From contig CAJJCS010000002.1 in NCBI GenBank assembly GCA_905182755.1, positions 248,001-312,000 on the forward strand: DNA of 64,000 nucleotides, written 5' to 3'. How positions within the stretch are numbered: the stretch's first letter is position 1; the number at the start of each line of letters is the position of its first letter. Position numbers and translations under genes: made by a program. Of the stretch, positions 1-64,000 are shown in pieces. The notes beneath the pieces are model-generated. The model saw only the letters and a list, made by a program, of their open reading frames with translations, was not told the DNA's origin and made no database searches. The stretch comes from Aequorivita sp. HC6-5. GTDB taxonomy: Bacteria > Bacteroidota > Bacteroidia > Flavobacteriales > Flavobacteriaceae.

Positions 1-332
1 AAGCGATCTTGCCAAGCTAGGTTAAACAAAGGGGGCGCATTTCTTGTTCCAATACTATCATAAATGCCATGACTTAAATCATGGTCTGTGTGGGCAAATC
101 CAGCATAGGGAGAATGGCACGAGGCGCAAGAAATAGTATTATTAGCAGAAAGTAAAGGGTCATAAAATAAATTGCTTCCTAATCTTGTTTTGGCCTTTGA
201 TATTGGGTTGTTGTCAAAGTTATAGTGTGGCACAGGAAAATACTCTGGAGTTTCTAACCCGCTTTTTTTTACGCCACAATATGTAGCAGTTAGCACGATA
301 CTCAACCCAATAATTATTCTATTAATTTTCAT
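1..332 (-). CDS. MbnH/MauG-like di-heme cytochrome c peroxidase family protein (N-terminal part, truncated by window edge)
   Basis: Minus-strand reading from ATG at 332 gives MKINRIIIGLSTILTATYCG...PEYFPVPHYNFDNNPISKAKTRLGSNLFYDPLLSANNTISCASCHSPYAGFAHTDHDLSHGI; CxxCH heme motif at 114-128; directly downstream of an MbnP-like gene. Confidence 0.85.
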   Translation of the reverse strand, partial: MKINRIIIGLSIVLTATYCGVKKSGLETPEYFPVPHYNFDNNPISKAKTRLGSNLFYDPLLSANNTISCASCHSPYAGFAHTDHDLSHGIYDSIGTRNAPPLFNLAWQDR

Positions 333-1014
333 GAACACTAAACAGGGTTGGTAATACCTTAGAGACCATCACTGCATTTTTATTTGGACTGGTCACAGTA
401 TTGGTTTGTGAAATATCTATTGCGTTAAAAAAAGAGGCTACATCAACTTTAATTACTAGGGGCGATGCCCCTTTAGCTTTAAGGCTTACTTCTTGGCTTG
501 TTACAAAGGGCTTTTGAAATCCTCCAATATGAAATTGGAATTTATTTTTTCTAGTAGGACACAGGCTTGATTTCCCCTCCAATTTAAAGTTGATAAACCC
601 ATTTTGCCATGTCCAATACATTTGGCTTGTTGGATCTAATACTCCCCCTTGAATTCCTTTTTCTTGTGTTTTTGAATCAAGACCAACAAGAAATGTTATG
701 GTGTCAAATTTTTCCTTTTTTATAGTGCAAAGCGCCTTATAAATTAAACTATTTTGAGCATCTATTAAGTGGTGTTTTTCTTTAGATTTCCCAACTTGTG
801 TTCCCTCTTTAAAAAAAGTAATATCTGAGATGTAAAATTTTAAAAAATCAATGGTAAGGCTGTCCTTTTCTGAAACAGGATACTGTTTTGCTAGTTCTAG
901 TGGCCCCTTATCAAAAAGAAGCTGAAATGATATTTCAGTTGTGGTTTTTTGTGCCTTAACTGCAAAGCTACACAACAAGAAAAACAAACAACTATAGGTT
1001 GTCTTTAAATACAT
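322..1014 (-). CDS. MbnP family protein (copper-associated periplasmic protein)
   Basis: 230 aa with signal peptide; MbnP-like segments ISFQLLFDKGPLEL, LTIDFLKFYISDITFF, MYWTWQNGFINFKLEG, FQFHIGG; coupled to a di-heme peroxidase gene. Confidence 0.8.
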   Translation of the reverse strand: MYLKTTYSCLFFLLCSFAVKAQKTTTEISFQLLFDKGPLELAKQYPVSEKDSLTIDFLKFYISDITFFKEGTQVGKSKEKHHLIDAQNSLIYKALCTIKKEKFDTITFLVGLDSKTQEKGIQGGVLDPTSQMYWTWQNGFINFKLEGKSSLCPTRKNKFQFHIGGFQKPFVTSQEVSLKAKGASPLVIKVDVASFFNAIDISQTNTVTSPNKNAVMVSKVLPTLFSVHEN

Positions 1015-1017
1015 ATC

Positions 1018-1482
1018 TTATTTTTTTGGGTTTCTATCTTTAGGCTTAAAAAGTGTAGCCAAGTTTTTGGCTAATTTATTAAAAGCCTGCTCCTGAGATG
1101 GATTGCATATTTTTTTGATGTCCTGAAAGTGTTTGAAATGTAACATTTCAATATCTCTTTGTAAAACTCCCAAATGAGTAACAATAGAATCCTCTTGTGT
1201 TTTTGCTATATCATCATTAGATAATAAGGAGTACAGATTTCTTTTGCTGTCGCGAATTTTAACATCTTTGTTTTTAATAGCACTGCGATGCTGTTTTACC
1301 AAAGAAGTATACTGGATAATTTGAGCTTCATTAAATTGCAGCTTTTTGATGATAATTTCTTTTGGGCTTTTGTTCTCTTTCCCTAAAGGCCTTTTAGGCT
1401 TTAAAACTACAAAGCCTACAAGAAGCGTATTTATAACCAAAAGAGAAATAATCAACACGCTATATGTTTTGTTTTTACTCAT
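1018..1482 (-). CDS. Spy/CpxP-like periplasmic heavy-metal sensor family protein
   Basis: N-terminal TM followed by helical region with LQFNEAQIIQYTSLVKQHRSAIK and IKKICNPSQEQAFNKL, typical of LTxxQ-like sensor proteins. Confidence 0.6.
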   Translation of the reverse strand: MSKNKTYSVLIISLLVINTLLVGFVVLKPKRPLGKENKSPKEIIIKKLQFNEAQIIQYTSLVKQHRSAIKNKDVKIRDSKRNLYSLLSNDDIAKTQEDSIVTHLGVLQRDIEMLHFKHFQDIKKICNPSQEQAFNKLAKNLATLFKPKDRNPKK

Positions 1483-1753
1483 AATAAAGGGTATTATTTG
1501 TTTGGGTAATTAGGTCAGAAAAATCATTAGTTACGCCACTTGTTTCACTAAATATTGCATATCCTTCTATACCAATAAGGCATATAAAAATTGCTGCTGC
1601 CCTATGGAGCCACTGTGTTGATATTATTGGTTTTGTTATTGCAATTTTCTCGACAATAGTATCGTACACCTTAGCATCTATAGTTGCTGGGGTAATGGTC
1701 TGTAAAAGATCGAAAGGGTCTTTCATATACTCTTTAGACGATTGTTTTGTCAT
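1475..1753 (-). CDS. Small single-TM protein, possible anti-sigma factor partner
   Basis: 92 aa with central TM (AAAIFICLIGIEGYAIF); ATGA-type overlap with upstream ECF sigma gene. Confidence 0.5.
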   Translation of the reverse strand: MTKQSSKEYMKDPFDLLQTITPATIDAKVYDTIVEKIAITKPIISTQWLHRAAAIFICLIGIEGYAIFSETSGVTNDFSDLITQTNNTLYYE

Positions 1754-2268
1754 AATCCTTCGGTTTGGTTTCTGTGTTTTTTGAGTTGCGTTTTCGCTCG
1801 CTGTAATAAAGATTCAATAGCTTTTGGTGTTTTCTCTAGAATATGAGCAACTTGGTTAATGCTCCTCCCTTCAATTTTAACAAGTATTAATGCGGTTTTT
1901 TGTGTTTGTGGAAGCTTGTTAATTAAACTAAAAAGCTGTTGTAGTGCTTCTTTGTTCTCAAGTGTAACACCGGGATGATTAAAATTTGTGTAATTGTTAA
2001 GCTCGTCTTTGTTTTGGCTAAATATGGCAAAGCGTTTTTTTCTTTTTTTTGCCTTAATGGCGTCTAAAGATGTATTTATAGTAATTCTATAGAGCCAGGT
2101 TTCTAGTGTTGCATCCCCTTTAAAAGTATGTATTTTTTGGTGTGCCTTTAAAAAAACATCTTGCGTGATTTCTTGAGCCTCTTCTATGTTTTGAACATAT
2201 TGTAGCGCTAGATTATAAACAAAGTTCTTATTTTTTATATAAAAGGCTTCAAAGTCCATGAAACACAA
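1750..2268 (-). CDS. RNA polymerase sigma factor, ECF subfamily
   Basis: Region 2 EEAQEITQDVFLKAHQKIHTFKGDATLETWLYRITINTSLDAIKAKKR and region 4 LPQTQKTALILVKIEGRSINQVAHILEKTPKAIESLLQRAKTQLKK. Confidence 0.92.
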   Translation of the reverse strand: MCFMDFEAFYIKNKNFVYNLALQYVQNIEEAQEITQDVFLKAHQKIHTFKGDATLETWLYRITINTSLDAIKAKKRKKRFAIFSQNKDELNNYTNFNHPGVTLENKEALQQLFSLINKLPQTQKTALILVKIEGRSINQVAHILEKTPKAIESLLQRAKTQLKKHRNQTEGL

Positions 2269-2383
2269 AGTGGTTTTGCCACAAGGTTATGATTTGTTTT
2301 GTAATTAAAAATTAATTTTGAACTTCGTTTACAACTCAGTGTAAATTTTACTAAAAACAAACATATAGCATTTTTCATTTTTT

Positions 2384-2391
2384 TATCTTTG
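2384..2391 (+). promoter_or_regulatory. Candidate Bacteroidetes -7 element TATCTTTG upstream of Glu dehydrogenase
   Basis: Exact TAnnTTTG match about 245 nt upstream of the likely start. Confidence 0.4.
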
Positions 2392-2636
2392 TGTAAATAT
2401 CAAATAGTGTATGTCTTGAGCAAATAAATTTAAAGACATTGTCAATACGATAGTTCTTCTTCTATGGTCCTACATACATTATCTAACTTATAAATATTTT
2501 TTCATGACACAGCTTTAGCTTCGCTTTATTTTTTATATATTTTCTTTACTGGCTCAATGATTGTTCTTGTATGTAAAAGGAAATGTATCTCAAAATAGAC
2601 AATAAAATAAAAAATAAGTCAAAAGCATACACTACT

Positions 2637-3863
2637 ATGAAAGAATTACTAAAAAAATACGAAGAAAAAGAGCCTGAAATTGTTTTTCACTGGAAAGATC
2701 CACAAACAGACGCAGAGGGCTGGACTGTTATTAATTCACTCCGTGGCGGCGCTGCTGGAGGAGGAACCAGAATGCGTGTAGGTTTAAATGAAAATGAAGT
2801 TTTGTCTTTAGCCAAAACCATGGAGGTGAAGTTCACAGTGAGTGGACCTGCCATTGGTGGCGCCAAATCTGGTATAAATTTCAACCCTGATGACCCTCGC
2901 AAAAGAGGTGTACTAGAGCGTTGGTATAAAGCAGTGTCACCACTATTAAAATCGTATTATGGTACCGGTGGAGATTTAAACGTAGATGAAATTCACGAAG
3001 TTATCCCCATTACAGAACAAAGCGGTGTTTGGCATCCACAAGAAGGTGTCTTTAACGGGCATTTTAATCCTACTCAAGCAGATAAAATAAACAGAATTGG
3101 ACAGTTGCGCCAAGGAGTAATTAAGGTTATTGAAAACACAAGTTACTCTCCAGATGTTTCAAAAAAATATACTGTTGCAGACATGATTACAGGTTTTGGT
3201 GTTGCCCAAGCGGTGCATCATTACTATACAATATATGGAGGTGATGTTAAAGGTAAAAAAGCAATTGTTCAAGGTTTTGGAAATGTAGGAGCGGCTGCTG
3301 CCTATTACTTGGCCCAAATGGGAGCTAAAGTAGTAGGAATAATTGATCGTGTTGGCGGTGTTATTAATCCAGATGGGTTCTCTTTTGAGCAAATTACAGA
3401 TTTATACCACCAAAAAGACGGGAATACTTTAGTGGCAGATAACATGCTTTCTTTTGAGCAAATGAACGAGCAAATTTGGTCATTAGAATGTGATATTTTT
3501 GCACCTTGTGCAGCCTCTAGATTGATAACCAAAGACCAGATTTCAAGTATGATAGATAATGGACTTGAAGTGATATCTTGCGGTGCAAACGTGCCTTTTG
3601 CAGATAAAGAGATTTTCTTTGGCAGCATCATGGAGTACACAGATCAGCGTGTTTCTTTAATTCCAGATTTTATTAGCAATTGTGGTATGGCACGTGTGTT
3701 TGCTTATTTTATGGAGCGAAAGGTACAAATGACTGACCAGGCAATTTTTAACGATACTTCACAAACCATCAAAAAGGCTATTGAAGATACATACAAGGCC
3801 AATACTAGCAAAACCAACATCAGTAAAACTGCTTTTGAAATTGCCTTAAAGCAATTAGTTTAA
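2637..3863 (+). CDS. Glu/Leu/Phe/Val dehydrogenase
   Basis: GGAAGGGTRMR, GGAKSGINFNPDDPRKRG, TGGDLNVDEIHEV, VQGFGNVGAAAAYYLAQMGAKVVGI; start trimmed from ORF call at 2583 to MKELLKKYEEKEP. Confidence 0.9.
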   Translation: MKELLKKYEEKEPEIVFHWKDPQTDAEGWTVINSLRGGAAGGGTRMRVGLNENEVLSLAKTMEVKFTVSGPAIGGAKSGINFNPDDPRKRGVLERWYKAVSPLLKSYYGTGGDLNVDEIHEVIPITEQSGVWHPQEGVFNGHFNPTQADKINRIGQLRQGVIKVIENTSYSPDVSKKYTVADMITGFGVAQAVHHYYTIYGGDVKGKKAIVQGFGNVGAAAAYYLAQMGAKVVGIIDRVGGVINPDGFSFEQITDLYHQKDGNTLVADNMLSFEQMNEQIWSLECDIFAPCAASRLITKDQISSMIDNGLEVISCGANVPFADKEIFFGSIMEYTDQRVSLIPDFISNCGMARVFAYFMERKVQMTDQAIFNDTSQTIKKAIEDTYKANTSKTNISKTAFEIALKQLV

Positions 3864-3884
3864 TTATCATACAGTACACTATTT

Positions 3885-5264
3885 ATGACGTCACTCATTA
3901 TTTTAATATTTGTAATTGGTTATTTATCAATAACCCTAGAACATCCTTTAAGACTAGATAAAACAGTCCCTGCGCTTTTAATGGCAGCACTTATTTGGGG
4001 TGTGCTTGCAGTAGGTTTTCATGCGGGTTGGTTTGATGTTATAGACACCTATGACAATGTTTTTAATTTTGCCTTGGGCGGTGAGCAAGCCGAGCACGGG
4101 TTTGAAAATACCTTATTGCATCATTTAGGGAAAACATCAGAGATTTTAATTTTCTTAATTGGAGCAATGACCATTGTTGAGATTATCGATTTGCATCGCG
4201 GTTTTGAAATCCTTAAAAGTGCTGTACGTACCAAAAGCAAAAAAAGATTATTATGGATTATTGGAATTTTAGCCTTTATTCTTTCTGCAATTATTGACAA
4301 TTTAACAGCTACCATTGTTCTTGTTACACTGTTGCGTAAATTAATTATTCAGCGCGAGGAGCGTTTGTGGTTTGCGGCCATGGTTGTAATTGCTGCTAAT
4401 GCTGGTGGTGCATGGTCTCCCATAGGAGATGTAACTACAACCATGTTGTGGATTGCCAAGAATGTGACTGCTTTAGGACTTATAAAATATGTAGTAATAC
4501 CTTCTGTAATTTGTTTTGTAATCCCTTTTAGTATTGCTTCTTATTTACCTGCCTTCAGGGGTGAGATACAAGTAGAGTTGGATCAAGACACAGATTCTGG
4601 AAGACTGTTAAGTAGTAAAAAGATGCTCTTTCTAGGTCTAGCAATGATTGTATCTGTACCTATTTTTAAAACACTCACCCATTTACCCCCTTATATAGGA
4701 ATGATGTTAGCCCTAGGGGTTGTTTGGCTAGTTTCAGAATACATACACCCAGAAGAAGATTTTAGTAAAGAAAGACGCCATCTGTACTCTGCCCACAAGG
4801 CACTATCTCGCATTGAAATTTCAAGTATTTTATTTTTCTTAGGTATCCTTATGGCAGTTGCTGGACTAGAGAGTTTGGTATATGGTGTTGCCGAAAATGG
4901 AGACCCTGTAGGAACGCTTCGTTATTTAGCTGAAATATTAAATGCAGCAATTCCCTCTCAAGACATTGTGGTAATGTTATTAGGTGTTTTGTCTGCCATT
5001 ATAGATAATGTTCCACTAGTTGCAGCATCCATGGGAATGTATACCGCAGAAACAGATAGCCTACTTTGGCACTTCATTGCCTTTTCTGCTGGTACAGGAG
5101 GTAGTATGCTTATTATTGGTTCTGCAGCAGGTGTAGCCGCTATGGGTATGGAACGCATCGACTTTATTTGGTATCTTAAAAAAATATCTTGGTTAGCCTT
5201 TATTGGTTTTGCCGCAGGTTCTATAGCTTTTATACTGCTCACAGGAGGTACTTCAGGGCTCTAG
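3885..5264 (+). CDS. nhaD: Sodium:proton antiporter, NhaD family
   Basis: Multi-TM; SAIIDNLTATIVLVTLLRKLI, AANAGGAWSPIGDVTTTMLW, LLGVLSAIIDNVPLVAASMGMY. Confidence 0.92.
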   Translation: MTSLIILIFVIGYLSITLEHPLRLDKTVPALLMAALIWGVLAVGFHAGWFDVIDTYDNVFNFALGGEQAEHGFENTLLHHLGKTSEILIFLIGAMTIVEIIDLHRGFEILKSAVRTKSKKRLLWIIGILAFILSAIIDNLTATIVLVTLLRKLIIQREERLWFAAMVVIAANAGGAWSPIGDVTTTMLWIAKNVTALGLIKYVVIPSVICFVIPFSIASYLPAFRGEIQVELDQDTDSGRLLSSKKMLFLGLAMIVSVPIFKTLTHLPPYIGMMLALGVVWLVSEYIHPEEDFSKERRHLYSAHKALSRIEISSILFFLGILMAVAGLESLVYGVAENGDPVGTLRYLAEILNAAIPSQDIVVMLLGVLSAIIDNVPLVAASMGMYTAETDSLLWHFIAFSAGTGGSMLIIGSAAGVAAMGMERIDFIWYLKKISWLAFIGFAAGSIAFILLTGGTSGL

Positions 5265-5308
5265 ATAGACTAGAATTCTTTTCTAGTTGTTTTATAAAAT
5301 TAGCACAC

Positions 5309-5339
5309 AAAAAAAAGCATTTGAAAAAATGCTTTTTTT
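5309..5339 (+). terminator. Intrinsic terminator after nhaD
   Basis: AAAAAAGCATTT-GAAA-AAATGCTTTTTT hairpin with T tract. Confidence 0.8.
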
Positions 5340-5390
5340 AGATTTTATGAAAACAAAAAATTCTAATTAGCGCTATCCTTTTTGTTGTTA

Positions 5391-5528
5391 ATGTTTCTTT
5401 TTAGAGAAGATATTATTTCAATCTCTTACTTTATGTTTCATTTACATCTAAAGATCTTCGCAACTGCTAGTGCAGTTTGTATTATCATTTGGTTGCTTTT
5501 GGGACTTAAACATAAACAAAATATTTAA
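5391..5528 (+). CDS. Possible small membrane protein (45 aa)
   Basis: ATG to TAA ORF MFLFREDIISISYFMFHLHLKIFATASAVCIIIWLLLGLKHKQNI with one TM-like segment; below the size cutoff of the ORF track. Confidence 0.2.
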   Translation: MFLFREDIISISYFMFHLHLKIFATASAVCIIIWLLLGLKHKQNI

Positions 5529-5723
5529 TTATATCGATATAATACATATTTATTCGATTAAATACACAAAAATTTATTATTTGGTCTTGTTGCAAAGGTG
5601 AAATGTTCTGCTGTTTTAGATCGTTTTGTTTTTCCTTTTTTTAAATTAGGTCTGTTTTTGTGCTTACTTTTCTTCAAAAAAAGTAGAGACTTTTTGGTAT
5701 CTTTAACGTTAAAACATATCCTA

Positions 5724-8213
5724 TTGAAAAAGTTATTTATAGGTGCTATTGCACTATCGTTTTTTGCTTGTACTAACCAAACAAAATCTATTTTGGCAGA
5801 GGTTGATCAAACAACGCCTCATGATTTTATGTTTATGCAACGCGCGTATCCTAGCGGGCAATTAAATACAAGTGCTTTTAGAGAAGCAGTTCAGTGGAAA
5901 AAGAAAAATAGTTCACAAGAAAAGGCAGTCTCTGAGCTCTGGGAATTTGTGGGGCCATTAAATACTGGTGGTAGAATAACAGATGTAGAAATTCCCTTAA
6001 ATGATGCTAATACCTATTATGTAGGTACAGCCTCTGGTGGTATTTTTAAGACCATAGACGGCGGTGCTACATTCAATCCTATTTTTGATGATCAAGAAAT
6101 ACTCTCTATTGGTGATATGCAGCTTTCAAAAAACAATCCAAACACCATTTGGGTTGGAACCGGAGAGGTAAATGCTGGAGGAGGCTCTTTGGCCTATGAT
6201 GGTGATGGTGTGTACCGCTCTACAGACGGTGGAATGTCTTGGGAGCCTCGAGGATTACCCAATGTGGGTAGTGTTGGGAAGGTGCTTATTGATCCTAATG
6301 ATGACAACACCATTTTTGTTGGAGCTATGGGGCCTTTGTTTAAAAATGATCCCAGTAGAGGGGTTTATAAAACCACTGATGGTGGCGCCTCTTGGAATCA
6401 AGTATTATTTATAAGTGATAAAACGGGCATTATAGACATGGCCATACATCCTACCAATGGAGCTATTGTTTATGCCGCTGCTTGGCAGCGAGAACGAAGA
6501 CCAAATAATAGAATTTACGGTGGTGAAGAGTCTGGTCTTTACAAGTCTATAGATGGCGGCTTAACCTGGACACAGATGACAAGTGGCTTGCCATCACAAG
6601 GTGCTCAAAAAGGGCGTATTAGTATTACTATTTCTGAGTCTAATCCAGCTGTTTTATATGCAAGGTATGCAGATGCATTAGGTAATATCCAGGGAGTGTA
6701 CCGTTCTGCAGATGGCGGAGAGTCTTGGGAAACCCGTAATTCAAGCCAATTAACAAATGTTGGATTTCACTGGTGGTTTCGGGGTATTTATGTAGATCCT
6801 ACCAATGAGAATATTATTTATAATGTAGATTTTAGGGTACAAAAATCTACAGATGGAGGACAGAGTTGGAGTAATTCTTTTTCTAATGTACATGTAGATC
6901 AACACGCTATGGCATTTTCTCCAAACAATCCACAAAACATATTATTGGGTAACGATGGAGGTTTATATGAAAGTCAAAATGGGGGGAACACATCCTTAAA
7001 ATATGCTACATTGCCCATTACACAGTTGTATAGATTTCATGTAGATGCCCAAGACGATAGTAAGATATATGCAGGTGCACAAGATAATAACACCATACGC
7101 ACCACCACTGGAGATACAGATAATTGGAATCCTATTTATGGCGGTGATGGCTTCCAGCCACTTGTGGATCCAGACAACACCAATGTAATATATGCCTTAT
7201 CACAGCGGGGTAATTTGGGTAAATCTATAAACGACGGCGCTTCTTTCTCTGGTGCCATGAGTGGTATTTCAAATAGTGACAGAAAAAATTGGGATACACC
7301 AATAGCCTTCGATCCTTCAGATTCTCAAACCCTCTATTATGGAGCAAATCGTTTGTATAAAACGACAAATGCAGCTGGAAATTGGTCTGTAATAAGTCCA
7401 GATCTAACCGATGGACCTTATGAGGGTAATTTAACCTTTGGAACCATAATTAGCATAAGTGTTTCAGCTATAAACAGCAATGTTATATACGTAGGAACAG
7501 ATGATGGTAACCTCTGGACTACCGATGACGGAGGTGCTTTTTGGTCTAATATTTCGGCCAGCTTGCCAAATAGATGGGTAACAAGCGTCCTTGCAGATCC
7601 AGATGATGTAAATACCGTGTATGCTACCTACTCTGGGTATCGTTTTGGAGAAAATCTAGGACATGTTTTTAAAAGCGAAAACAGCGGAGCTACCTGGGAG
7701 GACATCTCTGGAGGGATTCCTGATATTCCTATCAATGATATTGTTAAAGACAGTTATGGCAATTTATTTGTTGCAACAGATGTTGGAGTAGTTGCCTCTT
7801 CAGACCAAGGAAATTCTTGGAATGTTTTGGCTGCAAATTTACCTTCTGTGCCTGTTACAGATCTGCATATTCATCAAGCCAGTGAGTATCTTTATGCTGC
7901 AACGTATGGAAGATCAAGCTATAAAATAAATATTGCAGAAAATATTTTAGGTCCTAACAATCAAGCCCTACAAGACTCCGTAGCATTATTTCCTAATCCT
8001 ACCCAGGATACCGTTGAGATTTCTTTTCTACAACAAGCAGAAAATATTGCGGTAACTGTATATGATGCACTTGGCAGGAAAATGATCCAAAAAACACTAC
8101 CAGCCACATTAAATAAGGCTACTTTGGATGTGTCTAAGCTCCCTAGAGGGCTTTATTATCTTGCGCTAGACATAGCTGGTACTAGCACAACTCACAAACT
8201 CATAAAAAAATAA
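5724..8213 (+). CDS. VPS10/sortilin-like Asp-box (BNR) beta-propeller protein with T9SS type A C-terminal sorting domain
   Basis: Repeated Asp-box motifs (STDGGMSW, TTDGGASW, SIDGGLTW, SADGGESW, STDGGQSW); C-terminus LFPNPTQDTVEISF...LPRGLYYLALDIAGTSTTHKLIKK; TTG start at 5724 gives LKKLFIGAIALSFFACTNQ, a lipobox-like signal. Confidence 0.85.
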   Translation: MKKLFIGAIALSFFACTNQTKSILAEVDQTTPHDFMFMQRAYPSGQLNTSAFREAVQWKKKNSSQEKAVSELWEFVGPLNTGGRITDVEIPLNDANTYYVGTASGGIFKTIDGGATFNPIFDDQEILSIGDMQLSKNNPNTIWVGTGEVNAGGGSLAYDGDGVYRSTDGGMSWEPRGLPNVGSVGKVLIDPNDDNTIFVGAMGPLFKNDPSRGVYKTTDGGASWNQVLFISDKTGIIDMAIHPTNGAIVYAAAWQRERRPNNRIYGGEESGLYKSIDGGLTWTQMTSGLPSQGAQKGRISITISESNPAVLYARYADALGNIQGVYRSADGGESWETRNSSQLTNVGFHWWFRGIYVDPTNENIIYNVDFRVQKSTDGGQSWSNSFSNVHVDQHAMAFSPNNPQNILLGNDGGLYESQNGGNTSLKYATLPITQLYRFHVDAQDDSKIYAGAQDNNTIRTTTGDTDNWNPIYGGDGFQPLVDPDNTNVIYALSQRGNLGKSINDGASFSGAMSGISNSDRKNWDTPIAFDPSDSQTLYYGANRLYKTTNAAGNWSVISPDLTDGPYEGNLTFGTIISISVSAINSNVIYVGTDDGNLWTTDDGGAFWSNISASLPNRWVTSVLADPDDVNTVYATYSGYRFGENLGHVFKSENSGATWEDISGGIPDIPINDIVKDSYGNLFVATDVGVVASSDQGNSWNVLAANLPSVPVTDLHIHQASEYLYAATYGRSSYKINIAENILGPNNQALQDSVALFPNPTQDTVEISFLQQAENIAVTVYDALGRKMIQKTLPATLNKATLDVSKLPRGLYYLALDIAGTSTTHKLIKK

Positions 8214-8225
8214 GTTATTACCTAC

Positions 8226-9449
8226 TTGCAAGCAACAAATTGGCTTTTTAAACAGCTCCCAATGTATCAAAATGTGGGCATGGCTGGCTATAAAATAGAT
8301 TTGAGTAATACCTTATTGCTGGCAAATTATCTTGACAACCCACATCATACATTTAAATCTATCCATGTAGCTGGAACTAATGGTAAGGGATCTACCAGCC
8401 ATATGATGGCCTCTGTTTTGCAAGAAGCAGGATATAAGGTAGGCCTTTATACTTCTCCACATTTAAAAGATTTTAGAGAGCGTATAAAAATTAATGGAAT
8501 AATGATTCCAAAGAGAAAAGTATCTTCTTTTGTAGGCAAGCACCAAGATTTTTTCAAAAACAACAAGTTGTCTTTTTTTGAAATGACAGTAGGGTTGGCC
8601 TTTCATTATTTTGCACAAAGTAAGGTTGATATTGCAATTATAGAAGTAGGGCTAGGAGGTAGGCTTGATAGTACTAATATTATAAGCCCAGAGCTCAGTG
8701 TGATTACCAATATTGGCCTAGACCATACCCAGTTTTTGGGTACTACCCTAGAGGCAATTGCAAAAGAAAAAGCAGGTATTATAAAATCAAACATACCTGT
8801 TGTTATTGGAGAGTTGCATCCAGATACAAAAAAGGTTTTCCTGCAAGTGGCTAAACAAAAAAGTGCACCGATTACTTTTGCAGAAAAACAAGAAGTGTCA
8901 TTATTTGATTGTGATTTGAAAGGAAATTACCAAGTAAAAAATCAGCGCACCGCCTTAGCCGCTCTAAAAACACTAACAAAAAAGGGTTTTAAGATTTCAC
9001 AAACAGATATCAAAAGAGGTATTGGGTCTGTGGTTTCTAATACAGGATTATTAGGCAGGTGGCAGGTATTACAAACCTTGCCTACTTTGGTGTGTGATAC
9101 AGCCCACAATAAAGAGGGTTTACTTTTTACCATGAATCAATTGCAACAAATAAATCAAGGAGTATTGCATATTGTTTTTGGCGTTGTTGGAGATAAAGAC
9201 CTAGGGGCTATATTGCCATTGTTGCCACCTAATGCTAGGTATTATTTCTGCGCTCCTAATATTCCACGAGCCATGAGTGTTGCTATCTTAAACCAAAAAG
9301 CGGAAGAATTTAGCCTAGTTGGCAAATCGTATAGTACTGTAAAAAAGGCTGTAAAAGCTGCTTTAAAAACTGCCGCAAACAATGATGTGATTTATGTGGG
9401 CGGAAGTACTTTTGTGGTGGCTGAGGTTGTATTAGTTTTTAAACCTTAA
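8226..9449 (+). CDS. folC: Bifunctional folylpolyglutamate synthase/dihydrofolate synthase
   Basis: IHVAGTNGKGSTSHMMASVLQEAGYKVGLYTSPHLKDFRERIKING, EVGLGGRLDSTNI; start codon uncertain (TTG). Confidence 0.93.
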   Translation: MQATNWLFKQLPMYQNVGMAGYKIDLSNTLLLANYLDNPHHTFKSIHVAGTNGKGSTSHMMASVLQEAGYKVGLYTSPHLKDFRERIKINGIMIPKRKVSSFVGKHQDFFKNNKLSFFEMTVGLAFHYFAQSKVDIAIIEVGLGGRLDSTNIISPELSVITNIGLDHTQFLGTTLEAIAKEKAGIIKSNIPVVIGELHPDTKKVFLQVAKQKSAPITFAEKQEVSLFDCDLKGNYQVKNQRTALAALKTLTKKGFKISQTDIKRGIGSVVSNTGLLGRWQVLQTLPTLVCDTAHNKEGLLFTMNQLQQINQGVLHIVFGVVGDKDLGAILPLLPPNARYYFCAPNIPRAMSVAILNQKAEEFSLVGKSYSTVKKAVKAALKTAANNDVIYVGGSTFVVAEVVLVFKP

Positions 9450-9454
9450 TTAAT

Positions 9455-9499
9455 AAAAAAATCTCCCAACAGTATTTGTATCTGTTGAGAGATTTTTTT
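9455..9499. terminator. Bidirectional intrinsic terminator between convergent genes
   Basis: AAAAAAATCTC-CCAACAG...CTGTTG-AGAGATTTTTTT. Confidence 0.8.
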
Positions 9500-9512
9500 A
9501 AGAAGAAATTAT

Positions 9513-10067
9513 CTAATTTCTACCATTTATATATTCCTCAAGTTCTTCGCCGCTACTGCTAAAAGAAAATACATCAAATACTTTAAAGTAGTTTTCTACA
9601 TCATAGATGTAATCATATGCAAACTTCGCAGTATTCAATTTCCCGTCATCGAAGCTAAATTCGTTCAACAAATCTACTAGCTGATCAACGGTCATGCAAT
9701 TGCTCTTTACTATTTGTTTTGTTACTCTTTGTTTGTCATCGCTAAAAGATTGGTTTTTTACAGAATTAATCATTTGATTAAATCTTTGCTCACTCACCGG
9801 TGGTGTGCAACCAACTTTTCCATTGTAACCAGTTACATATACAACTGCCGTTTGTGGTGCCGTATTTGTGATAACAGTAGTTTGTGTTGTAGTTTGTTGT
9901 TGGGTGTTTCCCATATTCATATTGATATTCATGCCCTCACCTACATTCATGTTAATATTCATACCATTATTTGCCGGGTTGGTAGTTGTGGTTGTTTGTG
10001 TCATAATTGTTTGTGCATAGGATGTTACAGCAAATGCAAAAAATAAAAACGATAGTATATTTTTCAT
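9513..10067 (-). CDS. DUF4476 domain-containing secreted protein
   Basis: Signal peptide; low-complexity MNINMN/QTTT region; C-terminal FNQMINSVKNQSFSDDKQRVTKQIVKSNCMTVDQLVDLLNEFSFDDGKLNTAKFAYDYIYD. Confidence 0.75.
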   Translation of the reverse strand: MKNILSFLFFAFAVTSYAQTIMTQTTTTTNPANNGMNINMNVGEGMNINMNMGNTQQQTTTQTTVITNTAPQTAVVYVTGYNGKVGCTPPVSEQRFNQMINSVKNQSFSDDKQRVTKQIVKSNCMTVDQLVDLLNEFSFDDGKLNTAKFAYDYIYDVENYFKVFDVFSFSSSGEELEEYINGRN

Positions 10068-10134
10068 GTTATTTGTTTTAAAATTATTTAGGTAAATATC
10101 TGTTTTTTTTTATAAGATTTACTATTTATTGCAT

Positions 10135-10162
10135 AAAAAAAGTCCACTCTGTTGAGTGGACT
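10135..10162 (-). terminator. Intrinsic terminator downstream of tRNA-Val
   Basis: Minus strand AGTCCACTC-AACA-GAGTGGACT hairpin followed by T run. Confidence 0.8.
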
Positions 10163-10171
10163 CTGTATTGG

Positions 10172-10246
10172 TGGGCGCAGAGGGATTCGAACCCCCGACC
10201 CCTTGGGTGTAAACCAAGTGCTCTGAACCAACTGAGCTATGCGCCC
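10172..10246 (-). tRNA. tRNA-Val (anticodon UAC)
   Basis: Minus strand GGGCGCATAGCTCAGTTGGTTCAGAGCACTTGGTTTACACCAAGGGGTCGGGGGTTCGAATCCCTCTGCGCCCA followed by encoded CCA (10169-10171); 7-bp acceptor stem; loop TTTACAC. Confidence 0.97.
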
Positions 10247-10419
10247 TAACCTTGTTAGCGAGTGCAAATATAAGTTAGATTTTAAAACCCACAAACAAAT
10301 AGTTCAAAATAAGTTAAAATACTTCACCTAAAATCTCTAATTAGCTGTTTAAAAGCAGTTTGTGTTTGTATAAAAAATCTTCTCTATTTTGTTGATAAAA
10401 CTTCTTTGTTTTTGAGGCC

Positions 10420-11708
10420 TTATAGCAGTGTCACAATACGCTCTAGGGCCATCCCTCTTGAGGCTTTTATCAGTATTGTGGTGTCTTTGGGTATGGTGTT
10501 TTTAAAAGCACTTTTAAGGGCTTCAAAAGTTTTGTATTGGTAGATAGTTTTTTGCCTGGAATTTTGTTTTACTGAAATAGGAGCCAATAAGATGAACTTC
10601 ATCTATATTGGTGTTAGAAAGATAATCTACAATATCTTGGTGCTCTTCTTGTGCTGTTTCTCCTAGCTCAAACATATCTCCTAAAAACACCATTTTTGAG
10701 GCCGTCTTTATTGTATTGAAATGCTGCAAAGCAGCCATCATGCTTGAAGGATTAGCGTTATAGGCATCTAAAATAATTTGAGTACTGCCTTTGGTGATTA
10801 ATTGAGATCTATTATTAGTGGGCAAATACTCTTCTATGGCCTGTTTGATGTCATTTAAAGGGATATCAAAGAAATCACCAATAAGTACCCCTGCGCAGAT
10901 ATTTGTGAAATTGTAAGCTCCTATAAGGTTAGAGGTAATGTTTGTTTGTGCTGCCTGCAGCGCTACATAGGGATTTGCATCAATTTGTTTTAGGGTATAA
11001 AAGTTTTCTTTGGTTTGACTAAACCCAACCTTTGAAGGATAGTTGCCAAGTAATTTGTTTTGTAAGGGATCATCGGCATTAAAAAATAGCGTTCCCTTTT
11101 CTTTGCTAATGTATTTGTATAATTCACTCTTTCCCTTCAATTACCCCTTCTATACTCCCAAAACCCTCAATATGCGCTTTTCCAAAATTAGTGATATACC
11201 CAAAATTAGGTTGTGCTATTTCACAAAGGGCTTCAATTTCTTTTTTATGATTTGCACCCATTTCTACAATACCAATTTGGGTTTCCTTGGTCATTGACAG
11301 CAAGGTTAAAGGCACGCCAATATGATTGTTAAGATTTCCAAGGGTAGCGGTAGTTTTAAATTTCTTAGATAGAACAGCGTTGATGATTTCTTTAGTGGTG
11401 GTTTTTCCATTACTACCCGTTAGGGCAATCATTGGAACATTTAGCTCTTGTCTATGGTAGGTAGCGAGTTCTTGAAGCAGTACTAAGGTGTTTTTGCAAA
11501 GAATGGTTTCTCCAGTGTTTTTATGTTGTGAGATATCATCAATAATAACCTTAAAGGCTCCTTTGTCTAGTGCTTGTTGGGTAAATTTATTGCCATTAAA
11601 ATTATCACCTCTTAGTGCTACAAATAAGCACCCTTTTTCTATTTTTCTGGTATCTGTACAAATACCAGTGCTTTCTAAAAAATAAGAATATACTGTTTCT
11701 AGTTTCAT
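10420..11708 (-). pseudogene. murF: UDP-N-acetylmuramoyl-tripeptide--D-alanyl-D-alanine ligase, reading frame broken twice
   Basis: Three collinear ORFs (11124-11708, 10523-11140, 10420-10602) together make one MurF: LTGSNGKTTTKEIINAVL, EMGANHKKEIEALCEIAQPNFGYITNFGKAHIEGFGS, LDAYNANPSSMMAAL, VFLGDMFELG; each junction needs removal of one nucleotide. Confidence 0.85.
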
Positions 11709-11723
11709 GAAAAGTAAATATAT

Positions 11724-11763
11724 AAAAAAAACCCTCTTTAGTATAGTACCAAAGAGGGTTTTG
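11724..11763 (-). terminator. Intrinsic terminator after gldJ
   Basis: AAAACCCTCTTT-AGTATAGTACC-AAAGAGGGTTTT; T run on minus strand. Confidence 0.8.
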
Positions 11764-11780
11764 TGTGTTGTATAAAACTC

Positions 11781-13469
11781 TTAGTGTCTTGCTCTTTTAG
11801 GCTGTGTAGATTTCGATCCTACGCGAGACATAGCACATCTAAACCCGATATAGTCTGTAGCCATATCTTGAGGGAAATAACGTCTTTGTGCTGGGTCTAA
11901 CCAGTAATCTCTGTCTTTCCAAGAACCACCCTTGTAAACTCGTACTTCATTATTTATCATAGATGTTCTACTTGAAGACTTATCAAATTCACGATCTACT
12001 CCACCACCTTCACTCTCATCTAGAGTTCCAACTTTATGATTTGGAGAATTATACATTCTCTTGTTTGGATCTATTACTACTTCGTCTTCTTGCTCACCGA
12101 AAGATTGATAGAAACGAGTAGATGCTTTATCTCCATCTCTGTAGTCACGGTTATCACTAGTTGAGAACTGTGTTCTTAGGTAAGTTTCGTTTTCGTCTAC
12201 GGGTACTTGAAGGATTTCTCCAGGTAAGTTTCTTGCAATTACTTTACCAGTGCTTAAGGTGTCATATACGATAGAGTCTGCAGTAACAATTTTTACTTTT
12301 CCGTTTTCGTCTATAGCATTTTTAGTATATACATTACCACGGTAGTAATTAAAGTCATTAAAACCATCATCTACAATTGGTCTATAAACATCTGCAACCC
12401 ATTCTGCAACATTACCAGACATGTCATATAAGCCAAAATCATTTGGTTGGTATGATTTAATTTCTGCAGTAATATCTGCACCATCATCACTCCATCCAGC
12501 TATTCCTCCGTAATCTCCATCACCTTGTTTGAAGTTTGCCAGTTGGTCTCCCTGTGTTTTTCTTTTTCCAGAACGAGTGTATTGTCCATCCCAAGGGTAT
12601 TTTTTTCTACCTCTGTAGTTGTTGAAATTTCGAACACTCACCAGGCCAATAGCAGCATATTCCCATTCAGCCTCTGTAGGGAGTCTGTATGCAGGCATTA
12701 ACAGGCCATCTTTTCTTTGTATGTATAAATTGGTGCTGTCTTTACTTCTTTTTTCAATAGATTTAGATCTATTTCCACCTCTAGTTAATGAGTCATTACC
12801 GCCATATGTTTGTGTTGGCGCATTAAGGTACGTTGAGGTGCTGAATGTTTCTCCATCCTCTAGGCCATAACGTGCATTTCTTGCTGTGATGCCTTCTTTT
12901 TCTAGAATAAGCTCATTGACACGATCTGTTCTCCAGTTACTGAACTCTACTGCCTGGATCCAACTTACTCCTACTACAGGATATTCTGCATACGCAGGAT
13001 GTCTTAGGTAGTTGTTTGTCATTACTTCGTTATATCCTAAACGGTTTCTCCACACCAATGTGTCTGGCAGGGCACCTTCATAGATTTTACGGTAATTTTC
13101 GTTTTCTGGAGGAAATACTTCTTTTATCCATTGAAGGTATTGAAGGTACATGTAGTTTGTTACCTCTGTCTCATCCATGTAAAAAGATTGAACATGTTGC
13201 TGGTTTGGCGAGTTATTCCAATCATGCATTGGGTCATCCTGTACTCTACCCATGGTAAAGGTACCACCTTCCACAAAAACAAGTCCAGGACCTGTTTCTT
13301 GCTCTTTGTATTTGCTGTTTTTTTGTGGTCCTCCCTCTTTAGAGTTTAGTGACCAACCAGTAGCACGAGAACTATCTTTATAGTCTCTTGTTTTGTTACA
13401 ACCTACAAACAATGTTGTGGTAAGTAAAATAATAAGCAGCCTAAAGGCTAATTTTTTTGTCAAGTTCAT
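11781..13469 (-). CDS. gldJ: Gliding motility lipoprotein GldJ (FGE-sulfatase-like domain)
   Basis: Lipobox LFVGCNKT; FVEGGTFTMGRVQDDP, DETEVTNYMYLQYLQWI, LPTEAEWEYAAIG, YDMSGNVAEWVADVY, YKGGSWKDRDYWLDPAQRRY; divergent from porU. Confidence 0.92.
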   Translation of the reverse strand: MNLTKKLAFRLLIILLTTTLFVGCNKTRDYKDSSRATGWSLNSKEGGPQKNSKYKEQETGPGLVFVEGGTFTMGRVQDDPMHDWNNSPNQQHVQSFYMDETEVTNYMYLQYLQWIKEVFPPENENYRKIYEGALPDTLVWRNRLGYNEVMTNNYLRHPAYAEYPVVGVSWIQAVEFSNWRTDRVNELILEKEGITARNARYGLEDGETFSTSTYLNAPTQTYGGNDSLTRGGNRSKSIEKRSKDSTNLYIQRKDGLLMPAYRLPTEAEWEYAAIGLVSVRNFNNYRGRKKYPWDGQYTRSGKRKTQGDQLANFKQGDGDYGGIAGWSDDGADITAEIKSYQPNDFGLYDMSGNVAEWVADVYRPIVDDGFNDFNYYRGNVYTKNAIDENGKVKIVTADSIVYDTLSTGKVIARNLPGEILQVPVDENETYLRTQFSTSDNRDYRDGDKASTRFYQSFGEQEDEVVIDPNKRMYNSPNHKVGTLDESEGGGVDREFDKSSSRTSMINNEVRVYKGGSWKDRDYWLDPAQRRYFPQDMATDYIGFRCAMSRVGSKSTQPKRARH

Positions 13470-13662
13470 AGTTTAAATTATGAATAGTATGGGTTTGCAA
13501 TATAATGATTAACGGCAAAGTTCCAATATTATTTTATATTTAATTAGTAGTTAGTTTTTACTTTTTTGTTCTACCAACCATTGAAAAACGATTTTGTTCG
13601 TATTTTAGTATGTATGCTATTAAATTTGGCAAAAAAACTTTAGTCATACTTCATACTAACTG

Positions 13663-13670
13663 TATCTTTG
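13663..13670 (+). promoter_or_regulatory. Candidate -7 element TATCTTTG for porU
   Basis: Exact TAnnTTTG match 18 nt upstream of the likely ATG (13688). Confidence 0.5.
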
Positions 13671-13687
13671 ACGCGTTAGAATTACTC

Positions 13688-16600
13688 ATGAAACACATTT
13701 TTTTATTTTTAGGTTTATTGATTTGTAGCACATCTGCATTCTCTCAAACAAAAAACGTTACCATATCTTGGGAAAATGAAATTTCCAGGCCTTCTTTTGT
13801 TTCACCTTCATCCCCTTTGGTAAATAGTACAGCCGTAAAAAAATCTTCAAAACAAATGGCTTTTGAAAGATTAAAACTAACCCTTACCAAAGAGGCTATA
13901 GATTTTTCTCAGCAGTGGAAAGACACTGGTTTTGCAAATCCAGCTAGTTTGAAGCTCGCAAATGTTGAGTATGACGCTGTTTCCTCCAATGAACTTGGGC
14001 TGGTTTCTATTTCACAGATACCAACTACACTTCAAACAAGTATAACTAGTAAAAAAGGGAGAGATCAAATCTATACGATGTTTTCACTCTCACCACTGGT
14101 GAATATAAATGGGCAAGTAAAAAAAGTACGTTCTTTTTCCCTTTCTTACAAATACTACCAAAATACCAATTCCAAAAGCTTAACTATTGCTGTTTCTAAT
14201 TCTGTACTGGCCACAGGAGATTGGTATAAGTTTAAAGTAGAAAAAACAGGAGTACATCTCATCACTAAAGGGTTTTTAGATAATTTAGGAATCAATACTG
14301 CTTCTGTAGATCCTCGTAGTATTAAAATTTATGGCCATGGAGGTAAGCCACTTCCTCTGCTTAACTCCAAAAACAACACTCTTTTTGATTTGCCCCAAAA
14401 CTCCATACAAATTATAGGAGAAGAGGATGGCTCTTTTGATGCCACAGACCAAATTTTATTTTATGGTATTAGTACCCTTGGGTATGATAAAGAAAATGAC
14501 ACACACATCAACCCCTACAGTGATCAGGCGTTTTATTATATTACTCATGGTGGAGATACAGGTATGAGGATTTCACCTTTAAATGAACCCACTGGCCCTG
14601 GTGATGCTATTACAACATTTAACGATTACCAATTTCATGAAGTGGATGATTTTAGTCCTGCAAAGGTGGGGCGTAGATGGTTTGGAAATAGGTTTGATAT
14701 TCAGGACGATCAAAGCTATAGCTTCGAGTTCCCTAATATTGTGCAAGGCTCTGATGTGTCAGTCAATGTAAATGTAGCTTCTGCATCTGAGAGTCCAACA
14801 TCAATGGCAGTTTCTTTAAATGGTACAGCCATAGACCCAATTAATTTTGGAACCATCTCTGGTTCAACGCTGCTTTCTTATAGGCCGTCAAGCCAAAACT
14901 CCGCTCCTTACATTGTACCTGCTAGCGGTGAGACCGTTACAGTTAACTTGCTTTACAACAATGGCAGTAACCCCTCTAGTATAGGGTATCTTGATTATAT
15001 ACGTGTTGGCGCAGAGCGTCAATTAATTGCGGGTAGTGAGCAGTTTTCATTCAGGTATAATCTAGCTGCAACAAATTTTGGGGTAGGAGTCTATAGCATT
15101 GCTAGTGCTTCCCAAATATCACAAGTTTGGGATGTAACAAATACAACTGCTATTGCTGCAAAAGCAAATAATGAGGCCTTAAACACACTCACTTTTAAAG
15201 CAGAACTGGGATCACTAAGAGAATATGTTGCTGTTTCTCCCCAAGATTATTACACCCCTGTATCGGTTTCAGACTCTAGTGTGCAAAATCAAAATATTAA
15301 AGGCACCATTTTTCAAGGCGAAGACGGAAATTTCCAGGATATAGATTATTTAATTATTACGGCGCCCTTTTTACTGCAACCAGCCCAGAGGCTAGCTCAA
15401 TATCACATAGCTCAAAGGGGTCTTAAGGTTAAGGTTGTTACCCTGGATAAAATTTACCAAGAGTTTAGCAGCGGAAAGCAAGATATTGGCGCTATCAGGA
15501 ATTTAGTGCGCTATATTTATGAAAATGCATCTGCTCCAGAAAACAGAATTAAGTACGTAGGTATTTTAGGTGATTCCTCTATTGATTATAAAAATAGATT
15601 GCCTGGTAATAATATGGTAGTTCCTACATTTCATACACTGTTTAGTTCTAGTACCTGGACAAGTTATATGTCTGACGATTTTTTCGGCATGATGGGCGCA
15701 GATCCTTCCAACGGAAATGACGAAGGCCTTATGGGGTCTAATGAGAAGGTGGACGTTGCTTTTGGTAGAATTTTAGCAGACGATGTAACACTTGCCAATG
15801 CTATGATAGATAAGATTGTAAATTATGAGAAACAAGCATCTTATGGAAATTGGAGAAATAACATTATCATGGTTTCTGATGATGTTGATATAGATTGGGA
15901 GTTTAATAAGCTACAAGTAACATTAAACGAATTGTCTGACAGAATCACCCTAGAGAAGCCTTTTGTGAATGTTAAGAAAATTTACATGGATGCCTATGAG
16001 CAGCAAACATCTGCCGGAGGAAATAGATATCCAGATGTAAATGCTGCTTTAAAAAACGATATTGAAGTTGGTGCGCTTATTGTAAATTATTTTGGCCACG
16101 GAGGTGAAGATGGTCTTGCCAAAGAGTTTATTTATACCAAAGAGACCGCAACCTCTCTTAGAAACCCCAATACCTTACCTATGGTGGTCACGGTAACTTG
16201 TGAGTTTACAAAGTTTGATTTGCCCTCCAGAATTACCGCAGGAGAACTCACCTATTGGAATAAAGAAGGGGGTGCTATATCACTCATTACAACCACCCGT
16301 TCTATTGGCGTGCAGGTTGGCTCAGATCTTAATGATCTCTTGGCAGACGAAATTTTTGGTATCGGAGAAGAAGTTCCAGATGTGCCAGCAGTTGGGCTTA
16401 GAAAAGCAAAAAACGATCTTCCTGGTAGTAATGAAAACAGGCGTGTGGTTTTTTACATTGGAGACCCAGCATTACCCTTGGCATTTCCAAAGAAAGACAT
16501 TCGTTTAACCACCATTAATGGTGTTCCAATTTCTAGCACTTCAGATGTATTGCAAGGCCTAGGTTATGTAACCCTTGGTGGTCAAGTTTTAAACGCAGAT

Positions 16601-17590
16601 GGGTCTGTAGCTATAAACTATAATGGTGTTCTAGAGGCTAAGGTATTTGATAAGCGTATAGCGCGTCAAACACTAGGTAATGATGGCACCCAAGTAGGTG
16701 GCGAGTTAGCAATACTTAATTTCTCTACCCTTGGAGAGACTATATTTAGTGGTCAGGCCAGTGTAAGTAATGGCCAATTCGAGTTTGATTTTATTGTGCC
16801 TCGTGATGTGCAAATACCAGTAGGCAATGGTAAGGTTAGTTTCTATTCCAAACAAAACGGCTTACTAAGAGACAACAATGGCTTTAATCTAGATATTCAA
16901 GTAGGGGGTCTCAATGCAAATGCTGGGACAGATACCACAGGACCTGTCATTGAACTGTTTATGAATGATGAAAATTTCATCTCTGGAGGAGTGACCAATG
17001 ACGCTCCTAATTTAATAGTAAAGCTTGAAGACGCCAATGGTATTAATACAGCTAGTGGTATTGGACATGATTTAATTGCTGTTTTGGATGGGGACCAGGC
17101 AAACCCTTTTAAACTCAATGATTACTACCAGGCCGATGTAGATAATTACACCAAAGGAACCGCAAGTTTTAAGCTAAGAGATCTTGAAGATGGGCTGCAC
17201 ACTTTATCTGTAAAGGCTTGGGATACCTACAATAACTCCTCAATACAAGAGATTAATTTTAGAGTTGCAGGCAATGATGTATTAGAGATTACTCGTGTGC
17301 TTAATTACCCTAATCCTTTTGTTAATTACACAGAGTTTTGGTTTAATCACAACAGGCCTTTTGAACCTCTAGAGGTGCAAGTACAAGTTTTTACAGTAAC
17401 TGGAAAAGTGGTTTGGACACAAAACCAATTGGTAAACACAGATGGGTTTTTATCAAGAGACATTGCTTGGGATGGACTTGACAATTTCGGGCAAAAGATA
17501 GCAAAAGGAGTTTATGTATATAAGATAACTGTGAAATCTACGTTAACTAACCAGCAGACCGAAAAATTTGAAAAATTGGTCATCCTTTAA
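13688..17590 (+). CDS. porU: Type IX secretion system sortase PorU (C25 gingipain-like)
   Basis: Signal peptide; catalytic-type motifs LIVNYFGHGGEDG and VVTVTCEFTKFD; C-terminal YPNPFVNYTEFWFNHNRP...GVYVYKITVKS; followed by porV. Confidence 0.93.
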   Translation: MKHIFLFLGLLICSTSAFSQTKNVTISWENEISRPSFVSPSSPLVNSTAVKKSSKQMAFERLKLTLTKEAIDFSQQWKDTGFANPASLKLANVEYDAVSSNELGLVSISQIPTTLQTSITSKKGRDQIYTMFSLSPLVNINGQVKKVRSFSLSYKYYQNTNSKSLTIAVSNSVLATGDWYKFKVEKTGVHLITKGFLDNLGINTASVDPRSIKIYGHGGKPLPLLNSKNNTLFDLPQNSIQIIGEEDGSFDATDQILFYGISTLGYDKENDTHINPYSDQAFYYITHGGDTGMRISPLNEPTGPGDAITTFNDYQFHEVDDFSPAKVGRRWFGNRFDIQDDQSYSFEFPNIVQGSDVSVNVNVASASESPTSMAVSLNGTAIDPINFGTISGSTLLSYRPSSQNSAPYIVPASGETVTVNLLYNNGSNPSSIGYLDYIRVGAERQLIAGSEQFSFRYNLAATNFGVGVYSIASASQISQVWDVTNTTAIAAKANNEALNTLTFKAELGSLREYVAVSPQDYYTPVSVSDSSVQNQNIKGTIFQGEDGNFQDIDYLIITAPFLLQPAQRLAQYHIAQRGLKVKVVTLDKIYQEFSSGKQDIGAIRNLVRYIYENASAPENRIKYVGILGDSSIDYKNRLPGNNMVVPTFHTLFSSSTWTSYMSDDFFGMMGADPSNGNDEGLMGSNEKVDVAFGRILADDVTLANAMIDKIVNYEKQASYGNWRNNIIMVSDDVDIDWEFNKLQVTLNELSDRITLEKPFVNVKKIYMDAYEQQTSAGGNRYPDVNAALKNDIEVGALIVNYFGHGGEDGLAKEFIYTKETATSLRNPNTLPMVVTVTCEFTKFDLPSRITAGELTYWNKEGGAISLITTTRSIGVQVGSDLNDLLADEIFGIGEEVPDVPAVGLRKAKNDLPGSNENRRVVFYIGDPALPLAFPKKDIRLTTINGVPISSTSDVLQGLGYVTLGGQVLNADGSVAINYNGVLEAKVFDKRIARQTLGNDGTQVGGELAILNFSTLGETIFSGQASVSNGQFEFDFIVPRDVQIPVGNGKVSFYSKQNGLLRDNNGFNLDIQVGGLNANAGTDTTGPVIELFMNDENFISGGVTNDAPNLIVKLEDANGINTASGIGHDLIAVLDGDQANPFKLNDYYQADVDNYTKGTASFKLRDLEDGLHTLSVKAWDTYNNSSIQEINFRVAGNDVLEITRVLNYPNPFVNYTEFWFNHNRPFEPLEVQVQVFTVTGKVVWTQNQLVNTDGFLSRDIAWDGLDNFGQKIAKGVYVYKITVKSTLTNQQTEKFEKLVIL

Positions 17591-17626
17591 AAATTAAAAT
17601 TATATTTGTTAAAATTTTTTCACCTC

Positions 17627-18784
17627 ATGAAGAACGTATTAGTAGTACTATTAATAGCCCTGGTAACCTTTAAGGGTTTTGCTCAGGAAGATACATCAAA
17701 TATTGACCAACGTGTTATTACAACAGGAGTTCCATTTATGTTAATTGCAGGAGATGCTAGATCTTCGGGTATGGGAGATATTGGTGTTTCAAGCGCGCCA
17801 GATGCTTTTTCTCAACAATGGAATCCGGCAAAATATGCCTTTGCTAAAGACAAGCAAGGCATAGGGGTAACCTATACACCGTATTTGAGTAAATTAGTTA
17901 ATGATATATTTTTGGGTAACATTACCTATTACAACAGACTCAATGAAAGAAGTGCAGTTGCTGCATCTTTTAGATATTTTTCTAACGGAGAAATAGAGCT
18001 ACGGGAAACTGCAGATCAAGAGCCTCTGCTTGTAAAACCAAATGAATTATTATTTGATTTATCCTACTCTTTGAAACTCAGTGAGCGTTTTTCTATGGCA
18101 GTAGCTGGTAGATACATAAGAAGTGATTTAAAACTTCAAACAGCAATAGAAGATGCAAATGCAGCCAATACATTTGCTGTAGATATCGCTGGATATTACC
18201 AAAGTGAAGAGATTCCTTATGATAGTTTTGATGGACGTTGGAGAGCTGGTTTTAATTTTTCAAACATTGGGCCTAAATTAAAATATGATGAAACAGGTCA
18301 AGAAAATAATATTCCTACCAATATGGCTTTGGGTGGTGGTTTTGATTTTATTTTAGATCAATACAATAAAGTTTCTGCCCTTGTAGAGGTAAATAAATTA
18401 TTGGTTCCAACACCTAGTGACTCTAATGAGGATGGAACCATTAACAGTCAAGATGATTACTACAACGAAAGTTTTGTGAGTGGTATGTTTTCTTCTTTTG
18501 GAGATGCCCCTGATGGCTTCGGTGAAGAGTTAAAAGAATTTACTTGGGCTCTTGGGGCTGAGTATCTCTATCAAGATTCATTTGCATTTAGAGTTGGTTA
18601 CTTTAACGAAAGTGATGAAAAAGGATCGCGTAAATTTGCAACCCTTGGTGCTGGATTTAAATATACTTCTATAAATATTGATTTGTCTTACTTGTTTTCA
18701 ACGTCACAGGTAATAAGCCCATTAGAAGGGACGCTTCGTTTTGGTCTTACCTTTAATTTTGGGGAGCAGTATGATGAGTACTAA
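17627..18784 (+). CDS. porV: Type IX secretion system outer membrane channel protein PorV
   Basis: FMLIAGDARSSGMGDIGVSSAPDAFSQQWNPAKYAFAKDKQGIGVTYTPYLSKLVNDI, with beta-barrel C-terminus. Confidence 0.93.
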   Translation: MKNVLVVLLIALVTFKGFAQEDTSNIDQRVITTGVPFMLIAGDARSSGMGDIGVSSAPDAFSQQWNPAKYAFAKDKQGIGVTYTPYLSKLVNDIFLGNITYYNRLNERSAVAASFRYFSNGEIELRETADQEPLLVKPNELLFDLSYSLKLSERFSMAVAGRYIRSDLKLQTAIEDANAANTFAVDIAGYYQSEEIPYDSFDGRWRAGFNFSNIGPKLKYDETGQENNIPTNMALGGGFDFILDQYNKVSALVEVNKLLVPTPSDSNEDGTINSQDDYYNESFVSGMFSSFGDAPDGFGEELKEFTWALGAEYLYQDSFAFRVGYFNESDEKGSRKFATLGAGFKYTSINIDLSYLFSTSQVISPLEGTLRFGLTFNFGEQYDEY

Positions 18785-18810
18785 TAGCTGTAGCTTATAA
18801 AAATTACCAT

Positions 18811-18852
18811 ACAAATTCCAAATTCAATCATGAATTTGGAATTTGTATTTTA
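18811..18852 (+). terminator. Intrinsic terminator after porV
   Basis: Perfect 15-bp stem ACAAATTCCAAATTC-AATCAT-GAATTTGGAATTTGT followed by ATTTTAAA. Confidence 0.75.
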
Positions 18853-18902
18853 AACAAGATTCAATTAATGTATCTTCGAACAACCTAAAAGAAAATTTAC
18901 TT

Positions 18903-19388
18903 TTGAAAAAACTTGATATTTCTATTGTCCTTGACGTGTATGATAGTGTTGAAACGCTACCTGTTACAATACAAGAGCTAATGCAATCAGCAAAACAGGC
19001 TAGAGATCGGGCCTATGCTCCGTACTCTTCTTTTATGGTTGGATCTTCTATAGAACTAGCCAATGGCATTATTGTTCAGGGTAATAACCAGGAAAACGCT
19101 GCCTATCCCTCTGGACTTTGCGCAGAGCGTGTAGCTGTTTTTTATGCCGGAGCTACCTATCCAGGTGTGGCCATTAAAAACATTGCCATAACGGTTCGGT
19201 CCTTGCACCATACGGTGCTTGTTCCAACACCTCCTTGCGGGTCATGTAGACAAGCATTGGCAGAGTATGAGGTTAATCAAGATGAGCCAATAAAAGTTTA
19301 TTTTATGGGCGAAACAGGGCAAGTTGTAAGGGCTAATTCTGTAAAAGATTTGTTGCCTTTAATTTTTGACAGCTCGTTTCTAAAGTAA
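18903..19388 (+). CDS. cdd: Cytidine deaminase
   Basis: AYAPYSSFMVGSSIEL, AAYPSGLCAERVAVFYAGA, PPCGSCRQALAEYE; TTG start at 18903 preferred over ORF call inside the terminator hairpin. Confidence 0.92.
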   Translation: MKKLDISIVLDVYDSVETLPVTIQELMQSAKQARDRAYAPYSSFMVGSSIELANGIIVQGNNQENAAYPSGLCAERVAVFYAGATYPGVAIKNIAITVRSLHHTVLVPTPPCGSCRQALAEYEVNQDEPIKVYFMGETGQVVRANSVKDLLPLIFDSSFLK

Positions 19389-19438
19389 CTTTTTAAAAAT
19401 TTTAATTCCTCAAACGTTTTTTAAGACTTTTACTGCTT

Positions 19439-19467
19439 TTGTATAAGTATTTAATGTGTTATTTTTG
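19439..19467 (+). promoter_or_regulatory. Candidate Bacteroidetes promoter for pdhA (TTG-N18-TATTTTTG)
   Basis: TTG 19439-19441 and TATTTTTG 19460-19467; matches TTTG/TAnnTTTG architecture. Confidence 0.55.
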
Positions 19468-19515
19468 CTGTTGCTTTACTGTTATAGTTTGCAAAGAAAA
19501 TAATACAAAATACGT

Positions 19516-20514
19516 ATGAAAAAAATCACCAAAAAAACCTACCTAGCTTGGTATGAAAACATGCTTTTTTGGCGCAAGTTTGAAGATAAATTAGCGCAAG
19601 TATATATCAATCAAAAAGTACGAGGGTTTCTCCATTTATATAACGGTCAAGAAGCTGTTTTGGCCGGCGCATTACACGCCATGGACTTAACCAAAGATAA
19701 AATGATTACAGCATACCGTAACCATGTACAACCTATTGGTATGGGTGTTGACCCTAAAAGAGTAATGGCAGAGCTGTATGGTAAAGCAACTGGAACTTCT
19801 CAAGGTCTTGGGGGTTCTATGCATATCTTCTCTAAAGAACATCGTTTTTATGGAGGTCATGGTATTGTTGGAGGACAAATACCTCTAGGAGCAGGTCTTG
19901 CTTTTGCAGATAAATACAAAGGAGATAATGCTGTAACGCTATGTTACATGGGTGATGGTGCAGTACGTCAAGGTTCTTTACATGAAACCTTTAATATGGC
20001 AATGCTCTGGAAATTACCAGTGGTTTTTTGTTGTGAAAATAACGGATATGCCATGGGTACATCTGTAGAGAGAGCTGCCAACCACACAGATATCTGGAAA
20101 CTTGGTTTAGGGTACGAGATGCCTTGTAAGCCAGTAGATGGTATGAAGCCAGATGTTGTTGCTAAAGAAATGGATGAGGCTATGGAGCGTGCAAGAAGAG
20201 GAGAAGGGCCTACCTTTTTAGAGATTAGAACCTACCGCTATAGAGGTCACTCTATGAGTGATGCACAGCACTACCGCACCAAAACAGAAGTTGCAAAAAA
20301 GCAAGAAGAAGATCCTATAGACTACGTACTTCATAACATTTATGAAAATAAATGGGCAACAGAAGGGGACATTGAAAACATTAATAAAAAAGTAAAAGAG
20401 ATGGTTAGTGAGTGTGAGAAATTCGCTGAAGATTCTCCATATCCAGAAAAAAGTGTCATGTATGATGTTGTATATGACCAAGAAAATTATCCATTTTTAC
20501 CTCATAAATTATAA
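19516..20514 (+). CDS. pdhA: Pyruvate dehydrogenase E1 component subunit alpha
   Basis: HLYNGQEAVLAGALHAM, GSMHIFSKEHRFYGGHGIVGGQIPLGAGLAFADKY, TYRYRGHSMSDAQHYRTKTEV. Confidence 0.95.
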   Translation: MKKITKKTYLAWYENMLFWRKFEDKLAQVYINQKVRGFLHLYNGQEAVLAGALHAMDLTKDKMITAYRNHVQPIGMGVDPKRVMAELYGKATGTSQGLGGSMHIFSKEHRFYGGHGIVGGQIPLGAGLAFADKYKGDNAVTLCYMGDGAVRQGSLHETFNMAMLWKLPVVFCCENNGYAMGTSVERAANHTDIWKLGLGYEMPCKPVDGMKPDVVAKEMDEAMERARRGEGPTFLEIRTYRYRGHSMSDAQHYRTKTEVAKKQEEDPIDYVLHNIYENKWATEGDIENINKKVKEMVSECEKFAEDSPYPEKSVMYDVVYDQENYPFLPHKL

Positions 20515-20517
20515 GCT

Positions 20518-22116
20518 ATGGCAACAATAATTACAATGCCGCGACTAAGCGACACCATGGAAGAAGGAACGGTAGCATCATGGCTTAAAAGCGTTGGCGA
20601 TACCGTTGGTGAGGGTGATATTCTTGCCGAAATTGAAACAGACAAAGCTACGATGGAGTTTGAATCTTTTCATGAAGGAACACTTTTATATATAGGCATA
20701 GCGGAGGGCGAAACAGCCAATGTGGATGCGCTACTTGCAATTATTGGTGAAAAAGGAGAAGACATTTCTATGCACCTTAGCCCTAGCACATCACAAACTG
20801 CTCCAGATTCAGTATCTCAGGAAGATACCCAACAAACAAAGGAGGTTGCACCTACCACTGAGGCGGCTGCAATTCCAGAAGGTGTTGAGGTTATTACTAT
20901 GCCAAGGCTTAGTGATACTATGGAAGAAGGAACTGTGGCAACATGGCTTAAGAAAGAGGGAGACAGTATCCAGGAAGGTGATATTCTTGCTGAAATTGAG
21001 ACAGATAAAGCAACTATGGAATTTGAGTCTTTCTATACAGGAACACTCTTAAAAATAGGAATTCAAGAAGGTGAAACAGCTCTAGTTGATGCCTTGTTGG
21101 CAATTGTTGGGCCTGCAGGAACAGATGTTTCTGGCATCTCTCAGACTACAAAAGCGGCGCCAGATGCAACACCAGCGCCAGTATCTGCTCCAGCTCCAGT
21201 AAAAGAGACACCTATAGCTGCACCTATTACTCAAGTGGTAACAGAAGTTGCGGCTACAAATTCCTCATCACAAAGAATATTTGCTTCACCACTTGCTAAA
21301 AAAATGGCAACAGATAAGGGTATTTCACTTCAGCTTGTTAAAGGGTCTGGAGAAAATGGTCGTATCGTTAAAAGTGATATAGAAAATTACCAGCCATCCG
21401 CATCAGGTATGGCGCAATATACTCCAGTTGGAGTTGAAAGTTTTGAAGAAATTAAAAACAGTCAAATGCGCAAAACAATTGCAAAGCGTTTGGGTGAATC
21501 AAAATTCTCTGCACCACATTACTATTTAACCATTGAGCTTGACATGGATAACGCCATGGCATCAAGAGCTGCCATAAACAGTGCGCCAGATGTTAAAATC
21601 AGCTACAATGATATGATTGTAAAAGCGTGTGCTATGGCTCTTAGAAAACATCCACAAGTAAATAGCCAATGGACAGACGGGCTAATGCGTATTGCAAAGC
21701 ATATTCATGTTGGTGTAGCCGTTGCTGTAGATGATGGCCTGCTTGTACCTGTTTTAAAATTTGCAGATCAAATGAGTTTCTCTCAAATAGGTGTGCATGT
21801 AAAAGAGTTGGCCGCCAAAGCAAGAAACAAAAAAATCACACCACAAGAGATGGACGGGAGTACCTTTACCGTTAGTAACCTTGGTATGTTTGGCATTAAA
21901 GAATTTACCTCTATTATAAATGCGCCAAACTCGGCTATTTTATCTGTGGGGGCAATTATACAAAAGCCAGTTGTTAAAAATGGAGCACTTGCTGTGGGTA
22001 ATACCATGACAGTAACCCTAGCCTGTGATCACAGAACCGTTGACGGTGCTACTGGAGCCAAATTTTTACAAACATTACGTAATTACATAGAAAATCCAGT
22101 AACTATGTTTGTATAG
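20518..22116 (+). CDS. Pyruvate dehydrogenase E2, dihydrolipoamide acetyltransferase, with two lipoyl domains
   Basis: Two lipoyl domains (MPRLSDTMEEGTVASWLK...ETDKATMEFESF and MPRLSDTMEEGTVATWLK...ETDKATMEFESF), E3-binding domain ASPLAKKMATDKGI, catalytic DHRTVDGATGAKF. Confidence 0.95.
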   Translation: MATIITMPRLSDTMEEGTVASWLKSVGDTVGEGDILAEIETDKATMEFESFHEGTLLYIGIAEGETANVDALLAIIGEKGEDISMHLSPSTSQTAPDSVSQEDTQQTKEVAPTTEAAAIPEGVEVITMPRLSDTMEEGTVATWLKKEGDSIQEGDILAEIETDKATMEFESFYTGTLLKIGIQEGETALVDALLAIVGPAGTDVSGISQTTKAAPDATPAPVSAPAPVKETPIAAPITQVVTEVAATNSSSQRIFASPLAKKMATDKGISLQLVKGSGENGRIVKSDIENYQPSASGMAQYTPVGVESFEEIKNSQMRKTIAKRLGESKFSAPHYYLTIELDMDNAMASRAAINSAPDVKISYNDMIVKACAMALRKHPQVNSQWTDGLMRIAKHIHVGVAVAVDDGLLVPVLKFADQMSFSQIGVHVKELAAKARNKKITPQEMDGSTFTVSNLGMFGIKEFTSIINAPNSAILSVGAIIQKPVVKNGALAVGNTMTVTLACDHRTVDGATGAKFLQTLRNYIENPVTMFV

Positions 22117-22240
22117 TTTTTCTGAAATTTTCAAATCCTTAAAATCCCTTAGAAATCTTAAATAGATAGCTCAGGGATTTTGTATATTTAAGTATTATTT
22201 TGACAATAGATATATTTGTCATGACTTTTAAAAAACAACT

Positions 22241-22924
22241 ATGAAAAATATTATTATCACAGGTACTTCTCGCGGCATTGGCTATGAAATGGTTGCTATA
22301 CTTGCTCAAGCTGGACATAATGTGTTGGCTCTCTCAAGAAATGCAGCCCCAGTTTCTGGGCTAGAGATTACCAACTGTCATTGCTTCTCTTGTGATATTA
22401 CAGATCCCGATGCTATTAAAAAAGTGCCAATTTTTTTAAAAGAGAAAGGGTGGAAGCATGTTGATGTACTTATCAATAATTCAGGATATTTGGTAAATAA
22501 ACCTTTTTCAGAACTTTCCCTAGAAGACTTCAAACAAAGCTATGATGTAAATGTATTTGGTGTTTTCTCTCTAACTCAAGCCGTTTTACCCTTTTTTAAA
22601 AAATCAAGCCATGTGGTTAACATAAGCAGTATGGGCGGCGTGCAAGGGAGCGCTAAGTTTCCTGGACTAGCTGCGTATAGTAGCAGCAAAGGTGCATTAA
22701 TCACCCTTACAGAGCTACTGGCAGAAGAGTTTAAACTAACGGGTCCTTCCTTTAATGTTTTGGCTTTGGGCGCCGTGCAAACCGAAATGTTAGAAGAGGC
22801 ATTTCCTGGGTATAAGGCTCCTTTAACCGCTACGCAGATGGCACAGTATATTATTGATTTTTCTTTAACAGGAAACACATTTTATAATGGTAAAGTATTA
22901 GAGGTTTCTAGCTCAACTCCATAG
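22241..22924 (+). CDS. SDR family NAD(P)-dependent oxidoreductase
   Basis: ITGTSRGIGYEM, LINNSGYLVNKPF, NISSMGG, YSSSKGAL. Confidence 0.92.
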   Translation: MKNIIITGTSRGIGYEMVAILAQAGHNVLALSRNAAPVSGLEITNCHCFSCDITDPDAIKKVPIFLKEKGWKHVDVLINNSGYLVNKPFSELSLEDFKQSYDVNVFGVFSLTQAVLPFFKKSSHVVNISSMGGVQGSAKFPGLAAYSSSKGALITLTELLAEEFKLTGPSFNVLALGAVQTEMLEEAFPGYKAPLTATQMAQYIIDFSLTGNTFYNGKVLEVSSSTP

Positions 22925-22928
22925 GTGT

Positions 22929-23480
22929 ATGATAGAAGCGCTGTCAAAATACATTCCAGAGGCTGCGGTACTTCCTGCCTTTGAACTGATTAAACAAAAT
23001 GATGTATATCTTAAAATTGTTAATGAGCGTGTTACGCGTCATGGTGATTATAGAAAAACAAAAGATGGGCAACATCAAATTACGGTCAATGCAAGTTTAA
23101 ACAAGTACCGTTTTTTTGTTACGCTAATACATGAAATAGCCCATTTAGTTGCTTTTAAAAAGTTTGGCAGAAACATTAAACCCCACGGTACACATTGGAA
23201 ATTTACATTTCAGCAACTCATGTTGCCTTTTATAAACCCTCAAGTATTTCCATCTCAACTTTTGCCACTATTAGCCCTACATTTTAAAAACCCTAAAGCA
23301 AGCAGTGATACAGATGCTAGGTTGTCTTTGGCATTAAAGCAGTTTGATCCAGAAAATGATAAAAATTATGTTTTTGAAATCCCTGCTGGAGGGACTTTTA
23401 GACTCTATAACGGTAAGCTATTTAAACGTGGAAATAAGCGAGTGAAACGTTATGAATGTGTAGAGAGTTTCAACAGGTAA
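22929..23480 (+). CDS. SprT-like domain metallopeptidase
   Basis: TLIHEIAHLVAFKKFG zinc motif, GTHWKFTFQQLM, C-terminal GKLFKRGNKRVKRYECVE. Confidence 0.85.
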   Translation: MIEALSKYIPEAAVLPAFELIKQNDVYLKIVNERVTRHGDYRKTKDGQHQITVNASLNKYRFFVTLIHEIAHLVAFKKFGRNIKPHGTHWKFTFQQLMLPFINPQVFPSQLLPLLALHFKNPKASSDTDARLSLALKQFDPENDKNYVFEIPAGGTFRLYNGKLFKRGNKRVKRYECVESFNR

Positions 23481-23550
23481 AATCTATCTATTTCAGCCCA
23501 ATGCAGAAGTTGAGTATATAAAATAAAGACCTAAATGAGTTTTGTCTTTG

Positions 23551-24315
23551 CTAGGAGTTTTTATTTTGTACATCTCGTATTTTTTTAAACAAGTTGCTAG
23601 AGTATACAAAGTCTGTTACGTCCTGGTTGCTAGTTTTAAAGATATCTTCTTGTGTTCCTTTCCAGACTAGTATGCCGTTTTTAAGAAAGTTAATGCGTTC
23701 TCCAATCTCCATAACAGAATTCATGTCATGGGTAACTACTATGGTAGTAATATCATTTTCATGGGTGATTCTTTGAATAAGATTATCAATCACAGTGGCT
23801 GTTTTTGGGTCTAACCCAGAGTTTGGTTCATCACAAAATAGATACTTAGGATTATTTACAATAGCCCTTGCAATAGAGACCCGTTTTTGCATTCCTCCAG
23901 ATATTTCTGCAGGAAATTTATTGTTTACACCATCAAGATTTACTCTATTTAGCACCTCATTTACTCGAGAGATCATTTTTGGTGTACTCTGGTCAGAAAA
24001 CATGCGCAGGGGAAACATAATATTCTCTTCTATAGTCATAGAATCAAAAAGGGCACCTCCTTGAAATAACATACCTATATTTTCTCTAAGAATACGCTGC
24101 TGCACAAGATTCATTTGATCAGTAGGTTTGTTGTGGTATGAAATGGTTCCAGCCACGGGTTTTAATAAACCAATGAGACATTTTAACATTACAGATTTTC
24201 CGCTCCCACTTTGACCAATAATTAGGTTGGTTTTTCCTTGTTCGAAGACGGTAGAAATTCCTTTCAAAATTTCTTCAGAACCAAATTGCATTTTTAAATT
24301 ATCTATGGCTATCAT
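23551..24315 (-). CDS. ABC transporter ATP-binding protein, MlaF-like
   Basis: IGQSGSGKSVMLKCLIGLL, ISGGMQKRVSIARAI, LFCDEPNSGLDPKTA; adjacent to MlaE-like permease. Confidence 0.92.
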   Translation of the reverse strand: MIAIDNLKMQFGSEEILKGISTVFEQGKTNLIIGQSGSGKSVMLKCLIGLLKPVAGTISYHNKPTDQMNLVQQRILRENIGMLFQGGALFDSMTIEENIMFPLRMFSDQSTPKMISRVNEVLNRVNLDGVNNKFPAEISGGMQKRVSIARAIVNNPKYLFCDEPNSGLDPKTATVIDNLIQRITHENDITTIVVTHDMNSVMEIGERINFLKNGILVWKGTQEDIFKTSNQDVTDFVYSSNLFKKIRDVQNKNS

Positions 24316-25052
24316 TAGCTTAAAAGTAATTGGGTTATGATGTAATTTGCAAGGATAATAAGTACACTCGTCCAAACAAAACTCTTGGTGCTAGCTTTAC
24401 CTACCTCCAGGGCTCCACCTTTCATGTAGTAGCCATGCCAAGCAGGCACTGTAGCTAATATAAAAGCAAAGACATATGTTTTAACAAAAGCATATACCAA
24501 GTGAAATGGTATAAAATCTTCTTGCAATCCTCTTATAAATTCATCTAGCGAGACAAACCCTCCATATACTCCAGCTATAAGCCCTCCAAAAATCCCTAAA
24601 AACATAGCAATAGCTATTAAAAAGGGGTAGGTAAGAAGTGCTATTACTTTTGGAAAAACAAGATAATTTAATGAATTAACACCCATGACCTCAAGGGCGT
24701 CAATTTGTTCGGTAACACGCATAGATCCAATGCTAGAGGTGATAAAAGATCCTACTTTACCTGCCATAATTATGGAGATAAAAGTTGGCGCAAATTCTAA
24801 GATGATAGATTGTCTAGTAGCAAAGGCAACTAATTCTTTGGGTATGATTGGGTCTGTTAAATTTAATGCCGTTTGTAGGGTGATAACCCCACCCACAAAA
24901 AAACCAATGAAACTCACAATACCGAGAGAACTCATGACTAAATCATCAATTTCTTTGAATATTAATTCTCTTAAAACATCTCCTTTTGTAAAGCCACTAA
25001 AGGTGCGTCTGAGCATTAAAAAGTAAGATCCAATATCTTCAAGGTATTTCAT
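24315..25052 (-). CDS. ABC transporter permease, MlaE family
   Basis: FIGFFVGGVITLQTALNL, GKVGSFITSSIGSMRVTEQIDALEVMGVNSLNYLVFPKVIALL. Confidence 0.93.
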   Translation of the reverse strand: MKYLEDIGSYFLMLRRTFSGFTKGDVLRELIFKEIDDLVMSSLGIVSFIGFFVGGVITLQTALNLTDPIIPKELVAFATRQSIILEFAPTFISIIMAGKVGSFITSSIGSMRVTEQIDALEVMGVNSLNYLVFPKVIALLTYPFLIAIAMFLGIFGGLIAGVYGGFVSLDEFIRGLQEDFIPFHLVYAFVKTYVFAFILATVPAWHGYYMKGGALEVGKASTKSFVWTSVLIILANYIITQLLLS

Positions 25053-25125
25053 AATATATAGCTGTTGCTAAGGTACTAAATTTATGATAAGTGTTTTAAA
25101 TGTAAGGGTATAAAGCTATTTGTTT

Positions 25126-26211
25126 TTATTTAAAGATATCCATCATTTTTTGAAATAACGCTGTGTTTTTGTAGATGCCGCCAAAGTTTTCTTCTCCAGG
25201 TCCTTTGGCAAATATAGGCACCATAGTTGCCGAATGTCCTCCAGTAGAGAAGGTGGGTTTGATTTTGTTGTAATTCCCATCATCTGTAGATAGCGTGAAG
25301 CCTCCGGTTTCATGATCTGCAGTAACAATAATAAGTGTTTCTGCGTTTTTTGCAGCAAAATCTAGAGCAACACCAATAGTCTTGTCAAAGTCTAATAACT
25401 CTGTGATTAAGTAATCTGTATCATTATCGTGGCCTCCCCAATCTATTTGAGCTCCTTCAACCATTAAAAAAAAGCCGTTCTTGTTTTTAGATAATTTATC
25501 CAATGCCATCTTAGTTGCATTGGGCAAGAAATCACCTCTTCCCTCCAACATTTTGTCCATCCCATCTTCTGCCAAAAAGATGGCTTGTTTTTTCTCTGTA
25601 GTTTTATTTGGTAGGCTATTGGTTTCCACCTCATACCCATTATTCTCAAATTCTTTATAAAGATCACGAGCATCTTCACGTTTGTCTTTGTCTAGAAACT
25701 CAGTACCTCCACCTGCAATAAAATCGATTTTCGAAGTGGGCAAAAAAGCAGCAATGTCTTGGTAGGATTTTCTAGATGCTGCATGTGCATAAAAGCTAGC
25801 GGGAGTGGCATGCATTACAGAGGAGGTTGTAACAATTCCAGTGCTAATATCCATGGGGATTATTTTTTCAATAATAGTAGGTACTGGTTTTTTTTGCATG
25901 TCTACACCAATGGCGCCATTATAGGTATCAACTCCAGTTGCGTATGCAGTAGCACTCGCAGCAGAGTCACACACTAAGGCATCTGCAGCAGATGTTTTTA
26001 TAAGCCCAATGGTGGTAAATCGGTCAAAATTTGGCACACTGTCCTTGAAAAAATAACTTGCAGAAGCCTCACTTAAGCCCATGCCATCTCCTATGAGTAG
26101 AATGATGTTTTTTGGCTTTTTGCTTTCTTGTTTGTTTCTAGGCGCTGATAAACGATACGCAACGGCCGAAATTACAAGTATGCCAAGTATAATTTTTCCT
26201 ATATTTTTCAT
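25126..26211 (-). CDS. Alkaline phosphatase (PhoA family)
   Basis: LIGDGMGLSEASASYF, ALVCDSAASATAYATGVDTYNGAIGV, MVEGAQIDWGGHDND, VTADHETGGFTL. Confidence 0.93.
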   Translation of the reverse strand: MKNIGKIILGILVISAVAYRLSAPRNKQESKKPKNIILLIGDGMGLSEASASYFFKDSVPNFDRFTTIGLIKTSAADALVCDSAASATAYATGVDTYNGAIGVDMQKKPVPTIIEKIIPMDISTGIVTTSSVMHATPASFYAHAASRKSYQDIAAFLPTSKIDFIAGGGTEFLDKDKREDARDLYKEFENNGYEVETNSLPNKTTEKKQAIFLAEDGMDKMLEGRGDFLPNATKMALDKLSKNKNGFFLMVEGAQIDWGGHDNDTDYLITELLDFDKTIGVALDFAAKNAETLIIVTADHETGGFTLSTDDGNYNKIKPTFSTGGHSATMVPIFAKGPGEENFGGIYKNTALFQKMMDIFK

Positions 26212-26268
26212 TGCAACTTTTTATTTTCAAAAGTACTCATAATCCAAGCCTCAAATGATAATACGGTG

Positions 26269-27117
26269 TTATAGTATCTTTTTTTTTATTGCTTTCCAGC
26301 GGAAATTTCTGATAAATTCACCCTCTTGTTGAGAAACTATAAAAGGTTGCTTTTGTTTTTTTGAACTATTATAGCCTTGCATACAGTGCAAATAAAATAG
26401 CGGGTCTTTTTTTGATACGGCAAGTTTTAAAGCTGCAATTCTTGTAAGAGTTTTTGAGTAACGCATTTTGTAGAAGGCTTCTCCTTGTTTTTGTTTAGCT
26501 CCAGATGTGTAGGCATTTCCTGTAGCCTTGAGGTGTTTTACGTGCAATAAAGGGTCTGTCTTTGTTTTCCAGCCGTGAAACCCTGCCAATAAAACATCTA
26601 CGGTATCCCATCCTATAGATTTTTTAAGCCCGCCAATGGCCTTAAAGCACTCTTTTTTATATAGTTTTATAGGTCCTCGCACCTTGGTTTTTTCTGAAAT
26701 ATTTTCAAAGATCCACGTATCTCTTTTTTTAATATAAAGGTTGCCAGATGCTATGCCAACCAAATTATCTGAGGCAAAGATGGCTACCATTTTTTCTAGA
26801 TAATTTGATGGAAGTATGATGTCTGCATCAAACTTACCTATAAGCTGCGCATCTAGATCGCATTTTTCGTACCCCTTGTAAAATGCTTCTATTACTTTGG
26901 CTCCAGGACTGTGCTTTGATGTTTTGTGTGTGTTTATAGCTGTAATCCAAGGGTAGGTATCAACATACTTTTTAATGATACTAGGGGTGTTGTCTGTGGA
27001 GTTATCATCTACAATAATGACTTGTGATGGTTTAATAGTCTGTCCCACCAAAGAGCCAAGCATATGTTCTATATGTGCTTGTTCATTATATACAGGTATG
27101 ATGATTGTTATTTTCAA
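26269..27117 (-). CDS. Glycosyltransferase family 2
   Basis: ITIIIPVYNEQAHIEHMLGSLVGQTIKPSQVIIVDDNSTDNT, GKFDADIILP. Confidence 0.9.
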   Translation of the reverse strand: MKITIIIPVYNEQAHIEHMLGSLVGQTIKPSQVIIVDDNSTDNTPSIIKKYVDTYPWITAINTHKTSKHSPGAKVIEAFYKGYEKCDLDAQLIGKFDADIILPSNYLEKMVAIFASDNLVGIASGNLYIKKRDTWIFENISEKTKVRGPIKLYKKECFKAIGGLKKSIGWDTVDVLLAGFHGWKTKTDPLLHVKHLKATGNAYTSGAKQKQGEAFYKMRYSKTLTRIAALKLAVSKKDPLFYLHCMQGYNSSKKQKQPFIVSQQEGEFIRNFRWKAIKKKIL

Positions 27118-27635
27118 ACACGTTCTGCGTAGATAAGATAGTATCTTGGTGTGAAGTATCTTAAGATAGGTCTAAACCCAAATTTTTTAACAGGGTTTGT
27201 GAACTTTTCACTTTTTTTAATCCTCCAGCCAGCTTTTTCTAGTAACCAGTCAAACTGCCAATCTTCAAATTCATGGTAATGTCTGTCCCAGGTGTCTGTC
27301 TTGCTTTTATATGCAGATGCAAACCACAACTTAAGAGGTACAGAAGCAATTAATTTTTTAGCTTTTATGTCTTTTAATACAGTGTAGGGTGAGACAAGGT
27401 GTTCAAATATTTCAAAAGCGGTAGCAACATCATAGTTGTTATCCTGCACTGCTTTAGTGTCGATGTCTAAATCCTCTCCGGTTGTATTTGTGATGTTGTA
27501 CCCTTCTTTTTTTAAAACTTCAGAAAAAGGATTTACAACACCCAGATCAATAATTTTTTCTTGTTTTGATATGGTTTGCTCTAAAAAAGCTTTTGTGATT
27601 CTGTATCTTTTTTTGGGATAGTTTCCTGGATACAT
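27114..27635 (-). CDS. Class I SAM-dependent methyltransferase
   Basis: KIIDLGVVNPFSEVLKKEGY, NNYDVATAFEIFEHLVSPYTVLKDIKAKKLIASVPL; 4-bp overlap with downstream GT2 gene. Confidence 0.75.
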   Translation of the reverse strand: MYPGNYPKKRYRITKAFLEQTISKQEKIIDLGVVNPFSEVLKKEGYNITNTTGEDLDIDTKAVQDNNYDVATAFEIFEHLVSPYTVLKDIKAKKLIASVPLKLWFASAYKSKTDTWDRHYHEFEDWQFDWLLEKAGWRIKKSEKFTNPVKKFGFRPILRYFTPRYYLIYAERV

Positions 27636-27637
27636 GA

Positions 27638-28696
27638 TTATGCTTTGTAGACCATTGCATTAATGTTCATTCCTGCACCAACACTGGCAAACATAATAAG
27701 GTCTCCTTTATTAATACTGTGCCCTTCCATGTTGTTGTTTACTATTAAATCATAAAGTGTAGGAACCGTCGCCACACTTGAGTTTCCAAGTGTGTTTATG
27801 GTCATTGGCATAATATCCTGTGGCGCCTGCATATCATAAAGGCCATAGAATCTTTTCACAATGGCTTCATCCATCTTTTCATTGGCTTGATGTATCAATA
27901 TTTTCTTTAAATCTTTAATATCATATCCACTATCCTCCAAACAACTTTTCATTGCTTTTGGAACATTTGTTAGGGCAAAATTGTAGATTTTTCTGCCATT
28001 CATTTTTATGTACTTTCTAGGGTTTTGATCTTCTAGATTATTGCTGTTTCCAAAGTAGATATAATTAGCCTCCTCAATAGCATGAGTAGCGGTAGCGTGC
28101 GAGATAATGCCATCTGTATCATCTGTGTGCTCAATGATTGTTGCTCCAGCGCCGTCACTGTATATCATAGAATCTCTATCATGAGGGTCTGTAACTCTAG
28201 ATAATGTTTCTGCACCAATTACCAAACATCTTTTAGCAATACCCGCTTTTATAAAAGCGTTGGCTTGTATCATTGCCTCTAGCCAACCTGGACAACCAAA
28301 AATTAAATCATAGGCAACACACGATGGGTTTTTTATTTGCAAATTACTTTTTACACGAGAGGCTAAGCTGGGTACAGTATCACTTTGGTTACTACCATAC
28401 TTGACATCTCCGTAGTTATGGGCTACGATAATATAATCTAATGTTTCTGGATCAATCTTGGCATAATCTATTGCTTTTTGTGCAGCAAAAGAAGCAATGT
28501 CTGAGGTGCTGTACTTTTCTTGAGCATACCTTCTTTCTGAGATTCCGGTTATGGCTTTAAATTTCTCAATAATGACGTCATTTTGGTGAGCAAAACTAGT
28601 TCCGTCTTCATTGTAAAAGTCGTGATTTTCAAAATCTTTGTTACTGGTTATTTCTTTTGGGATATAGCTTCCTGTCCCTGTAATGGTAATGCCCAT
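27638..28696 (-). CDS. 3-oxoacyl-ACP synthase III family protein
   Basis: ITGTGSYIPKEITSN, DLIFGCPGWLEAMIQA (Cys), ILIHQANEKMDEAIVKRF (His), INTLGNSSVATVPTLYD (Asn). Confidence 0.88.
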   Translation of the reverse strand: MGITITGTGSYIPKEITSNKDFENHDFYNEDGTSFAHQNDVIIEKFKAITGISERRYAQEKYSTSDIASFAAQKAIDYAKIDPETLDYIIVAHNYGDVKYGSNQSDTVPSLASRVKSNLQIKNPSCVAYDLIFGCPGWLEAMIQANAFIKAGIAKRCLVIGAETLSRVTDPHDRDSMIYSDGAGATIIEHTDDTDGIISHATATHAIEEANYIYFGNSNNLEDQNPRKYIKMNGRKIYNFALTNVPKAMKSCLEDSGYDIKDLKKILIHQANEKMDEAIVKRFYGLYDMQAPQDIMPMTINTLGNSSVATVPTLYDLIVNNNMEGHSINKGDLIMFASVGAGMNINAMVYKA

Positions 28697-28801
28697 GGTG
28701 TAATTTTTTGGCTAATGTAGGAAAAAGAAAGCACTATAGATGCTGATTTTTCTATAAATATAGCCTGTTTAATGTATCAATATTTAAAGTAATCTACTAT
28801 T

Positions 28802-28840
28802 AAAAAATCCTCATTTCTGATAAAAAAAATGAGGATTTTT
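28802..28840 (-). terminator. Intrinsic terminator after gcvP
   Basis: AAAAATCCTCATTT...AAATGAGGATTTTT; T tract on minus strand. Confidence 0.75.
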
Positions 28841-28856
28841 GATTTAAATCATGTTG

Positions 28857-31706
28857 TTAATCTTCCATGTATTGTTCTATTGGTGCGCAGGTGCAAATTA
28901 GATTTCTATCTCCATATGCATCATCTACTCTCGCCACACTTGGCCAGAATTTGTTATCACTAACAAATGCTAGTGGAAATGCTGCTTGTTGTCTTGTGTA
29001 TGGTAAATCCCAAGAATCTGCAGTAAGTAGCGCCTGTGTGTGAGGTGCATTTTTAAGCACATTGTTAGGCTCTTGTTTGTTTGTTGCTTTTATTTCTTGC
29101 CCAATAGAGATCATTGCGTCACAAAAACGATCTAACTCCTGAAGGCTTTCACTTTCTGTAGGTTCAATCATCATGGTTCCTGCAACCGGAAAAGATACAG
29201 TTGGAGCATGAAAACCATAATCCATTAATCGTTTTGCAATATCTACTACTTCTATTCCGTGTTCTTTAAATGGACGGCAATCAATAATCATTTCATGCGC
29301 AGCACGCCCTTTTTCTCCAGCATATAATACATCATAATGGCCATCTAACCTCTCTTTGATATAATTTGCATTTAAAATAGCATATTGGGTAGATTTCTTT
29401 AGTCCGTTTTCTCCTAACATGCAAATGTATGCGTAGCTGATCAAACACGCCAATGCACTTCCCCATGGAGCGCCAGAGATGGCTGTAATGGCATGCTCAC
29501 CACCGGTTTGAATTAATGGATTGCTTGGTAAAAACGGAACTAATTGTTTTGCAACACATATTGGGCCAACGCCAGGACCACCACCACCGTGAGGTATGGC
29601 AAATGTTTTATGCAAGTTTAAATGGCATACATCTGCTCCAATTGCTCCCGGGTTTGTGAGGGCAACTTGCGCATTCATGTTTGCACCATCCATGTATACT
29701 TGGCCACCATTGTCATGAATTAAGCCAGTAATTTCTTTAATAGCACTCTCATATACACCGTGTGTTGATGGGTAGGTGATCATAAGTGCAGCAAGATTGT
29801 CTTTATGCTGTTCTGCCTTGGCACGCAAATCTTCTACATCAATATTTCCTTCTTCGTTTGCCTTTGTAACCACTACTTTCATTCCTGCCATTACTGCACT
29901 TGCAGGATTTGTACCATGTGCTGAGGATGGGATAAGACATATGTTTCTATGGTGGTCATCTCTAGATTCATGATATGCTCTAATAACCATAAGCCCTGCA
30001 TACTCTCCTTGAGCTCCACTGTTTGGTTGTAAAGATGTACCTGCAAAACCTGTAATTTCTGTAAGTTGTTCTTCTAGCTTTTTTAACATGGCTTGGTACC
30101 CTGCTGCTTGTTCTACAGGCACAAATGGGTGCATGTTACCCCACATAGGGTTGCTTAGAGGAAGCATTTCTGCTGCAGCATTTAATTTCATGGTACAACT
30201 TCCAAGGGCAATCATTGAATGGTTTAGGGCCAAATCTTTGCGCTCAAGTTTCTTGATATAACGCATGAGTTCTGTCTCGCTGTGGTAGGAGTTAAATACG
30301 CTGTTTTCTAAAAATGGAGTTTGTCTGGCAACACTTTTTGGAATGCCGCTTCCAGTACTAATTTCTGAAATTTTAAACGTTTCTTTATGGTTTGCCTCTG
30401 CGAAGAGTGCGATAATTTTATTCAGGTCTTTTAAGGTAGTGGTTTCATTTACCGATATAGAAACAGTTTCTGGATCTGGGTAATAGAAATTCATTTGCTT
30501 TGCTTCACTCAAGAATTTTATTTTGCTGGCATCTGTTTTTATAGCGATAGTGTCAAAATAAGTTTCGTTTGCCTGAGTTAGCCCTAATTGCTCTAGAGCA
30601 CCGGCAAGTGTGGCAGCATGATTGTGTACTTTATCTGCAATATATGTTAAGCCTTTTGGGCCATGATATACTCCATACATACCAGCCATAACCGCAAGAA
30701 GTACTTGCGCGGTACAAATATTACTGGTGGCTTTATCTCTTTTAATGTGTTGTTCTCTTGTTTGAAGTGCCATACGAAGGGCACGGTTTCCTTTTGTATC
30801 TCTGGTAACCCCAATGATACGTCCTGGAATATTACGTTTGTAGGCTTCTTTTGTTGCGAAATAAGCTGCATGCGGCCCACCATAACCTAGTGGTATACCA
30901 AATCTTTGTGTGGTACCTACCACGACGTCTACCCCAAATGATCCTGGCGATTCTAATTTTACTAGACTTAGTATATCTGCAGCAACAGCTACTTTGATTT
31001 GGTTTTTATTAGCATCGGCAACAAAAGATCTAAAGTCATACACTTTTCCACTTTTTCCAGGATATTGCAATATGGCGGCAAAAAATTCTGAACTAAAGTC
31101 AAAAGTTTTATGATCTCCAATAACTAATTCTATTCCAATTGGTGTAGCTCTTGTTTGCAGTAAAGAAAGTGTTTGAGGCAAGATATCCTCTGACACAAAA
31201 AATTTGTTTACTCCATCCTTCTTTTGTTGTCTTTCTCTTACAGCAAAAAGTAATGCCATTGCCTCTGCAGCAGCTGTACTCTCATCTAGAAGTGAGGCAT
31301 TTGCTAACTCCATGCCAGTGAGGTCTGTAATCATGGTTTGGTAATTAAGCAGCGCCTCAAGACGTCCTTGTGCAATCTCTGCTTGATAAGGAGTGTAAGC
31401 GGTATACCAACCTGGATTTTCAAGGATATTCCTTTGTATTACAGGAGGAGTGATGGCTTGGTGATACCCAAGGCCCATATAGGTTTTAAAAACTTGATTT
31501 TTTGTAGCAAGTTCTCCAATATGTTCAAGATACTGCTGCTCGCTCATGGCCATATCTAGCGTTAAATCTTTCTCCAGCCTAATGTCATTAGGAATGGTTT
31601 GATTGATAAGCTCCTCCATTGATTGTGCGCCAACAGTGTCAAGCATTTTTTGAAGGTCTTCTTTACGAGGGCCAATATGTCTAAGGGCAAAAGAGTCTGT
31701 ATTCAT
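28857..31706 (-). CDS. gcvP: Aminomethyl-transferring glycine dehydrogenase (P protein)
   Basis: FALRHIGPRKEDLQKML, LLDESTAAAEAMALLFAV, SAHGTNPASAVMAGMKVV, HLNLHKTFAIPHGGGGPGVGPICV. Confidence 0.97.
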   Translation of the reverse strand: MNTDSFALRHIGPRKEDLQKMLDTVGAQSMEELINQTIPNDIRLEKDLTLDMAMSEQQYLEHIGELATKNQVFKTYMGLGYHQAITPPVIQRNILENPGWYTAYTPYQAEIAQGRLEALLNYQTMITDLTGMELANASLLDESTAAAEAMALLFAVRERQQKKDGVNKFFVSEDILPQTLSLLQTRATPIGIELVIGDHKTFDFSSEFFAAILQYPGKSGKVYDFRSFVADANKNQIKVAVAADILSLVKLESPGSFGVDVVVGTTQRFGIPLGYGGPHAAYFATKEAYKRNIPGRIIGVTRDTKGNRALRMALQTREQHIKRDKATSNICTAQVLLAVMAGMYGVYHGPKGLTYIADKVHNHAATLAGALEQLGLTQANETYFDTIAIKTDASKIKFLSEAKQMNFYYPDPETVSISVNETTTLKDLNKIIALFAEANHKETFKISEISTGSGIPKSVARQTPFLENSVFNSYHSETELMRYIKKLERKDLALNHSMIALGSCTMKLNAAAEMLPLSNPMWGNMHPFVPVEQAAGYQAMLKKLEEQLTEITGFAGTSLQPNSGAQGEYAGLMVIRAYHESRDDHHRNICLIPSSAHGTNPASAVMAGMKVVVTKANEEGNIDVEDLRAKAEQHKDNLAALMITYPSTHGVYESAIKEITGLIHDNGGQVYMDGANMNAQVALTNPGAIGADVCHLNLHKTFAIPHGGGGPGVGPICVAKQLVPFLPSNPLIQTGGEHAITAISGAPWGSALACLISYAYICMLGENGLKKSTQYAILNANYIKERLDGHYDVLYAGEKGRAAHEMIIDCRPFKEHGIEVVDIAKRLMDYGFHAPTVSFPVAGTMMIEPTESESLQELDRFCDAMISIGQEIKATNKQEPNNVLKNAPHTQALLTADSWDLPYTRQQAAFPLAFVSDNKFWPSVARVDDAYGDRNLICTCAPIEQYMED

Positions 31707-31951
31707 AGCATTTTCCTTTGTCAGGAAATAGTGTTAATTGAACATTTGTATGATATGATTTTAAGACAATTATGATGATTATATGCCCCTAAAAATCAAG
31801 GAGCAAAAATACAACATAAAAAAAATAAAAATGAAATGTTTAACATTTTACAAACGTTTATTTTTCAACCAAAAAACGATGTTACTAACATTCTTTTTAA
31901 AAAGTGTTGTTGTTATTGGGTTTCAAGACAGGGAATATGTAATTTTATATT

Positions 31952-32786
31952 GTGAAACAACTAATCTCTCTCTTTTCTTTTTACATAAAAAGTAGTATCC
32001 ATGTTGCATTAGGGGTTACAGGGCTAGTGTTTGTGACAAGTATTGAGTTTGGTGTAACACTTCCTATTGCTTTTTATTGGGTTTCTTTTTTAGGAACAAT
32101 TACGGGCTATAATTTTATTAAATACGCTGAGATTGCAGGGCTGCAACACAATAGCCTTATTAGAAGCTTGCAAAATTTGCAAGTGTTTTCTTTGGTAGTG
32201 TTTTGTTTGCTGGTGTATTTTCTAACCCAATTACACCTTGTGGTTTTAACATATCTTTGCCTGCTTGGTTTTTTAACCTTACTGTATGTGGTTCCCTCTA
32301 TAAACCATAAAAACTTTCGCTCCATGGCCGGTGTTAAAGTGTTTATAGTAGCTCTTGTTTGGTCTGGTCTTACTGTTTTAGTGCCAGTGTATTATGCCAC
32401 ATAGTGCTATCCCAGATCTATGGCTTTGTTTTGGGCAGCGATTTTTTATTGTACTGGCTTTAATAATTCCTTTTGAAATTAGAGACTTACCCCAAGATAA
32501 GAACGCTTTGGTAACCTTCCCTCAATTACTAGGTGTACAGAAAACAAAGCTTTTTGGTTTTTTTCTGATTGTTTTCACTCTATTGTTTGAGGGTTTAAAA
32601 CAGCCATTTGTTTTTAGTAAAACAGCACCTTTGGTTATAGTTTGTGGGCTTACAGCTTTTTGTTTGTACCGCGCTAGGGTTCATCAATCAAAATATTTTG
32701 CCTCTTTTTGGGTAGAGGGTATTGCTAGTTTTTGGGCACTGATGCTATGGGTGACTTATTTTATACCTGGTCTAACAGCGCTATAG
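31952..32786 (+). pseudogene. UbiA-like polytopic membrane protein, apparently split by a +1 frame change
   Basis: Two overlapping membrane ORFs (31952-32404, 32394-32786) look like N- and C-terminal halves of one ~275 aa protein; second half has IIPFEIRDLPQDK, like the second UbiA-family Asp motif. Confidence 0.6.
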
Positions 32787-33218
32787 GTTTTCTGTCTTTT
32801 TTTTAAATCTTAGGGCTTCTTCTACGCCCCAAAATCCTAGGATTAGATTTTCTTCGTCTAGCGTTACAATGTAATAACACTCTGGAGTTGCTGAGGTAGT
32901 TACAATGTACTTGTCTTTTTCTATTGGCGTGTCTTTAAAATTAGTTCCTGCGCAAGAATCTTGTACAGAAAATTCTAGGTTTTTTTTAACCATCACACCA
33001 TCGTAACTATTAACAACCGTATTGTTATTAAAAGATAGCGTGCTTAAAGGGTTTTGTGTATTAACCCAATTACCCTGCAGTTGGTTGTAAATTACATCTC
33101 TAGATGTGTTCAATTTATCTATGATTTTTGACTCCTTTATTGTGGTTACTTCTTTCAAGGAGGTTTGTTTGCAAGAAAAAAGCAAGAGCGTAAGTAAAGT
33201 TATGTATACGGGTTTCAT
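32781..33218 (-). CDS. Hypothetical lipoprotein
   Basis: Lipobox LLLFSCKQT; 145 aa; convergent stop shared with the upstream + strand gene via CTATAG. Confidence 0.6.
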   Translation of the reverse strand: MKPVYITLLTLLLFSCKQTSLKEVTTIKESKIIDKLNTSRDVIYNQLQGNWVNTQNPLSTLSFNNNTVVNSYDGVMVKKNLEFSVQDSCAGTNFKDTPIEKDKYIVTTSATPECYYIVTLDEENLILGFWGVEEALRFKKKTENL

Positions 33219-33230
33219 ACAATATATGTT

Positions 33231-35267
33231 TTAAACCAGACCTGCTCTTTCTAACAAGGCATCTGGATTTGGTTTTTGCCCTCTAAATTTAATATATAAT
33301 TCCATGGGGTCTTGAGTACCTCCCTTAGATAATACAAAGTCTTTAAATTTATTGGCTACTTTTTTATTGAAAATACCTTCTTTTTTAAAATAAGCAAACG
33401 CATCTGCGTCAAGCACCTCGGCCCATTTGTAGCTGTAGTATCCTGCACTGTATCCTCCTTGGAATATATGGCTAAATGCAGTACTCATACAGGTGTTTGG
33501 GGTGTCTGGATATAACACTGTATCTCCAAAGGCGCTGTTTTCAAAGTCTTTTACAGAGGTTATCTTTGATGGGTCACTACCATGCCATGCCATGTCTAGC
33601 ATACCAAAGCTAAGTTGTCTTAGGGTTTGCATACCTTCATGAAAAGTGGCAGAAGCTTTAATTTTTTCAATGAGCTCCATAGGTATTACCTCACCAGTCT
33701 TGTAATGGGTTGCAAATAACTCTAGGGTTTGTTTTTCATAGCACCAGTTTTCTAATATTTGACTTGGCAGTTCCACAAAATCCCAAGAGACATTGGTGCC
33801 ACTTAAGCCTTTGTACTTAGTGTTTGCTAGCATTCCATGCAGGCCATGGCCAAACTCATGAAAAAGAGTAGTCACCTCATTAAAAGTCAATAAGGAGGGT
33901 TTTGTTGCAGTAGGTTTTGTGAAATTACAAACGTTAGAGATGTGAGGTCTTTCATTTTTAACACCTTTTCCATCTGGAGTGTCTATTATTTGTTGGGGCT
34001 TGTAGCTTGTCATCCATGCGCCACCACGTTTTCCTGCACGAGGATGAAAATCTGCATAAAAAATGGCAACTAGCATTCCTTGTGTATCTAGTACGCGGTA
34101 GGTTTTTACATCTTGATGATAGGTCTCTATGGTATGATCTTCTTTAAAATCAAGGTCAAATAATTTATTGGCCACTGTAAACACACCCTGTATTACGTTC
34201 TCTAATTTAAAATAGGGCTTTAGCTGCTCATCATCTAGACTGAATTTTTCTTGTTTTAATTTTTCAGCATAGTAAGCGCTATCCCATTTTTGTAACTGGT
34301 CTATCCCGTCAAGTTTTTTTGCAAAGGCTTCTAGCTCATCAAATTCTTTTTGAGCGGCTGGTCTTGCTTTTACTAATAATTCATTTAAAAAAGAGTGCAC
34401 CTTTTGTGGTGACTCTGCCATGCGCTCCTCTAAAACAAAATGTGCATGGCTTTTATAACCAAGTAGTTGGGCTCTTTGGTATCTTAGTTTTACAATATCT
34501 AAAACGTTTTGCTGGTTGTTTTGTGGGTTGTCTTGAAAGGCTCTAGCGCCAAATGCAAGGGATAGTTTTTTACGCAAGGCTCTGTTTTGAGCATATTTCA
34601 TAAACGGCACATAACTTGGGTAGTCCAGGGTTATAACCCAACCCTTCTTGCCTTTCTCTGTAGCCGCTTGTTTGGCAGCTTCTTTGGCTCCCTCGGGCAT
34701 GCCTGCAAGATCCTGCTCTTTGTCAAGCAATAATTCAAAGGCGTTTGTTTGGGCTAATACATTTTCTCCAAAGCTTAAACCTAGTTTAGATAGCTGGGTG
34801 TCTATGCTACGAAGTTGTATTTTTTTATCCTCAGAGAGATTGGCTCCATTTCTAGCAAACCCTTTGTATTGTTTTTCTAGCAACATCTGCTGCTCATCAC
34901 TTAGGGCATATGTTTGTTTGTTGTCATAGACCGTTTTCACTCTTTTAAAAAGGGCCTGGTTGAGCAGTAAATCATTAGAGAAATTTGATAACAGTGGAGA
35001 AACCTCTTGCGCTATTTGCTGGATTTGATCATTTGTTTCTGCGCTATTGAGATTAAAAAAAATACTTGTGGCTCTATCTAGTGCCTTTCCTGTATTCTCG
35101 AGCGCCTCTGCCGTATTTTTAAAAGTAGGTGTGTCAGGGTTTTTGGTAATAAGAGCTACCTCTTGTTTTGTGATATCAATAAGCGCTGTAATAGCGGGTA
35201 AATAATGCTCATTATTAATTTTAGAAAAAGGAGCTAGGTCAAACTGTTGTAGTAATGGGTTGTCCAT
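33231..35267 (-). CDS. M3 family metallopeptidase (oligopeptidase A / Dcp type)
   Basis: VTTLFHEFGHGLHGMLANTKYKGLSGTNVSWDFVELPSQILENW. Confidence 0.95.
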   Translation of the reverse strand: MDNPLLQQFDLAPFSKINNEHYLPAITALIDITKQEVALITKNPDTPTFKNTAEALENTGKALDRATSIFFNLNSAETNDQIQQIAQEVSPLLSNFSNDLLLNQALFKRVKTVYDNKQTYALSDEQQMLLEKQYKGFARNGANLSEDKKIQLRSIDTQLSKLGLSFGENVLAQTNAFELLLDKEQDLAGMPEGAKEAAKQAATEKGKKGWVITLDYPSYVPFMKYAQNRALRKKLSLAFGARAFQDNPQNNQQNVLDIVKLRYQRAQLLGYKSHAHFVLEERMAESPQKVHSFLNELLVKARPAAQKEFDELEAFAKKLDGIDQLQKWDSAYYAEKLKQEKFSLDDEQLKPYFKLENVIQGVFTVANKLFDLDFKEDHTIETYHQDVKTYRVLDTQGMLVAIFYADFHPRAGKRGGAWMTSYKPQQIIDTPDGKGVKNERPHISNVCNFTKPTATKPSLLTFNEVTTLFHEFGHGLHGMLANTKYKGLSGTNVSWDFVELPSQILENWCYEKQTLELFATHYKTGEVIPMELIEKIKASATFHEGMQTLRQLSFGMLDMAWHGSDPSKITSVKDFENSAFGDTVLYPDTPNTCMSTAFSHIFQGGYSAGYYSYKWAEVLDADAFAYFKKEGIFNKKVANKFKDFVLSKGGTQDPMELYIKFRGQKPNPDALLERAGLV

Positions 35268-35329
35268 AAAATAGGCTTATCAGGGGTAGTTGCTTGAAAT
35301 AAAAAGTGTGTTGTGTAATTAGATTAACC

Positions 35330-35806
35330 TTAAAGGTTTTTAGCGCTTTGTTCTACCTTTATTTTTAATCCCTCTTTGTAAGCAATTACTTTGTCCAGTA
35401 CACATGTGTCTGCAGTGCTAATAATTTGCGCGGCTAGGATACCTGCATTTTTGGCTCCGTTTAAGGCAACAGTTGCTACGGGTACCCCGCCAGGCATCTG
35501 CAAGATAGACAACACTGAGTCCCATCCGTCGATGCTATTGCTTGACTTTACAGGCACTCCAATTACTGGCAGTGGAGATAAAGAGGCTACCATGCCTGGC
35601 AAATGTGCTGCGCCACCTGCTCCTGCAATAATTACTTTAATACCGCGAGTGTGCGCGTTTTTACTAAAGTCAAATAGTTTTTCTGGTGTGCGATGTGCAG
35701 AAACGATATCTACTTCAATTTCTATATCAAAACCTTTTAGGATGTCTATGGCATCTTGCATTACGGGCATATCACTAGTGGATCCCATTACTATGGCTAC
35801 TTTCAT
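35330..35806 (-). CDS. purE: 5-(carboxyamino)imidazole ribonucleotide mutase
   Basis: VAIVMGSTSDMPVMQDA, VSAHRTPEKLFDF, IIAGAGGAAHLPGMVA. Confidence 0.96.
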   Translation of the reverse strand: MKVAIVMGSTSDMPVMQDAIDILKGFDIEIEVDIVSAHRTPEKLFDFSKNAHTRGIKVIIAGAGGAAHLPGMVASLSPLPVIGVPVKSSNSIDGWDSVLSILQMPGGVPVATVALNGAKNAGILAAQIISTADTCVLDKVIAYKEGLKIKVEQSAKNL

Positions 35807-35808
35807 AA

Positions 35809-36966
35809 TTATTTGCTTATTACTTTAATACGTTGCTTTACTTGTTGTGCAATTTCTCTTGCGGTATCAATATTTTGGTTTACAATGGTAACGTGGCCCA
35901 TTTTTCTAAAAGGGCGTGTTTGTTTTTTTCCGTAGATGTGTGGTGTTACACCATCCATGGCCATAATTTCCTCAATGTTTTGATACGCAACATCGCCAGT
36001 GTGGTTTTGTTCACCTACCAAATTTACCATAATACCACCTACTTTACTAGCGGTATTGCCAAGAGGTAGATCTAGAATAGCCCTGATGTGTTGTTCAAAT
36101 TGATTTGTATAACTAGCCTCAATACTGTAATGACCGGAGTTGTGTGGTCTTGGAGCTACTTCATTTACTATAATTTGATCATCATTTGTTTGAAACATTT
36201 CTACGGCAAGAAGTCCTACATGCTCGAAGGCTTTGGAAACCTGTATGGCTATGCTCCTGGCTTTTGCAGCAACTTTGTCATCGATGCGGGCAGGGCAAAT
36301 AACATACTCTACTTGGTTTGCCTGAGGATGAAACTCCATTTCAACAACAGGATATGTCTTTACCTGCGCACTTGGGTTTCTTACAACAATTACAGCAAGT
36401 TCATTTTTAAAAGCAACTAGATCTTCTGTTATACAAGGGCAGTCTGGTAATACATCTAATGTTTGAGAATTTTTAATGACTTGAACGCCCTTTCCATCAT
36501 AGCCGCCTGTACAGCTTTTCCAAACAAAGGGAAGTTTTAATTCTCCAGATGTTACTGCTTTTTTAACTTTTGCAATAGTCTCAAAAACAGAAAATGGAGC
36601 GGTGGGTATTTTATGAGTGTCATAAAACTTTTTTTGTACTCCTTTGTCTTGAATGTTGCGTAGTGTTTTTGAGCTGGGATATACTTTTTTTCCTTCTTTC
36701 TCTAAAGCTTCCAAGGCTTCTATGTTTACACCTTCTATCTCAAAGGTAAGTATGTCTACTTTTTTTCCGAAGGTATACACCGTATCATAATCCATTAAGT
36801 CCCCCTGTGTAAAGTGGTCACAGGCTATACGGCACGGAGCTTCAGGACTAGGATCTAGCACATGTGTGGTGATGTCAAATTTGCGCGTTTCATAAAGCAT
36901 CATTTTGCCTAGTTGGCCGCCGCCTAAAATCCCGAGTGTGAAATTTGAAGAAAAATAATTTGCCAT
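35809..36966 (-). CDS. purK: 5-(carboxyamino)imidazole ribonucleotide synthase
   Basis: LGILGGGQLGKMMLYETRKF, WKSCTGGYDGKGVQVI, NEVAPRPHNSGHYSIEAS; start set at MANYFSS. Confidence 0.95.
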   Translation of the reverse strand: MANYFSSNFTLGILGGGQLGKMMLYETRKFDITTHVLDPSPEAPCRIACDHFTQGDLMDYDTVYTFGKKVDILTFEIEGVNIEALEALEKEGKKVYPSSKTLRNIQDKGVQKKFYDTHKIPTAPFSVFETIAKVKKAVTSGELKLPFVWKSCTGGYDGKGVQVIKNSQTLDVLPDCPCITEDLVAFKNELAVIVVRNPSAQVKTYPVVEMEFHPQANQVEYVICPARIDDKVAAKARSIAIQVSKAFEHVGLLAVEMFQTNDDQIIVNEVAPRPHNSGHYSIEASYTNQFEQHIRAILDLPLGNTASKVGGIMVNLVGEQNHTGDVAYQNIEEIMAMDGVTPHIYGKKQTRPFRKMGHVTIVNQNIDTAREIAQQVKQRIKVISK

Positions 36967-36970
36967 AACA

Positions 36971-36978
36971 CAAAGATA
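36971..36978 (-). promoter_or_regulatory. Candidate -7 element TATCTTTG for purK (minus strand)
   Basis: Minus strand TATCTTTG-TGTT-ATG; element ends 4 nt before the purK ATG. Confidence 0.5.
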
Positions 36979-36997
36979 CATTGTTCTTTCAAATAGC

Positions 36998-37005
36998 TAT
37001 CTTTG
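36998..37005 (+). promoter_or_regulatory. Candidate -7 element TATCTTTG for adk (plus strand)
   Basis: Exact TAnnTTTG match 75 nt upstream of adk ATG. Confidence 0.5.
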
Positions 37006-37080
37006 CCGCGATTAATTATTGTACAACATTTATTAAATTATAGGGTTTTGTATAACCTTATACTCCAGAAAACAAAAAAG

Positions 37081-37653
37081 ATGACAAATATCGTACTATT
37101 TGGCCCTCCAGGAGCCGGAAAAGGAACGCAAGCAGAGGTATTAAAAGTTAAATATCAATTGGTACACATCTCTACTGGTGATGTATTTAGGTATAATATA
37201 AAAAATCAAACAGAGTTAGGTGCACTTGCCAAATCTTACATGGATAAAGGTCATCTAGTGCCAGATGGTGTAACCATTAAGATGCTTAACGCAGAGGTAG
37301 AGAAAAACCCTGGTGCAAATGGTTTTGTTTTTGATGGGTTTCCAAGAACAGCGGCTCAGGCAGAAGCCCTAGCAATATTAATGGAAGAAAAGTCAAGTCA
37401 AATCAATGCAATGGTTGCTCTTGAGGTGGATGATGAGGTTTTGGTAGGAAGATTATTAGAAAGAGGTAAAACAAGTGGCCGCGCCGATGATGCAGATGAG
37501 GCTATCATTAGAGAACGCGTTGCAGAGTATTACCGCAAAACGGATATCTTAAAAGACTATTATAAAGCTAAAGACAGATATTTTGGGGTAAATGGTGTTG
37601 GAACTATTCAAGAGATTACAGCTCGTTTGAGCGAAGTATTTGATAGATTATAA
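37081..37653 (+). CDS. adk: Adenylate kinase
   Basis: [73 protein letters not shown]; start trimmed to MTNIVLFG. Confidence 0.97.
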
Positions 37654-37699
37654 CAAGCGTAAGCTTAAAAAAAATTCTTACCCGGGTAAGAAAATAGGT

Positions 37700-38713
37700 A
37701 TGACTGAAGGAAATTTTGTTGACTACGTAAAAATTCATGTAACCTCTGGTAAAGGAGGGCAAGGGAGTGCGCATTTGCGACGTGAAAAATTCATCCCAAA
37801 AGGGGGTCCAGATGGTGGAGATGGAGGTCGTGGAGGTCATATCATCTTAAAGGCCAATAGTAACCTTTGGACACTACACCATTTAAAATTTAAGCGTCAT
37901 TACAAAGCCGGGTATGGCGGCGCTGGAAGTAAGCAAACAAGTACAGGTGCAGATGGTGAAGACATCTATGTTGAGGTGCCTTTAGGTACTGTGGTTATAA
38001 ACACAGAAACCGATGAAAGATTAAAGGAACTTCTAGAGCACGATGATGAGCTTATCCTTGCAAAAGGTGGTATGGGAGGACTTGGTAACAACCATTTTAA
38101 GTCTTCTACCAACCAAACCCCACGCTACGCTCAGCCAGGAATGGAGGGAGAAGAAGGTGCCTTCACTTTAGAGATGAAAGTATTGGCAGATGTTGGTTTG
38201 GTAGGGTTTCCAAATGCAGGAAAATCTACACTGCTGTCTGTAATTACTGCTGCAAAACCAAAAATTGCCAATTATGAGTTTACCACTCTAAAGCCTAATT
38301 TGGGTATTGTAGAATATCGCGATCACAGAACTTTTGTGATGGCAGATATTCCTGGAATTATAGAAGGTGCTGCAGAAGGAAAAGGGCTAGGGCATTATTT
38401 TTTGCGCCACATAGAACGCAACTCGACCTTGCTTTTTCTAATACCTGCAGATGCAGATGATATTAGAAAACAATACGATATTCTTCTAGATGAATTAAAG
38501 CGATACAATCCAGAATTACTAGATAAAGACAAATTGGTGGCTATCTCGAAAAGTGACATGCTAGATGATGAGCTAAAGATAGAAATGAAAGATGCCTTAG
38601 ATAAAGACTTTGATGGGATCCCTTATTTGTTTTTCAGTTCCATGGCCCAACAAGGTTTAATGGAATTAAAAGACACCCTCTGGGCCATGCTCAATGAAAC
38701 TAGTGTACACTAA
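37700..38713 (+). CDS. obgE: GTPase ObgE/CgtA
   Basis: [77 protein letters not shown]; start trimmed to [10 protein letters not shown]. Confidence 0.97.
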
Positions 38714-39002
38714 TTGTTTTAGTAAACAGTTTTTGTTTGTTAAATGTATACAGGTCAAAATATAGTGTAACCTTTATTTTCATTCTCCTTAATGTCATTA
38801 TATGAGAGGTTGCTAATAGTGCAGTTATTTCCGCTTTTTTGGCTAATCTCCGGGATTAAAAGAGGTGGTAAAAGAAAAAATAGTATTACAGATGCTTTAA
38901 AATAATTCTGATTTCTGAATTGAAGTTAAGGGTTATCTTTCTATTTTTGGAGTAAGTGAGTTACATTTCTGTACAGATAACGATATAAATTTTTCAATTT
39001 AG

Positions 39003-40358
39003 ATGAGAATCCATTTCATAGCCATTGGCGGCAGTGCCATGCATAATTTAGCCATAGCATTACATAATAAAGGCGAACAGGTCACGGGAAGCGATGACGA
39101 GATTTTTGATCCTTCCAGGTCAAGATTGGCAGCCAAAGGTTTACTGCCCGAGCAGTATGGTTGGTTTGAAGATAACATCTCATCAGATATTGATGCGGTT
39201 ATCTTGGGTATGCACGCCAAACAAGATAACATCGAGCTGCTTCGCGCTAAAGCGTTAGGGCTTACCATCTATAGTTATCCAGAGTTTTTATATGAACAGT
39301 CCAAAAATAAAACCCGCGTAGTTATTGGAGGATCTCATGGTAAAACAACCATAACTTCTATGATTTTGCATGTAATGCATTACCATGACAAAGAAGTAGA
39401 TTACATGGTAGGGGCTCAATTAGAGGGTTTTGACACCATGGTGCATCTTACAAAAGAGAATGATTTTATTGTACTAGAAGGAGATGAGTATTTGTCATCT
39501 GCCATAGATAGACGGCCAAAATTTCATTTATACAAACCCAATATAGCTTTGTTGAGCGGTATTGCCTGGGATCACATCAACGTATTTCCAACCTTTGACA
39601 ATTATGTGGAGCAATTTCGTATTTTTCTATCCCAGATCACTCATGGTGGAGCCATAGTTTATAATCAAGAAGATATAGAGGTTAAACAGGTAGTGGAAAC
39701 AGCCCAAAATCAAATTAAAAAATATCCCTACCAAACACCCCGATTTAGTGTTAATAATGGTGACACACTTCTAGATACAGAAGATGGGCCAATGCCTATC
39801 GAAGTCTTTGGAAAACATAATTTAAATAACCTAGAGGGTGCTCGTTGGATTTGCCAACTTATGGGAGTGCAACAAGAAGATTTCTATGAGGCTATTGCAA
39901 CATTTAAAGGTGCAAGTAAACGTTTAGAGAAAATTGGACAGGGCCCTACAAGTATAGCTTATAAAGATTTTGCGCATTCGCCAAGTAAAGTAAGGGCAAC
40001 CACCCAGGCCTTAAAAAGCCAGTATCCTGAGCGTAGTTTGTTGGCATGTTTGGAGTTGCATACGTATAGTAGTTTAAATCCAGAATTTCTCTCTGAATAT
40101 AAAGGTGCCCTTGATGGTGCAGATAAAGCGGTCGTTTTTTATTCCCCAAATGCAGTAAAAATAAAAAAGTTAGATGCAGTTTCTAGCTCTCAAATTTTAA
40201 AGGCTTTTCAAAGAGAAGACCTAGTTGTCTTTACAGATCCAGGTGCCTTTCAAGACTATTTATTTGAGCAAGATTTTACTGACACCTCTTTACTGCTTAT
40301 GAGTAGTGGAAATTATGGCGGTTTAGATTTTGAGAAAGTCAAAGAAATTTTAAAATAA
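39003..40358 (+). CDS. mpl: UDP-N-acetylmuramate:L-alanyl-gamma-D-glutamyl-meso-diaminopimelate ligase
   Basis: MRIHFIAIGGSAMHNLAIAL, VIGGSHGKTTITSMILHVM, KDFAHSPSKVRATTQAL, HTYSSLN. Confidence 0.92.
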   Translation: MRIHFIAIGGSAMHNLAIALHNKGEQVTGSDDEIFDPSRSRLAAKGLLPEQYGWFEDNISSDIDAVILGMHAKQDNIELLRAKALGLTIYSYPEFLYEQSKNKTRVVIGGSHGKTTITSMILHVMHYHDKEVDYMVGAQLEGFDTMVHLTKENDFIVLEGDEYLSSAIDRRPKFHLYKPNIALLSGIAWDHINVFPTFDNYVEQFRIFLSQITHGGAIVYNQEDIEVKQVVETAQNQIKKYPYQTPRFSVNNGDTLLDTEDGPMPIEVFGKHNLNNLEGARWICQLMGVQQEDFYEAIATFKGASKRLEKIGQGPTSIAYKDFAHSPSKVRATTQALKSQYPERSLLACLELHTYSSLNPEFLSEYKGALDGADKAVVFYSPNAVKIKKLDAVSSSQILKAFQREDLVVFTDPGAFQDYLFEQDFTDTSLLLMSSGNYGGLDFEKVKEILK

Positions 40359-40407
40359 GTAGGGATGTAAAGTCCTTACAAGAGTTTGTCACATTAACTA
40401 TATAAAA

Positions 40408-41568
40408 TTGAGTAAAGAATCATCACCCCAAGAGTCAGGTTACATCGGTAAGCTAGAGAAAGAGATAGCTAGCTTGCAAGAAAAGCTACGAATTAGTGAA
40501 ACTAATTTTGGTTTTTTGTATGATGATAACCCCGTTATGCATGCCACAATAAACCCATTAACAGGATATATTGTTAATTGTAATAGTATGCTTGTGTCTA
40601 ATCTTGGACACAAAAATAAAAAAGCAATTCTTGGCACTCATGTCTCAAAAATATTTACAGAGAAATCGAGCGTCAAAATTGTTACGCTTTTAGATGCATT
40701 TTTAAACAAAGGTCCTATCTCTAGTGAAGAAGTTACCTTAAAGACAAAAAAAGGGAAGAGAATTCAAGCAATTTTAAATTCAAGAGCAATTTATAACAAG
40801 GCGGGTATTGTTGTAAAATCAATATTCACACTGGTAGATATTTCAGAAATTAAAAAAGCACAACGCAAGGCTAAAAATAAAAAAGAAGATTTAGAAAGAG
40901 TCAATAAAGATCTTGAGCAGTTTGTATCTATTTGTTCTCATGACTTGCAGGAGCCTTTGGCTACAATTAGGTTTAGTAGTGATTTTTTGATGCAAAAATT
41001 TACAGATGAACTTTCTCCAAAGGGCAAAGAGTATATTGGGTATATTCATGAAGCCTCAGGAAGAATGGCCGAGCAAATAAAAGGCTTATTAGAACATAGC
41101 CGCATAGGTAGAGATTTAAAAATAACAAAGGTAGACGTGCAAGAGCAGCTTGAGGTTGCAAAGTATGATCTTAAGAAGCGAATTCAAGAAACCAATGCAA
41201 CTATCATTTCTGAAAAATTACCTAAAATAAAGGGCTATAAGGTAGAGTTGCGTTTATTGTTTCAAAACTTATTGAGTAACGCCCTTAAATATGCTAAAAA
41301 ACAGGTTGCTCCCATTATTACTATTGCCGCAAAAGAAGAAGAAGATTTTTGGGTTTTTTCTGTTGCAGATAATGGTATTGGAATTAAGCAGGAGGATATA
41401 GAAGATCTTTTTACTATTTTTTCTCGTGTACCTACTCAGCAAAAGCAGGAGGGAAGCGGGGTTGGTCTTGCTCACGCCGAGAAAATTGTTAAACTTCATG
41501 AGGGTGTTATATGGGTAGAATCTCAATTTGGAGAGGGGAGTACCTTTTATTTTAAAATCAAAAAATAA
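40408..41568 (+). CDS. PAS domain-containing sensor histidine kinase
   Basis: PAS-like N-terminus; H box FVSICSHDLQEPLATIRFSSDFLM; N box LFQNLLSNALKYAKK; G boxes VADNGIGIKQEDIEDLF, GSGVGLAHAEKIVKLHEG; TTG start. Confidence 0.9.
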   Translation: MSKESSPQESGYIGKLEKEIASLQEKLRISETNFGFLYDDNPVMHATINPLTGYIVNCNSMLVSNLGHKNKKAILGTHVSKIFTEKSSVKIVTLLDAFLNKGPISSEEVTLKTKKGKRIQAILNSRAIYNKAGIVVKSIFTLVDISEIKKAQRKAKNKKEDLERVNKDLEQFVSICSHDLQEPLATIRFSSDFLMQKFTDELSPKGKEYIGYIHEASGRMAEQIKGLLEHSRIGRDLKITKVDVQEQLEVAKYDLKKRIQETNATIISEKLPKIKGYKVELRLLFQNLLSNALKYAKKQVAPIITIAAKEEEDFWVFSVADNGIGIKQEDIEDLFTIFSRVPTQQKQEGSGVGLAHAEKIVKLHEGVIWVESQFGEGSTFYFKIKK

Positions 41569-41640
41569 CAAACCAAATTATCCTATATTTGAATTGTATA
41601 CGGTATAGATACTGGTATACTTTTTAGGTTATATTTCTAT

Positions 41641-42927
41641 ATGCTACTTATTTTCACCAAACAAATCACCCCAAGAATTTCGTATGTATTTAAACATATT
41701 TGTACCCGTATTTTGGGTGTCAAAGTTGGTTTTACCGCTGAAATTGAGTCGTTTTTAGCTCATAAAGGTCCAAAGGCCTCCTATGGAAAACAGCCCCTGG
41801 GTAATGAACTTTTTTTTCAAAGTCATGGACTACTTACCCAACAGGGTATTGAAAGTGTAGATATTAATGTGCGAGACTGGGAAGCAACCAAGTGTTTCTT
41901 TGCAGTTAGTGATAAAAGCGCCATACCTTTTGATATTTTCTCGGCTGCGTTTTATTTGCTTAGTAGGTATGAAGAGTATTTACCTCATGTAAAAGATCAT
42001 TTAGGAAGATTTTCTGCATCAGAGAGTTTGGGCTTTAAATACAACTTTTTAGACAGCCCAGTGATTGATATTTGGAGCTATAAACTAAAGGTGCTGTTAC
42101 AGCAAACATTTACGCAGCTGTTATTTCCAAAAAAACAAACTACGGTGCACAGTTTGATAAATGCACAAGTTGCATATGCTTTTCTAAATAAAGGGATATT
42201 TAGATCCTTTATTGGTTTTGCTTCAGATCTTTTTAGACTTAGATTAAAACAGTTTGTACTTCGCTGTAAAGTTGTTATTGGCTTAGAAAAAGACCCCTAC
42301 GACAGCTATAAGTGGATACTAGATGTAACCAAAAAAAGCAGTATGAAACTTACTGTGTTTTTTTTATTGGGAGAAGCAGTTGCTTTTCACGAGACTATAA
42401 ATACCCAGAAGCAAAAGTTTAAGATGCTTATTAAGTATGTCGCAGACTACAAAGAAGTAGGGCTTTTAGTTTCTCTAAGAGCATTAACGAATCCAGATTT
42501 TCTAAAAACCGAAAAAACAACACTTGAACATATTATAAATAGAACAATTCAAAGCAGTCAAAACAGTAATTTACTTATTGGCCTTCCAGAAATTTATAGA
42601 AATCTAGTTGCGCTAGAAATAAAGAAAGATTATACCATGGTGTATGAAAACCAACCTGGCTTTAGAGCAGGAACCTGCACCCCTTTTTTGTTCTATGACT
42701 TAGATTACGAAATCATCACTCCTCTGGCCATACAGCCCATTGCTTGTACTACGCAAGGATTTTTGAAATTAAGCCCTAAGGATACTGCCTTAAAAATTGC
42801 TCAGATGTTTGGTAAAGTACAAAGCGTTAACGGTACCTTTTCTGTGCTATTTTCAAACAAAGATTTTTCTGCAGACCCTAACAATAAACTATGGCGTTCT
42901 CTTTTTTCTGAAACTTTAATCTCATGA
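41641..42927 (+). CDS. Polysaccharide deacetylase family-like protein with an N-terminal flavobacterial domain
   Basis: KCFFAVSDKSAIPFDIFSAAFYLLSRYEEYLPHVKDHLGRF, DPYDSYKWILDVTKKSSMKLTVFFLLGE. Confidence 0.65.
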   Translation: MLLIFTKQITPRISYVFKHICTRILGVKVGFTAEIESFLAHKGPKASYGKQPLGNELFFQSHGLLTQQGIESVDINVRDWEATKCFFAVSDKSAIPFDIFSAAFYLLSRYEEYLPHVKDHLGRFSASESLGFKYNFLDSPVIDIWSYKLKVLLQQTFTQLLFPKKQTTVHSLINAQVAYAFLNKGIFRSFIGFASDLFRLRLKQFVLRCKVVIGLEKDPYDSYKWILDVTKKSSMKLTVFFLLGEAVAFHETINTQKQKFKMLIKYVADYKEVGLLVSLRALTNPDFLKTEKTTLEHIINRTIQSSQNSNLLIGLPEIYRNLVALEIKKDYTMVYENQPGFRAGTCTPFLFYDLDYEIITPLAIQPIACTTQGFLKLSPKDTALKIAQMFGKVQSVNGTFSVLFSNKDFSADPNNKLWRSLFSETLIS

Positions 42928-43614
42928 TAAAACCAACAATAACCGATGTCTTTTTTGACTTAGACCACACCCTTTGGGATTTTGATAGAAATTCTGCACT
43001 GGCCCTTGACCGTGTATTTCAGAGATTTTCTGTTGGTGTTCCTCTAGCTTCATTTTTAAAAGTATATGAACCTATAAATTTCAGCTATTGGCGGGAGTTT
43101 AGAGAAGAGCGTGTTACCAAAACTCAACTGCGCAGAGGCAGACTCATTGATAGTTTTAGTGAACTAGGAGTAACCTATGATATGCACATCATTGATGGTA
43201 TGAGTGAAGCATATATTGAAGAGTTGCCCAATAATAATTATTTGTTTGACGGGACTTTTGAGCTACTTGGGTATTTAAAAGAAAAATATACACTACACAT
43301 TATAACCAACGGGTTTTCTCAGGTACAGTTCATTAAACTTAAAAAAAGTAAGTTAGCTCCCTTTTTTGCCACAGTAACCAGCTCTGAGGAGGTAGGTGTA
43401 AAAAAACCAAACCCTTTGGTGTTTACAACAGCCTTAGCAAAGGCCGGAGGTTTCTGCTCAATCAAGTATTATGATTGGAGACACCTTTGATGCAGATATC
43501 CTAGGGGCAGAGGGTGTAGGGATGGACACTATATTTTTTAATTATAGAAACGAAATTCCCAAAAATGGATATAAAGTTGTAGATTACTTGTTAGAGATTA
43601 AGGATTTATTGTAA
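42924..43614 (+). pseudogene. YjjG-type HAD phosphatase, interrupted by a +1 frame change
   Basis: DVFFDLDHTLWDFDRNS; HIITNGFSQVQFIKL; frame lost at about 43450; other frame resumes MIGDTFDADILGAEGVGMDTIFFNYRNEIP. Confidence 0.85.
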
Positions 43615-43788
43615 AACAATAATTATACTCTAAAGAAAAAAATTCATCCTCATCTAGAGGTTTTTTGAAAACAAGTATATATGTAATCTAGGTTACTGCA
43701 GTTGTTTTCATTTCTTATTACTATTACATTGCACCCTTAATAGACTTTTTATGCCAGAAAAACGTTTATTTAATATACCCTAGCCGCC

Positions 43789-44340
43789 ATGGATCTTAAA
43801 ACCGCCAAATTATTTTTTTTACTCACTAGTATGCTGCTCTGCGTTTCTTGTTTTGATGGCACCGATTTTGATCAAGCAAACGAGGTTGTGCTAACACCAG
43901 AAATTGAACTTGATTTAATTTATTTTAATTTGGAGGCGTCTAATTTTTATGATTACGCAAACAATACAGAGGTCTTGGTTGTGGAGGACACCACAGATTT
44001 AGATTTTCTAGGTGGAAGCGATATTAATGATATTTTAAAAGGAGCAGATTTCTTTTTTAAATTTACAAACAGCATTGCAAGAGGCTTTAACGTCTCTTTT
44101 GATTTTTTGAGTCAGGACAATGTCTCTAAGTATTTAATGCAAACAACTGTGGCTCCTGGAAGTGAAGACAACCCAGTTGTGAGCTATTTTGTGCAATCCT
44201 TAGATGAGTTGCAAATTAAGGAGCTAACAAAGGCAAAAAAGGTTTTGGTTACAGTAACCATACCTTCTTCTTCTCAAGATTTAACAGGGGTTTTGAATTT
44301 ACAGTCTAAAACCACCTATTATTTGCAAATAGAGCAATAA
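43789..44340 (+). CDS. Hypothetical lipoprotein
   Basis: Lipobox MLLCVSCFDG; upstream of DUF5723-like gene. Confidence 0.6.
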   Translation: MDLKTAKLFFLLTSMLLCVSCFDGTDFDQANEVVLTPEIELDLIYFNLEASNFYDYANNTEVLVVEDTTDLDFLGGSDINDILKGADFFFKFTNSIARGFNVSFDFLSQDNVSKYLMQTTVAPGSEDNPVVSYFVQSLDELQIKELTKAKKVLVTVTIPSSSQDLTGVLNLQSKTTYYLQIEQ

Positions 44341-44349
44341 TAAAATGTA

Positions 44350-45762
44350 ATGAAAAAACTTCTTTTTATTTATTTAGCTTTTGGACTATCCGTTGCTGTT
44401 TCTCAAAACAAGCAACTGCTCTATAATTGGGAGGTAACCCCTCAAACCCTTATGCTTAATCCAGGTGCTTTGGTTACAAATCAGTTTCATGCTGGTATCC
44501 CTTTAGCGTCTCAATTTCATATAAATGTTGGTTCTTCTGGAGTTTCTGTATTTGATATTTTTGCAGATGATGGGGTAGACATCAACACCAAAATTTCAAA
44601 TACAATCTCTAGGTTAAGCTCACGAGATTTTTTTACTGTGAATCAGCAATTAGATGTGTTAAACTTTGGTTGGCTATCCAAGGGTTTAGAGCCTATGTAC
44701 TTCTCTGGCGGAATGTATCAAGAACTTGATGCCATTGCCTATTTTCCTAAAGATATAGCAATTTTGGCCTGGGAGGGCAATAGAGAATATATTGGGAAAG
44801 CCTATGATTTTAATGATATAAGTGCTCGTGCAGATTTGTTAACTGTGTATCATTTTGGGGTGAATAAACAAGTTTCAAAAAAACTAACTGCAGGAGTTCG
44901 CCTTAAACTTTATTCTAGTTTGATTAGCGTAAGTAGTACAAGGAATAAAGGAGCATTTAAAACAACAGTTAGAGAGGGTAGCGCTAATATTTATGAGCAC
45001 ACAGTTACAGATTTGGATGTTGAGGTAAGAACCTCTGGATTTATATCATTAGATGGTTTAGAACAATCTCAAGTACGTAAAAAATTACTTGGCCGAGCTT
45101 TACTTGGCGGTAATCTTGGCATTGGTATAGATGCTGGTATAACTTACCAGTTTGACAACGAGCTTTCTTTAACCGCCTCTGTGCTTGATCTTGGTGCTAT
45201 TTTTCACACCAAAGACACAGAACTTTACAAGGCCAAAGGAGATTATACTCTAGATGGTATTGAGCTTATTTTTCCTGAACTAGAAAATGGAGAACCTACC
45301 ATACCGTATTATGATAATCTAGAAGATGACATTACCCGAGAAATTCCTGTTGACACACTCAATACAGGATATACACAACTACGACCCACAAAAATAAATG
45401 CTGCATTACATTATGATTTTGGCAGATTTGTTGGCGATAATGGAGGGTGTAACTGTAAAAATAATGGCACAAAACAAAAGCGAGTTTCCCAGGCAGGGGT
45501 GCAATACTATAGTATATTTAGGCCTCGAGGACTTCAACTGGCTGGTACATTGTATTACACAAGAAGATTTGGCAACACTCTCTCTATAAAAACAACCTAT
45601 ACTCTAGACAGCTATTCTGCCAAAAATATTGGAGCTGGGATGTTTTTAAATATAGCAGGCGTAAATTTGTTTTTAGCAGCAGATAACCTCCTGCAGATGT
45701 CAAATCTTGCAAAGGCAAATAGTGTATCTTTACAAGTAGGATTAAACTATATATTAAATTAA
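44350..45762 (+). CDS. DUF5723-like outer membrane protein
   Basis: Signal peptide; NPGALVTNQFHAGIPLASQFHINVGSSGVSVFDIF; beta-barrel-like; C-terminal LQVGLNYILN. Confidence 0.7.
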   Translation: MKKLLFIYLAFGLSVAVSQNKQLLYNWEVTPQTLMLNPGALVTNQFHAGIPLASQFHINVGSSGVSVFDIFADDGVDINTKISNTISRLSSRDFFTVNQQLDVLNFGWLSKGLEPMYFSGGMYQELDAIAYFPKDIAILAWEGNREYIGKAYDFNDISARADLLTVYHFGVNKQVSKKLTAGVRLKLYSSLISVSSTRNKGAFKTTVREGSANIYEHTVTDLDVEVRTSGFISLDGLEQSQVRKKLLGRALLGGNLGIGIDAGITYQFDNELSLTASVLDLGAIFHTKDTELYKAKGDYTLDGIELIFPELENGEPTIPYYDNLEDDITREIPVDTLNTGYTQLRPTKINAALHYDFGRFVGDNGGCNCKNNGTKQKRVSQAGVQYYSIFRPRGLQLAGTLYYTRRFGNTLSIKTTYTLDSYSAKNIGAGMFLNIAGVNLFLAADNLLQMSNLAKANSVSLQVGLNYILN

Positions 45763-46523
45763 TGATGAAACACCTTTTTTTAACCCTAGTTATTATAGTA
45801 ACATGTTCCAATCTTTCTCTGGCCCAAAAGACTTTGAGCGATTATAGTTTTGTGGTTGTGCCAGATGAATTTGAATTTTTATCTAAAGCCAATCAGTATC
45901 AATTAAACGATATGGCTAAATATTATCTAACTAAAAATGGTTTTAACACCTATTATTTTAGTGAATTACCTAGTGTAGATAATTGTGATGGATTATGGGC
46001 AGATGTAGAGTCTATTGCTGGATTTACAAGGACTAAGATCTTGGTTGTTTTAAAAGACTGCAAAGGCATTGAAGTATATAGATCAGAACCAGGTGCTAGC
46101 AAGCAAAAAGAGTATAAAAAATCTTACCAAGATGCTTTGCGTAAAGCGTTTTTGAGCTTTGAAGAGCTTGATGTACAACAAAAAGCAGTAGTGGTAAGAC
46201 CTAGCGCTTCTGATGTGTCTAGTCAGGAAGCTTCTGTAGTTATTGCGCCATTAGAGTCTAAAAGTAATACAGGACCAGTAAATAAGTTTAACGCTTACAC
46301 CTATGATGCAAAGTCATACCTTTTAAAGAAGGTTGAGGGAGGCTATAGTATGTATGATGCCTCTGGGGCAGATTTAATTTTAAAGGGAACTATTGAGGAT
46401 TCTGAAAATGGCTATAGGGCTATGGTCTTTGACGCTAATTACCAGGGGTATTTCCTTGAAAATAATGATTTGAAGCTAGTTGATGAAGATGGGAGATCCA
46501 TTACATTAATTTTTCAGAATTAA
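45762..46523 (+). CDS. Hypothetical secreted protein
   Basis: Signal peptide MMKHLFLTLVIIVTCSNLSLAQ; 253 aa; overlaps stop of preceding gene. Confidence 0.6.
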   Translation: MMKHLFLTLVIIVTCSNLSLAQKTLSDYSFVVVPDEFEFLSKANQYQLNDMAKYYLTKNGFNTYYFSELPSVDNCDGLWADVESIAGFTRTKILVVLKDCKGIEVYRSEPGASKQKEYKKSYQDALRKAFLSFEELDVQQKAVVVRPSASDVSSQEASVVIAPLESKSNTGPVNKFNAYTYDAKSYLLKKVEGGYSMYDASGADLILKGTIEDSENGYRAMVFDANYQGYFLENNDLKLVDEDGRSITLIFQN

Positions 46524-47818
46524 AAATCATATTTATCTTTCCATAGACTTTTTAAATAGGTCTTTAATTGATTTTCTTTTCCATTATTACCAGGTTGGTA
46601 CAATGTGGTGCCACTAATTTCTTTAGGTAAAAACTCATGAGCCACAAAAGCATTCTCATAATCATGAGCATATGCGTAGTTGTCTCCATACCCTAATTCT
46701 TTCATTAGTTTTGTGGGCGCATTTCTAATAGAAAAAGGCACAGATAGATCACCAGATTGCTTAACGAGTTGTTGTGCTTTTTTAATAGCAAGATAACTAG
46801 CATTACTCTTTGCAGAACTTGCAAGGTATATGGCGCATTGGCTTAAAATAATACTAGACTCTGGAAAACCAATCGAGGTTACAGATTGAAATGTTGCGTT
46901 AGCAAGTAAAAGTGCATTCGGGTTTGCATTTCCAATATCTTCACTGGCAAGAATGACTAACCTTCTTGCAATAAATTTTATATCCTCGCCTCCTTCTATC
47001 ATTCTAGAGAGCCAGTAGACAGCTGCATTTGGATCACTACCGCGTATTGATTTAATAAATGCCGAAACAATATCATAGTGCTGATCTCCAGTTTTATCAT
47101 ACAACACCGTATTTTTTTGCACCTTATGCTGTACCATTTGGTTGGTGATAACCACTTTTTGTTTTTCATCACTTTGCACCTCAGATATTTCAGAAATGAC
47201 CACCAATTCTAAAATATTGAGTAGTTTTCTTGCATCACCTCCAGATAATTTTAAAATGGCCTGTGTTTCTTGCAATTCAATATCATATTTTGATAATACG
47301 GTATCTATTTCTATAGCACGTTTTAAAAGCGCTTCAAGATCTTTTTTAGAAAATGAGTTTAACACATATACTTGACACCTTGAGAGTAGGGCAGGTATAA
47401 CCTCAAAACTTGGGTTTTCTGTAGTGGCGCCAATAAGGGTGATCAATCCTTTTTCTACAGCACTTAGCAGGGAGTCTTGTTGAGATTTACTAAAGCGATG
47501 AATTTCATCTATAAAAAGTATGGGGTTTTTTGTGGTAAACAACCCGTCAGCTTTTTTTGCTTTTTCAATAATTTCTCTTACCGCAGCAACTCCACTATCA
47601 ATGGCGCTTAATTGGTAGAAAGGCCTTTCTGACTCAGATGCTATGATAGTCGCTAAAGTTGTTTTACCAATACCAGGAGGTCCCCAAAATAACATAGAGG
47701 GTATCATACCGCTTTGTAGTTGTTTTGTGAGTGCTCCAGTCTCACCAACTAGATGTTGCTGGCTTAGATAACCCTGGAGTGTCTTTGGCCGTATTCTTTC
47801 TGCAAGTGGAATATTCAT
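46520..47818 (-). CDS. rarA: Replication-associated recombination protein A (MgsA/WRNIP1 AAA+ ATPase)
   Basis: [69 protein letters not shown]. Confidence 0.96.
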
Positions 47819-47904
47819 TTTATAAAGTTACATTTTTAATTTAGCTATTAAACTGACAATTTATCATATTCAAAGTTTTGGATTTGTTTTTGCTATATTG
47901 AGGT

Positions 47905-48657
47905 ATGGTCAAAACACAAAAATTGTATTTCTCTCCTGATGTAGTGCTTTATCCTCTGCTATTTGTGATAATCATGTGGCTGGTGTTTTGGTTTGAAATT
48001 AGGTTTGGTGAAGATTTTACTCCCTATGGTATACACCCAGGTAAGGTGGAGGGCATAAGAGGTGTGTTGTTTGGCCCTTTTATACACGGTAATTTAAAGC
48101 ATCTGTTCAACAATAGTATCCCTATGTTAGTGTTGGGTACTGCACTTTTTTATTTTTATCGCCCTTTGCGTTGGCAAGTGTTTATTTTGGGTTTTGTTAT
48201 TACGGGTCTTATAACTTGGGCTATTGGCCGCCCTGCAAACCATATTGGCGCTAGTGGGATTGTTTATTTATTGGCTTCTTTTTTATTCTTTAAAGGAATT
48301 ATCTCAAAGCAATACCAACTTACGGCACTTTCTTTTGCGGTTGTATTTGTGTATGGTAGTTTGCTTTGGTATGTATTCCCTTTAGATACCCATATATCTT
48401 GGGAAGGACATTTATCTGGTTTTGGGGTTGGTTTGTTATTGGCTTTTTTATATAAGGGTAAAGCCACAGTCACCAATAAAAAATTTGATTGGGAAGCTGA
48501 AGATTACCTGCCGGAGAATGACCCTTTTATGCAGCAATTTGATGCAGATGGAAATTTTATTGAAATCAAACAAACCCCAGATGACCAGCAACTAAGTACT
48601 ACATCAAAAAATGATGTAGGTGTTGTTTACACTATTGTGAAACAAAAAAAAGAGTAG
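47905..48657 (+). CDS. Rhomboid family intramembrane serine protease
   Basis: FIHGNLKHLFNNSIPMLVLG, NHIGASGIVYLLASFLF, SWEGHLSGFGVG. Confidence 0.93.
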   Translation: MVKTQKLYFSPDVVLYPLLFVIIMWLVFWFEIRFGEDFTPYGIHPGKVEGIRGVLFGPFIHGNLKHLFNNSIPMLVLGTALFYFYRPLRWQVFILGFVITGLITWAIGRPANHIGASGIVYLLASFLFFKGIISKQYQLTALSFAVVFVYGSLLWYVFPLDTHISWEGHLSGFGVGLLLAFLYKGKATVTNKKFDWEAEDYLPENDPFMQQFDADGNFIEIKQTPDDQQLSTTSKNDVGVVYTIVKQKKE

Positions 48658-48663
48658 GTTTTT

Positions 48664-49401
48664 TTACTTTGATCGTTGACGCACTACCTCATATAATAAA
48701 GCACCACAAGCAACAGATACATTTAATGAGTTAATAACACCTAGTAGGGGTAATGAAGCTTTTTTATCTACGATAGAAAGCACAGATTTTGAAACTCCAA
48801 GACCTTCAGATCCCATAACAATTGCCATAGGTTCATTTAATTCTAGATTGTATATAGTGTCTTGTGTCTTTTCTGTGGCAGCAATGGTTGTGATACCACT
48901 TCCTTGAAGGTAATAAATAGCATCTTTAATATGGTCTACTTTACAGATTGGGATATTAAATATAGCTCCTGCAGAAGTTTTAACAGTATCTCCACTTACA
49001 GGTGCTCCTCCCTTTTTTTGTATAATAACGCCATCAACTCCTGTACATTCTGCTGTTCTTAGAATGGCACCAAAATTTCTAACATCACTAATCTGGTCTA
49101 GAATTAAAAACAAAGGTTTTTTTTCGCTTTCTAGTACCGCCTCTACCATGGTCTCTAACCCAACAAATTCTATGGGAGAACTTATTAAAATAATTCCTTG
49201 GTGGTTGCTACGGCATAGTTTCTCCATCTTTTCAAGAGGGACATAGGAGATTGTAGTGTTTAATGCCTCAAGATCTGCCACAATAGCGTCAATCTTAGGG
49301 CTTTGAAGTCCTTTTTGGACATATGCCTTGTCTATGGTTTGTTTAGCCTTTAAAGCCTCTATAACAGGGTAAATTCCAAATAATAATGTCTCTTTCTTCA
49401 T
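48664..49401 (-). CDS. rlmB: 23S rRNA (guanosine(2251)-2'-O)-methyltransferase RlmB family
   Basis: LFGIYPVIEALKAKQTIDKAYVQ, LDQISDVRNFGAILRTAECTGVDGVII, MGSEGLGVSKSVL, SLNVSVACGALLYE. Confidence 0.93.
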   Translation of the reverse strand: MKKETLLFGIYPVIEALKAKQTIDKAYVQKGLQSPKIDAIVADLEALNTTISYVPLEKMEKLCRSNHQGIILISSPIEFVGLETMVEAVLESEKKPLFLILDQISDVRNFGAILRTAECTGVDGVIIQKKGGAPVSGDTVKTSAGAIFNIPICKVDHIKDAIYYLQGSGITTIAATEKTQDTIYNLELNEPMAIVMGSEGLGVSKSVLSIVDKKASLPLLGVINSLNVSVACGALLYEVVRQRSK

Positions 49402-49412
49402 TGTGCAAAAAT

Positions 49413-49443
49413 AAAAAACCATCCTTAGAAAAGGATGGTTTTT
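49413..49443 (-). terminator. Intrinsic terminator after the SusCD-lipoprotein cluster
   Basis: AAAACCATCCTT-AGAA-AAGGATGGTTTT, T run on minus strand. Confidence 0.75.
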
Positions 49444-49466
49444 AAAATATATTAACTAATTATTTA

Positions 49467-50039
49467 CTAGTTAGCGTCTTCGAAGCTTACTTCCCAGTTA
49501 AATGCGGCTAGTAAACCTGCTGCGCTTGTTAGCACACCACTTGTTTGCCCACCGTTCCAAGAACCTGCATTTTCAGGATCATCTCCATCAGGATATGAAC
49601 CACCTGGAGCCGTACCGTCATAAACAGAACCGTCTACAGTTGTAACTACACCAAAGAATTCGAAAGAATCATCTTCTACAAAAACAGAAGCATCAACTCC
49701 AAATAATTCAGCCATGTCTGCAGTTGTGAAACTTACATCATATGGGAATGTTGTTGTTGAACCAAAAACTAAAGCCTCTGAAGGTGCACCTGCAAAATCT
49801 CCAACAACAGTTACATCGTAAGTTGCAACAGTTCCGTTAGGATCTTCAGTCATCGCGCTAAAAGAAGCGGTAGCTGGATCAGCGCCCATATCAAATTCTG
49901 GAGCACTTACAAACTTTACAAAACCTCCGTTAGTTAGTTGTGGAAAACGTGCTTTATCTTCATCTTCACAGCTAGTAAAAGTAACTGTAGATAATATTGC
50001 TACAAATACTAGAGAGAATATTTTATTTATATTTTTCAT
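49467..50039 (-). CDS. SusCD-associated hypothetical lipoprotein
   Basis: Lipobox FTSCEDEDKARFPQ; directly downstream of susD homolog. Confidence 0.65.
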   Translation of the reverse strand: MKNINKIFSLVFVAILSTVTFTSCEDEDKARFPQLTNGGFVKFVSAPEFDMGADPATASFSAMTEDPNGTVATYDVTVVGDFAGAPSEALVFGSTTTFPYDVSFTTADMAELFGVDASVFVEDDSFEFFGVVTTVDGSVYDGTAPGGSYPDGDDPENAGSWNGGQTSGVLTSAAGLLAAFNWEVSFEDAN

Positions 50040-50064
50040 AATTAAAGTATTTAATTAAAATGGA

Positions 50065-51686
50065 TTAGTTAATGAAACCAGCTGGGTTAGTATCCCAGAA
50101 TACTTGGTTATCTGCAGTAGTTTGATCTACGTTAGGATTCGTATTTACTTCCGATTCCGGATATCTGAAAGATCTTGGGAATACTCCTACTGGTACAACA
50201 CCAGTTTGTAGTGTAGGATATCCAGTTCTTCTGTACATGTTGTAAGGCTCTATACCGTTACCCCAAGAAGCGATGTACCATTCTCTAATTACAATAGCTA
50301 ATTTAGCATCGTTTCCTGATGCAGCATCGTACTCTGCTAATACTCTAGCAATGTAGTCACTTATATCTGCAGATGTTGCAGCATAGTCTATAGTCTCGTC
50401 ATCTTCATCAGTAGTGGTTAAAGAACCTGAAAAGTCAGTTACTTTGTCCATACTAAGAGAAATACCTGCTTCTAGTAATGCTCTAGAATCAACACCAACT
50501 CCTAAATCTAATCCTGCCTCAGCTAGTGCAAAGTGGGTAAAAGATGATAAGAATATTGGGTTTATACCTTCACCATTAAGAGTTTGGGTATTACTAGAAT
50601 CTGTTCTGTTGAATTGATTGTTGTCAAAAGCTCCACCACCTGGATATACTCCCCATGTAGTTCTTCTTGTGTTATCATTTGGAATTCCTTCATCATCTCC
50701 ATGATCTCTACCCCAGTACTTGTTTCCAACATAACAGTAGTCATAGATGTCGTCTCCTGCACATGGAAGGTTAGATCCTGATGGTGCATCATCTCTTTGT
50801 CGGTATAAGTAGTATCGTAGTCTTGGATCTGCAATTCCTGTTTCAACATAAGGAGCCTCAGCATCACCTGCGTTTAACATATCTAAAAATCCATTACTCA
50901 TGTAAAATCCAGTTCCATTAGGATAGTTTCCTTGAAATATTGGACTTCTTGATTCTGGAGATGTAGCATGAAGAGTAGTTGAACTGAAAATCTTCATCAT
51001 CAGTATCAATAATGTTTTCTGACAATAAAGCAGAAATAGCTCCACCATTACCCATGTTTAAGTGAGCTTTTAATTTTAGTGTATTTGCAACAGCAATCCA
51101 GTTGTCTGCGTCAAAACTACCATAGAATAAATCTTGTGGTATTACTGCAGACACTTCGCCTAAATTAGAAATAGCTGTATCTAATAAAGCTATTTGAGCA
51201 GCGTATACATCTTCGCCAGCATCTAATTCTGGTGTTGGGAAATCACCAAACTGATTTGCTTGGCTGTAAGGTACATCTCCTACATAATCAACAAGTGATA
51301 TGTACGTGTAAGCCTCCATAATTTGTGCTAGTGCTACATGATAAGGTAATTGGTACTTCACTTGCTGCATTTATTTCCTCTATAAGGTCTACGTTTGCAA
51401 ACATGTTGTAAGCAGATGACCATGTCCCGTTTAATGAATTAACAGTAACACTTCCGTTGTACTGACCAAATTGAGCAGTCATACGTGTAATGTTACTTGA
51501 TGATCCTCTAAACCCACTAACAATACCATTAAATGATAATTGAATTGAGTTTAATACAAAATTTGGACTTGCCACATCTGCACCAATTGCATTAGGGTTG
51601 TCTAGTAAATCTAGCTCTGTTGTCTCACATCCAGTGAATAAAGCCAACATAGCTGATACGAATGTTATTTTTAAAATATTTTTCAT
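50065..51686 (-). pseudogene. SusD/RagB-like nutrient-binding outer membrane lipoprotein, frame broken twice
   Basis: ORFs 51288-51686, 50918-51370 and 50065-51048 are collinear: LFTGCETTELDLLDNPNAIG, AYTYISLVDYVGDVPYSQANQF, KLKAHLNMG, EWYIASWGNGIEPYNMYRRTGYPTLQ, FPRSFRYPESEVNTNPNV. Confidence 0.85.
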
Positions 51687-51766
51687 AATATATAATTAAA
51701 TTTTTAAGGGTACACTAGTATAACAAGGTGGTAAAATAATTACCACCTCACTAGTACCTTTTTTTT

Positions 51767-54700
51767 TTAAAATGTTGCTTTTATACCAAATGAGTAACGC
51801 TTAGATGTAGGTCCCGTTTGGAATTCTAAACCTTGACCGTTTCCTGTACCAACACTCAATGCTTCTGGATCAATGTTAAATGCATCAGGAATATTTACTG
51901 CCTTTACATATAAGTTTTGACCAGATAACGAGAATGAGATATTTCCGAAAGGAGTTTTCTCTAACATTTTCTCTGTTAGTGAGTATGTCAATGAAGCTTC
52001 TCTCAAACGTATGTGAGATGCGTCATACATACCTTGTCCAGATGGATCAACTAAGTTGATAAAGTATAGATCATTAGCACCAATTTGAATATTGTTTTGG
52101 ATTGGTAGGTCATCATCCCCTAATAATAACTGACCTGTTGTAGGGTTAGCTAATAATCCTGGAATAACATATGTTCCTTCTCTGTTATCAACGTTTACCT
52201 GTTGTTACACCACGACGGTAGAACTGAGATGCAGTTTGAGAATAGATATCACCACCATGTGTGTATTCCAATTGTGCAGATACAGCTAGTTGCTTGTACG
52301 TTAACGTATTAATCGTAGTTACTGTCCAGTCTGCGTTTGGATCACCAATTGTTTCAATACCTCTACCTAAATCACCTTCTGAGTCAAGAATTTGACCCGT
52401 ACCTGGATTAATTAGTAATGCACCGTTTACACCTGTTCCGTAAGGGTTGAAGTCAGCACTCGTCTGGATCGTTATTGATGTTTGATTCTGCATATCTCGC
52501 AGCATACCCACCTTTAATTACACCTAACGCTTCACCTTCAGAAGCATAGTTTCCTAAGTTAGAGAATCCAGCATACGCAAAAGATTCAACACCACCTAAG
52601 TCAATAACTGTGTTTTCTGCAGCACTAAAGTTGTTACGTACCTTCCAATTGAAGTTATCACTCTTGATTAGTGTAAAGTCTAAACCTAATTCTACACCTT
52701 CTATTTGCGTTTCTGCAATGTTATCAGATGTGAATGTTGCTCCAGTAGATGGAGAAATTGGTCTGTTTACAATTTGATCTTGTATTGATCTTTTGTATAT
52801 AGTTGCATCAATACTAATTCTTTTCTTGAATAAGTCTGCCTCTAAACCAAGTTCAAACTCTTTTTGAAGTTCTGGTTTTAGATTAACATTTCCTAAGAAA
52901 GAAGATAGTCCGTTTGTAGTAATTGCATTTCCATCACTATCTATCACTGCAGAAGCTGTAGAGTTAAATCCTGTTCTTGTAGAATATACTCCTGGGAATC
53001 TTGCAGAGGTACCGTAACCTGCACGGAACTTCAAGTAGTTTAGAGCATCAGATGATCCACCATCCATAGATGTTGGAACAAACGCTAAAGAAGCACCAGG
53101 GTAGAATAACGAATTGTTTTCTGCCTCAAGGGTTGAAGCCCAGTCATTACGACCAGATAATGTTAAGAATAAGTATCCACCATAATCAAAAGCAGCTTCA
53201 CCATAAGCACCTAATATATTTTGTTGTGCTTGGAAAGTTAAACTACCCGCAACTGGATCATTAATTGTTTGGTCAATAAAGTTGTCATGGTCAAAGAAAC
53301 CAAATACTACTTGGTTTTGACTTGACTGTCCAAATTGCTCGTAGGTATCACGTCTTGCGTTGAAACCTAGTTGAGTTGTTAAACTAAATTCATCAGCAAG
53401 CTCAATGTTGTTGAAACTAAAGTTTAAGTTGTGGTCAAAAATAAAGTTTGTACCGTTAGTTGTTCTTAAGTAACCTGTCGTGTATGGTGCCGTAACACTT
53501 CCTCGAGCTGCTTTAAACTCTTGAGTTTCGTTGTATGTATCCAAACCAAAACGGTAAGAGATAGATGCGTTGTCAGAGATTTCATAAGAAGCACCTAACT
53601 TACCGTAAAAACGATTTGTTTTTTGCTCACTACCTGCGTAGTTAGATAACCATCTTGGATTTTCTTGATCTGTTCTGTAATATACACTAGATCTATCGTT
53701 TGGATTTTCGTAAGGGATATTATTTAGATCCAAGTTTCTTGGCATAAATAATGTTCTTGTAAAAATAGATAAAGCTCCACCTGCGTTGTTTGCAGCAATT
53801 GGTGGTGTATTTACTCTCGTGCTACTAAAGTTAGCAGTTCCGTTAAATGAAAATTTGTTAGAAAGTTTCGTAGAACCACCAAGTCCAATGTTGTAACGAG
53901 TTAAACCGTTGTTTCTGATGTACCCATCTTCAGTTGTATAACCAAAGTTTAAGTTGTAACGTGTGTTACCATCATTTCCAGGAGATCCTGCAACATTCAC
54001 AGACATTGACTGACCCAGCCCAGTTCTAAAGAAATCTTTTACGTTATTAGGTGCAGCTACATAAGGAATTTTTAATCCGTCATATTCAGGGAATAAGTTT
54101 CCAAAAGAAGCATACGGGTGAGATACCTCAAGACCAGCGTCAAAACGTGCTCCCCAGTTACCTACATAACCAGAGTTGATTGTGTTATCAGCTCCTTGAC
54201 CATACTCATTTTGGTAATCTGCAAGGTTAGAGATTTCTGTTTGGTATACAGAAGAGTTAACAGTTACCTCAAACTTTTTGTTTAAGTCTTTGTTAGATCC
54301 GTTTTTCGTTGTAATAAGTACAACACCATTTCTACCTTGTTGTCCGTATAATACAGAAGCACTCAAACCTTTTAAGATTTGTACGCTTTCAACATTGTTT
54401 GGATCTAAATCCAAGAAACGGCTACTTGTTACTGTGTTACCACCACCAAAACCTGTTTGTTGGTTTGTACCAGAGTCGAAAGGAACACCATCTACAATAA
54501 ATAAAGGTTGGTTGCTACCATTAATAGAACTTCTACCACGAATAACAAAGTTAGTACCAGATCCAGTTGCTCCACTGTTACCTACAATCTGAACACCGGC
54601 AACTTTACCATTTAATGATCTAACAACGTCAGATTCTGGTTTGTTTTCGATTTCATCAGCTTGTAGTGTTGTAACTGCATATCCTAAAGACTTACGTTCT

Positions 54701-55044
54701 TTAGTTGCACCACCGTAACCTGTAAGTACTACCGCATCTAGCGTTTCTCCTTGAGCCATTGTTACATTCATCATACCAGATGATGCTGTAACAAGTTTTT
54801 CTTGAGAGTCAAACCCTACATAAGAGTAAACAAGTGATTGACCCACTTCTGTTGAGATAGAATAATTTCCATCAAAATCAGATTGAGTACCATTTGTCGT
54901 ACTTTTTACAATAATATTTACTCCTGGTAGCGGTAAGCCTGAATCATCAGTCACTGTACCGGAGATTGTTTTTTCCTGTGCAAATGATATTTGCACTACT
55001 AACGCTAGTAATAGCGTTAAAATTCCACTAAACTTTGTTTTCAT
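51767..55044 (-). pseudogene. SusC/RagA-family TonB-linked outer membrane protein, frame broken twice near the C-terminus
   Basis: ISGTVTDDSGLPLPGVNIIVKSTTNGTQSDFDGNYSI, GKVAGVQIVGNSGATGSGTNFVIRGRSSINGSNQPLFIVDGVPFD; C-terminal pieces in other frames end LREASLTYSLTEKML...KRYSFGIKATF. Confidence 0.88.
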
Positions 55045-55164
55045 TTTTATAATTATTTGAATTAGCCAACTTCAAAAATCCAAATAAAAAGTTAATTACA
55101 CAACTATTTAAACTTAAATTTTGCTTTTTTCTCAAAGCCTGTTGCTGTTTTTGTTTAATAAAAC

Positions 55165-56859
55165 CTAAAATTGTGAAGCGATACTTAGATGTATTTTTGA
55201 GTTTGAAAATTTAAATGCCTGACCATCAAGATTTCCGTTGGCTATAATAAACTTTAAAAGTCCTGCTTTAGTAACCATCCCCAACCCTAAGCCAAAACTA
55301 TACAGTTTTTCTTTTTGTCTTAGAATTTCATTTTCAAAATAACCTATATCTATTATGGAGTGCAGGTAGGTTTGTTGATTTAATAAATAGCGGTATTCTG
55401 TATTAAATACCGATAGTAGTGATGCGTCTATGCTGTTTTCTGCAAATCCACGCATACTGTTTATACCTCCAAACCTAAAGAGTTCATTTGTAAGGTAGTT
55501 TTCGCTAATTATTACATTAGTTGTGTTTTGCAGATAGACTGCGTTTTTTTGATTTAGGTTAAAGGTATGGTGTACCGTGTTTGATAAAGTACCTTGTCTG
55601 GTTTTAGTTGTATTTGTTTTTCTTGTTCCAAGGCCCCCTTGTAGGCTCATAAATGTTTTTACAGGAAAAAGAGTGCTCTGTTGTAATTTTATAAAAACTA
55701 CTCCAGCCCTAAGGGAGACTGTTTTGAAATCTTGAATGTTTTCAGGGTTTGGGTTTTGGGATAAAAGTTCATTGGAGGTTTTTGAGTTGAAGCCTAAAGA
55801 TGCTTTGGATCTTGGTGATATTTGGTATGAGGTGCTCACTCCCTGAGATGCCGAAGAAAATGTACTATCCCGTTTAAAGATATTAAGTTCTGCTTGAATC
55901 CCGAAAGGAGTCCTAAATAGATAAGGCAGTTGTGTTTTTAACGTTAGGCTTTCTTGATCTGCGCCATCTGCTTTGTATTTTATAACAAGTTGCTCTCCAA
56001 AGTTAAGGTTGTTGTTTAGTACTAAATCTATATAGCCATTAAATGCTAGGTTTTGTGTTTGCTCATTAGTGGCAAAACCTATAATGCCATCAAATGTGTT
56101 GAAGTTTTGTTTTTCTAGATATAAATAGACTGTTGTTTTTTCTTTTTCAAATAATGCTTGGGGCGGCTTGATGCTGTTTGCAAATCCCAGACTATTTAAA
56201 GCGTTGTTTTTCTTGACTACTTGCTGGCTGTCAAAAACAGCTCCTTTTTTTATACCCGCATAATATTTTATAAACGAGGCAGGAAATTTTTGATATCCTT
56301 TCACAGCAATAGAGTCAATTGTTCTTTTTGATGATGCAGATGTTTTTAGGGTGGCTATAACAATAGTGTCTTGCGTGGTTAGGTTTGTTAGTTTTAGTTT
56401 ACCAAATGTATTTCCGTTTTTTGTTTGCAGTTGGTTTAGTTTCTCTAAGGCACGTTTGCTCTCTTGCAAGGGTATGATGAAATAATTTTCTTTTGTGTTT
56501 TTTGCAATAAGTGCAACTTGATTTTGAGTAAATGGAGTGTTACTATAGTCTACCTTTAGCTGCGTATATCTTTTGCCTATATAAAAGCTAGCTGCAGCTG
56601 TTGAGTCTGAAATTCTCTTCATGCTTTTCATTGAATTTTCTAGGTATCCAAATTTTTCTAGCTCATTAGAAATCCTTTCAACTTCTTTTTTAACGCTTTT
56701 AAAATCTTGATGTTTTTGGGATACCACCAGAGCATCTTCAATGGTTTTTGGTATGCTCGTTTCAAAAGATACGGTGAGGGTTATATCCTGGCTGTGTGCT
56801 ATCAAGAAAAAACCGGTATATATATTAAGGTATAAAAATATGTAGCAAATTTGTTTCAA
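55165..56859 (-). CDS. BamA/TamA (Omp85)-like outer membrane protein
   Basis: POTRA-like N-terminal region; NTFDGIIGFATNEQTQNLAFNGYIDLVLNNNLNFGEQLVIKYKADGADQESLTLKTQLPYLFRTPFGIQAELNIFKRDSTF; NELFRFGGINSMRGFAENSI. Confidence 0.8.
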   Translation of the reverse strand: MKQICYIFLYLNIYTGFFLIAHSQDITLTVSFETSIPKTIEDALVVSQKHQDFKSVKKEVERISNELEKFGYLENSMKSMKRISDSTAAASFYIGKRYTQLKVDYSNTPFTQNQVALIAKNTKENYFIIPLQESKRALEKLNQLQTKNGNTFGKLKLTNLTTQDTIVIATLKTSASSKRTIDSIAVKGYQKFPASFIKYYAGIKKGAVFDSQQVVKKNNALNSLGFANSIKPPQALFEKEKTTVYLYLEKQNFNTFDGIIGFATNEQTQNLAFNGYIDLVLNNNLNFGEQLVIKYKADGADQESLTLKTQLPYLFRTPFGIQAELNIFKRDSTFSSASQGVSTSYQISPRSKASLGFNSKTSNELLSQNPNPENIQDFKTVSLRAGVVFIKLQQSTLFPVKTFMSLQGGLGTRKTNTTKTRQGTLSNTVHHTFNLNQKNAVYLQNTTNVIISENYLTNELFRFGGINSMRGFAENSIDASLLSVFNTEYRYLLNQQTYLHSIIDIGYFENEILRQKEKLYSFGLGLGMVTKAGLLKFIIANGNLDGQAFKFSNSKIHLSIASQF

Positions 56860-56958
56860 ATAGTCTGTAATTTATTATGTAATAGTAACGATTGCATTTC
56901 GTTTTTAATATCTGAAAGCATAAATATTAAAAATCCTAAAATTTTAATAGTCTAAGGT

Positions 56959-56988
56959 TTGAGATATCAAATAATTATTATATTTTTG
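56959..56988 (+). promoter_or_regulatory. Candidate promoter of the str operon (TTG-N19-TATTTTTG)
   Basis: TTG 56959-56961 and TATTTTTG 56981-56988, matching Bacteroidetes consensus spacing, upstream of rpsL. Confidence 0.65.
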
Positions 56989-57043
56989 CACGCCCTAATA
57001 AGAGGGAACTAATAAATAACAACTAAGTATAACAAGGAATTTT

Positions 57044-57418
57044 ATGCCAACTATTTCACAATTAGTACGAAAAGGAAGGACCAAAATAACCAAGAAGTCA
57101 AAATCGGCTGCCTTAGATTCATGTCCGCAACGCCGCGGAGTATGTACACGTGTTTATACTACCACACCAAAAAAACCGAATTCAGCGATGCGTAAAGTTG
57201 CTCGTGTTCGTTTAACAAATGGTAAGGAAGTAAACGCTTACATCGGTGGTGAAGGACACAATCTACAAGAACACTCGATAGTATTGGTTAGAGGTGGAAG
57301 GGTGAAGGATTTGCCTGGAGTTAGATATCATATCGTTCGTGGAGCTTTAGACACCGCTGGTGTTGACGGTAGAACACAACGTAGATCTAAGTACGGAGCA
57401 AAACGCCCTAAGAAGTAA
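57044..57418 (+). CDS. rpsL: 30S ribosomal protein S12
   Basis: [56 protein letters not shown]. Confidence 0.99.
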
Positions 57419-57443
57419 TTTTAATTTTTTTTAAAACGAAGAC

Positions 57444-57920
57444 ATGAGAAAAAGAGCAGCCAAGAAAAGACCGCTTTTACCGGATCCTAGATTCAACGAT
57501 CAGTTAGTTACACGATTTGTGAACAACTTGATGTGGGATGGTAAGAAGTCGGTAGCATTCAAGGTTTTCTATGATGCAATTGACATTGTAGAGGAGAAGA
57601 AAACAGACGAAGAAAAAACAGGTGTAGAGATTTGGAAGGACGCCCTTTCAAACGTAATGCCTCACGTAGAAGTACGAAGTCGTAGAGTAGGTGGTGCAAC
57701 GTACCAAATACCTAACCAGATTCGTGCCGATCGTAAAATATCTACTGCAATGAAGTGGTTAATTGGTTTCGCTAGAAAGCGTAACGAAAAATCTATGGCA
57801 CAAAAGCTAGCTTCAGAAATTCTAGCAGCAGCTAAAGAAGAAGGAGCAGCGGTTAAAAAGCGTACTGATACGCACAAAATGGCCGAAGCAAATAAAGCAT
57901 TCTCACACTTTAGATTCTAA
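57444..57920 (+). CDS. rpsG: 30S ribosomal protein S7
   Basis: [45 protein letters not shown]. Confidence 0.99.
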
Positions 57921-57925
57921 TAGAA

Positions 57926-60052
57926 ATGGCAAGAGATTTAAGATACACAAGGAATATAGGAATTGCTGCGCATATTGATGCTGGTAAAACTACCACAACA
58001 GAGCGTGTTTTATATTATACAGGAGTTTCTCATAAAATTGGTGAAGTACATGATGGTGCTGCAACAATGGATTGGATGGCGCAGGAGCAAGAACGTGGTA
58101 TTACTATCACCTCTGCTGCTACGACATGTGAGTGGAAATTTCCACTAGAGAATGGAGAAACATTAGCAGACACAAAAGGATATCACTTTAATATTATTGA
58201 CACACCTGGTCACGTAGATTTTACTGTAGAGGTAAATAGATCTCTTCGTGTACTAGATGGACTGGTTTTCTTGTTTAGTGCAGTTGACGGTGTAGAGCCT
58301 CAGTCTGAAACTAACTGGAGATTAGCAGATAACTATAAAGTACCAAGAATTGGTTTCGTTAACAAAATGGACCGTCAGGGATCTGACTTCTTGGGTGTTT
58401 GTCAACAAGTTAAAGACATGTTGAAGTCTAACGCGGTGCCAATTGTTTTAAACATTGGTGACGAAGAAGATTTTAAAGGTGTTATTGACTTAATAAAAAA
58501 CCGTGCTATTATTTGGCATGATGATACTCAAGGAGCAACATTTGATGTTGTTGATATCCCTGAGGATTTGAAAGAAGAAGCTCGTAAGTACCGTGCGCTC
58601 TTAATTGAAGAGGTTGCAAGTTATGACGAGAATCTTTTAGAAAAATTCATGGAAGATGAAGATTCTATTACAGAAGAAGAAGTGCACGCTGCACTTAGAG
58701 CTGCTGTAATGGATATGGCTATCATTCCTATGATTTGTGGGTCTGCTTTCAAGAACAAAGGGGTACAGTTTCTATTAGATGCTGTATGTCGTTACCTGCC
58801 TTCTCCTATGGATAAGGAAGGAATTGTTGGAATAAACCCAGATACAGACGAACAAGAAACGCGTAAGCCAAGTGTAGACGAACCTTTCGCTGCATTGGCC
58901 TTTAAAATTGCTACAGATCCTTTCGTGGGTCGCCTTGCATTTTTTAGAGCGTACTCTGGACGTTTGGATGCAGGTTCTTACGTTTTAAATAATCGTTCTG
59001 GTAAAAAAGAACGTATCTCGCGTATTTACCAAATGCATGCTAACAAACAAAACGCAATTGACTTTATAGAAGCTGGAGATATTGGAGCTGCTGTTGGATT
59101 TAAATCTATCAAAACAGGAGATACCCTTTCTGCAGAAAAACATCCTATTGTTTTAGAATCTATGGACTTCCCTGATCCAGTAATTGGTATTGCGGTTGAG
59201 CCTAAGACTAAGGCAGATGTTGATAAATTAGGTATGGGCTTAGCTAAATTAGCTGAAGAAGATCCAACCTTTACTGTACGTTCAGACGAAGCTTCAGGGC
59301 AAACTATTATATCAGGAATGGGTGAACTTCACCTTGATGTTATTGTAGACCGCCTTAGACGTGAATTTAACGTTGAAGTGAATCAAGGACAACCCCAAGT
59401 TGAATACAAAGAAGCTATTACAAGATCTGCAGATCACAGAGAAGTTTACAAGAAACAATCTGGTGGACGTGGTAAGTTTGCTGATATCGTGTTTACGATT
59501 GAACCAGCAGACGAGGGTGAAATAGGACTTCAGTTTGTATCTGCTATTAAAGGTGGTAATGTTCCTAAAGAATTTATTCCATCTATTGAAAAAGGATTCA
59601 AGATGGCTATGGTTAATGGACCACTGGCTGGATATGAGGTTGATTCTATGAAAGTAACTTTGCGTGATGGTTCATACCATGATGTGGATTCAGATCAACT
59701 ATCATTTGAATTAGCTGCAAAGCTTGGATTTAAAAATTCAGCAAAAGCTGCTAAGGCAGTTATTATGGAGCCAATTATGAAGCTTGAGGTAATTACACCT
59801 GAAGAAAACATGGGTGACATTGTAGGAGATTTAAATAGAAGAAGAGGTCAAGTGAGTGACATGGGTGACCGTGCAGGAGCAAAGACTGTTAAGGCTACAG
59901 TGCCACTTTCTGAAATGTTTGGATATGTTACAACACTCCGAACATTATCATCAGGTCGTGCAACATCAACAATGGAATTTTCACACTATGCAGAAACACC
60001 TTCTAATATATCAGAAGAGGTAATCACTGCAGCAAGAGGAACTAACGCTTAA
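57926..60052 (+). CDS. fusA: Elongation factor G
   Basis: [66 protein letters not shown]. Confidence 0.99.
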
Positions 60053-60062
60053 TATTTCAGCA

Positions 60063-60368
60063 ATGAGTCAAAAAATAAGAATTAAATTAAAGTCATACGA
60101 TCATAATTTAGTAGACAAATCTGCTGAGAAAATCGTTAAGACAGTAAAGTCAACAGGTGCTGTTGTAACTGGGCCAATTCCATTGCCAACACACAAGAAG
60201 ATTTTTACTGTACTACGTTCACCACACGTAAACAAGAAGAGTAGAGAACAGTTCCAATTAAGTTCTTACAAGAGATTATTGGATATCTATAGTTCTTCTT
60301 CAAAAACAATTGACGCTCTAATGAAGTTAGAGTTGCCAAGTGGTGTAGAGGTAGAAATCAAGGTATAA
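60063..60368 (+). CDS. rpsJ: 30S ribosomal protein S10
   Basis: [64 protein letters not shown]. Confidence 0.99.
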
Positions 60369-60569
60369 GTGAATGCCTACTTTTTGTAGGTAACTCATTA
60401 TCATGAGGCTTCTGCTTTGCAGAAGATGAACATGTCCTAAGCTGCGTGCGAAGGAAAAACGGTAAACAAAGTAATATTCGGGGTCGAATTTATTTTGACC
60501 CCGTTTTATTTTAAAAAAGAAAAACTGTTGCATGAGCAACGAATTTTAATAATCAATAAATAATAAATT
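60369..60569 (+). ncRNA. Candidate structured intra-operon RNA (r-protein leader/attenuator-like) between rpsJ and rplC
   Basis: Hairpins CCTAC-TTTTT-GTAGG, CTCAT-TATC-ATGAG, CTTCTGC-TTT-GCAGAAG, CGGGGTC-N11-GACCCCG then TTTTATTTT, and GTTGC-ATGA-GCAAC, in a 201-nt gap while other S10-operon gaps are about 0-26 nt. Confidence 0.5.
60479..60512 (+). terminator. Terminator-like hairpin inside the S10 operon
   Basis: CGGGGTC(60479-60485) pairs with GACCCCG(60497-60503), followed by TTTTATTTT. Confidence 0.6.
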
Positions 60570-61181
60570 ATGTCTGGGTTAATTGGAAAAAAGATAGGGA
60601 TGACCAGCATCTTTGACGAGAACGGTAAGAATATGCCGTGTACCGTTATTGAGTGTGGGCCCTGTGTTGTTACCCAAGTCAGAACTATGGAGGTTGATGG
60701 GTATGAGGCCCTTCAACTTGGTTTCGATGACAAGAAGACTGCTACTAAAGCCGCTGAAGGGCACTTTAAAAAAGCAGGAACCGTTGCAAAACGCAAAGTC
60801 GCCGAATTTAAAGGTTTTGATGAGGAAGTTAAATTAGGTGATACAATCACCGTTGAACATTTTGCTGAAGGAGAGTTTGTCGATGTGGCAGCCACTTCTA
60901 AAGGTAAAGGATTTCAAGGGGTTGTAAAACGTCACGGTTTTGCCGGTGTAGGACAAGCTACTCACGGTCAACATAACCGTTTAAGAGCGCCAGGTTCTAT
61001 TGGTGCAGCATCTTATCCTGCGAGAGTATTCAAAGGAATGAAGATGGCTGGACAAATGGGGAACGAAAAGGTGAAAGTTCAAAATTTAAGAGTTTTAAAA
61101 GTAGTTGCTGAAAAGAACCTACTTGTTGTTAAGGGATGTATTCCTGGACATAAAAACGCTTATGTAACCATCGAGAAATAA
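60570..61181 (+). CDS. rplC: 50S ribosomal protein L3
   Basis: [67 protein letters not shown]. Confidence 0.99.
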
Positions 61182-61810
61182 TGAAGGTAGCTGTAATAGA
61201 TAGTAAAGGAAAAGACACAGGTAGAAAGGTTGAACTTTCTAAAGAAGTGTTTGGTATAGAACCTAACAATCACGCTGTATATCTTGATGTAAAGCAGTAC
61301 TTGGCAAACCAACGTCAGGGAACGCATAAATCAAAAGAACGTGCAGAGATAACAGGATCTACAAGAAAGATAAAAAAACAAAAAGGAACTGGTACTGCCC
61401 GTGCGGGAAGTATCAAGTCTGGTGTTTTTAGAGGCGGTGGTCGTATGTTTGGTCCTAGACCAAGAAACTACTCGTTTAAATTAAATAAGAACTTGAAACG
61501 TTTAGCTCGTAAATCTGCCCTTACAATGAAGGCAAATGATAAGGCAATCGTTGTGTTAGAAGACTTAAAATTTGATGCTCCTAAGACTAAAGATTTTACT
61601 GCTGTTTTAAAGACTTTAGGTCTTGAAGACAAAAAGTCTTTGTTTGTGTTGGGTGAATCAAATAATAATGTATATTTGTCTTCGCGAAATTTAACAGGTA
61701 CTGAAGTCATAAGTAACTCAGAACTAAGTACTTATAAAATTTTGAATGCAAATAGTATCATACTATTTGAAGGTTCATTGGAAGGAATTGAGTCAAACTT
61801 AAGTAAATAG
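61181..61810 (+). CDS. rplD: 50S ribosomal protein L4
   Basis: [65 protein letters not shown]. Confidence 0.99.
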
Positions 61811-61817
61811 AAACAAG

Positions 61818-62111
61818 ATGAGTATCTTAATAAAACCTATAATTACGGAAAAAGCTACAGCCGATGCGGAATTAAATAACCGTTACGGATTTATAGTAAA
61901 CCCAAAGGCGAATAAGGTAGAAATCAAAAAAGCAGTTGAGGCTGCTTATGAAGTTTCTGTTCTTAAAGTTCGCACATTAAATGTCCGCCCGGACAGAAAA
62001 ACACGTTTTACAAAAACGGGAGTTCAAACTGGTAAAACAAATGCTTATAAAAAAGCAATTGTACAGGTGGCGGAAGGTGATACAATAGATTTTTACGGAG
62101 GAGCTGAATAA
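61818..62111 (+). CDS. rplW: 50S ribosomal protein L23
   Basis: [55 protein letters not shown]. Confidence 0.98.
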
Positions 62112-62137
62112 GCTTTTCATTTAAAACAAAGACAAAA

Positions 62138-62962
62138 ATGTCAGTAAGAAAATTAAAACCAATCACCCCAGGACAGCGTTTTAGAGTTGTAAATGGATTT
62201 GACGCCATTACAACTGATAAGCCGGAGAAAAGTTTATTAGCTCCGAACAAAAGATCTGGTGGTAGAAACAGTCAAGGAAAAATGACCATGCGCTATATAG
62301 GTGGTGGTCACAAAAAGAAATACAGAATAATCGATTTCAAACGTGAAAAAGCAGGAGTTCCTGCTACTGTAGCGTCTATCGAATATGATCCAAACCGTAC
62401 AGCATTTATCGCTTTATTAAACTATCAAGATGGTGAAAAGCGTTATGTAATTGCTCAAAACGGTCTTCAAGTAGGTCAAAATATCGTCTCTGGCGATGAT
62501 GTTGCTCCAGAAATTGGAAACGCAATGGCCCTTTCATCAATTCCATTAGGTACTATTATCTCTTGTATAGAGTTACGTCCAGGACAAGGAGCTGTATTGG
62601 CTCGTAGTGCTGGTGCTTTTGCACAGTTAATGGCCCGTGATGGTAAATTTGCTACCGTAAAATTACCTTCTGGTGAAACACGTTTAATCTTAGTTACTTG
62701 TATGGCTACCATTGGTGCCATATCAAACAGTGACCACCAGTTAACAGTATCTGGTAAGGCGGGACGTTCTAGATGGCTTGGTAGAAGACCACGTACAAGA
62801 CCAGTAGTGATGAACCCAGTCGATCACCCAATGGGTGGTGGTGAAGGGAAGTCTTCTGGTGGACACCCACGTTCTAGAAACGGTATTCCTGCAAAAGGAT
62901 TTAGAACCCGTTCTAAGACAAAGCAGAGTAATAAATACATAATTGAACGTAGAAAGAAATAA
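62138..62962 (+). CDS. rplB: 50S ribosomal protein L2
   Basis: [61 protein letters not shown]. Confidence 0.99.
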
Positions 62963-62965
62963 GCT

Positions 62966-63244
62966 ATGGCAAGATCGTTAAAAAAAGGACCGTACGTTCA
63001 CTACAAGTTAGATAAGAAAGTACAAGACAATGTGGAGACTAATAAAAAGACAGTGATCAAAACTTGGTCAAGAGCTTCTATGATAACTCCAGATTTTGTA
63101 GGACAAACTATCGCAGTTCATAATGGCCGTCAATTCGTGCCAGTATATGTTACTGAGAATATGGTAGGACATAAACTAGGAGAATTTTCACCAACAAGAT
63201 CATTCCGTGGTCACGCAGGTGCAAAAAATAAAGGTAAAAAATAA
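62966..63244 (+). CDS. rpsS: 30S ribosomal protein S19
   Basis: [69 protein letters not shown]. Confidence 0.99.
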
Positions 63245-63250
63245 TAGGCC

Positions 63251-63658
63251 ATGGGAGTTCGTAAAAGAGAAAAAGCAGAACAGATGAAAGAAGCTAAGAA
63301 GACTCAGTACTTCGCTAAGCTTAATAACTGTCCTACATCACCAAGAAAAATGCGCTTAATGGCGGATTTGGTTAGAGGTGAGAAAATTGATAAAGCACTA
63401 AATTTATTAAAATTTAGTTCAAAAGAAGCATCTAGACGTTTAGAGAAGTTGTTATTGTCTGCAATTGCAAACTGGCAAGCTAAAAACGAAGATGCCTCTA
63501 TAGAAGATGCAGATCTTTTTGTAAAGGAAATTCGTGTAGACGGAGGAACTATGCTAAAGAGATTACGTCCTGCACCGCAGGGTCGTGCTCACAGAATTAG
63601 AAAACGCTCAAACCATGTTACATTGGTATTAGGGGCTAACGATAACACACAAAGCTAA
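63251..63658 (+). CDS. rplV: 50S ribosomal protein L22
   Basis: [74 protein letters not shown]. Confidence 0.99.
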
Positions 63659-63665
63659 ATTATAA

Positions 63666-64000
63666 ATGGGACAGAAGACAAATCCAATCGGAAACCGCTT
63701 AGGAATAATCAGAGGATGGGAATCTAACTGGTACGGTGGAAACGACTACGGTGATAGATTAGCCGAAGACGACAAGATTAGAAAGTATATTCACGCTCGT
63801 TTAAGTAAAGCAAGTGTGTCTAGAGTAATTATTGAGCGTACGCTTAAACTTGTAACCGTTACTATCACTACTGCTAGACCTGGTATTATTATCGGGAAAG
63901 GTGGACAAGAGGTAGACAAGTTGAAAGAAGAGCTTAAGAAAATTACAGAGAAAGAAGTACAGATCAACATCCATGAAATCAAGAGACCTGAGTTGGATGC
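63666..64000 (+). CDS. rpsC: 30S ribosomal protein S3 (partial, runs off window)
   Basis: ATG at 63666: [86 protein letters not shown]. Confidence 0.98.

Follow-up and report, generated by a model that had tools for sequence, protein, structure and literature searches.

A putative Flavobacteriaceae leader RNA with a proposed conditional terminator between rpsJ and rplC

Described leaders and the rpsJ-rplC junction

In E. coli, L4 controls the S10 operon at the levels of both attenuation and translation, and a Rho-independent stop is found in the leader (PMC10931766). The rplJL genes of B. subtilis are controlled by L10(L12)4 through attenuation, using an overlapping antiterminator and terminator located downstream of the binding part (PMC4538822). 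Leaders have also been identified in Flavobacteria, specifically for S4, S15 and S16 (Eckert et al. 2020, PMC7247131, Table 1); the sole rplC entry in the same table is the archaeal Archaeoglobi L4 motif, with L4 as the predicted ligand. Flavo-1 RNA (Weinberg et al. 2010), as far as it is described in PMC9723704, is scattered and not bound to one gene.

The window analyzed here is a 64,000-nucleotide stretch of Aequorivita sp. HC6-5 DNA (contig CAJJCS010000002.1). On its + strand, it carries the cluster rpsL, rpsG, fusA, rpsJ, rplC, rplD, rplW, rplB, rpsS, rplV and rpsC, with a 201-nt spacer between the rpsJ stop (60368) and the rplC start (60570). Based on the ORF list, gaps elsewhere in the rpsL-to-rpsC run are 0-26 nt; these coordinates agree with a preliminary description of this DNA, in which a long non-coding gap was noted inside an otherwise tightly spaced operon. 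When the whole spacer is folded, its z is -5.9 and none of 200 shuffles folds as well. On the opposite strand to the ribosomal cluster, the frames 52453-55044 (-) and 55165-56859 (-) encode a TonB-dependent SusC-like receptor beside an outer-membrane BamA/ShlB-like protein; the SusC-like receptor frame, one member of this pair, looks short (863 aa).

Like the E. coli S10 leader, the element described below would control the rplC-rplD... operon and includes a leader terminator (PMC10931766). However, it is not located upstream of rpsJ, the position of an E. coli-type S10 leader, but follows this gene and precedes rplC; it further differs in its ~83 nt length and its predicted overlapping antiterminator. 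It resembles the B. subtilis rplJL leader in having an overlapping antiterminator and terminator downstream of a (here putative) binding part, but the genes, sequence and proposed ligand are different, and between this binding part and the antiterminator there is no visible overlap of the kind expected of a classical anti-antiterminator. The S4, S15 and S16 leaders of Flavobacteria are similar in that they are lineage-restricted, computationally found and placed ahead of ribosomal-protein genes within this bacterial group, although none of them lies upstream of rplC. Flavo-1, to the extent that PMC9723704 describes it, is likewise a motif widespread in Flavobacteriaceae, but the element here, unlike the scattered Flavo-1, is present as one copy per genome in front of rplC and matches no Rfam family. 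A covariance-model search of 60369-60569 against Rfam 15 (4227 families) gave no match even at E ≤ 5. No published description was found in a search of open-access papers, and the most complete list of ribosomal-protein leaders holds no bacterial rplC leader in Flavobacteria (PMC7247131). The element is best read as a previously uncatalogued ribosomal-protein leader and attenuator at an unusual operon-internal position.

Extent and distribution of the conserved element

Judging from the copies compared, the predicted functional core is 60430-60512 (~83 nt) and not the three 5' hairpins at 60376-60425. The features of the junction are as follows:

60063..60368, + strand, ORF of rpsJ (S10), the gene upstream of the spacer on the same strand
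60376..60425, + strand, three short hairpins: CCTAC/GTAGG (60376-60390), CTCAT-TATC-ATGAG (60394-60407) and CTTCTGC/GCAGAAG (60409-60425)
60430..60437, + strand, ACAUGUCC, unchanged in 149 of 161 copies and forming the 5' side of the putative ligand-binding part
60438..60452, + strand, apical hairpin within the putative ligand-binding part; its sequence varies, but the stem is kept on an invariant CC/GG base
60453..60462, + strand, GGAAAAACGG, the 3' strand of the putative ligand-binding part, identical in 158 of 161 copies (AUGG in the others)
60467..60497, + strand, antiterminator hairpin CAAAGUAA-U-AUUCG-[GGGU]-CGAAU-UUAUUUUG, overlapping the terminator
60479..60503, + strand, terminator hairpin CGGGGUCGAA...UUUUGACCCCG of 10 pairs, followed by TTTTATTTT
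60504..60512, + strand, U-rich terminator tract UUUUAUUUU
60527..60540, + strand, small hairpin GUUGC-AUGA-GCAAC (GTTGC-ATGA-GCAAC in DNA) before rplC, outside the conserved motif
60570..61181, + strand, ORF of rplC (L3), the first downstream gene, followed by rplD, rplW, rplB, rpsS, rplV and rpsC

The core begins with ACAUGUCC-[hairpin]-GGAAAAACGG, followed by a strand rich in A and then by a terminator; in the predicted alternative fold, the antiterminator, the A-rich strand pairs with the 5' arm and loop of that terminator. All of the hairpins named in the preliminary description are present in the sequence (with CTCAT-TATC-ATGAG displaced by one base), but the conserved stretch 60430-60462 (ACAUGUCC ... 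GGAAAAACGG) and the alternative hairpin at 60467-60497 were absent from it. In the alignment, the apical hairpin between ACAUGUCC and GGAAAAACGG shows compensatory or double changes. Two further pairings were dropped because they are not kept in most genera: one between GUCCUGA, on the 5' strand of the putative aptamer, and the terminator arm (UCAGGGU), the other between AAAAACGG and the terminator-tail sequence CCGUUUUU.

The block of 5' hairpins folds with a z of -4.7. These hairpins show compensating changes in close relatives only (L003-L007); at the same place, other genera have unrelated hairpins, CCTGC/GCAGG palindromes or nothing. Comparison of rpsJ-rplC spacers, for which rplC could be placed in 57 of 59 relatives, showed no conservation of the initial 60 nt beyond close relatives. 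Starting at 60430, by contrast, almost every spacer in the family has ACAUGUCC, a small hairpin, GGAAAAACGG, an A-rich segment and a terminator. The gap between rpsJ and the leader, with a median of 32 nt, falls to 9 nt in other genera. The 5' hairpins are thus not supported as the conserved regulatory RNA that they had been taken to be. Among segments of this gap from other genera (30-130 nt), 61 of 90 fold beyond chance (z < -2), often with CCTGC/GCAGG or GACGCA palindromes. Both these palindromes and the 5' hairpins are possibly 3'-end stabilising or repeat elements.

A covariance model built from 25 copies identified the element (E ≤ 1e-5) in 342 of 399 Flavobacteriaceae genomes, covering 177 of 203 genera, with one match per genome. 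In the Aequorivita genome itself, the one match has an E-value of 3e-19 and the next best an E-value of about 1. Strong matches in a covariance-model search of the order were restricted to Flavobacteriaceae, as were all 21 matches in 393 genomes of the phylum; no credible copy was found by this search in other families of the order or phylum. In 161 of 161 distinct copies, rplC lies 70-273 nt downstream; as is typical of a ribosomal-protein leader, the element is a conserved RNA just upstream of a ribosomal-protein gene. An exact-pattern scan of genome contigs produced at least 80 loci in at least 118 stretches. Among the 80 loci listed, which include Winogradskyella, Polaribacter, Tenacibaculum, Maribacter, Gramella, Salegentibacter, Lutibacter and Cellulophaga, rplC is just downstream in 72, three end at a contig edge and five are chance matches. 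The positional conservation in relatives that the preliminary description proposed as a check is therefore found, upstream of rplC, across Flavobacteriaceae.

Weak matches outside the family (f5, f6, f13 and f16; E 5e-4 to 9e-3) and second matches in G120 and G268 are terminator look-alikes or lie within other genes: those inspected lack ACAUGUCC...GGAAAAACGG and do not precede rplC. Nor does a match in G308 represent the motif. The five exact-pattern matches from other phyla (L255, L260, L275, L280 and L306) are accompanied by neither rplC nor a terminator and were considered to be chance. Two contigs labelled as other groups carry a flavobacterial leader: CALSPC010000003.1 (L276, labelled as a Rhodobacteraceae MAG), with rplC downstream, and JAADHG010000209.1 (L298, labelled as a Chlorobiota MAG), where it follows an rpsJ-like end. 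These contigs are probably mis-binned or mis-named.

Terminator and antiterminator pairing

The terminator between rpsJ and rplC noted in the preliminary description is confirmed: within 56800-64000, no terminator-like site scores better than the 60479-60503 stem and its U-run, and 12 such sites occur in this region versus 3.9 expected in shuffles. Folded alone, the terminator has a z of -5.3. Such an intrinsic terminator (a GC-rich hairpin and a U-run), as found in attenuators, is present in all 161 copies. In 100 aligned copies, 99.3% of cells are paired, dropping to 24-64% in slid controls, and 91 cells of the model structure are double-changed, versus 15 in shuffles. Double changes are found in eight of nine terminator pairs, a level reached by none of 500 shuffles. 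Under a strict null (substitution shuffling on a short-gene tree), the base-pair score identifies one clearly significant terminator pair (E = 0), with the next best at E 0.4-1.0. A general covariation G-test with the tree null gave no pair below E 0.2, although terminator pairs have the top observed scores. The terminator and apical stem, through their double changes, thus form a covarying secondary structure, with a weaker result under the strict tree null. With respect to the covarying stems that the preliminary description proposed to look for, covariation is seen in the terminator stem (against shuffles, and for one pair under the tree null) but not in the 5' hairpins beyond close relatives.

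Directly upstream of the terminator, an A-rich strand complements the U-rich terminator loop, and a UUC/GAA inside this A-rich/U-rich pairing gives a hairpin that overlaps the terminator 5' arm. This antiterminator hairpin (60467-60497) has an energy of -9 kcal/mol and a z of -3.9. When leaders were cut before the terminator 3' arm, the antiterminator fold was obtained in all of the leaders listed, a subset of the 161; mean energies are -6.1 kcal/mol for the cut leaders (all 161) and -14.6 for the terminator. All 141 parseable copies contain at least five outer antiterminator pairs. True strands pair at -4.93 versus -3.17 (sd 0.14) for between-species swaps, with none of 1000 permutations matching; as the strands are A-rich and U-rich, part of this pairing is composition, and swaps still reach the latter value. 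Complementarity is kept through sequence change, for example in AAAAUACA/CGUAUUUU, AAAACAUA/CAUGUUUA, AACACACA/CGUGUUCG and AAAAUUAA/UAAUUUUU.

Among 36 phylogenetically independent contrasts, the true partners are favoured in every one of the 13 in which the swap energy shifts by 1 kcal/mol or more; this 13:0 count is the usable figure, as the sign-test p also includes rounding noise. A nearest-relative swap test was weakly favourable (55 better, 47 worse, 14 equal; Wilcoxon p 0.008), and no antiterminator pair passes the strict tree null. The mutually exclusive upstream hairpin of an attenuator, kept by complementarity, is thus found here, with the nearest-relative swap giving the weaker result. 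The structural case, as drawn from these alignments, rests on the combined tests, the terminator being better supported than the antiterminator. A pseudoknot, with the terminator and the A-strand/loop pairing formed at once, is less likely: its loops look too short, and the inner UUC/GAA pairing points to alternative hairpins.

Proposed control of rplC and alternative explanations

The distance from the terminator end to the rplC ATG is at minimum 30 nt (median 51). The Bacteroidota -7 element TAnnTTTG is found in this interval in only 1 of 161 copies, and between the rpsJ stop and the leader in 3 of 156. Because rplC and the genes that follow encode core ribosomal proteins and the gap is essentially promoterless, these genes must be transcribed through the terminator in most genera. 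In L018, L057 and L089, a promoter-like site precedes the leader, which is kept as a 5' UTR. The leader has been lost from Flavobacterium-like genomes (g46; L109-L121), and in 9 of 11 of those inspected the rpsJ-rplC gap contains a TAnnTTTG promoter-like site, which suggests that a separate promoter replaced attenuation in these genomes. At the junction of a few further genomes without the leader there is a plain terminator (L015, L111, L075 and L076) or a short gap (L024). An independent promoter, which the preliminary description named as a competing account of the gap, is thus a candidate in only a few lineages: L018, L057 and L089, upstream of the leader, and the leaderless Flavobacterium-like genomes. 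These are the cases that would fit an ordinary operon boundary, with the str operon closed by the terminator and rplC transcribed from a promoter of its own. However, the window and most genera have no such promoter on either side of the terminator, and the median space before the rplC start is barely enough for one, making this explanation very unlikely.

We consider it probable that 60430-60512 forms a ribosomal-protein leader specific to Flavobacteriaceae, with the role of a conditional terminator between the str and S10 operon parts. In the genomes compared, it is a single copy before rplC that combines a binding-site-like part, a terminator and, on the terminator's 5' arm and loop, a predicted competing antiterminator. 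Attenuation of rplC onward is the best explanation because of the positional conservation, the covarying terminator, the overlapping antiterminator and the lack of room for a promoter. The earlier proposal that control lies between S10 and L3, with rplC onward attenuated relative to rpsL-rpsG-fusA-rpsJ, is retained in this form, with the 5' hairpins removed from the RNA responsible.

The antiterminator, completed first by RNA polymerase, would let transcription proceed into rplC. If a factor occupied ACAUGUCC-hairpin-GGAAAAACGG, which adjoins the A-rich strand of the antiterminator, it would block the antiterminator, such that the more stable terminator would form and rplC onward would be reduced. 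Such protein-induced termination would follow the established logic of B. subtilis rplJL (PMC4538822). By precedent, the factor would be a ribosomal protein of the downstream operon, most likely L4 acting in feedback. Our leading guess is L4, given its role in regulating the E. coli S10 operon and its prediction as the ligand for the archaeal rplC leader. With the terminator favoured by ~8 kcal/mol over the antiterminator, antitermination would need to be kinetic or assisted. Against this explanation, Flavobacterium-like and other genera do without the element.

To our knowledge, regulation of the largest ribosomal-protein operon in Bacteroidota has been little studied. The element, found in most genera of an abundant marine family, probably sets the output of a large downstream ribosomal-protein operon, and it suggests that control is exerted at the operon boundary and not where the str-S10 cluster begins. 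At ~83 nt, the RNA is small and has precise boundaries, and readthrough into rplC would serve as its own readout; both ligand and mechanism are directly testable with one in vitro transcription template. The Flavobacterium-like genomes, with the leader lost and mostly a promoter-like site instead, provide a natural comparison group.

A constitutive partial terminator, lowering the rplC operon by a fixed factor relative to EF-G, S7, S12 and S10 with neither ligand nor switching, is unlikely. Although it would be in keeping with the terminator in all copies and with the plain terminator that some leaderless relatives (L015, L111, L075 and L076) keep at the same junction, it leaves unexplained both the near-invariant ACAUGUCC/GGAAAAACGG and the kept antiterminator complementarity, the 5' strand of which lies outside the terminator. 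The leader might also sense a signal other than a ribosomal protein, such as a small molecule, an sRNA or a termination factor. S10 itself is an antitermination factor (NusE), and the conserved single-stranded flanks on the hairpin suit other ligands, but the strict tie to one ribosomal-protein operon with one copy per genome is that of ribosomal-protein leaders generally, and we regard this reading as unlikely.

It is somewhat unlikely that the proposed attenuator responds to a ligand other than L4, either L3, L2, L22 or L23 of the S10 operon or L20 in trans. The 23S rRNA of leader-bearing relatives contains CAUGUCC-GAGAGGGAAAGAAC at H39-H40, which resembles CAUGUCC...GGGAAAAAC of the leader and adjoins the L20 site at the H40-H41 junction (PMC6962249). 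This likeness of the 23S stretch (CAUGUCCGAGAGGGAAAGAAC, H39-H40) has a Markov-shuffle p of 0.03, using a score designed after the match was seen. Leaderless Flavobacterium-like genomes carry CAAGUCC instead. Known L20 leaders have two G-C pairs and an AA dimer (PMC7247131); the leader here has an invariant CC/GG and AAAAA as well as the likeness to 23S H39-H40, without co-change. However, the leader variant ACUUGUCC (G035) has no matching change in the 23S rRNA of that species, a leaderless genome from another family (G037) has the same 23S stretch, the structural contexts differ (the H39 3' strand versus the closing CC/GG stem) and L20 is not encoded in the S10 operon here. The co-change test did not support 23S mimicry, and no convincing rRNA mimicry points to the ligand; the likeness is treated as a lead. 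It is very unlikely that the element is a family-wide attenuator that uncouples str from S10 at rpsJ/rplC under the control of L20, a protein from outside the operon, via this H39-H40 resemblance; if it were, one early large-subunit assembly protein would set the supply of a whole ribosomal-protein operon. In leaderless Flavobacterium-like genomes, the H39 stem is flipped from GGGCAUGG/CCAUGUCC to GGGCUUGG/CCAAGUCC (L349 and L360 versus L229, L348 and L351).
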